A DNA stretch of 34,085 bases from Nitrosopumilaceae archaeon (GTDB lineage Archaea; Thermoproteota; Nitrososphaeria; Nitrososphaerales; Nitrosopumilaceae), in assembly GCA_028279545.1 (NCBI GenBank), contig JANQNN010000048.1, positions 1 to 34,085 on the forward strand. The letters are read 5' to 3'. A program made the position numbers and the translations under genes. Positions within the stretch are counted from its first letter, which is position 1, and every line of letters begins with the position of its first letter. Below the pieces are notes generated by a model. That model did not search any database. It saw only the letters and a program-made list of their open reading frames with translations, and was not told where the DNA came from. Shown piece after piece: positions 1-34,085 of this stretch.

Positions 1-126
1 CCACAACTTGAATCACCAGAACCTGAACCACAACTTGAATCACCAGAACCTGAACCACAACTTGAATCACCAGAACCTGAACCACAACTTGAATCACCAG
101 AACCTGAACCACAACTTGAATCACCC
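1..126 (+). repeat. 27-bp in-frame tandem repeat in the Alba gene
   Basis: Four exact copies of a 27-bp unit (1-27, 28-54, 55-81, 82-108) and a partial fifth (109-126). Each encodes PQLESPEPE. The copies are identical at the DNA level, including third codon positions, which points to recent expansion or ongoing homogenisation. The array continues past the left edge, so the copy number is unknown. Confidence 0.95.
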
Positions 127-429
127 ATTGAAGAAAAGACTGAAACCAAAGAACCTGTAGAACGTAACATCATTTATGTCGGAACCAAACCCATAATGTC
201 CTATGTTGCAGCAACCTTAACTCAACTATCAACTTTTCCAGTGGTGACCATTAAGGCTAGAGGAAAAAGAATTACCCAAGCTGTTGATGTTTCTCAAATG
301 ATCGTTAAAAGAATGGATACTGTTGGGTATAAAATAAACGAGATTAGAATTTCATCTGATTCCCTTACTTCTCAAGATGGAAAAAAAAGAAATGTTTCCA
401 CGATTGAACTTGACATTACCAAAGGCTAA
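1..429 (+). CDS. albA: Alba-family chromatin protein with acidic repeat N-terminal tail (5' end missing)
   Basis: The reading frame is open from the first base of the window, so the N-terminus lies upstream. The last ~90 residues are a complete Alba domain: NIIYVGTKPIMSYV, then KARGKRITQAVD, then SSDSLTSQDGKKR and STIELDI, which lines up with crenarchaeal Alba as I recall it. Alba binds DNA and RNA as a dimer and compacts archaeal chromatin. The loop that reads GKKP in Sulfolobus Alba reads GTKP here, so Lys17 is kept while the acetylatable Lys16 is Thr. Ahead of the domain sit four exact copies and one partial copy of a nine-residue unit, PQLESPEPE, each with three acidic residues, then a Glu/Lys linker. 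Such an acidic tail on a basic nucleic-acid-binding protein is unusual. The ATG at 196 lies inside the domain and would remove its first strand, so it is not the start. Confidence 0.9.
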   Translation, partial: PQLESPEPEPQLESPEPEPQLESPEPEPQLESPEPEPQLESPIEEKTETKEPVERNIIYVGTKPIMSYVAATLTQLSTFPVVTIKARGKRITQAVDVSQMIVKRMDTVGYKINEIRISSDSLTSQDGKKRNVSTIELDITKG

Positions 430-652
430 AAACACAAAAATTTTATTTTTAGTTCTAATTGGAGTTTTAATTATTATCATATTTCTAATATTTTCAGACA
501 GCTCTTGTGGATTAAGTCATATAGGAATAATTAATGATTTAAGGACCTATGAAAAATCACTTGGCCCAGAATTTTGTGAAGAATTGGTAGAAAAAATAGA
601 TTTACATAATATGCAATGCTCTCCACATGTAGAAATTTTAGATTGTGGTTAA
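377..652 (+). CDS. small single-pass membrane protein, four cysteines outside the membrane
   Basis: I do not recognise this 91-residue protein. A short basic N-terminus is followed by one strongly hydrophobic segment at about residues 22-40 (ILFLVLIGVLIIIIFLIF). An outer domain of about 50 residues then carries four cysteines (SSCG, EFCEE, MQCSP, LDCG), enough for two disulfides. The start overlaps the end of the Alba gene by 53 bases. A second ATG at 392 would shorten the overlap and keep the membrane segment. With positive residues before the helix and cysteines after it, an N-in/C-out anchor is likely. The coding call rests on the membrane segment and the regular cysteines, since the overlap makes the exact start uncertain. 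Confidence 0.6.
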   Translation: MEKKEMFPRLNLTLPKAKNTKILFLVLIGVLIIIIFLIFSDSSCGLSHIGIINDLRTYEKSLGPEFCEELVEKIDLHNMQCSPHVEILDCG

Positions 653-667
653 AGGATGAATTTTTTT

Positions 668-1381
668 CTAGCGATACATTGAATCCTTTAGGTGACGAGT
701 CTCATCAATGTCTTCTTTAACTATTTTTTCAATTAACTCTGCTTGTTTTTGTAAAGATGACATATCACAAGATGCTCCAGGAATTAATTGGGAAATAGCC
801 ATACAAAGTTTTGAGCTAGCCCGAAAGTCTGGACTTGTTCCATTAGAACTAATAAGAATAACAATTACATCTTGTTGAGTTATACTTCCCCCATTGAGTA
901 ACACTCCTGGAATTCCTGGGATGGTTCCATGCTCCAATACTTTTAGCCCTAATTCCTTAATTTTTTTTCTGGCATTTTCCGTACTTCCTGCAAAAAATAA
1001 GTCATCATTGTTTTGATTGGATTTCATTGACACGCAACTTACAATTAGGGAAATTTTTTCCTTTTTTGCCCAGCTTAACATCTTTTTTGCAATGGTTTTA
1101 TGAAAAGATCCATCTACTACAATATGAGACAAAAATGCCGCTACTTTTAATTCCTCATTTACAAATAATCTGGTGGAGAAATTTGGTTTCCCATCTTTAA
1201 TCAAACTAATTGGTGGGAAAATATCAGAATCCATAATTCCTGCAAGTTTGAATTGAGATGTATTTATCAAAGATTCAGTTGCAATAACACTGCTTAATCC
1301 AACTGAAGGAAACCCATCAATTAGATACCCTCCTTCCAAATCCATTGGAATTAATTCCTTTATTGTAATTTTAGGATACAA
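668..1381 (-). CDS. PAC2-family protein (proteasome assembly chaperone-like)
   Basis: This 237-residue protein matches the archaeal PAC2 family (COG1938/COG2047). It has an N-terminal stretch GGYLIDGFPSVGLSS, then a core with strands such as LKVAAFLSH and ISLIVSCVS, a G-rich turn GTIPGIPGVLLNGG, and a helical C-terminus. Eukaryotic relatives (PAC1/PAC2) help assemble the proteasome alpha ring. Archaeal members are ATP-grasp-associated or proteasome-linked proteins whose exact role is less clear. The start codon is TTG with no Shine-Dalgarno site visible. It lies back to back with the inositol-phosphate synthase gene and ends just after the small membrane protein. No proteasome subunit lies in the window, so the function comes from the family only. 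Confidence 0.75.
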   Translation of the reverse strand: MYPKITIKELIPMDLEGGYLIDGFPSVGLSSVIATESLINTSQFKLAGIMDSDIFPPISLIKDGKPNFSTRLFVNEELKVAAFLSHIVVDGSFHKTIAKKMLSWAKKEKISLIVSCVSMKSNQNNDDLFFAGSTENARKKIKELGLKVLEHGTIPGIPGVLLNGGSITQQDVIVILISSNGTSPDFRASSKLCMAISQLIPGASCDMSSLQKQAELIEKIVKEDIDETRHLKDSMYR

Positions 1382-1592
1382 TAAAGTCCATGAAATTTTA
1401 ATGAATAATAATTTTTTTATGAATTTATTAGATTTTTTTAGAATCTACATTAACAAAAATAAAGCAATTTTTTTCTTTAAAAAAACCAAACATCATTTGT
1501 TTTCTAACAATACTACGAAATTCATTTTAAAAATAATTTCATGGCATACGGTTTAAGAAAACTTTTAACCTGCTAAATATACGACATTTCGG

Positions 1593-2687
1593 TTGACAGG
1601 TAAGATTAAAGTCGGTTTAGTTGGTATTGGAAATTGCTTCTCAGGATTGATACAGGGCATAGAATACTATAGGAAAAACCCTTCTCAAGAAGTTACAGGA
1701 ATAATTCATGATAATTTAGCAGGATATGGTATTCATGACATTGATTTTGTTTGTGGATTTGATGTTGGAGCAAACAAAATAGGCAAACCAATCAACGAAG
1801 CAATTTATGAATACCCAAACATGGTTGACTGGATTCCAAAAGATTCGATGCCAAAGTCCGATGGTCAGGTATACGAAAGTCCCGCATTAGATGGAGTTGG
1901 ATTATGGGTTGAAAATAGGATTAAACCAATAGAGAGTACAAAAACCCAAGAGCAACTTACCCAAGAAATTAAAGATATCATAAAAGAAACCGGAGCTGAA
2001 ATTATTGTTTCATATTTACCTGTAGGGTCAGATAAAGTGACAGAATTTTGGGCTGAAATTTGCTTGGATACTAATACGGCTTTTGTAAATTGTATTCCCT
2101 CATTTATCGCGTCAGATGAAAAATGGGCAAAAAGGTTTGAAGAAAAAAAAATACCTGTAATTGGCGATGACATTAAAGGACAAGTTGGTGCAACTATTGT
2201 TCATAGAACATTAGCAAAGTTATGTAGTGATCGTGGAACCAAAATTGAAAAGACATATCAAATTAACGTTGGCGGTAACACTGATTTTCTAAATATGAAA
2301 GAACAAGAAAGACTGGCATCAAAACGAATCTCTAAAACAGAAAGTGTTCAAAGCCAACTTTCTTCCCGACTCGATGATGATCAAATTTATGTCGGACCTT
2401 CTGATTTTATTCCATTTTTGGGTAATACCAAATTAATGTTCATGAGAATTGAAGGCCGACAATGGGCAAACATTCCATATAATATGGAGGTTCGTCTTGA
2501 AGTTGATGATAAGGCAAATTCTGCTGGAATTGTTATTGATGCAATAAGATTGGCAAAAATTGCATTGGATAGAGGAGTTGGAGGACCAATAAAACCTGCT
2601 AGTGCTTATTTAATGAAACATCCAATTGAACAAATGCCCGATGTAAAAGCAAAGGCTGCATGCGAAAGTTTCGTTGCAGGAAATTAA
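1593..2687 (+). CDS. ino1: myo-inositol-1-phosphate synthase
   Basis: Inositol-3-phosphate synthase converts glucose 6-phosphate to 1L-myo-inositol 1-phosphate using NAD. That is the first step toward the inositol headgroups of archaeal phospholipids. The 364-residue protein begins with a Rossmann motif (VGLVGIGNCFSG) and contains the family's central GDDIKGQVGATIVHR segment and NVGGNTDFLNM, which binds substrate and NAD. The length fits the archaeal/actinobacterial short form. The only usable start is TTG at 1593, because an in-frame stop lies at 1566. A TATA-like run (CTTTTAACC, 1562-1570) about 27 bp upstream suggests a leaderless transcript. The stop codon abuts the stop of the convergent nitrilase gene, with no terminator space between them. 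Confidence 0.93.
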   Translation: MTGKIKVGLVGIGNCFSGLIQGIEYYRKNPSQEVTGIIHDNLAGYGIHDIDFVCGFDVGANKIGKPINEAIYEYPNMVDWIPKDSMPKSDGQVYESPALDGVGLWVENRIKPIESTKTQEQLTQEIKDIIKETGAEIIVSYLPVGSDKVTEFWAEICLDTNTAFVNCIPSFIASDEKWAKRFEEKKIPVIGDDIKGQVGATIVHRTLAKLCSDRGTKIEKTYQINVGGNTDFLNMKEQERLASKRISKTESVQSQLSSRLDDDQIYVGPSDFIPFLGNTKLMFMRIEGRQWANIPYNMEVRLEVDDKANSAGIVIDAIRLAKIALDRGVGGPIKPASAYLMKHPIEQMPDVKAKAACESFVAGN

Positions 2688-3425
2688 TCATTTAAATTTT
2701 TTTGAATCTGAAAACCTAATTTTTCTTTGACTCTCAAATTTTTTTAAATTAATACTTTTAATTACATAACTTACTTCTTTTATTTTTGTAATTTTAGGTA
2801 TCATCACTTTCTTATCCTCAAAAAGATCAATAATCTGGCTATTTCCACCATACTTTTTATTTTTCACATTTGCAGCCAGAACTGGTACTCGATTTTCTAA
2901 GGATCTTGCCAGAACATAAGTATTCCATGGAATAATTCCTCTTTTGACAATTCTGCTAGGTGAGAAAAGAATTTGGGCTCCTTTTTTAACAAATTTTTCT
3001 GCAACCTCTGGGAACACCATGTCATAGCAAATTAGTATTCCAAATTTACAAGATGTATTGAAGATTTTAGCCTCATTTCCAGGCACGACTAGACCCTTTT
3101 CGTAATCAAAAGGGTGGATTTTATCTTGTTTTCCAATGATTTTTCCGTTGGGTCCAATTACTGGTGATGAAATGGTGATTTTATTTGGAATTTTTGTATA
3201 AAATGCCCCTGGGATAATTGTCATTTGATATTTTTTTGCAATTTTTTTGAACTCCATAAACTCTGAATCAAAATCATAAATTTCATTATTTTTTAACCAT
3301 TGCTCAGGCAGGCAAACTATCTGAGTTTTCTTTTTTCCAAGTTCTGATAAAATTTTAGAAATTTTTTCAATTCCTTCTTTATTGGTTCTATAAGTTTGAG
3401 TTTGTATGATTCCAGCCTTTATCAT
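2688..3425 (-). CDS. carbon-nitrogen hydrolase (nitrilase superfamily)
   Basis: The 245-residue protein has the nitrilase-superfamily Glu-Lys-Cys triad: Glu41 in LPEQW, Lys102 in KQDKIHPFD and Cys133 in ILICYDMVFPE. Members hydrolyse amides or nitriles, or transfer acyl groups. The CYDMVFPE and DKIHPF motifs place it with the amidase-like branches (omega-amidase, N-carbamoyl-putrescine amidase and similar) rather than true nitrilases. The substrate cannot be read from sequence. It starts with ATG and runs convergently with ino1, with the two stops touching. No partner enzyme sits beside it, so the context does not help. Confidence 0.85.
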   Translation of the reverse strand: MIKAGIIQTQTYRTNKEGIEKISKILSELGKKKTQIVCLPEQWLKNNEIYDFDSEFMEFKKIAKKYQMTIIPGAFYTKIPNKITISSPVIGPNGKIIGKQDKIHPFDYEKGLVVPGNEAKIFNTSCKFGILICYDMVFPEVAEKFVKKGAQILFSPSRIVKRGIIPWNTYVLARSLENRVPVLAANVKNKKYGGNSQIIDLFEDKKVMIPKITKIKEVSYVIKSINLKKFESQRKIRFSDSKKFK

Positions 3426-3519
3426 GAATTTTTCATTCCTTGAACAATTATACTCCTACAATCTCTAATTTTTGAATTTTGACCTTAGAATTACTTAATA
3501 GATCCAATACCATAATACT

Positions 3520-3921
3520 ATGATGGAAAAGTATGAGCGACTCCTGAATATGTTAATGGATTTTAATGAATCTATTAGATTTTCAGCCATATGCAATTCC
3601 AAAGGAGATATTCTCTGGAACAGTCAAAGGAGAGGAATAAAAAATATCATCCCCTTGACTGATACCAAAAAAACACTTCAAAGAGCAGTTAGTGCTTGGC
3701 AGGAACGATCAAAAGTTACTAGTAAAGTAGGACGAGGGCTTTACGTTATTGCTGCATATGAAAAAATCAAAAGAATAACCATTCCTTTAGACAATGGTCA
3801 TTTACTCTTCATCAGTATTGGAAATACTCCTCTAAAGACAAGCAAGGGAAAAAGCTATGGTCACCTTGTAGAGATGGGAAAAATAATGTCAATAGTAGAT
3901 TTTGTAAAGGAAAACGCGTAA
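3520..3921 (+). CDS. DUF6659-like protein
   Basis: This 133-residue protein resembles, from memory, a family common and multi-copy in Nitrososphaerota (DUF6659). Shared features are an N-terminal helix, a strand pair RFSAICNSKGDILW, a helix TKKTLQRAVSAWQERS, a segment KVGRGLYVIAAYEKIKRITIPL, and a strand HLLFISIG. The alternation of strands and helices recalls roadblock/PAS-like sensor folds, but that is inference. Tandem ATG codons open the gene and a TATA-like CTTAATAGA lies about 23 bp upstream. The function of the family is unknown to me. An oligo-T terminator follows. Confidence 0.65.
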   Translation: MMEKYERLLNMLMDFNESIRFSAICNSKGDILWNSQRRGIKNIIPLTDTKKTLQRAVSAWQERSKVTSKVGRGLYVIAAYEKIKRITIPLDNGHLLFISIGNTPLKTSKGKSYGHLVEMGKIMSIVDFVKENA

Positions 3922-3930
3922 ATCACTCCC

Positions 3931-3950
3931 GTCTTTTTTTTGATTTTTTG
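3931..3950 (+). terminator. oligo-T terminator after the DUF6659-like gene
   Basis: Two T runs (eight and six Ts) lie within 20 bases, starting ten bases after the stop codon, with no clear hairpin. This is the usual form of an intrinsic archaeal terminator. Confidence 0.45.
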
Positions 3951-4138
3951 AACTAGATACAATCAAAATATTCGATTTTTCAACCTACGCATACAAAATA
4001 AAGTCTAAAACCTACTAGGTAGAGATGTATTTTCTAACCATTACGAAAAAAATGATAGTAAAACAAGAAAAATTACTCAATTATGTCAACTAAACTTGTT
4101 AATCATCGATTATCCAAGCTATTAGTAGAAAAGAACTA

Positions 4139-7100
4139 TTGGTGCACATTAAAAAAGTGGAGATTTTTGGTTTCAAATCCTTTGGATTTAAGAATACTAC
4201 GGTACAATTTGAACCTGGACTAATTTCAATATCCGGGCCCAATGGATCCGGAAAAAGTAACATTCTTGATGCTATTATTTTTGCCATGGGGGAAAACAAG
4301 CCCCGAATAATGCGTGTTGACAAGCTAAGATCTCTAATTCATGATATTGAAGGAAATAGACATGGAACCAAAATGGCTAGATCAAGTGTCCACTTTGATA
4401 ATTCTGATAGAAAAATCCCAGTTGATTCTGACACAGTGGAAATTACACGAGAAATGGATGATAATGGTGAAAATACTTACTATTTGAATAAAAAAAAGAC
4501 CAATCGTAGCCATATTTTGGACCTTTTAGATGTCGCAAATGCCGGGCTTGGGCAATTAAACGCCGTCCAACAGGGTACTGTAACAAGAATATCTGAATTT
4601 TCATCAGAAGAAAAAAGGAAGACCATTGAAGACTTGATAGGATTATCTTATTTTGATGAGAAAAAAAATGAATCTCTAAAACAACTTGATGATGCAGACA
4701 GAAGATTAGAAATTGCTCTTGCCAAAATGGGAGAAATTAAAAAAAGGATTGATGAGTTAGAAGAAGAACGAAACCAGAAGCTTAGAAGCGATATTTTACA
4801 AAGAGAACTTAATCGGTATAATGCAATTAATGCTGCAAACAAAATGAAAGTTGTGCTTGCTGAGAAAACCACCAAGGAAGACTCTTTAAAAGAAATCTCT
4901 TCAAAACTAAAAATCTTAGAAGATGAAAGAACAGATCTTCAAAAGGAAATAACGACCTTAGATTCTCAAAAATCAGAATTAATGCAAGAAGCAAATGATT
5001 ACAACCAAGCCAAAGCAACAATTGATTCTGAATTAAGTCAAGCAATGCAAGAGTATGAAGTGTTTAACAGTGAAATTGTTGCATCAAACAAACGAGTGGA
5101 ACAAATTGATTCAAGGCTTCCTGAAATTACCAATGAGTTGGAATCTATTTCAAATTCAAGAGGATCTATTGATTCAAAAATTTCTGAAATAAAGGGTTCC
5201 ATAGATGAAACCAACCAGAAAATTAAAAAGGTAAACGATGACATGAGTGAAATTGATTCTATTCGTGACAAAATATTAAAAGAACAATCTTTGGCTTCTT
5301 CTAAAAAATTGGAAATTGACAATAAGATAAAAAATTTAACAGACCAGCTTAATTCTACAAAATTAAAATTATCAAAAAATCAAAATGAAAAAAATGAATC
5401 AGAAGGTAAAATCAATTTAAATTCCAGTAAATTAACAGAAATGGAAAAAGACATTTTAAAACTATCTGACCTTGAAACTAAACTTGCATCAATGATTAAA
5501 AATCATAAAGATACCATAATTGAAATAAAAACTAGAATTTCAAAATTAAATGCAAAGAAAACAAAAATAATTGCTGATTCTGAAGATCTTGATTTGATTT
5601 TAGAAAAATCAAGTAAGGCAGCTGCTCAATATGACACCAAAATTAAAACTGTAAAGGGAATAATGCATGAAGATTATACAATTGCAAAATTAAAAGAAGA
5701 TGCAGAGAAGCTTGGTGTAGAAGGTCTCGTTTATGAAATGATATCCTGGGATAAACAATATGAACGCCCAGTGTTAGCTGCAAGTTCTGATTGGATTAAG
5801 GCCATAGTTGTAAAAGATTTTGTCACTCTATTAGGAATTGCCGAGGCTGCACGGACAAAAAACCTCCCTAAACTTAAGATAATTCCTCTAGATGCTATTC
5901 CTAAATTCAAATTAAACTTGCCAAAACATTCGGGCATAGTTGGAATATTGTCTGACTTTGTAAAGTGTAAACCTGAATACTCTGCTCTTAAAACATTTCT
6001 TTTTGGGAATGTCATTCTTACTAATTCAAGAGAATCTGCGTATTCTATCTCAAAATCTGGATATAAAACCGTCACAATCGATGGGGAATTTTTTGATGCA
6101 AAAGGAGGTGGCGTGGTAATTGATATTAATTCAAAAATTTCTAAACTCACAAAAATTATCTCACTTAGTTCATCAATTGATGGGCTATTACATTCTATTA
6201 GTTTACTTAAAAAATATATTTTAAAGAAAAAAAATTCTTTAAAGAAAACTGAACAATCTATTCAAAATTATTCTGATAGGCTATCAATTTCAGACAAGGC
6301 TTTAACATCTGCAAATGAAAATTATACTAATTTAAAATCAAGAATCCAATCAGCTAATATCACCAAATCTCAATTGACAAAAAGAATTTCAGAACTAAAA
6401 CAAAAAAATAATTCTCTTTCTTCAGAGATATCTACAATAGAATCACATGTTGAAACTTTAACAGAAAGAATTCAAATTGTTGAACAAAATTATGCAAGTG
6501 GGGAACAAGAAAGAATTTCAAATGAATTGACAAAAATGAATTCTGAAAAATCAGGAATTGAAAAATTACACACTGAAATAATGAATGAGTATAGAGATAA
6601 ATCTTCTAAATTGGCAGAGGCAGAATCAGAGGCAAATCGATCAAAATCTCAATCTAAAACTTTACAAGAAGAAAAATCGTCTTTGATATTGCAACAACAA
6701 GACCTTAAAAATAAAATTCAATCCTTAGAAAAAGAAAAAGGCCAAAAACAAGAGATCCTTGAAAAATTAAGAGAAAAAGAACAAGAACTAATTTCCACTT
6801 CTGGCACCTCAATTGGGCAAATTAAAGAATATGATGATAAGTTGAAAGTTTTATCTGAAAAAAATCAAAATCTTTCCAAACAAGCAAACTCTTTGGAACG
6901 ACAATCTGATTCACTAAATCGTGATTTGGGTGATCTTACAGAAACCGAAAATAACTTAAAAAAATTATTGACCACATTTGGGTTTGATTCAAAAATGGAA
7001 ATCTTTGATGTTGAGCCTATTGTACAAGGCCTAACCGCAGAATTAAACACTCTCAATGCTCTTAATGCAAAGGCCCCAGAAACGTATCTTGAGGTATCTT

Positions 7101-7663
7101 ATGGCTATAGGTCCATGTCTGCGCGTAAAAATTCCTTAGAAGAGGAGAGAAACTCTATTGTAAAATTCATCGAAGGTATTGAAAAAGACAAACGACAGAC
7201 CTTTTTGAATGCCTTTGATTTGGTAGATAAGGAAATTCGACTTATTTTCAATAAGATGACTGGAGGAAATGCTTGGCTTGAATTGCAAAACGAAGATGAT
7301 ATTTTCAACTCTGGAATTTCTTATTTAATTCAGTTCCAAAACAAACCAAAAAGAGAGTCTACATCAATTAGTGGTGGTGAAAAGACTCTAGCTGCAATTG
7401 TATTTGTACTTGCATTGCAAAAACTAAAACCATCACCATTTTATCTCTTTGATGAAGTCGATGCACATCTTGATGCTCCAAATGCAGAAAAACTTTCAAA
7501 CATTCTAGAGGAAAGATCAAAGGAGAGTCAATTCATAATGGTTTCATTAAAAGATTCTGTTGTAAACAAGGCAAAGCTCATTTATGGTGTATATCCCAAA
7601 AACGGAGTTTCACAAGTAATCACTTACAAAGACAAAAGAATGCCATCAGTAAAAACATCTTAG
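4139..7663 (+). CDS. smc: chromosome segregation ATPase SMC
   Basis: A complete SMC protein of 1174 residues. The N-terminal half-ATPase has the family start (VEIFGFKSF) and Walker A GPNGSGKS at residues 33-40. A long coiled coil with many Glu/Lys heptads runs to about residue 500. A hinge follows at about 510-660, containing GVEGLVYEMI and a Gly-rich KGGGVVID end. A second coiled coil leads to the C-terminal half-ATPase with signature SISGGEKTL and Walker B FYLFDEVDAHLD. SMC dimers fold and segregate chromosomes, usually with ScpA and ScpB; neither is seen here. Translation probably starts at TTG 4139, with GTG 4142 as an alternative. The end overlaps the convergent ABC ATPase gene by four bases. 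Confidence 0.95.
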   Translation: MVHIKKVEIFGFKSFGFKNTTVQFEPGLISISGPNGSGKSNILDAIIFAMGENKPRIMRVDKLRSLIHDIEGNRHGTKMARSSVHFDNSDRKIPVDSDTVEITREMDDNGENTYYLNKKKTNRSHILDLLDVANAGLGQLNAVQQGTVTRISEFSSEEKRKTIEDLIGLSYFDEKKNESLKQLDDADRRLEIALAKMGEIKKRIDELEEERNQKLRSDILQRELNRYNAINAANKMKVVLAEKTTKEDSLKEISSKLKILEDERTDLQKEITTLDSQKSELMQEANDYNQAKATIDSELSQAMQEYEVFNSEIVASNKRVEQIDSRLPEITNELESISNSRGSIDSKISEIKGSIDETNQKIKKVNDDMSEIDSIRDKILKEQSLASSKKLEIDNKIKNLTDQLNSTKLKLSKNQNEKNESEGKINLNSSKLTEMEKDILKLSDLETKLASMIKNHKDTIIEIKTRISKLNAKKTKIIADSEDLDLILEKSSKAAAQYDTKIKTVKGIMHEDYTIAKLKEDAEKLGVEGLVYEMISWDKQYERPVLAASSDWIKAIVVKDFVTLLGIAEAARTKNLPKLKIIPLDAIPKFKLNLPKHSGIVGILSDFVKCKPEYSALKTFLFGNVILTNSRESAYSISKSGYKTVTIDGEFFDAKGGGVVIDINSKISKLTKIISLSSSIDGLLHSISLLKKYILKKKNSLKKTEQSIQNYSDRLSISDKALTSANENYTNLKSRIQSANITKSQLTKRISELKQKNNSLSSEISTIESHVETLTERIQIVEQNYASGEQERISNELTKMNSEKSGIEKLHTEIMNEYRDKSSKLAEAESEANRSKSQSKTLQEEKSSLILQQQDLKNKIQSLEKEKGQKQEILEKLREKEQELISTSGTSIGQIKEYDDKLKVLSEKNQNLSKQANSLERQSDSLNRDLGDLTETENNLKKLLTTFGFDSKMEIFDVEPIVQGLTAELNTLNALNAKAPETYLEVSYGYRSMSARKNSLEEERNSIVKFIEGIEKDKRQTFLNAFDLVDKEIRLIFNKMTGGNAWLELQNEDDIFNSGISYLIQFQNKPKRESTSISGGEKTLAAIVFVLALQKLKPSPFYLFDEVDAHLDAPNAEKLSNILEERSKESQFIMVSLKDSVVNKAKLIYGVYPKNGVSQVITYKDKRMPSVKTS

Positions 7664-8628
7664 TTAATATCAACATAGCACGCGAATGCTCGGTTATTTT
7701 CTATAGTTTTTAATTCCGGTTCAACAGTACATTTGTCAATTGCGTAAGGACATCTGGTTCTGAATCTACACCCTTCTTCAGCAATTGTTTCTGTTAATTC
7801 TTTTATTCTAATTTTTTTTTCTTTGTGAATATTTTCAGGATCTGGTTCAGAGATTGCATCAATGAGTGCTTGAGTGTATGGATGTCTTGGATAAAACAAA
7901 ACATCATCAATGTTACCAATCTCTACAATTTTTCCAAGATAAAGTATTCCAATTCTCTGACCAAAGTATCTTGCTGTTGCCAAATCATGAGTAATGTAGA
8001 TAAAGGAAATTTCATATTTTTTTTGTAATTCTTTCATCAACTCTAGCATTTCAGCTCTTATTGAGACATCCAGCATAGAAACGGGTTCATCAGCTAAAAT
8101 TACTTTTGGTTTAATTGCCAATGCTCTTGCCAAAACTACTCTTTGTCTTTGTCCTCCTGATAACATATGTGGGTATTTTCTAATGATGTCTTCAGCTGGC
8201 TCTAATTTTACCTCCTTTAGAACTTCTAAAACTCTTTTTCTTCTTGCATCTGAATCCCCAAAATTATGAATTTCAAGAGGTTCTGATATTATATCTAAAA
8301 TCTTCATACGGGGATTTATTGAATCGTATGGATCTTGATGAATCATTTGACAATTAAGATGGATTTTATCGAGGCTTTTTTTGTCATGGGTGATTTCAGC
8401 ACCCTCAAAGAACACCTTTCCAGAATCTTGCTCTATTGATTTTAGGATTAATTTGGCGATTGTGGATTTCCCTGAGCCTGATTCTCCAGCTATTACAAAG
8501 ACTTCGCCTTTTTTGAGGGAAAATGACACATCATCAACTGCTTTTACGGTTACTTCTTTGGACCTAAACATTTGTTTTTTAGTAAAATATTTTTTTAAAT
8601 TCTCAATCTTTAAAATTTCATCCAACAA
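7660..8628 (-). CDS. oligopeptide/dipeptide-type ABC transporter ATP-binding protein
   Basis: An OppF/DppF-type ATPase of 322 residues. It has Walker A GESGSGKST at 48-56, ABC signature LSGGQ at 156-160, Walker B VILADE ending at Glu181, an H-loop in ITHD, and the C-terminal oligo_HPY domain with its Cys pattern (CRFRTRCPYAIDKC). It would drive uptake of short peptides or a related solute (some family members carry nickel). No permease, binding protein or second ATPase adjoins it, so its partners must be encoded elsewhere. The start is one of two adjacent TTG codons at 8628 and 8625. A TATA-like element at about 8646-8656 supports a leaderless start. Confidence 0.88.
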   Translation of the reverse strand: MLDEILKIENLKKYFTKKQMFRSKEVTVKAVDDVSFSLKKGEVFVIAGESGSGKSTIAKLILKSIEQDSGKVFFEGAEITHDKKSLDKIHLNCQMIHQDPYDSINPRMKILDIISEPLEIHNFGDSDARRKRVLEVLKEVKLEPAEDIIRKYPHMLSGGQRQRVVLARALAIKPKVILADEPVSMLDVSIRAEMLELMKELQKKYEISFIYITHDLATARYFGQRIGILYLGKIVEIGNIDDVLFYPRHPYTQALIDAISEPDPENIHKEKKIRIKELTETIAEEGCRFRTRCPYAIDKCTVEPELKTIENNRAFACYVDIN

Positions 8629-8689
8629 ATACTCTAAAACCTAGAAGTATATCAAGAAATTGAAAAAATGTCTAAAAATTTGGGATAAC

Positions 8690-8700
8690 GCATTTATGTC
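8690..8700 (+). promoter_or_regulatory. TATA-like element of egtD
   Basis: GCATTTATGTC is centred about 27 bp before the TTG start of egtD, the spacing expected for a leaderless archaeal transcript. Confidence 0.35.
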
Positions 8701-8721
8701 AAAACAAGCCTGTAAGAATAT

Positions 8722-9744
8722 TTGAATGAAATCATACAAAAAAGCTTGCCCTACAAAAAATATGTAGTAGATGACAGACTTCAATATTTTAAACCACATG
8801 CAACAAAAATTGAAAAAACATTTGCAGACGAGGTTTTTTTTAGTTTAAATCAAAATTCAAAATATATTCATCCAAAATTTTTTTACGATAAAAAGGGCTC
8901 TGCACTCTTTGAAAAAATATGTGAACTCCCAGAATATTATCCTACACGAACAGAAATTGAAATTTTACGAAATCTAAAATTAGATTTGGTTGATTATCTT
9001 GATGATTCTTTTAGACTAGTAGAACTAGGTAGCGGTTCTTCGGTTAAAACACGACTTATCTTAGATATATTTTCTCAAATTCAAAATGATTTAGAATATT
9101 TTCCAATTGATATTTCAGAAATTTTAACTGAAAGTTCAGAAATTCTTCAACAAGATTACCCTACCCTAAGGATAACAGGAATAATTGATACTTATGAGGG
9201 AGGTTTAGACTTTATTGAAAAATATGATGATAAAAAAAATTTAATTATTTTTCTTGGTTCTAGTTTTGGAAATTTTTCACCTGACGAAGGAAAAGTTTTC
9301 TTGAGGCAAATAAATGAAATAATGAAAAAAGAAGATCTTTTTTTGATTGGTTTAGATTTAGTGAAGGAAAAAAATATTTTAGAATCGGCATATGATGATT
9401 CTCAAGGTGTTACTGCTCAATTTAACCTCAATGTTCTTTCAAGAATTAATGATGAATTAGATGCTGATTTTGTTTTAAACAATTTTGAACATGTCGCAAA
9501 ATATAATGAAAAAGACCAACGAGTTGAGATGTATCTAAAATCTCTTGTTAGCCAATCTGTAATTATTTCAAAAGCAAATCTTTCTATACATCTAAAACAG
9601 GGAGAACTAATTCATACTGAACACTCACACAAATACCATTTGACCCAAATTCAAAACCTAATGAATGAAACTGGTTTTATCATAAAGCAAACTTGGACCG
9701 ATAAAAAAGAAAATTATGCCTTGACTCTTGTTTCAAAAAAATAA
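8722..9744 (+). CDS. egtD: L-histidine N-alpha-methyltransferase EgtD
   Basis: EgtD trimethylates histidine to hercynine with three S-adenosylmethionine, the first step of ergothioneine synthesis. The 340-residue protein shows the family landmarks: YDKKGSALFE and ELPEYYPTRTE near residues 55-78, the SAM-binding loop VELGSGSSVKT at 100-110, FLGSSFGNFSP with Asn184, and the histidine-binding pair Glu300/Ser302 in TEHSHKYH, spaced like Glu282/Ser284 of the mycobacterial enzyme. The length is close to bacterial EgtD (about 320). The start is TTG. It converges on egtB, with one base between the two stop codons, so the two pathway genes are on opposite strands. Confidence 0.92.
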   Translation: MNEIIQKSLPYKKYVVDDRLQYFKPHATKIEKTFADEVFFSLNQNSKYIHPKFFYDKKGSALFEKICELPEYYPTRTEIEILRNLKLDLVDYLDDSFRLVELGSGSSVKTRLILDIFSQIQNDLEYFPIDISEILTESSEILQQDYPTLRITGIIDTYEGGLDFIEKYDDKKNLIIFLGSSFGNFSPDEGKVFLRQINEIMKKEDLFLIGLDLVKEKNILESAYDDSQGVTAQFNLNVLSRINDELDADFVLNNFEHVAKYNEKDQRVEMYLKSLVSQSVIISKANLSIHLKQGELIHTEHSHKYHLTQIQNLMNETGFIIKQTWTDKKENYALTLVSKK

Positions 9745-9745
9745 T

Positions 9746-11056
9746 TTAGGCATTTTCGGCACATCTAAAGCCTGAAAACAACCATCTTTCATCTAGTCTA
9801 AAGAAATTTCTGTAGCTTGCTCTTATGGACATTTTAGGCGTGCCAAACGAGCCTCCTCGTAAAACCTTCTGGTTTGCAAACCATTTGTCATTATATTCAT
9901 CAAATCCTGTTTTGAATCCTGGGTACCCAATAAACTCTGATGAGGTCCATTCCCAAACATCTCCAATCATTTGATGACATCCATAGGGACTAATGCCTTC
10001 AGGAAAAGACCCAATCTCAGCACAGCACCACTGATATGATTCTAATAGATTAGCTCTATTATCTGTAGGATTTTCATTTCCCCAAGGAAAGACGGTTTTT
10101 TCTTGTTTGTCTTCATTCCAACATGCAGCTTTTTCCCATTCTGCTTCTGTTGGTAATCTTTTTCCTGCCCACTTGCAATATGCATCAGCTTCATAGAAAC
10201 TAACATGACAAACAGGTTCATTTGGATTAATTTTTCTTAGTCCTAAAAAGTCTCTAACCTTCCATTCTTTATCTAATTTTTCCCAATACATTGGTGAGGT
10301 CCATTCATTTTTCTTCACAGCTTCCCAACCGTCTGAAAGCCAATACTTGTAGTCTTCATATCCTCCATCTTCTATGAATTCAAGATACTGTTTGTTAGTA
10401 ACTGGGGCAGTATCGATTTTGTAATCATTGAGGTATGTCTTATGTTCAGGAAGTTCTATGTCATAACAAAAACTTGATCCATTATATCCTAAATTAAAAA
10501 TACCTCCCTTGATATGTACTGATTTTTGCTGAATCTCTACAGGTGTTTTTCTTTCACTTTTTTTGACTGGTCTATATTGGTCTGCAAGTAAGTGCTGTAA
10601 ATCATAAACCAACAATTCTTGATGCTGACATTCATGATGGAATCCCATTGTAATTAATCTAATTTCTTCATCACTAAGCTCTTTTGATTTGATAAAATTT
10701 TGTACTCTTTGATTGACATTGTTAAAGTATTGGAAAACTTCGTCCACAGTGGGTCTTGAAATTATTCCTCTTGCGCCTTTATCATTTGGTACTCCAAATT
10801 GCTGATAATACGAATTAAGATATTCTGAAAATTCTTTGGAATAAAATTCGTAATTTTTGTCTAGCTTACTTAAAATTGCTTCATAAATCCAACTTACATG
10901 TCCTACATGCCATTTTGGAGGACTCATGTAAACTGCGGTTTGAACTACAAAATCATCTTTTTCTAAGGTTTTGACAAGTTCAAGAGTTCGATTTCTAGTT
11001 GTTTTAAATTGGTCTAAAATCGATTCCTTTAGGGCTTGATCAGATATTGCAGTCAT
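9746..11056 (-). CDS. egtB: hercynine oxygenase / sulfoxide synthase EgtB
   Basis: EgtB is the iron enzyme that joins hercynine to a thiol (gamma-glutamylcysteine or cysteine, depending on type) using O2. The 436-residue protein has an N-terminal DinB-like domain with the likely iron ligands His53 (KWHVGHVSW) and His141/His145 (HHECQHQE). A C-terminal formylglycine-generating-enzyme-like domain follows, with VSFYEADAYCKWAGKRLPTEAEWE, GDVWEWTSSEF, LRGGSF and the terminal GFRCAENA. Its start overlaps the rlmN stop by four bases, so it is translated in the rlmN message. No egtA (glutamate-cysteine ligase) or egtC lies nearby, so a cysteine-using type is possible. That is inference. Confidence 0.92.
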   Translation of the reverse strand: MTAISDQALKESILDQFKTTRNRTLELVKTLEKDDFVVQTAVYMSPPKWHVGHVSWIYEAILSKLDKNYEFYSKEFSEYLNSYYQQFGVPNDKGARGIISRPTVDEVFQYFNNVNQRVQNFIKSKELSDEEIRLITMGFHHECQHQELLVYDLQHLLADQYRPVKKSERKTPVEIQQKSVHIKGGIFNLGYNGSSFCYDIELPEHKTYLNDYKIDTAPVTNKQYLEFIEDGGYEDYKYWLSDGWEAVKKNEWTSPMYWEKLDKEWKVRDFLGLRKINPNEPVCHVSFYEADAYCKWAGKRLPTEAEWEKAACWNEDKQEKTVFPWGNENPTDNRANLLESYQWCCAEIGSFPEGISPYGCHQMIGDVWEWTSSEFIGYPGFKTGFDEYNDKWFANQKVLRGGSFGTPKMSIRASYRNFFRLDERWLFSGFRCAENA

Positions 11057-12144
11057 TGCCTTTGACTTTTAATTCCTGTATTATTGTATTTGCCCAAAAC
11101 ATCGGTTCGTAATTGTCCACAAGCAGCTGCAATTTCTACTCCTTTTTCAACCCTTACGGTACAATTAACCCCGCTATTGTAGAGAATTCTTTCAAATTCC
11201 ACTACATTATCTCTTTTTGGACGCCTAAAATCCCCTGCAGTTGGATTCAATGGAATTAGATTCACATGAGAGCCATTATTTCTCAAAAGAACGGCAAGAT
11301 CATTAGCAGTTTCAGTTGAGTCATTTACTCCCTCAATTAATGCATACTCGAAGGTAACTCTCCTCCCAGTTTTCAAAAAATATCTTTTACCTGCCTTGAT
11401 AAGATCCTCCACCGAATTTGGACTGGCGGTTGGAACTAACCATTTCCTTAATTTGTCGTTTGGGGCGTGTAAGGATATGGCTAAACCAATCTGAAGTTTT
11501 TCATCTGCTAATTTGTCTATTGCTGAAATAATTCCTATCGTTGAAATTGTAATGTTTCTTTGCCCAATACCAAATCCCCGTGGATGTGTTAATAATTGAA
11601 TAGCCCTTAGAGTTTCAGGGTAATTTGCAAGTGGTTCGCCCATACCCATAAAGACGATATTTGTAGTATGTTGGCCTTTGGATGATAAAATTTTTTCAAA
11701 ATGAATTACTTGTGATACAATCTCTTCTGCTTTCATGTTTCTCTCAAAACCCATTTGACCTGTTGCACAAAATACACAACCCATAGCACAACCTACTTGG
11801 GTTGAAACACAAACAGTAGATCTTGGATGTCCAAGTAATTTTTTTGGAGGGTATTGCATCAAAACTGTTTCAATAGGCGAATCATCTTCTAGGTTTAGAA
11901 GTAATTTTGTAGTTTCTCCATCTTTACTTTCTATTTTATGAACTTCTTTTGCAGAGCCAATGGTAAATCCTTTGTTGACAAGTTCTTCTCGAAATTCTTT
12001 AGGCAATTGTTTAATTTCTGAAATATTTTGAGGGAACTTGTAATACAAAGCATAAAGGATTTGATCAGCCCTGTACCGTGGTTGATCAAATTCAATCATT
12101 AGGTCCTCCATCTCTTCGGGAAGAAGTCTATAAAGATCGGTCAT
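11053..12144 (-). CDS. rlmN: RlmN-type dual-specificity RNA methyltransferase (radical SAM)
   Basis: RlmN methylates C2 of adenosine in 23S rRNA (A2503) and in some tRNAs (A37). The 363-residue protein has the radical-SAM cluster motif C119-x3-C123-x2-C126 within GCAMGCVFCATGQ. It also has the GMGEPLANY motif, the SAM-binding SLHAPND region, and a C-terminal AACGQLRTD with Cys342, the residue that becomes methylated in the bacterial enzyme. All catalytic features are therefore present. RlmN is mainly bacterial, so this copy may be an ancient transfer. It sits 28 bases after proS and overlaps egtB by four bases, giving a proS-rlmN-egtB operon. Confidence 0.92.
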   Translation of the reverse strand: MTDLYRLLPEEMEDLMIEFDQPRYRADQILYALYYKFPQNISEIKQLPKEFREELVNKGFTIGSAKEVHKIESKDGETTKLLLNLEDDSPIETVLMQYPPKKLLGHPRSTVCVSTQVGCAMGCVFCATGQMGFERNMKAEEIVSQVIHFEKILSSKGQHTTNIVFMGMGEPLANYPETLRAIQLLTHPRGFGIGQRNITISTIGIISAIDKLADEKLQIGLAISLHAPNDKLRKWLVPTASPNSVEDLIKAGKRYFLKTGRRVTFEYALIEGVNDSTETANDLAVLLRNNGSHVNLIPLNPTAGDFRRPKRDNVVEFERILYNSGVNCTVRVEKGVEIAAACGQLRTDVLGKYNNTGIKSQRQ

Positions 12145-12172
12145 AATCTAAACACTTTTTTTAAGAGAATGT

Positions 12173-13615
12173 CTAATATCCTCTTGCAAAAACCGGAGTA
12201 ATTGTGCTTGGTTCATTACAATAAATACAATTTCCTTCTTTATTTTTGTCATCAAGAGGAATTAGACGAATATCTGCTCCCGTGTCTTCTTTAATTTTCT
12301 CTTCACATTCTGGTTTTCCACACCAAAATGAATTGAAAAAGCCTCCAGTTTGCATTTTTTCTTTAAATTCAGAATAACCTGAAATGTTTTTTGTATTTTC
12401 TTTTGCTTGCTCTCTTGCACTTTCAAGCATACTAACCTGAATTTCATTTAATATTTCATCAATTTTGCCAATATCCTCAAAGCCTAGATTGATTTTTTCT
12501 CCGCTGTATCTTTTTGCCAAAACTACCTGTTGTTTTTGGATATCCTTAGGGCCTATCTCTATTCTGAGTGGAACACCTTTCATTTCCCAATCATTGAATT
12601 TGTAACCAGGAGATATTTCATTCCTATCATCCACATGTACTCGAATTTGTGTTGTTTCTAATTGTTCTTTAATTTCATTTGTTTTTTCTAGTACTCGTTT
12701 TTTGTCATCATCGGAATTGTAAATTGGAACAATCACTACTTGTGTTGGTGCGACTTTTGGTGGTAATACAAGCCCTTGATCATCGCCATGGACCATAATC
12801 ATAGCACCAATTAGTCTCCATGAAACTCCCCAGGATGTTTGCCAAGCAAAATGTTCTACGTTGTCTTTGTCAGCAAATTTAACATCAAAGGGTTTGGAAA
12901 AGTTCTGTCCCAGAAAATGCGAAGTGCCCATTTGAAGAGCCTTCCCATCTGGCATAATAGATTCCATTGTAGTAGTATATTCTGCTCCAACAAATTTTTC
13001 TTTTTCACTTTTCTTTCCTATTAAAACTGGTATTGCAAGCTCTTCTTCTACAGTATTTTTATAAATCTCTAAAATTTTGAAGACCTCATTTTCTGCTTCT
13101 TCTTTGGTTGTATGTACAGTATGTCCTTCTTGCCATAAAAATTCTGAAGTCCTAAGGAAAGGTTTGGTAGCTTTGATTTCGGCTCGAAGAGCAGTATTCC
13201 AAAAATTAATTTTTAGTGGTAAATCTCTCCAACTTTTAATCCATTTTGAATAAAGCGAATATGCTAGAGTTTCAGAGGTTGGTCTTAGAGCGAGTTTATC
13301 CCCAACTTCGTTGTTTCCTGAATGTGTCACCCAGAACACTTCGGGATTAAAACCTGCAAAATGTTTCTTTTCTTTTCCTAACAACGATTCAGGGATTAAA
13401 ACTGGAAGAAAACCATTGCGAATTCCATTCTGAGAAAATTTTCTATCAAAAGTATTTTTCAGAGATTCCCAAATTGAATATCCATCTGGTCTTAGAACAA
13501 TTAACCCCTTTACTGGAGCATAATCTGCCAATTTTGCCTTTAGAACCACCTGAGTATACCACTCACTAAAATCATCTTTTTTTGATACTGTAATTCCTAT
13601 CTTTTCTTTTACCAA
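12173..13615 (-). CDS. proS: prolyl-tRNA synthetase, archaeal/eukaryal type
   Basis: This enzyme charges tRNA-Pro with proline. The 480-residue class II synthetase has the N-terminal LRPDGYSIWE (motif 1 region), motif 2 FWNTALRAEIKATKPFLRTSEFLWQEGHT, and motif 3 near GVSWRLIGAMIMVHGD. An anticodon-binding domain (APTQVVIVPIYN) is followed by the zinc-binding C-terminal domain of the archaeal/eukaryal form, with cysteines in WCGKPECE and CIYC. It ends in the typical VFARGY with a terminal Tyr. There is no bacterial editing insertion. Translation begins at TTG. A TATA-like run about 26 bp upstream (13634-13648) suggests it heads the proS-rlmN-egtB unit. Confidence 0.95.
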   Translation of the reverse strand: MVKEKIGITVSKKDDFSEWYTQVVLKAKLADYAPVKGLIVLRPDGYSIWESLKNTFDRKFSQNGIRNGFLPVLIPESLLGKEKKHFAGFNPEVFWVTHSGNNEVGDKLALRPTSETLAYSLYSKWIKSWRDLPLKINFWNTALRAEIKATKPFLRTSEFLWQEGHTVHTTKEEAENEVFKILEIYKNTVEEELAIPVLIGKKSEKEKFVGAEYTTTMESIMPDGKALQMGTSHFLGQNFSKPFDVKFADKDNVEHFAWQTSWGVSWRLIGAMIMVHGDDQGLVLPPKVAPTQVVIVPIYNSDDDKKRVLEKTNEIKEQLETTQIRVHVDDRNEISPGYKFNDWEMKGVPLRIEIGPKDIQKQQVVLAKRYSGEKINLGFEDIGKIDEILNEIQVSMLESAREQAKENTKNISGYSEFKEKMQTGGFFNSFWCGKPECEEKIKEDTGADIRLIPLDDKNKEGNCIYCNEPSTITPVFARGY

Positions 13616-13697
13616 ATCAGATTTTCAGAACGTACTTTTACTAATGAGCCTTTCGTGATGATTTTTTTATCTACCATAGAAATTTTTGTAATTTACC

Positions 13698-13985
13698 CTA
13701 AAGAGGGTCGCCTTTACAAAATACCTTGCCCATAACCCTACTTTGAAAATTTGGACACACAAAACACTGAATGAATTGTGTGTTTTCCTTTAAAACAGGA
13801 CAATCCACATATTCTTGTTTCATCCTTTTGAGCATTTTGGGACTAACTCCTTTTAGTTTTAATTTTCCTTTCTCATCCATCATACCAGAATCTTGAAGAA
13901 TTGCTTTGATTTCTTTTGATAGTTTTTGTTTTTCTTCTGTGGACTGAATATCTACTTCATATTTTCGCTCTAGTTCTTCGGCCAT
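13698..13985 (-). CDS. small conserved-looking four-cysteine protein
   Basis: I do not recognise this 95-residue protein. The first 60 residues are charged and helical (EEKQKLSKEIKAIL, SPKMLKRMKQEYV). The last 35 carry four cysteines: one in VDCPV, a C-x2-C pair in QCFVCPN, and one in FCKGDPL. The spacing suits a zinc or iron-sulfur site, and the upstream helices could bind RNA or protein. It starts with ATG and lies 82 bases ahead of proS on the same strand, so it might share that transcript. No function is proposed. Confidence 0.65.
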   Translation of the reverse strand: MAEELERKYEVDIQSTEEKQKLSKEIKAILQDSGMMDEKGKLKLKGVSPKMLKRMKQEYVDCPVLKENTQFIQCFVCPNFQSRVMGKVFCKGDPL

Positions 13986-14159
13986 AGATCTCCCATTTCC
14001 TTCCTCGATTTATTATTAGCGTTTTTTTTATTTAAAAAACAAAATTTACTTTTAAAGTTGTATTAAAACAAATTTATCGTTAATAGATCAAATTTGCCAA
14101 ATATTTGATGCGACTTTACATTCATATAATTAGATTTTTTTTCAAAGATCAGAAAATAA

Positions 14160-14810
14160 TTGCTAATCATATTTGATGTCGAAGGAGTTCTTTATGATGC
14201 AGAATATCTTCCCATTCTAGCTGAAAAACTTGGAAAAGAAAATGAAATTTGGGAGATTACAAAACAAGGCATTCAAGGTGTTATTAATTGGGAAGAAGGT
14301 CTTCGCACTCGAGTTGGTGCACTTAGAGGACTAGATTATGAGACTTGTATGCAAGTAGCAGCTGAGCTACCTATTATGACTGGAGCAAAAGAAGCATGTC
14401 AAGCCCTTAAGGATGCAGGCTGGAAGTTAATGGCAGTATCAGGTGGCTTTACCATAATGACTGACCGGTTGAAGACTGAACTAGGTTTAGACTATGTTTA
14501 TTCAAATGAACTAGTCTTTAAGGACGGTAAACTTGATGATGTTATCATTAATGTCGATTCTGACAAGTCAAAATCTGCAAAAATAAAAATTGCTGAATGG
14601 ACAGAAAAAAAAGAAGACATTACCTGTGTCGTTGATGGTGCAAATGACATTAAGCTATTTGATGTGTGTGGACTAGGTATTGCCTTTAGGGCCCAAGACA
14701 TTGTTAAAGACTTGGCAACAACTACCCTTGAGGAAAAAGATCTTTCAAAAATTTTAGAGATTATAAACAAACACTACAAACTAGAATTAGAAACTCCAAC
14801 TCCAGCATAA
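14160..14810 (+). CDS. HAD-family phosphatase, phosphoserine phosphatase-like
   Basis: A 216-residue haloacid-dehalogenase-type phosphatase. The nucleophile motif reads FDVEGV (Asp6, Glu8) instead of the usual DxD. Motif II is AVSGGFT (Ser94), and motif IV is VVDGANDIKLF (Asp159, Asp163). The SGGF and DGAND motifs are those of phosphoserine phosphatases, which make serine from O-phosphoserine. The DxEG variant also occurs in the SerB-related ThrH enzyme, so it does not imply loss of activity. Substrate assignment remains a family inference. The TTG start at 14160 places the first strand directly at the N-terminus. A TATA-like CATATAATTA lies about 33 bp upstream. CofE follows 35 bases later. 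Confidence 0.78.
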   Translation: MLIIFDVEGVLYDAEYLPILAEKLGKENEIWEITKQGIQGVINWEEGLRTRVGALRGLDYETCMQVAAELPIMTGAKEACQALKDAGWKLMAVSGGFTIMTDRLKTELGLDYVYSNELVFKDGKLDDVIINVDSDKSKSAKIKIAEWTEKKEDITCVVDGANDIKLFDVCGLGIAFRAQDIVKDLATTTLEEKDLSKILEIINKHYKLELETPTPA

Positions 14811-14845
14811 CCAATATTTTACTGTCTTTTTTAGGGAAATAATAC

Positions 14846-15571
14846 TTGCAATTAATTCCAGTTCAAATTCCAAGAGAAATTGAGAAAGGTGACAACATTT
14901 CAGAGATTATCTCCAAATCTATTGATCTTTGTGATGGAGACATCATAGTCATTGCTCAAAAAATAATCTCAAAGCAGGAAGGAAGGACAGTTGATTTATC
15001 GTCTGTAACTCCTTCATTACTTGCCAAAGGCATTAGTTCCGAATATGGAAAAAACCCTTCCATTGTAGAATTGATACTTTCTGAATCTCAAAAAATTGTA
15101 AGAATGGAGAGAGGAGTAATTATCGTTGAGACAAAACATGGGTTTATTTGTGCAAATGCAGGAATTGATGAAAGCAATGTAAAAGATGGATTTGCTACTC
15201 TTCTCCCATTAAACCCTGACAATTCAGCTGAAAATATTTGTAAACACATTTCAGAATATAATAACAAAGATGTTGCAGTCCTAATTTCTGATACATTTGG
15301 ACGACCATTTAGATTGGGCCAGACAAATTGCGCAATTGGAATTTATGGTTTTGATCCAATTTTGAATTATGCAGGGACAAATGATAATTTTGGAAGAGAA
15401 TTACGTGTAACTGCAATAGCTGTTGCTGATGAAATGTGTGGAGCAGCAGAACTACTAATGAAAAAAACTGAAAACACTCCGGTAGTAATTATTCGGGGAT
15501 ATGAATTCAAAAAAGAAAAATCCTCCATAAATCAAGTGATACGTTCAGAAGATGAGGATCTTTTTAGATAA
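14846..15571 (+). CDS. cofE: coenzyme F420-0:L-glutamate ligase
   Basis: CofE adds L-glutamate residues to F420-0 using GTP, the last stage in making coenzyme F420, a hydride carrier used by these archaea. The 241-residue protein carries the family features: DIIVIAQKIISKQEGR near residue 35, a long LSESQKIVR and HGFICANAGIDESNV middle section, and the metal/GTP-binding ISDTFGRPFRLGQTNCAIG. The length fits archaeal stand-alone CofE rather than the bacterial FbiB fusion. The start is TTG at 14846, 35 bases after the phosphatase gene. No other F420 gene (cofC, cofD, cofG/H) lies in the window. Confidence 0.92.
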   Translation: MQLIPVQIPREIEKGDNISEIISKSIDLCDGDIIVIAQKIISKQEGRTVDLSSVTPSLLAKGISSEYGKNPSIVELILSESQKIVRMERGVIIVETKHGFICANAGIDESNVKDGFATLLPLNPDNSAENICKHISEYNNKDVAVLISDTFGRPFRLGQTNCAIGIYGFDPILNYAGTNDNFGRELRVTAIAVADEMCGAAELLMKKTENTPVVIIRGYEFKKEKSSINQVIRSEDEDLFR

Positions 15572-15651
15572 GGCTAAAATTTTTACCATAGGATTAGCTA
15601 ATTTAAAATAGATTTTAATATGATATGACGAACATTAGGAGTTAGATATCA

Positions 15652-15888
15652 ATGTCTGAACTTAGTGAAAAGAAACTTGATGCAACTGGTCTTTTTTGTC
15701 CAGAGCCTGTTTTTAGAACAAAAATTGAGATTGAAAAGATGCAGGTAGGAGAAGTACTAAATGTCTCTGCAGATGATCCAGCAGCTGAAGATGATATTTC
15801 TCGCTGGGTTACAAGACAAGGACACGAATTACTAAAAATGGAAAAAGATGGCGATACAATTAATTTTCAAATTAAAAAGGTGAAATAA
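15652..15888 (+). CDS. TusA/SirA-family sulfur-carrier protein
   Basis: A 78-residue protein of the TusA fold. It has the family's N-terminal LDATGLFCPEPVFRTK with active Cys16 in a CPxP motif, then VGEVLNVSADDPAAEDDISRW. TusA-like proteins carry sulfur as a persulfide on this cysteine and pass it to tRNA thiolation, molybdenum cofactor or other sulfur-trafficking reactions. An AGGAG run (15637-15641) lies ten bases before the ATG. Two bases separate its stop from the ATG of the cysteine-synthase-like gene, so the two are co-transcribed, which suggests the carried sulfur is linked to cysteine metabolism. Confidence 0.88.
   Translation: MSELSEKKLDATGLFCPEPVFRTKIEIEKMQVGEVLNVSADDPAAEDDISRWVTRQGHELLKMEKDGDTINFQIKKVK
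15876..15882 (+). promoter_or_regulatory. Shine-Dalgarno site for the cysteine-synthase-like gene
   Basis: AAGGTGA lies eight bases before the ATG at 15891, inside the end of the TusA-like gene. It matches the archaeal anti-Shine-Dalgarno consensus and fits an internal operon cistron, unlike the leaderless first genes around it. Confidence 0.5.
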
Positions 15889-15890
15889 TT

Positions 15891-16889
15891 ATGGCCTCAA
15901 AAGTGGTCACTGATAATGATCCTCTAAAACGAGTTGGAAATACTCCTCTAGTAAAATTAGATTCTTTATCGACTGACAAGATTACATTTTTTGCCAAACT
16001 TGAGGGACACAATCCTTTTGGTTCTGTTAAAGACCGTGCTGCTTATTGGATGATTAAAGACGGTGAAGAACGAGGAATTTTAAAAAAAGGTAAAAGTATC
16101 ATAATTGAGCCAACCTCAGGAAACACTGGAATTGCCTTGACTGGTATTGCCCATTTGTTAGGATACAAAGTAGAAATTGTAATTCCAGAAAAAGCAAGTA
16201 ATGAGACTAAAGATATTATTCGAAATCTTGGAGCAAAAGTATTTGAGACAAGTGATGACTTGTGTCCAAAGGTTGGTGCAGGAACAGACCAAAGCATTGC
16301 ACTTGCAACCTCTATTGCCTCATCCAGACCTGATACGTACTATTCACCAAACCAATATGCCAATGAAGCTAACTTTAAGGGCCATTATGTTGGAACGGGT
16401 CCTGAAATCTGGAAACAAACCAATGGAAAAGTAACTCACTTTTTCACCGGGGTTGGAACTGGCGGCACTATCACCGGAATTGGAACATATCTTAAAGAAA
16501 AGAACCCAAACATTAAGATCATTGGCTGCCAACCACAACAAAATCATCTAATTCAAGGATGGAGAAACTTTGAGGAATCTGCAAAGCCTGATTTATTTTT
16601 GAAACGAGAAAACGTTGTAGATGATTGGGTGTCAGTAGATAACAAGGAAGCATTTTCTGTTGTAAGAGAAGTTTTTGAAAAAGACAAGTTGCTAATTAGT
16701 CCATCTTCAGCTGCAGTATATGCTTGTATGAAAAAATATCCTTTGTCTGAAAATGATTGTGTTGTTGGAATATTTGCAGATGATGGACGTAAATTCAAAA
16801 GTGTCTACACTGAACAAAAAATCATGACTGGTGAAGAATTTGATTCTTGCCTCAAAGAAGCAAAGCACATGTCAGAACTTGCATATTAG
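15891..16889 (+). CDS. PLP-dependent cysteine synthase (CysK/CysM family)
   Basis: A 332-residue fold-type II PLP enzyme. The PLP lysine is Lys47 in NPFGSVKDRAA, the substrate loop is EPTSGNTGIA (about 73-82), and the phosphate-binding loop is GVGTGGTITG. The family replaces the acetyl or phosphate group of activated serine with sulfide to make cysteine; some members are cystathionine beta-synthases. No C-terminal CBS domains are present, which favours cysteine synthase. The true activated serine (O-acetyl- or O-phosphoserine) cannot be told from sequence. The gene follows a TusA-like sulfur carrier by two bases, so sulfur might be delivered from a protein persulfide, though free sulfide is equally possible. 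Confidence 0.85.
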   Translation: MASKVVTDNDPLKRVGNTPLVKLDSLSTDKITFFAKLEGHNPFGSVKDRAAYWMIKDGEERGILKKGKSIIIEPTSGNTGIALTGIAHLLGYKVEIVIPEKASNETKDIIRNLGAKVFETSDDLCPKVGAGTDQSIALATSIASSRPDTYYSPNQYANEANFKGHYVGTGPEIWKQTNGKVTHFFTGVGTGGTITGIGTYLKEKNPNIKIIGCQPQQNHLIQGWRNFEESAKPDLFLKRENVVDDWVSVDNKEAFSVVREVFEKDKLLISPSSAAVYACMKKYPLSENDCVVGIFADDGRKFKSVYTEQKIMTGEEFDSCLKEAKHMSELAY

Positions 16890-16897
16890 ATTCAAAT

Positions 16898-17356
16898 TCA
16901 TTTAGTTTTTCCATGTAGGTGTTTTTCATAAAATTCTTTAAAAAATACGTTCATCCTTTTTTCATGATTTAGACAATCAAGATTTGATTGTACTAGTTTT
17001 TCTCTTAAATCTTTTTTCCATTTACTTTGTTGCATGTCTTTAGGATCCATTGCTGTAGGATTCTCCTTTATGGCCTTCATTGCCTCTAGAAGTTTTTTTC
17101 CTAATTGTTTTAACTTACTTAGTCTAAAAATAAACATTCCAGCTTGTTCTTCATCTGTTAAATTCATCAGCGAATACACCATAGTGAAATACTCTATTGT
17201 CTTTTCATGATAGTTACAAAATTCTTGAATTCGTTTTTCCCAATAATTTTCTGAAGAGGTGTCTTTAATTTTAAAATCATACTGTATCTTTGAGAGTTCG
17301 ACACCTAATTTTTCTAGATTCTTGGTGTACTCTGCAGTTTTATCTTCAGAAGACAT
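16898..17356 (-). CDS. uncharacterised helical protein downstream of trxB
   Basis: No family recognised. The product is almost entirely charged helix, with Tyr/Phe/Met at regular positions (EYFTMVYSLMNLT, GMFIFRLSKLKQLGKKLLEAM), as in a helical bundle or coiled coil. It has two cysteines and no membrane segment. The start could be TTG at 17380 or ATG at 17356 (MSSEDK). The ATG is preferred because a TATA-like AAATAAATACAAA near 17388-17400 would place the TATA box only about 15 bases from the TTG but about 38 from the ATG. It lies on the same strand as, and just after, the thioredoxin reductase gene, but probably has its own promoter. Its stop is nine bases from the cysteine-synthase stop on the other strand. 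Confidence 0.6.
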   Translation of the reverse strand: MSSEDKTAEYTKNLEKLGVELSKIQYDFKIKDTSSENYWEKRIQEFCNYHEKTIEYFTMVYSLMNLTDEEQAGMFIFRLSKLKQLGKKLLEAMKAIKENPTAMDPKDMQQSKWKKDLREKLVQSNLDCLNHEKRMNVFFKEFYEKHLHGKTK

Positions 17357-17423
17357 GATATTTGTAAAATTTTTTACCAAAAAAAGGATTTGTATTTATT
17401 TAAAAACGTTGGAATACTGGGGT

Positions 17424-18416
17424 TTATGCTTTTTCTGTGAGATATTTATCCACATCAATTGCTGCCATACATCCAAAACCTGCTGCAGTTACTGCTTGTC
17501 TATAGGTTCTATCATGGACATCACCTGCTGCAAAGACTCCATCAATGTTTGTATGAGTTTTATTTTTTAGGACAATGTATCCTTCATCATCTAAATCAAT
17601 TTGATTTTTAAACAAACTAGTGTTGGGCTCATGTCCAATTGCAACAAAAAGACCACCGACTTCAAGTTCTGAAGTCTCATTTGTTTTTTTATTTTTAAGA
17701 ATGGCTTTTTGCATCTTTTGGTCTCCTTTAATGTCTATAATTTCCGAATCCCAAACAAATTGTATCTTTTCATTGTTAAATGCTCTTTCTTGCATTACCT
17801 TACTTGCACGTAATTCTCGTCGTCTGTGAACTACATACACCTTTGTTGCAAATTTGGTAAGAAAGGTTGCCTCTTCTATTGCAGAGTCTCCTCCACCTGC
17901 AACAATTAATTCCTGATTTCTAAAAAAGGGACCATCACAAGTTGCACAATACGAAACTCCTTTTCCTCCAAAAGTTATTTCGCCTTCTAGTCCTAACTTT
18001 CTAGGGTTTGCCCCAGTTGCAATAATTACTGCTCGTCCTTCGTATTCTTCAGAGGCTGTTAGTATCTTAAATGGAGCATTTCTAAAATCAACATTTACAA
18101 CTTCATCATCTACTATTGTTGTTCCCATCCGTTGGGTCTGCTTTCTCATCTCTATCATCAAATCCGGACCCATTATTCCTTTCTCAAACCCAGGAAAATT
18201 CTCAACTTCTGTAGTGTTTACTAGCTGTCCTCCGGGCAAAATCCCTGATAAAATCAAAGTATCATAGCCTGCCCTTGAGCAGTAGATTCCAGCAGTATAT
18301 CCTGCAGGGCCTGCCCCAATAATTATTACATCATATTTTGTCTTTTTTTTATCTGGCATCTTTGGCGAATCTTCTTTTTTTTCAACCAAAGTTGCATTTG
18401 CATCTGCTGCCATCAT
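17424..18416 (-). CDS. trxB: thioredoxin reductase
   Basis: This flavoprotein passes electrons from NADPH (or another donor) to thioredoxin. The 330-residue protein has an FAD-binding GAGPAGYTAGIYCSRAG at about 34-50, ATG and GGQLVNTTEVENFPG regions, the redox dithiol Cys157-x2-Cys160 in YCATCDGPFF, and an NAD(P) site GGGDSAIEEA. The HRRRELRASK that follows matches the HRRxxxR motif for NADPH. The C-terminal FAD motif is GVFAAGDVHDRTYRQAVTAAG. About 25 residues precede the flavin fold, a short polar extension of unknown role. No thioredoxin gene adjoins it. The ATG at 18416 lies about 28 bp after a TATA-like element. Confidence 0.93.
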   Translation of the reverse strand: MMAADANATLVEKKEDSPKMPDKKKTKYDVIIIGAGPAGYTAGIYCSRAGYDTLILSGILPGGQLVNTTEVENFPGFEKGIMGPDLMIEMRKQTQRMGTTIVDDEVVNVDFRNAPFKILTASEEYEGRAVIIATGANPRKLGLEGEITFGGKGVSYCATCDGPFFRNQELIVAGGGDSAIEEATFLTKFATKVYVVHRRRELRASKVMQERAFNNEKIQFVWDSEIIDIKGDQKMQKAILKNKKTNETSELEVGGLFVAIGHEPNTSLFKNQIDLDDEGYIVLKNKTHTNIDGVFAAGDVHDRTYRQAVTAAGFGCMAAIDVDKYLTEKA

Positions 18417-18436
18417 GAAAATCCTCTGTTTATTTC

Positions 18437-18449
18437 AATAATTTAAGTG
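18437..18449 (-). promoter_or_regulatory. TATA-like element of trxB
   Basis: Read on the reverse strand, CACTTAAATTATT is centred about 28 bp before the trxB ATG, which gives a leaderless or near-leaderless message. Confidence 0.4.
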
Positions 18450-18570
18450 ATAGACCTCGTTTTCGACCCATATGAAACCAAAGGTTAGAGGTTGTTTTTC
18501 AAATATTCACCTTTTTTTTGGCTATGAATGAATAATTACGTTTTTTAACTCTAAAGAATAAGGATTTTCG

Positions 18571-19989
18571 TTGGTTCGGGCGTATATTAATAGATCTAAT
18601 CGTATTATTGGAAAATTACACAAGTCAACAATCCTGGGAATTTCAGTGATTTTAATTGCCTTTGTTGCAAACCAATCAGCCTCAGCATATACTCCTGAAA
18701 CGAATCAACAAGAGTACTTGGACTTTCAATCCTATTCAGGAAATAGAATTCAAGTCTTTAATACTACAGAAGTAGACTATTGCATTAAAAATCCTAGCGG
18801 CAACATTACTTTTAACGAAATAGCTCAAGCTGCCATAAAGACTTGGCATGCTAAAATTGTCGAAGTTACTGGAAACCCATTTGTTTGGGATATGACTTCT
18901 CACATTGAACCTGAAGACGAATCAATCTGTGATGGTTTCATAAATTATGCTGACACTCCTAGTCCTACAATCTTTCAAGTAACCGGAGTTGCAGGATATA
19001 GTCATCCTCTAACTCCAATTGCAAATGTTACCATTTACACTGAGGACTATCAAAGCACATTTTTAGAATTGGCAAAAGATGATGAAAACTTTTGGACTAC
19101 ATTAACACTTGAGAAATTTCAAGACATTGTAAAAAACGGTGATCATAAATCCTATAATTCTGATATGATTAAAAGAATAACTTTACATGAAATTGGACAT
19201 TCACTTAGCTTGAACCATCCACATACTCCATCAGGTGATTTACGCTCAGCTCCTGGAATTATGGGCTATAACATGGCATACAATCACATTGATGATGATG
19301 AAGTAAAACAGATTGTAAAAGCATATCCAAACGGTTTTTCAGAAGTTACATCACCTACCTCCATAAACCTTGATAATCCAACCAGCACAAAGATTGTTCA
19401 TTTAGGTGAAGTTTCAAACTTTACAATAGAGTTACCAAAACTTGATGGAAAATTATCTCCAACTGGTGTTGAAGTGTATATCTTTCCTGAAGGAACAAAG
19501 TCTCAAAAACCATACCTTGCTCCAATTAAAATAATCAAACGAGACGGTGAACACTATGTTCACAATGATGGCAAGTTCTTATCTGGTGTTCAAGCATCTA
19601 TGACCCATTGGGATACATTTACCAAAGTCTTGTCAATTCAGTTTAAAGTTGAAAAAGAATTTACCAATGCTGATATGATAATTATCGCACACAGTGTAGG
19701 TGGATTTGAAAAACAGTGGTTTTTGAACAATATTCTAACAGCTGAAAAGGCATTGTTTTCTAATTTGTTGCTTGACATTGAGACTACAGAGTATACCTAC
19801 CATTTGATGAGCCACAACCCAAACCGTGAGCTAGAAAAAGAATCTGCATTTGAATTGGAGCAAAAAAAGCAATACAATCAAGCACTGGCTGAGTGCTTGT
19901 TGAATAGCAATATGAAAAAGTGTTCTGAAACTGTAAAAATGGAGGATTTCAAAAATGACTCTCCAGAAACTCAAATCTGGATGCCTTAG
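18571..19989 (+). CDS. secreted metzincin-like zinc metalloprotease
   Basis: A 472-residue exported protein. The N-terminus has basic residues, then a hydrophobic core (ILGISVILIAFVA) and a likely signal-peptidase site after NQSASA, near residue 38. The zinc site is HEIGHSLSLNH, with His206, Glu207, His210 and third ligand His216, followed by a Met-turn (GIMGYN, Met231). This is the matrixin/metzincin pattern HExxHxxGxxH except that the conserved Gly is Ser. The remaining ~240 residues look like beta-rich domains (VHLGEVSNFTIELPKL) and a charged end with a C-x6-C. It probably cleaves extracellular proteins or S-layer material; the target is unknown. The start is TTG, about 25 bp after a TTTTTTAACTC TATA-like run. 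Confidence 0.8.
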   Translation: MVRAYINRSNRIIGKLHKSTILGISVILIAFVANQSASAYTPETNQQEYLDFQSYSGNRIQVFNTTEVDYCIKNPSGNITFNEIAQAAIKTWHAKIVEVTGNPFVWDMTSHIEPEDESICDGFINYADTPSPTIFQVTGVAGYSHPLTPIANVTIYTEDYQSTFLELAKDDENFWTTLTLEKFQDIVKNGDHKSYNSDMIKRITLHEIGHSLSLNHPHTPSGDLRSAPGIMGYNMAYNHIDDDEVKQIVKAYPNGFSEVTSPTSINLDNPTSTKIVHLGEVSNFTIELPKLDGKLSPTGVEVYIFPEGTKSQKPYLAPIKIIKRDGEHYVHNDGKFLSGVQASMTHWDTFTKVLSIQFKVEKEFTNADMIIIAHSVGGFEKQWFLNNILTAEKALFSNLLLDIETTEYTYHLMSHNPNRELEKESAFELEQKKQYNQALAECLLNSNMKKCSETVKMEDFKNDSPETQIWMP

Positions 19990-20054
19990 ATTCTGAATTA
20001 ATTTAGAACTAAATAGATTTTAGATAAAAAAGAAAAATTTAGGTTGAAATCAAT

Positions 20055-21158
20055 CTAAGGTAGACTACCCCAGCCTCTTTCAACTAGTTTTGAAACACTT
20101 GATGAATTAACACATGAAGCTGCACCATTAGTTGATTTTATTAGCAATTCTTTGCCCTCATTGCAAACTACATTATTTACTGCAATTCCTGCATCCATTT
20201 GCTTATATGGGGACATTGCCACCATTGGTATTCCCATAGCGTCATCGGCTTCTTCCATAGCGTCATCGGCTTCTTCCATAGCGTCATTGGTTTCTTCCAT
20301 AGCGTCATTGGTTTCTTCCATAGCGTCATTGGTTTCTTCCATAGCGTCATTGGTTTCTTCCATAGCGTCATCGGCTTCTTCCATAGCGTCATTGGTTTCT
20401 TCCATAGCGTCATCGGCTTCTTCCATAGCGTCATCGGCTTCTTCCATAGCGTCATTGGTTTCTTCCATAGCATCATCAGCTTCTGATGAACCTGCCATCA
20501 TTTCATCTGGAATTACATAGTCCACATCCGCCTGATTGTCTACAGACAACGTTTTGACAGAGTCTTCGAATTCATCTATATGATTTTCAAAATCCGAAGA
20601 AGGCGAAGTTGCATATGCAAACATTACAATTTTGTCTAAAGTTGCATAATGATATGCACGTGTTTTTATTGTAATGTCTTCACCAGAACATTCACCTTGC
20701 ATTTTCATGACATCTTTATCATTTGCTTTGATTTTTTCTGCAGTCATTTCGCTACAATCAAAATCATACTCATCTGTTGGTGATTTAGGTTCTGGGGGAT
20801 TCTTGTCTTCTGGTTGGTCTATGATACTTAGCATTATTACAGAGTATTCTCCCTGTTGCATCGCATCCATGTTTGCAGCAAGACCTCCTTTCATTGCTTG
20901 AAATCCTGAAATCCATTCACCCGTATTTGGATCCTGAAAGTCTGAGGCCATACCACTCCAACCATCAGGAAGAACTACTGAAACTCCATGCTCTGTGTTA
21001 GTGTAAGTGCCACTAACTTCGTTTTGTTGCATCATCTTTTCAATGTCTTCTTGACTTGGAATATCTGGAATGTCATATTGGGCATGTACTTGCATAATTA
21101 TTCCAGGAACAATTAACAGGCTCAAAATGATTAATCCCGACTTGATAAATTCAGTCAT
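20055..21158 (-). CDS. secreted protein with acidic heptad repeats and a Cys-containing ERGWG tail
   Basis: A 367-residue exported protein. A signal peptide (LIILSLLIVPGIIMQVHAQ) is followed by a globular domain of about 170 residues (GTYTNTEHGVSVVLPDGWSGM, with a C-x14-C pair) that I do not recognise. Twelve seven-residue units E[A/T][D/N]DAM[E/G] span about residues 226-309. Met and Ala/Thr alternate at 4-3 spacing, as in coiled-coil a/d positions, and the rest is mostly acidic. The C-terminal ~50 residues carry CNEGKELLIKSTNGAASCV and VERGWGSLP, a module I recall from many thaumarchaeal surface proteins. A heptad rod between two small domains suits a cell-surface stalk or cation-binding element; the function is unknown. 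Confidence 0.85.
   Translation of the reverse strand: MTEFIKSGLIILSLLIVPGIIMQVHAQYDIPDIPSQEDIEKMMQQNEVSGTYTNTEHGVSVVLPDGWSGMASDFQDPNTGEWISGFQAMKGGLAANMDAMQQGEYSVIMLSIIDQPEDKNPPEPKSPTDEYDFDCSEMTAEKIKANDKDVMKMQGECSGEDITIKTRAYHYATLDKIVMFAYATSPSSDFENHIDEFEDSVKTLSVDNQADVDYVIPDEMMAGSSEADDAMEETNDAMEEADDAMEEADDAMEETNDAMEEADDAMEETNDAMEETNDAMEETNDAMEETNDAMEEADDAMEEADDAMGIPMVAMSPYKQMDAGIAVNNVVCNEGKELLIKSTNGAASCVNSSSVSKLVERGWGSLP
20232..20483 (-). repeat. 21-bp in-frame tandem repeat, 12 units
   Basis: Twelve units of 21 bp encode E[A/T][D/N]DAM[E/G]. Two versions alternate irregularly: EADDAME and ETNDAME. The units are otherwise nearly identical at the DNA level; only the outermost copy at about 20470-20483 shows synonymous drift. 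Because 21 is a multiple of three, the same array leaves long open frames in other frames and on the opposite strand, and these are not genes. Confidence 0.95.
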
Positions 21159-21179
21159 TGAAAAAAGAAATTACTTTAT

Positions 21180-21190
21180 GCATATAAAAG
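21180..21190 (-). promoter_or_regulatory. TATA box of the heptad-repeat protein gene
   Basis: On the reverse strand, CTTTTATATG is centred about 27 bp before the ATG at 21158. This is one of the best TATA matches in the window and implies a leaderless transcript. Confidence 0.5.
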
Positions 21191-21216
21191 ATCATAAGAA
21201 ATTCTTCTAGTTTTAT

Positions 21217-21990
21217 TCAATTTCTTAGTTGGTTTAGGGTATGTTGATGCTTTTGGCATAGTTTTTGTTGTTCTATTTGGGAGTGTATTAGGTCTTTTTG
21301 CCAATGTGGATTAAATAATCTGCATTCAGAATCTTGGCAAAAAGGTTCTCCTGTCTCATAATAAAATATTGCTTGAAGAAGATACCCTTCAATTACTGTA
21401 GATAACCTTGGATCATTGTACTCCAAGTATGTTCCCTTGTACTTTTCTTTAACACTGTCAACATTTACTCCTTTAGCAAAGTTAACCATCAAATCCATAT
21501 AGTACTCTTTTGGCTTTGCAGGAGCTTCAATAATTCCAGTAGTTGATATGATTGAGGGGTTTGCACCAATCAAAGCTCGTCCGTGATATCTATAATCATT
21601 GTAATCAAATGTGCATGTTAGCTTGTTTGTAAAAAATACATGAAAAATATCTTGTCTGTTTTCTTTTTCTGGTATTAATTCTGTTAAAACTTTTTGAAGC
21701 TGAAACCCATCATACATTATTATATTTTCAGTATTTCCAGTATCTTGTATGTTAGATTCTTCAAATTCTACTTCCTCTTGGGTTGGGGTATGTTCTTGAA
21801 AGTCTTTTCTTAGCTTGAAAACTTTGCATTTTGCAATACTGTAGGATGTATCCCTTCTGGAAAATTTTAAGATATTTTCTCTAACCTCAATTTCCACATT
21901 AAATATTTCGCTTAAAAATTCCTTTTGATGATTTAAATTAATTTGTGGTACTGTTGGTTCCTCATACAATAAGATTTTTGATATCTTCAT
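21217..21990 (-). CDS. DUF6775-like protein (putative metallopeptidase family)
   Basis: This 257-residue protein resembles, from memory, an archaeal family labelled DUF6775. The N-terminus is KISKILLYEEPTVPQI, the middle has IFHVFFTNKLTCTF, and the C-terminus has a Cys/His-rich end: EPFCQDSECRLFNPHWQKDLIHSQ, then LCQKHQH. Although the family is called a putative metallopeptidase, no HExxH motif is present here, so a protease activity is not supported by this sequence. The clustered cysteines and histidines suggest a metal site near the C-terminus. There is no signal peptide or membrane helix. The ATG lies about 28 bp after a TATA-like CGTAAATATTA. It is a separate unit from its neighbours. 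Confidence 0.6.
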   Translation of the reverse strand: MKISKILLYEEPTVPQINLNHQKEFLSEIFNVEIEVRENILKFSRRDTSYSIAKCKVFKLRKDFQEHTPTQEEVEFEESNIQDTGNTENIIMYDGFQLQKVLTELIPEKENRQDIFHVFFTNKLTCTFDYNDYRYHGRALIGANPSIISTTGIIEAPAKPKEYYMDLMVNFAKGVNVDSVKEKYKGTYLEYNDPRLSTVIEGYLLQAIFYYETGEPFCQDSECRLFNPHWQKDLIHSQIEQQKLCQKHQHTLNQLRN

Positions 21991-22031
21991 TTTACTATTG
22001 GTTTAAGGATTGGTAATATTTACGGTATTTT

Positions 22032-22850
22032 TTATCGTTCTTGTTCTTTGATTTTTTCAGCAGCAATTTGAGCGGCTTTTTTGCCTGAAAACAACATTGA
22101 ACCAAATGTTGGACCCATTCGAGCAAGTCCATGAGTTTCAGTAACTGACATTCCAGCTGCAATTAGTCCTGGGTACACTTCACCTGTTTTTGATACAACA
22201 TGCTCTTCTCCCTCATCAACATACATTGGATTCATTCCCTTCCATGTTACTAGACCTCTATCAACTAGTCTTTTTACTGCAACTGAGTCATGACCTGATG
22301 CATCAATTATTACTTTAGCTTCAAATGCTACAGGATCAACACATGTAATGTTTCGTGGAAGTGCTGATACTGGCATCCAGTTTACAACAATTCCTGCAAC
22401 ACGTCCCTTTTTTAAAACCAAGTCATCAAATTTAGTAAGATTTAGAAACTTTACTCCTGCATCACATGCTCCTGCAATGAGTTTTGATACTGCGTGAGGT
22501 CCTGGTGTGATGTATAGTCCTTCTTGAACTTTTTTGTATGGCACTCCAAGCTCGTCCCAAATTTTTTGTGCAGGTTCTCTTACTGTTACTGGATTCATCA
22601 TGTATCCTCCAAGCCAATAACCACCTCCTAGGTAGTTGTTTTGCTCAATTACCAAAACTTTGAAACCAAGATTTGAAAGTTCTCTGCTTGCAGTAAGACC
22701 TGCTGGTCCTGCACCAATAATTATAACATCAGATTCTGCGCGATCAATTAATACATCATGAAATTCATTGGCAATTGCGCGTGTAATTTCTACTTCTCTT
22801 ACATTTGTGAATAATTTTTCAGAGTCTTGTGCAACTTTTGCCTCTTGCAT
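22032..22850 (-). CDS. thi4: thiamine thiazole synthase, cysteine type
   Basis: Thi4 makes the thiazole half of thiamine from NAD, glycine and a sulfur source, with iron. The protein has a flavin/NAD-type GAGPAGLTASREL, an EQNNYLGGGYWLGGYMMNPV region, PGPHAVSKLIAG and a C-terminal HGLARMGPTFGSMLFSGKKAA. The sulfur-donor position reads ITCVDP, with Cys (residue 170 from the ATG), where methanogen enzymes have His. A Cys there is the hallmark of suicide-type Thi4, in which the enzyme donates its own sulfur. The ATG at 22850 (MQEAKVA) is preferred over the TTG at 22859, because a TATA-like TATTAATG near 22876 is 26 bp upstream. No TPP riboswitch fits in the short leader. Confidence 0.9.
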   Translation of the reverse strand: MQEAKVAQDSEKLFTNVREVEITRAIANEFHDVLIDRAESDVIIIGAGPAGLTASRELSNLGFKVLVIEQNNYLGGGYWLGGYMMNPVTVREPAQKIWDELGVPYKKVQEGLYITPGPHAVSKLIAGACDAGVKFLNLTKFDDLVLKKGRVAGIVVNWMPVSALPRNITCVDPVAFEAKVIIDASGHDSVAVKRLVDRGLVTWKGMNPMYVDEGEEHVVSKTGEVYPGLIAAGMSVTETHGLARMGPTFGSMLFSGKKAAQIAAEKIKEQER

Positions 22851-22915
22851 AATAAACAAGATTTTTTATTTGACATTAATACTTTCGCACATTAAATTTT
22901 GATTTTCCCCAACTC

Positions 22916-23365
22916 TTAAGAAAGACCATTCTCAGAATGATTTTTTGGAGATTCTACTTGTTTTTCAATTTTTTCAAATCTTAGGATTAGAAACACTGCA
23001 ACTGAACTAATTATTGCCATATAGTATTCTCCAATCCCTACAGCTAGACCAATTCCTGCAACAACCCAAAGAGTTGCAGCACTTGTAATGCCCTTTACAT
23101 GTCCTTTATGAGCAATTATACTTCCTGCACCCAAAAATCCAATTCCTGCAACAATTCCTGCAGCTACTCTGGCAGGTTCAATATCAAAGGCCAAAGACGA
23201 TAATGTAAAAATTACTGCTCCCAAGGACACGAGCATATGTGTTCTCAAGCCTGCAGGTCTGTGTTTTAGCTCCCTTTCAAACCCAATTAAGGCTCCAAGT
23301 CCTATGGCTAACAATAATCGGAATAAGGTCTCTACATCAAAATTGGAAAACCCCTCAAAACTCAT
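22916..23365 (-). CDS. MgtC/SapB-family membrane protein
   Basis: A 149-residue membrane protein with about four or five hydrophobic helices. The MgtC motif is clear: LGALIGFERELKHRPAGLRTHMLVSLGA, then GIVAGIGFLGAGSIIAHKG and VKGITSAATLWVVAGIGLAVG. MgtC proteins are linked to growth at low magnesium and to control of the ATP synthase in bacteria. The family has no firmly known transport activity, and an archaeal role is untested. The C-terminal cytoplasmic domain of full-length MgtC (about 230 residues) is absent, so it is the short SapB-like form. A TATA-like element lies about 27 bp before the ATG. Confidence 0.85.
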   Translation of the reverse strand: MSFEGFSNFDVETLFRLLLAIGLGALIGFERELKHRPAGLRTHMLVSLGAVIFTLSSLAFDIEPARVAAGIVAGIGFLGAGSIIAHKGHVKGITSAATLWVVAGIGLAVGIGEYYMAIISSVAVFLILRFEKIEKQVESPKNHSENGLS

Positions 23366-23485
23366 GAAACTATAAGCCCAAAGTCATGTAAATAAAATCA
23401 ACACAAATATCAAAAATGAAAATAAGATGCAAAGGTAAAAAATTTCAATTACCTTTTTGGCAAAATTTTTAAGACCATATCGGCT

Positions 23486-23836
23486 ATGCAGGTTGTGTCA
23501 AGTGATCAACAATCTGAATTAGTTAAACAAGAAAAAGCAAAGATAAAAACTGCAGAAGATAAACTAAAAGCCGCAAAAACAGAGCTTCAAAAAGTAAAAA
23601 CTGAGGCAAAAAAAACAATAGCTGCGGCAAAGGCTGCTCAGAAGAAAAAGGCAAAGACTGCAAAAAAGATAGCAAAACTTGAAGCAAAAAAAACCAGGTT
23701 AGAAGCCAAAAAGAAACTTAAAGAAACAAAAAAACAACTTAAACTTACAAAAAAGACTGCAAAAAAAGAGGCAAAATCCAAAGTAAATGCCGTAAAAAAA
23801 ATTCTAAAGCAAGTAAAAAAAGATGCTCGATCCTAA
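23486..23836 (+). CDS. Lys/Ala-rich helical protein, histone H1-like
   Basis: A 116-residue protein made almost wholly of Lys, Ala, Glu, Thr and Leu (AKKTIAAAKAAQKKKAKTAKKIAKLEAKK and similar). It is strongly basic, with the acidic residues mostly toward the N-terminus. It would form a long, positively charged helix. Such compositions occur in bacterial H1-like (HC1, AlgP) and other nucleoid proteins, so DNA or RNA binding is likely, but homology cannot be claimed from composition. The ATG at 23486 is the natural start. It converges on the CHAD-protein gene with seven bases between stops, followed by a T run that may serve as terminator. Confidence 0.65.
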   Translation: MQVVSSDQQSELVKQEKAKIKTAEDKLKAAKTELQKVKTEAKKTIAAAKAAQKKKAKTAKKIAKLEAKKTRLEAKKKLKETKKQLKLTKKTAKKEAKSKVNAVKKILKQVKKDARS

Positions 23837-23843
23837 AATTTAA

Positions 23844-24608
23844 TCATTTTTTTTCTGATAATGTTTTTGCCAATTGCTGGTAAATCTGTGTCCGAAATTC
23901 CTGTTCTTTTACAATAAGGGGTTCTAATTCAGAGAATTTTTTTTTGTATTTTTTGAGAAAACAAATTGTCATATCACAATCATGAATTTTTCCTAAGCGT
24001 TCTTGGAATGCTTTCATGTTACCTATAAAGCGCTGATAATGACTGTTTGATTTTATTTCTAAAATGTAACGTAATTTTTTTGCTGTTTTTCGCATTGAAT
24101 GTAGCTCATCAACTTTGGATTCATCTGAGGCAACAATTGGGATAAACTCTTGAATTTTGGAAATTAGTTGAGAAATTGTTTTGTCATATTTTTTTTCAAA
24201 TTTTTCGGGATTTGATTTTTTAATTTTGCTTATTTTTAAATTTGAAATTTTTTTTGCAAACTTTAAAGCTGTTTTGAGATTTTTACTCCTTTGTTTTTGG
24301 ATAAATTTCAATGGTTCAGAGTTTTCTTTTAAACCAAATTCTAATAGTTTGTTGTAAATAATGTCATAATCTCTTATGATATTGCTTTTTTGAAATAATG
24401 ATTTGTATGATGACACCAATCTATCTAGTTTCTTTTTTTTGTAGGATTTTGGAAAGATAAGATAAGCAGATTCTAGCCTCCTTACTGATTTTCGAAATTC
24501 GTGAATCTGAGTTTCGCCTGGCTCTGCGATATATTCTTCTAATTTACGCCTAGAGAATTCTTGTTTTTCTAGGAAAATTTCTTCAAAAAAACTACCCAAA
24601 TTACTCAT
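23844..24608 (-). CDS. CHAD-domain protein (polyphosphate-binding type)
   Basis: A 254-residue helical protein with the conserved histidine-arginine pattern of CHAD domains: IHEFRKSVRRLESAY near residue 36, NIIRDYDI, ELHSMRKTAKKLRYILEI at about 168-185, and QERLGKIHDCDM. The basic HxxRKxxRR repeats form a groove. CHAD domains have been shown in other organisms to bind inorganic polyphosphate. There is no CYTH domain or other fusion. Its start overlaps the upstream kinase-like gene by four bases (ATGA), making it the last gene of the SixA-Ppx-kinase-kinase-CHAD run. The context strongly suggests polyphosphate binding. Confidence 0.88.
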   Translation of the reverse strand: MSNLGSFFEEIFLEKQEFSRRKLEEYIAEPGETQIHEFRKSVRRLESAYLIFPKSYKKKKLDRLVSSYKSLFQKSNIIRDYDIIYNKLLEFGLKENSEPLKFIQKQRSKNLKTALKFAKKISNLKISKIKKSNPEKFEKKYDKTISQLISKIQEFIPIVASDESKVDELHSMRKTAKKLRYILEIKSNSHYQRFIGNMKAFQERLGKIHDCDMTICFLKKYKKKFSELEPLIVKEQEFRTQIYQQLAKTLSEKK

Positions 24609-25339
24609 GAGACTTTGGAGAGGTATCTGCTAATCTGTTTTTCCAATCTCTTGTTTGTCAGCTCAATAGTGTCATTTCCATTTATCATGGTAAGATTGTA
24701 TTTCTTTTTTAGATTTACAAATTCTTTGGCAAGTTTTTGCTGATAAATGATAAATGATTCAAACATGTCATCAGATATTCCTAAATCAGAACCTGATTCG
24801 TAATAATCCAGACTTTGTCTTTTCGTAAATACCCTATGGACTAGTGTGTACGGGTCAACATCTACATAAAATACCATATCTGGAACAAGTGCAAAACTAT
24901 ACAAATCACTTGACCATTTTCTTTTGATTCCTCTAACAGTATTTCTTGCCATCAAGGTGTAGATATAGCGGTCTGCAAGAACAACATATCCTGCCTGAAG
25001 TGCTGGAATAATCTTGTGTTCTAATTGGTCTGCAAAGTCTGCTGCATAAAATAGAGCAAGTGTTCTTTTTCCTAGAGATACATTTCTTTTAGCTTCTAAG
25101 ATCCCTTGACTAATAAGATCAGAGCGGTTTAATCCTGTATTCATTACTCCATAACCATCAGCTTCAAGTTTGGCTGTAAGTAATTCAATCTGTGTACTTC
25201 TTCCAGAAGCATCAGGACCTTCAATTACGATTAGTCTTCCAGAAATTTCTAAATCTTTTTGATAAGGAAGACCGCCAAATTTCTTTGTCCCATACCATTT
25301 GGGCTTTCTTTTTTTTGTTTTTCTTACTTGGGTTACCAT
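24605..25339 (-). CDS. thymidylate kinase-like P-loop protein with altered Walker A
   Basis: A 244-residue member of the thymidylate-kinase-like P-loop family. A basic, aromatic N-terminal tail (KKRKPKWYGTKKFGG) precedes the core. The Walker A reads EGPDASGRSTQ, with Arg47 where Lys is almost invariant. The ALFYAADFADQLEHKI helix and DRYIYT (normally DRY in Tmk) follow. The segment after DRY reads YTLMARNTVRG, not the S-x-AYQG of true dTMP kinases, which contacts thymine. The catalytic state and substrate are therefore uncertain. It follows its tandem paralogue directly (stop at 25340-25342) and overlaps the CHAD gene by four bases. Confidence 0.75.
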   Translation of the reverse strand: MVTQVRKTKKRKPKWYGTKKFGGLPYQKDLEISGRLIVIEGPDASGRSTQIELLTAKLEADGYGVMNTGLNRSDLISQGILEAKRNVSLGKRTLALFYAADFADQLEHKIIPALQAGYVVLADRYIYTLMARNTVRGIKRKWSSDLYSFALVPDMVFYVDVDPYTLVHRVFTKRQSLDYYESGSDLGISDDMFESFIIYQQKLAKEFVNLKKKYNLTMINGNDTIELTNKRLEKQISRYLSKVS

Positions 25340-26047
25340 TTAGGGCATCTCCATGACTGTTTTCTTTTTTAATTTCTTTGGAAGATGTTTTCGAACCTTT
25401 TCTCTCATTATTTTTTGCTGCTCCTGAATTTGAGCTGTTGCATCAATTATTGTAAAACCTTCACGTTGATGCATCTCCTCGTATTGAGATACAATTCTAC
25501 TTTGGAAAATTCTAAAACTCTCGTACAAATCTTTTGATAAATTAAGATCCATTCCTGCTTCATAGAATTTTAGTCTAGGTCTTCCAGAAAGGATTCTATC
25601 CATTGCAGTATCAAGTGGAACCCTAAAGTAAAATGCAATGTCAGGCTTTATTGCAAAATCATAAACTTTTCTAACCCAATTGGGGTTGCAACCTCTGGTA
25701 ACGTCTCTTGCATATGCAGTATAGATGTACCTGTCTGCTAAAACAAAGTATCCTGCTCTAAGTAAGGGCAAAATATTTCTCTCAAATCTATCGGCAAAAT
25801 CAGTTGCGTGAAGAAGACTAAATGTGGTGGGTGTGAGGTTTTCTTTCTTTTTTCCCTTTGAGGTAATTGATTTTACCATATCTGATGAATTCCATTCAGT
25901 TAGAAATACCTCAAATCCATTGTATCGTAACCATTTTTCAAGCAAACGAAGTTGAGTAGATTTTCCAGACCCATCTATTCCTTCAACTACGATTAGCTTT
26001 CCGGGAATCTTGTCTTTTTTTGGAATTTTTTTTGTAGGTACGACCAA
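25340..26047 (-). CDS. thymidylate kinase-like protein (tandem paralogue, intact P-loop)
   Basis: A 235-residue thymidylate-kinase-like protein with a normal Walker A, EGIDGSGKST, near residues 21-30. It also has SLLHATDFADRFERNI and ADRYIYTAYARDVTRG, matching its neighbour but again lacking the usual Tmk S-x-AYQ motif. The C-terminal FYEAGMDLNLSKDLYESFRIFQ keeps the Tmk-like helix. It could be the cell's dTMP kinase or a kinase for another substrate. It starts at TTG, with an AAATTTATAG TATA-like element about 31 bp upstream inside a palindrome. It may thus head its own short unit within the larger operon. Confidence 0.8.
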   Translation of the reverse strand: MVVPTKKIPKKDKIPGKLIVVEGIDGSGKSTQLRLLEKWLRYNGFEVFLTEWNSSDMVKSITSKGKKKENLTPTTFSLLHATDFADRFERNILPLLRAGYFVLADRYIYTAYARDVTRGCNPNWVRKVYDFAIKPDIAFYFRVPLDTAMDRILSGRPRLKFYEAGMDLNLSKDLYESFRIFQSRIVSQYEEMHQREGFTIIDATAQIQEQQKIMREKVRKHLPKKLKKKTVMEMP

Positions 26048-26067
26048 TTACGATTAATGAATACTAA

Positions 26068-26092
26068 AACTATCTATAAATTTTCTATAGTT
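26068..26092 (-). promoter_or_regulatory. palindrome over the TATA-like element before the kinase pair
   Basis: AACTAT at 26068-26073 and ATAGTT at 26087-26092 are inverted copies spanning the TATA-like sequence of the downstream kinase gene; a nested CTATA/TATAG pair lies inside. Such a layout suits a repressor site, but AT-rich DNA often forms weak palindromes by chance. Confidence 0.25.
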
Positions 26093-26112
26093 ATTACGTA
26101 ATTTTAGTAAAA

Positions 26113-27714
26113 TTAAGTGGTCCCTGCAGGCAAAGCAGAGGAAGATTTAGGCTGTTGATAAAAAACTTTGGATGTCAAATGAATACCAAGAGTGGTTTCA
26201 ATTCTACCACAAACTTGATGAAGCAATTCTTCTGGAAAAATATTGTTCTTTGAATAAATTGACATTGAAATGGACTTGGGCGATTCAGATGTAGTTTTGA
26301 CCTTTGCTCCTGTTTTATGAAAAATATCAAATAAAGACACAATCGATGAAATTTTCTTTATTAGTTTTTTATCATTTACTTGCAAAATATTTTGAAATTT
26401 AGAAAATAAAGGCTCTACCTTCTTTTTCTTTTTAGAATAAATCAAAGATAAGGCAACAATTAATTGATCTCGATGACTGAGTAGGCTATCATCATCCATA
26501 ATAGAGTATAACACATTATCTGCATCTCTAAAAGACCATAGTTTGTCAATTTCAGTCAAAGCATAAGAGAGCAGTCCTCGCTCATAATCAGATAATAAAT
26601 TCATTGAAAACATTAGCCTTACAAGATCTTCAACAGAATCAGGAAGTTCTTCTATTTGTGCTGATAAGTAAATTATCTCTTTGATGTTTTGATAATTGAT
26701 ATTTTGATTTTTAAATTCATCAGGAAATTGCAAGGATAATGCTAATGTTCCTTCTCGTAATCCATGGGCACTTACAACTAAACTGTCAAATCCAAGTTTT
26801 TTCATGAGTTGGGAAATTACTAAATTTCCTGCCCTTATAGTATCTGCCCTTCCTGCTCCAATAGCTGAAATTTTGGCTATTTTTTCTAGGGGCAATAATC
26901 GAATTTGTTTTGAGATTGAATTTATAGAATCTAATTTGAGTTCATAATTATGTAATTTTGAGAGAGGGTACTCCTTTATGTGCTGATCATGACTTGCAAG
27001 TGCTCGTAATCCTCCCCCAACTCCAACTAAGATTAAATCCTCTGAGGAGGAAATTCCTAAATCTTCTAAAGTTGGAAGAGTTTTTTCAATATGTTTTTCC
27101 ATTTTGTAAAAATCAATGATTTCAAATTGTGGGTCTTCAGAAAATTTTTGAGTTAGTTTTAAGGCACCAAGTGGTAAGGAAAGGACTTTTTTTATCTCAA
27201 AATCTTTTGCAAGAACGATTTCAAGACTTCCTCCACCTAGATCAAAAAATAATACCGAAGGGATTCTAAGAGATCTAATGGCTCCGGTAAAAGAATAGAC
27301 AGCTTCATCGTGTTCTGATAATATTTTAAAATCAAAATTTGTTTCATTATCAATTCGTTTTATTATGTCGAATCGATTCTCTGCTTCTCTTATTGCACTT
27401 GTAGCAACCGAAATTACATAGTTTACATTCTCAAAATCTACAATATTTCTGAATAGCTTTAAGGTTTCAATTGTTTTGTCCACATAGTCTTTTCTAAGGG
27501 CCATATTTTCCAAGCCTTCAGAGAGTCTAAGCCGTACTGATTCTTGATGGTAGGGTTTGTAATCATTATAGGAGTTTATTTTGTAATTAACCAATTTAAC
27601 AGAATTAGAGCCAAGATCCAAAACAGATGCTTTTCCTAATTTTTCGACTTCAGAAACTCTTCTCATGTTGTCGTTTTTTTCTGTAAAATCATGTGATTTA
27701 TCCATCATTACCAA
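26113..27714 (-). CDS. ppx: exopolyphosphatase / pppGpp phosphatase family protein
   Basis: Ppx/GppA enzymes remove terminal phosphate from inorganic polyphosphate or from pppGpp. The 533-residue protein has the actin-like fold's phosphate-1 loop VLDLGSNSVKLV (about 31-42), ATSAIREAENR, and the phosphate-2 loop FFDLGGGSLEIV. The GVGGGLRAL and GAGRADTIRAG segments follow, then a C-terminal helical HD-like domain of about 180 residues. This matches a long Ppx rather than the short form. Ppx is favoured over GppA because a CHAD protein is in the same gene run and no RelA/SpoT gene is visible. The start is TTG 27714 or one of the ATGs at 27708 and 27705. SixA lies 11 bases upstream. Confidence 0.88.
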   Translation of the reverse strand: MVMMDKSHDFTEKNDNMRRVSEVEKLGKASVLDLGSNSVKLVNYKINSYNDYKPYHQESVRLRLSEGLENMALRKDYVDKTIETLKLFRNIVDFENVNYVISVATSAIREAENRFDIIKRIDNETNFDFKILSEHDEAVYSFTGAIRSLRIPSVLFFDLGGGSLEIVLAKDFEIKKVLSLPLGALKLTQKFSEDPQFEIIDFYKMEKHIEKTLPTLEDLGISSSEDLILVGVGGGLRALASHDQHIKEYPLSKLHNYELKLDSINSISKQIRLLPLEKIAKISAIGAGRADTIRAGNLVISQLMKKLGFDSLVVSAHGLREGTLALSLQFPDEFKNQNINYQNIKEIIYLSAQIEELPDSVEDLVRLMFSMNLLSDYERGLLSYALTEIDKLWSFRDADNVLYSIMDDDSLLSHRDQLIVALSLIYSKKKKKVEPLFSKFQNILQVNDKKLIKKISSIVSLFDIFHKTGAKVKTTSESPKSISMSIYSKNNIFPEELLHQVCGRIETTLGIHLTSKVFYQQPKSSSALPAGTT

Positions 27715-27725
27715 AATATTATTGT

Positions 27726-28226
27726 CTACCTGCTTAATTTCAACTGTTTTGGTGTCAAAAGGCTTCTTAAAGATCCTGCAATTCTTGAATTAAATACATC
27801 TCCACGTATAGATGCAAATCCACCTTTCTTTAGATTAATGACAGCACTAGATTCTTTTGAAATCATAGATGCAATTAACTCAGATAAATGGGGCTCGTGT
27901 CCAACAAGGAGAATTTTACAATCAGGTTTTAGTTTTGAAATTTTTTTATGAGTATCCCAAACATTTGATTCAGGTTTTAATTCGTCCCAAATAGTTATTT
28001 TTTTTTCATTTGGAAACAAGTGCTTTGCAACAATCTCTGCAGTTTCTTTTGCCCTTACAAGAGGACTGGAAAAAATATTATCAAAATTATAGTCTAGGTT
28101 TTTAATTCCCGAAGATATTTTTTCCATCTCTATTTTTCCAGTTTCCGTTAATTTTCTTTTTGCGTCACTTTTTATGGTTGATGCATGTTCTTCTGCTTTC
28201 CCATGTCGGAGGATGAAAATTTCCAC
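27726..28226 (-). CDS. sixA: SixA-like histidine phosphatase
   Basis: A 166-residue member of the histidine phosphatase (phosphoglycerate-mutase-like) superfamily. The catalytic RHG is in FILRHGKAEEHA at residues 5-16, and the second catalytic His is in LLVGHEPHLSELIA. The SPLVRAKETAEIV motif is typical of SixA, which in bacteria removes phosphate from histidine of signalling or PTS proteins. Here it may act on a phosphorylated small molecule or protein; the substrate is not evident. The start is GTG at 28226. It is the first gene of the run leading to Ppx, the kinase pair and CHAD, 11 bases ahead of ppx. Confidence 0.88.
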   Translation of the reverse strand: MEIFILRHGKAEEHASTIKSDAKRKLTETGKIEMEKISSGIKNLDYNFDNIFSSPLVRAKETAEIVAKHLFPNEKKITIWDELKPESNVWDTHKKISKLKPDCKILLVGHEPHLSELIASMISKESSAVINLKKGGFASIRGDVFNSRIAGSLRSLLTPKQLKLSR

Positions 28227-28456
28227 ATTTTTTTTAAGATTTCAAGTTATTTTAGTTATAAGGTATTTTTGGATTTTATTTTGAAATCTTTGCAGGATTT
28301 GATTGAAAGTTAGATTCCCATTTTAAATTAGAATGGACTGAAATAGTCTGAAGAATTAGTGTATCCTAATTTTTGTGCCTTCGAAATCTTTTTTTGAGTA
28401 TGATAAAATTTGTAGGTGATTAGAATTATACATACTAAAATTTCCTATTTCAAAAA

Positions 28457-28463
28457 TTTATAA
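28457..28463 (+). promoter_or_regulatory. TATA box of the sulfite/nitrite reductase gene
   Basis: TTTATAA, preceded by an A-run, is centred 29 bp before the TTG start at 28489, consistent with a leaderless transcript. The 262-base gap 28227-28488 between sixA and this gene holds both divergent promoters and nothing else I can identify. Confidence 0.5.
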
Positions 28464-28488
28464 CCGAACTCAAATACATTGATGTGTA

Positions 28489-30294
28489 TTGACTTTATCT
28501 AATCTAAAGCAAACAAGACCAAGATCCAAGAAAGGAAAAATAAATTGGGCAAGACCACAGGAGGCTGATTATTTTGCAAATACCGTTAAACTTTACCGAC
28601 AAGGAAAATATGATGCTGACATGTTTAGGCGCTTTAGATTACAACATGGAGCTTATGGTACCAGGTTAGCTGATGACTTTGCCATGGTACGTGTAAAGTT
28701 ACCTGCAGGAGAAATTTATCCACATCAACTTGAAAAATTATCTCAATTAAGCGAACAGTTCTCAATTGGTAGCGCTCATTTTTCTACACGAGAAAACATA
28801 CAACTTCATTGGGTAGTCCTTGAAGATGTTTCAGAAATTTTTAGGGGGCTAGCAGAAGTTGGCCTAACCTCACGAGAAGCTTGTGGAAACAGTGTAAGAA
28901 ACGTAATGTGTAGCCCAACATCAGGTGTATGTCCTCATGAGAAATTTGATTCAACTCCTTATGCTTTGGCAACTGCAAGATTCTTTTTGAGAAATCCAAT
29001 GACTCAAAACTTGCCAAGAAAATTCAAATTCAATTTCACCTGCTGTGAAAAACATGGAATGGTAAGAATGGTTGATGTTGGATTGTTGCCTCAAACTAGA
29101 GAGCAAGACGGTGAAATTCAAAAAGGATTTAAAATCTTCCTTGGCGGTGGATTGGGTAACAGATCCTTTGTTGGTCATCAATTAGAAGAGTTTACTCCAA
29201 AAGAAGACCTTTTGTATACATCAATGGCTGTGGTTAGAATTTTTGATAGATTGGGAGACAGGAAGAATTTAGCAAGAAACCGAATGCGTTATCTTGTAAA
29301 TGATATGGGATGGGAAAAATTCCAAAACCTTGTTCTAAAGGAAAGAGCTATTGTAAGGGCAACACAGTCTGTTGTAACAAAGCTAAATGTAGATGATACT
29401 CCAAATGAAATTAAACGACCCATAAGAATTTCTGATGAGGTAGCTTCTGTTCCTGACGGATATGCAAGATGGTTGAAGGGAAATACTTTCAAACAAAAGC
29501 AATCTGGATACTATACTGTTTTTATTACATTAGAGGCTGGTGACATTACATCAAACCAATTACACGTTCTCTCTGAAATTGTTCAAAACTATTCAGCTGA
29601 AGGTCTTGGACGAAGTGGTTTTACCCAAAACATCTCTATTAGATATGTTCATGAGGATGACTTACCTCAGTTGTATTCAGAGTTGTTACAAGCAGGACTT
29701 GCAAAGTCGGGTTCTTTGACTATGTCTGCTCCAATTGGATGTTCTGGAACTACTTCTTGTAATTTGGCTTTGACTAATTCACATAGACTTGCAAAAGAGA
29801 TTCAAAGAAAGTTCTTAGAATTAAAATTAGATGAAGACGATGATTTACGTGATTCTTCAATTAAGATAAGTGGGTGTCCAAACTCTTGTGGTCAACACGG
29901 AATTGCAACAATTGGATTCTTTGGAGGAGGAGCTAGAGTTGGTAAAGACATGTATCCAAACTATATGATGTCATTGGGTGGAAGATCAGATGGAGAAACA
30001 ATGCTTGGAATAAGTTCTCTTCGAGTTCCTGCAAAAAGAGTGATTCCAGTAATCCTAAAGATTATAGAATTATTCAAACAACACAAAAAACCTGATGATG
30101 ATCTACAAACTTGGATTCATAGAGTCGCAAATGGCATTGATGATTCAGAGATAAAATCACTAGATGACATTAAAAAATTACTAACTCCCTTGACTATTCC
30201 ACCAACAAAAGACCAAGATCCGGACTTTTATCTGGACTATGGAAGTGACACAAGTTATCACACAAAAACCGGAAAAGGTGAATGTGCAGCTTGA
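28489..30294 (+). CDS. ferredoxin-dependent sulfite/nitrite reductase (siroheme)
   Basis: This enzyme reduces sulfite to sulfide or nitrite to ammonia with six electrons from ferredoxin. The 601-residue protein has two ferredoxin-like half-domains (FSTRENIQLHWV near residue 98, EGLGRSGFTQNISIRYV near 375). The siroheme/[4Fe-4S] cysteines are Cys418-x5-Cys424 in GCSGTTSC and Cys463-x3-Cys467 in GCPNSCGQHG. The family cannot be split into sulfite or nitrite type by these motifs. The overlapping rhodanese gene and the ammonia-rich lifestyle inferred for this group favour assimilatory sulfite reduction. TTG at 28489 is the only start after an in-frame stop at 28480. The next gene overlaps its end. 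Confidence 0.9.
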   Translation: MTLSNLKQTRPRSKKGKINWARPQEADYFANTVKLYRQGKYDADMFRRFRLQHGAYGTRLADDFAMVRVKLPAGEIYPHQLEKLSQLSEQFSIGSAHFSTRENIQLHWVVLEDVSEIFRGLAEVGLTSREACGNSVRNVMCSPTSGVCPHEKFDSTPYALATARFFLRNPMTQNLPRKFKFNFTCCEKHGMVRMVDVGLLPQTREQDGEIQKGFKIFLGGGLGNRSFVGHQLEEFTPKEDLLYTSMAVVRIFDRLGDRKNLARNRMRYLVNDMGWEKFQNLVLKERAIVRATQSVVTKLNVDDTPNEIKRPIRISDEVASVPDGYARWLKGNTFKQKQSGYYTVFITLEAGDITSNQLHVLSEIVQNYSAEGLGRSGFTQNISIRYVHEDDLPQLYSELLQAGLAKSGSLTMSAPIGCSGTTSCNLALTNSHRLAKEIQRKFLELKLDEDDDLRDSSIKISGCPNSCGQHGIATIGFFGGGARVGKDMYPNYMMSLGGRSDGETMLGISSLRVPAKRVIPVILKIIELFKQHKKPDDDLQTWIHRVANGIDDSEIKSLDDIKKLLTPLTIPPTKDQDPDFYLDYGSDTSYHTKTGKGECAA

Positions 30295-31094
30295 GCCAAG
30301 AGAAGATGGTAAAGACAACCACGGATATCGAATCACTAAGATCTGAAATACGAGACAAAAGCGTCAGGGTAATTGACGTAAGACGAGAACCTGATTACAA
30401 AGAAAGTCACATTCCAAGTGCCGTTAATTTACCATTAGCGAATCTTCTTTCTGATGATAGCCCAGAACGTGTTTTAAAACTTGTAAATTCGATGGGAATT
30501 GATGATGAAACCCCAGTTGTTGTTTATGATGATACTTTTGGGGCCCTAGCTTCAAGAGTTGCCTGGACATTGGAATATCTAGGACATTCAGATGTTTCAT
30601 TGCTTGAGACAACTTATAGTCATTGGAAATCAACAGGTTTAGAAAACGATAATGTTATTCCAGAATTTCAAGCCAAAAACCATTCTTTAAAATTAAGACC
30701 AGAAATTCTTGCAACAATTGATTACTTGGAATCTGCCAAAGAAAAAGAAGGAGTAATTTTAGTTGATAACAGAGAACGATTAAACTATCTTGAACAGCAC
30801 ATTCCTGGGGCAATTAGTCTTCCTTATCGAAGTTTGGCAACTGCAGATAAGATTCTGCGTCCAAAAGAAGAGATGAAGAGGTTATTAGATAATAGGGGAA
30901 TTAAGGGTGATTCTGAAATTATAACCTACTGTGGAAGTGTTGGTACTCTTTCAGGCTTGGCGTACTATGCATTAAAATCGGTGGGACTTCCAAATGCAAA
31001 ATTGTATGTGCGTTCTTTTAAAGAATGGAAAAGCCAATCAAAACCAACTGAAAAACAACAAGATGCAAATTACTGGGATTTATCTGCAGAATAA
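30291..31094 (+). CDS. thiosulfate/3-mercaptopyruvate sulfurtransferase, two rhodanese domains
   Basis: Two rhodanese domains in tandem. The first (VRVIDVRREPDYKESHIPSAVNLPLANLL) lacks the active cysteine, having Asp at its loop (VVVYDDTFGAL). The second (VILVDNRERLNYLEQHIPGAISLPY) carries the catalytic Cys in ITYCGSVGTLSG. This matches SseA-type enzymes, which move sulfane sulfur from thiosulfate or mercaptopyruvate to cyanide or thiols. The likely start is TTG at 30291, giving a TTGA overlap with the stop of the reductase gene; an ATG at 30282 gives three more residues and one at 30306 gives five fewer. The overlap indicates one message, placing sulfane-sulfur transfer beside sulfite reduction. 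It abuts the convergent TPR gene. Confidence 0.88.
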   Translation: MSQEKMVKTTTDIESLRSEIRDKSVRVIDVRREPDYKESHIPSAVNLPLANLLSDDSPERVLKLVNSMGIDDETPVVVYDDTFGALASRVAWTLEYLGHSDVSLLETTYSHWKSTGLENDNVIPEFQAKNHSLKLRPEILATIDYLESAKEKEGVILVDNRERLNYLEQHIPGAISLPYRSLATADKILRPKEEMKRLLDNRGIKGDSEIITYCGSVGTLSGLAYYALKSVGLPNAKLYVRSFKEWKSQSKPTEKQQDANYWDLSAE

Positions 31095-32213
31095 TTAAAC
31101 TATTTCTTTTCTAAGCTGTTTTGTAACAGTACTTTCTATATTGTCAAAAAGATCAAGCATCTTTTCTTTATTATCAATTAGATAATCAATACCTCTGTCT
31201 TTTAGCCTAATCTTCCAAAGTCTAATCTCTCTATGTTCATCAAAGAAGTTATCAATCATTTGTTCTCCTGACCTTGATTTTTCAATAAATTCATCAAAGA
31301 TGTCTAATGTCTTTTCAATGTCTTCTTCTTCAATTACTTCTTTTGCAGTTTGAATTGATTCGCTTAAACTCTTGAGATTTTTAACAGGTGTTGGTAATTT
31401 CTTTGTTGTAATTCCAAATAATCCTTTTTTCTTTTCTCCCATTTTTTTTGCAATTTCTGGAACAAGATCCCATACAGGAATTCTATGAAATCCATCTACC
31501 CGTTTTTCATTTTGAACGATTAATCCCTTATTCATTAATTTTTTAATTGCTTTTTCAACATCTTCACTATCAATGTAAGTTGTCCACACAATGGAGCCAA
31601 TGGTGTGATAACCTTGTCTGATTGATTCTAAAACAACGACTTCTTCTATTCTCTTAAATCCCTCTTCTGTTCGCACATTTACAAAGTCTCTATCTCGCAT
31701 TGCTTTTCTTGCATTTTTAACATCAATCTCAATTGATCTTTTTAATGAGTCAAGTGATTCAGGAACTTGGTTTAACAAGGATTGAAAGCATGCTTTGTTG
31801 TACCAAGCCATTCCATAGGTTGGATCTGATTCTACAGCTTTTTCAGCTGAATCAAGGGCTTTGGCATATTTTTTTTGCTCATAATGTACTAGTCCCTTCA
31901 AGTTCCAAGCTTCGGGATTTGTAACATCAATATCTAAAATTTTGTCATATACTCTAAGTGATTCTGAGTGATCGTCAAGATGGAACCTTGCATATCCTAA
32001 TTTCATCAAGGTTTCTATATTGTCAGGATCAATTCTTAGAGCTTGTTCAAACACCTCAACGGCGTCTTCTAGCCGTTCATCGGCCATTAAATTAACGCCT
32101 TTTTTAAATAATTTTTTTCGATTATAATCTGGATCTACAAGACTTGTAATCTCTCTTTTCTCTGCTTTTTCTATGTCTTTTTCCTTTGATTTTCTTTTAA
32201 ATGGCTTCTTCAC
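31095..32213 (-). CDS. TPR protein with winged-helix-like middle domain
   Basis: A 372-residue protein. After a very basic start (KKPFKRKSKEKDIEK), about four to five tetratricopeptide repeats cover residues 35-175, with the classic A/G/P positions (GYARFHLDDHSESLRVYDKIL, WNLKGLVHYEQKKYAKALDSAEKAV, WYNKACFQSLLNQVPESLDSL). A domain near residues 205-265 (SIVWTTYIDSEDVEKAIKKLMNKGLIVQ) has winged-helix character. The C-terminus is charged helix. TPR scaffolds bind protein partners, and the wing-like domain may bind DNA; both are fold-level inferences. The start is GTG, 29 bp after a TATA-like GTATTTATCTAG. It is divergent from the collagen-like gene. Confidence 0.85.
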   Translation of the reverse strand: MKKPFKRKSKEKDIEKAEKREITSLVDPDYNRKKLFKKGVNLMADERLEDAVEVFEQALRIDPDNIETLMKLGYARFHLDDHSESLRVYDKILDIDVTNPEAWNLKGLVHYEQKKYAKALDSAEKAVESDPTYGMAWYNKACFQSLLNQVPESLDSLKRSIEIDVKNARKAMRDRDFVNVRTEEGFKRIEEVVVLESIRQGYHTIGSIVWTTYIDSEDVEKAIKKLMNKGLIVQNEKRVDGFHRIPVWDLVPEIAKKMGEKKKGLFGITTKKLPTPVKNLKSLSESIQTAKEVIEEEDIEKTLDIFDEFIEKSRSGEQMIDNFFDEHREIRLWKIRLKDRGIDYLIDNKEKMLDLFDNIESTVTKQLRKEIV

Positions 32214-32235
32214 TAGCTGATAATGGACATTTATT

Positions 32236-32247
32236 CTAGATAAATAC
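32236..32247 (-). promoter_or_regulatory. TATA-like element of the TPR gene
   Basis: On the reverse strand GTATTTATCTAG is centred 29 bp before the GTG start. It overlaps a TTCTAGA sequence that recurs at 32284-32290 near the divergent promoter. Confidence 0.4.
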
Positions 32248-32276
32248 TATCCTCAAAAATGCACGCCTAATTCTTA

Positions 32277-32286
32277 GTATTAATTC
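32277..32286 (+). promoter_or_regulatory. TATA-like element of the collagen-like gene
   Basis: AGTATTAATT is centred about 24 bp before the TTG start at 32305, consistent with leaderless transcription. A TTCTA-N7-TAGAA inverted repeat (32284-32300) lies between it and the start. Confidence 0.35.
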
Positions 32287-32304
32287 TAGAAAATATAGAA
32301 ATAC

Positions 32305-33804
32305 TTGGGGCTCAAACAAACGGATATGCCATCTTCTAATTTCATTGTGGAAGGACCAGCACCATTTAAGGAATCAGGAGTCTACGAGGTTCAAATATCA
32401 ATCGTGGCTGATATGCCCGAAGAGGATGAAATTAAAAACAACACGTTCTCATCTCTTTGGAGTGGAAACTTTCATCTTTTAGTTAAAGACGGTACATTTA
32501 CCGAAACTTTAGGCTTTGATAGCAATCCAATTCCTGATTCAGTATACACATTTGAGAAAGTATGGATTGTTGTAAATGATTTACTCTCATCTTTGTATTC
32601 TGTATTTGAATTTCCAATTACTTTTTCATCTAAAAAAGAACCACGCGCTTCTCCAGAACCCAAAAAAATTATTGAAACTAAAACCCCTCCTCCTTCCACA
32701 ATCCCTTCAGAATTCGTTGCTTCTGCAGCGATGTCAGGTCCCATCGGACAACCTGGCCCACAAGGCGAAAGGGGACCATATGGCCCCCCAGGAGAAAAAG
32801 GACTACAAGGACCACCGGGTCAATCTGGCGATAAAGGTCCAATGGGTGATAGAGGCCCACCTGGCGAAAGAGGTGAAAAAGGTCTAACAGGAGCTCCAGG
32901 TGATAAAGGAGACAAAGGACTTACAGGAGCTCCTGGAGACAAAGGTCAGCTTGGAATTAGAGGACCTCCTGGTGAGAAAGGAGATAAAGGACCACAAGGT
33001 CCATCTGGCGATAAAGGTATAACTGGTACTACGGGTCCTCCAGGAGATAAAGGTCCAACAGGTGCACCTGGAATCCAAGGAGATAAAGGACTTCAAGGAG
33101 CTGCAGGTTTACCAGGAGCAAAAGGACCTGCAGGTTTGACAGGACCTGTTGGTGAAAAAGGAATTACTGGTCCACCAGGAGACAAGGGATTGCAGGGTCC
33201 ACCAGGAGCAAAAGGAATAACAGGTCCTGCAGGTCCACAAGGAGAAAAGGGAGTACAAGGATTACCAGGACCAATTGGAGATAAAGGACCAAAAGGTCTT
33301 GAAGGACCTGTTGGTGAAAAAGGCCCACAAGGTCCTCAAGGTCCTGCCGGCGAAAAGGGATTAACTGGAGTACCAGGACCACAAGGCGATAAAGGTGATA
33401 AAGGTCCTGTGGGTCCTCAAGGAGAAAAAGGACCAACCGGTTTGGCAGGTCCAGCTGGTGAAAAAGGACCTAAAGGTGCTCAAGGTCCTCAAGGTGAACG
33501 AGGTTTATCTGGACCCCCTGGTGAAAAAGGCCCCCAGGGTCCGCAAGGTATTCAAGGCCCACAGGGAATGAGAGGTCCAGTTGGTCCAACAGGTCCAATT
33601 GGTGAAAAGGGTCCAACTGGAGAACAAGGTCCTGTAGGGCAAGCAGGTCCAAGAGGTCCACCAGGTCCACCAGGTGAAAAAGGACCAGCTGGTGGAATGT
33701 CTGCTGAGCAAAAAGCTTTGTTTAAAGATCTTTTGGATCTATTAACTGCTAAAGATATTATCTCAACTGAAGATCAAATCAAACTAATGAGCTACCTTTA
33801 CTGA
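32305..33804 (+). CDS. collagen-like Gly-X-Y repeat protein
   Basis: A 499-residue protein in three parts. Residues 1-115 form a beta-rich domain I do not recognise ([51 protein letters not shown]). A Pro/Lys linker follows to about 142. Residues 145-462 are 106 unbroken Gly-X-Y triplets. GEK and GDK each occur 12 times, with GER and GDR besides, so Glu/Asp at X and Lys/Arg at Y dominate. Lys-Gly-Asp/Glu steps are known to stabilise triple helices without hydroxyproline. The last 37 residues ([16 protein letters not shown]) are helical and may trimerise. No signal peptide or membrane segment is seen. The start is TTG 32305, or ATG 32326. Confidence 0.92.
32737..33690 (+). repeat. 954-bp Gly-X-Y (9-bp period) repeat tract
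   Basis: 106 consecutive nine-base units encoding Gly-X-Y without a single interruption. Glycine codons are mostly GGA, GGT or GGC, and larger units such as GPPGDKG and GPVGEKG recur, suggesting expansion by slippage or unequal crossover. Opposite-strand frames in the tract are by-products. Confidence 0.95.
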
Positions 33805-33955
33805 GTTACAGATTTTTGAAATTAATTTTTCTTTTAATTTTAATAAAAAAGTTTTCTTCATAAAATAAATCACAAAAACAAATGGGGAGAATTTTTTTTA
33901 AAAATTAGAAAAAGGAAAACAAATCGTCTTTAAACGACGACTTATTTTAAAAGAT

Positions 33956-34085
33956 TTATCGTCTTCTTTTTGCTGCTTTTCTCTTAGGAGCTGCCTTTCT
34001 CTTTGGAGCGGCTTTTCTCTTTGGAGCTGCTTTGCGTTTTGAAGCTGCTTTTCTCTTAGGAGCTGCCTTTCTCTTTGGAGCGGCT
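33956..34085 (-). CDS. histone H1-like AAPKRK-repeat protein (N-terminus beyond window)
   Basis: The frame is open from the right edge to TAA at 33956-33958, giving the last 42 residues. They are six units of AAPKRK (one reads AASKRK) followed by AAKRRR. The tail is made only of Ala, Lys, Arg, Pro and Ser and is extremely basic, like the tails of histone H1 or bacterial H1-like proteins, so nucleic-acid binding is very likely. What precedes this tail is outside the window. The 151-base gap before it (33805-33955) holds the T-rich end of the collagen-like gene and nothing else recognised. Confidence 0.75.
   Translation of the reverse strand, partial: AAPKRKAAPKRKAASKRKAAPKRKAAPKRKAAPKRKAAKRRR
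33971..34085 (-). repeat. 18-bp in-frame tandem repeat
   Basis: About six units of 18 bp encode AAPKRK, with codon-level differences between units. The array runs off the right edge. Confidence 0.9.

Follow-up and report, generated by a model that had tools for sequence, protein, structure and literature searches.

The first gene of the window (the whole stretch of DNA analysed, 34,085 nucleotides) encodes a lineage-specific, long-tailed Alba protein, whose architecture, distribution and conservation pattern are described here. A conserved motif at the N-terminus is joined by a variable acidic linker to an Alba domain; the motif is predicted to form a helix and the linker to be flexible. In our assessment, there is an even chance that this tip is a putative helical docking peptide kept off DNA by an acidic spacer.

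The window gene and its 5' half

Frame 1 of the forward strand is open from window base 1 to the stop codon at 427–429 and encodes 142 residues, the C-terminal end of the protein. An ORF and repeat scan found that a 27-bp unit, translated PQLESPEPE, is repeated 4.6 times over bases 1–125 with 100% identity between copies; these bases form the 3' part of an acidic tandem array. The non-repeated end of the linker follows at 126–165, and the Alba domain occupies 166–426. Pfam PF01918 matched residues 56–119 with an E-value of 2.7e-17 and 62.7 bits (cut-off 25), and was matched by all 45 members of our alignment A1. The first-pass annotation had described at least four identical PQLESPEPE units before an Alba domain, and the perfect copies and the PF01918 match bear this out; a long, strongly acidic N-terminal tail on a true Alba protein is likewise supported. 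The tail of the window protein is probably disordered. The usual description of Alba as 90–100 residues with little beyond the domain does not fit tailed Alba, but it states a typical property and not a requirement for PF01918.

Contig C4 begins within the repeat and window base 1 coincides with its first base, so that the window covers only half of the gene. A gene boundary at this base, raised as a possibility in the first-pass annotation together with an in-frame stop just upstream, was rejected, and the array was found to continue on contig C55 (10,906 bases). C55 breaks off within this repeat, and its final 94 bases are identical to window 10–103. The 5' part of the array and the gene start lie at 10738–10906 of C55 (locus L004), where an open frame runs from a TTG at 10738 through MSGRKSNDAEDILSEFQDLKKSKSKS into ESPEPEPQL units. 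This TTG was chosen as the in-frame start that aligns with relatives; the ORF listing places the start further 5', at the TTG at 10714. Inspection by eye puts the minimum at five ESPEPEPQL units, since PQL precedes the first ESP in the window but not in C55. Reading upstream thus supplied both the start and a minimum copy number. The link between C4 and C55 is supported by L015 and L016 of the same genus, which carry the whole Alba gene unbroken on one contig, together with the start and the small upstream gene seen on C55. At the tailed Alba gene, 16 of 90 ortholog loci run off the contig end, and three contigs of other assemblies (L146–L148) end in matching arrays.

Separate translation of the domain from the internal ATG at 196–198 (+) was also rejected. 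This codon sits within the Alba domain and is not a plausible separate start, because translation from it would omit strand 1 and the Lys17 loop, which precede it.

A tailed clade of Alba and its domain residues

We searched 151 genomes of the family with the domain and matched 149, from which 90 orthologous loci (the window, 29 others returned by this search and a further 60) were read, chosen as best matches and for spread over genera. In a tree of 162 domains (88 columns, weak in detail), the 90 loci formed one clade (support 100/96), split into a tailed clade of 82 rows (98/84) and eight untailed rows of genera g6, g9 and g21 (100/97). These three genera, whose listed open frames are 95–104 residues, were under-sampled, so that 8 of 90 understates the untailed share. 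Tailed Alba is carried by most genera sampled in this ammonia-oxidising archaeal family, and the comparison of tail length across relatives that the first-pass annotation had called for showed a family-wide design of motif, acidic linker and Alba domain. In a phylum-wide sample (121 genomes, 120 matching), frames outside the family were mostly 90–135 residues among the matches listed, the longest being 201; these figures are lengths of open frames.

The canonical second Alba of the same genomes formed a separate group, of which 30 rows were counted. Its N-terminal extension is 5–58 residues (12 or fewer in 25 of 30) with a net charge of −3 to +1. A further 12 rows of the tree (L008 and relatives) belong to a third Alba-like paralog, which is divergent and lacks the G-x-K-P motif.

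Directly 5' of the Alba gene lies a small gene of unassigned function with no Pfam match (10446–10694, +, of C55 in L004). Of the 74 ortholog loci for which upstream sequence exists, 69 have this gene; the 30 canonical paralogs all lack it. In sister families f2, f3 and f5, where Alba has no tail, it was found at five of nine loci. The tail was likely added in place to an old alba gene; within the family itself, tail loss in g6, g9 and g21 is a conceivable alternative.

The protein resembles Alba/Sac10b (PF01918; Sso10b, 1h0x) in its domain, in its predicted fold order and at the Lys17, Tyr22 and Arg42 positions, and differs from it in the long acidic N-terminal arm with its tip motif, the replaced Lys16 and a mostly acidic pI. 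AlphaFold2 predicted the order beta-alpha-beta-alpha-beta-beta in relatives L015 and L053 (block pLDDT 88–96), and the sequence matched 11 distinct solved sequences. The positions of Lys17, Tyr22 and Arg42 are invariant in A1 (K97, Y102 and R121 of its first row, matched by eye). Window positions 184–189 (+) encode Thr-Lys at the Lys16–Lys17 positions, so Lys17 is kept, and in the phmmer alignment to 1h0x the equivalent of Lys16 is Thr (codon 184–186), as the first-pass annotation had stated. The Lys16 numbering is that of Sso10b. It agrees with the accessible part of PMC7498313, which also describes nucleic-acid-face roles for Lys17, Tyr22 and Arg42.

At the Lys16 position, a residue other than Lys was found in 80 of 82 rows of the tailed clade (51 Thr), whereas Lys was present in all eight untailed orthologs and all 30 canonical paralogs. 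Lys16 is the proposed acetylation site and is not required for domain membership. The first-pass annotation had reasoned that an acetylation switch would be missing and that the tail might tune binding instead. This was partly upheld: the acidic tail is real and the acetylation position has no Lys, but the tail as a replacement for the switch was weakened by L093, which has both tail and Lys. Lys occupies this position in two tailed rows, L072 and L093; the latter branches first within the tailed clade and suggests that the tail arose before Lys16 was lost. Across 148 rows (excluding L028 and L091, and with the g16 and L054 rows scored as tailed), we counted one change for the tail, three losses of Lys16 and one independent pair. 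Coevolution of tail and Lys16 loss was therefore set aside: the counts are suggestive but have no statistical support, the tail having a single origin on the tree and being in effect one event. In the accessible part of PMC7498313, K16A of S. islandicus Alba lowered dsRNA binding only about 2-fold and restored growth of the knock-down, which argues that loss of Lys16 alone is mild; a basic residue at position 17 was needed (PMC7498313).

A conserved tip on a variable acidic linker

The 82 rows of the tailed clade comprise 64 complete tails, 16 cut by a contig end and two frame-broken (L024 and L028). The breaks in L024 and L028 lie within the array and are more likely to be assembly errors than phase variation. 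Complete tails range from 12 to 616 residues (median 84.5) and have a median net charge of −14 (range −99 to +1), compared with about +4.7 on average for the domain; 63 of the 64 are negative, the exception being L054, whose start is unsure. Mean full-length pI is 4.3–5.4 in 14 of 16 genera (9.5 in g5, 7.0 in g18) against about 9.6–10.3 for the domain.

An in-frame tandem array was present in 55 of 80 tails searched. The unit varies between genera, with 4, 6, 7, 8, 9 or more residues, and includes PQLESPEPE, PQLEAPEPE, PQLPSPESE, PALSSPEPE, EPEPTP, PEAQ, PEPEHT, PEPQTESP and longer Cys/His-rich sequences. Across the 52 linkers long enough to test, Asp+Glu averaged 27% and Lys+Arg 2.8%, and acidic residues outnumbered basic ones in every case. 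A Pfam match to procyclic acidic repetitive protein in 8 of the 45 A1 members reflects low-complexity likeness, not kinship. Cys/His-rich units were seen in L064 (genome G023; HGDGSCCSES in a tail of 616 aa) and L087 (G016; SCGCSHDEP in a tail of 393 aa), and a short GSCGCGG stretch in the tails of L070 and L073 (g11); these four tails possibly bind metal.

Comparable arrays occur elsewhere in this genome. At the end of contig C37 (L005), proteins that read by eye as cupredoxin-like have Pro/Glu/Thr arrays as linkers, and C37 likewise ends inside such an array. As an array of this kind joins parts of the cupredoxin-like C37 protein, Pro/Glu arrays appear to serve as spacers in this genome. The window itself also encodes an apparently secreted protein of 367 residues with about 12 acidic 7-residue repeats (EEADDAM / EETNDAM; 20055–21158, −) and an open frame of 499 residues that includes a long run of collagen-like Gly-X-Y (32305–33804, +).

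The N-terminus of 60 of the 64 complete tails carries a motif of the DAEDILSEF type (D-A-E-[DE]-[IV]-[LF]-S-E-F), with Ala and Ile/Val in all 60 and Glu at motif position 8 in 57. It is kept on short linkers in g5 (tails of 41–48 aa) and in five of six complete g18 tails (24–40 aa). The motif can be lost, since L085, L086 and L088 of g16 (extensions of 30, 30 and 12 aa) and L054 of g18 are without it. Among the 30 loci with exactly DAEDILSEF, eight of nine codon positions vary synonymously; codons change while the peptide stays the same, indicating selection on the motif peptide. With one representative for each of 15 genera, mean pairwise identity was 0.67 for the motif, 0.74 for the domain and 0.30 for aligned linkers (13 long enough; a low-complexity alignment with a composition-expected identity of 0.12).

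The hydrophobic residues A, I, L and F fall at i, i+3, i+4 and i+7, the pattern of an amphipathic helix. Most of the hydrophobic residues of the tail lie in the motif. In 54 of 59 tails the helical hydrophobic moment peaked there, and the residues ILVFMYW made up a fraction of 0.33 of the motif versus 0.08 of the rest of the tail, with the motif higher in 59 of 59. Single-chain AlphaFold2 models of L015 and L053 both showed a tip helix and a low-confidence linker; the helix spanned residues 9–18 in one relative (block pLDDT 54–61) and 10–23 in the other (block pLDDT 75 for residues 11–20). A motif profile found this Alba in each of seven tailed genomes and nothing else convincing there (next best E 0.044), nor anything convincing in 19 untailed, g16 or outgroup genomes (best E 0.055). 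A PCNA-binding (PIP) box was considered for the tip and dropped, as the motif lacks both Gln at position 1 and a second aromatic residue.

Possible docking or autoinhibition and the meaning of the arm

Together with the family role of Alba in binding DNA, these features are consistent with the following arrangement. The Alba domain would bind DNA, while a disordered, acidic, mostly Pro/Glu-rich arm would project from each monomer and carry the conserved amphipathic helix at its tip. The tip would be a docking peptide for another protein or a neighbouring Alba, and the arm a spacer whose acidity may prevent it from contacting DNA or the basic DNA-binding face. Arm length would change quickly through slippage of the minisatellite, with selection maintaining composition and tip. 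The first-pass annotation had offered masking of the DNA-binding face and recruitment of other proteins as roles for the tail. Recruitment or docking is favoured over plain masking, because the most conserved part of the tail is the tip helix and not the repeat. Charge masking does not account for the hydrophobic tip, which is conserved and kept even on short linkers. The single-chain AlphaFold2 models show no docking site.

The main rival, tentative but appreciably weaker in our view, is Hfq-like autoinhibition. Here the acidic arm and tip would mimic nucleic acid and fold onto the basic face of the same or a neighbouring Alba, which would lower affinity, speed release or limit bridging, as with the acidic tails of Hfq or HMGB1. 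The motif is itself acidic and could be a nucleic-acid mimic, which counts against docking. The charge contrast between tail and domain, the mostly acidic pI and a composition that stays acidic while linker sequence changes all fit autoinhibition. For Hfq, PMC5606850 describes an acidic tip that competes with RNA; the linker bearing this tip is non-conserved, and its length determines how strong the effect is. In HMGB1, negatively charged disordered regions are autoinhibitory, although they can also accelerate target search (PMC10250230). Tailed Alba shares with Hfq a nucleic-acid-binding core and a conserved tip on a variable, non-conserved linker (PMC5606850, seen in part). The tip is not purely acidic, however: aliphatic or aromatic residues make up one third of the motif, and these hydrophobics would be superfluous for a pure charge mimic. 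Here the tip is an N-terminal amphipathic helix, the linker is itself acidic and repetitive, and the fold is unrelated to that of Hfq. The HMGB1-type D/E repeats are likewise strongly negative, disordered extensions on a DNA-binding protein (PMC10250230, in part), but in tailed Alba acid alternates with Pro in Pro/Glu units without D/E runs, and there is a conserved tip in addition. Moreover, some tails reach only about −2 to −6 (g5, g18), and no confident contact could be read from the two single-chain models, which is weak evidence. Docking and autoinhibition can both be partly true.

It is improbable that the array is a neutral passenger tolerated in a permissive linker, with selection on the motif and domain only. 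The units are near-identical in DNA, length differs from species to species and arrays are absent from g5, g18 and g22, as expected of slippage. Against this, the differing units are all acidic and poor in Lys/Arg, and the canonical Alba of the same genomes has no such arm. A mis-assembled fusion or separate production of the domain is very improbable: despite the loci that run off contigs and the two frame-broken arrays, the gene is unbroken in single-contig genomes (e.g. L022, L032, L038 and L077), its start and motif are conserved, and an internal ATG would cut the domain.

Plant ALBA–YTHDF provides a further parallel, in which the Alba domain acts together with a short linear motif located in a disordered region; there the motif is on the partner, whereas here it is on the Alba protein itself (PMC11649824, seen in part). 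A search of titles and abstracts, with most subscription papers outside its coverage, returned no description of this Alba tail and no experiment on it. The accessible parts of PMC7613761, PMC3043068, PMC11621453 and PMC4200833 do not mention such a tail, and PMC9289680 does not contain Alba as a whole word.

It is possible, though we hold it to be less than likely, that Alba-coated DNA in these archaea forms a brush of acidic arms displaying a docking helix, with a fast-changing minisatellite setting the reach in each species. In a few lineages (L064, L087), the arm, as a repeated Cys/His-rich array, might bind metal. Tailed Alba is found in close relatives of Nitrosopumilus, which rank among the most common oceanic archaea, and DNA organisation in Nitrosopumilus-related archaea has, to our knowledge, been little studied. 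The tailed and untailed sister lineages offer a natural comparison. If docking is true, the conserved tip of the Alba arm would be a direct bait for the partners recruited by archaeal chromatin.
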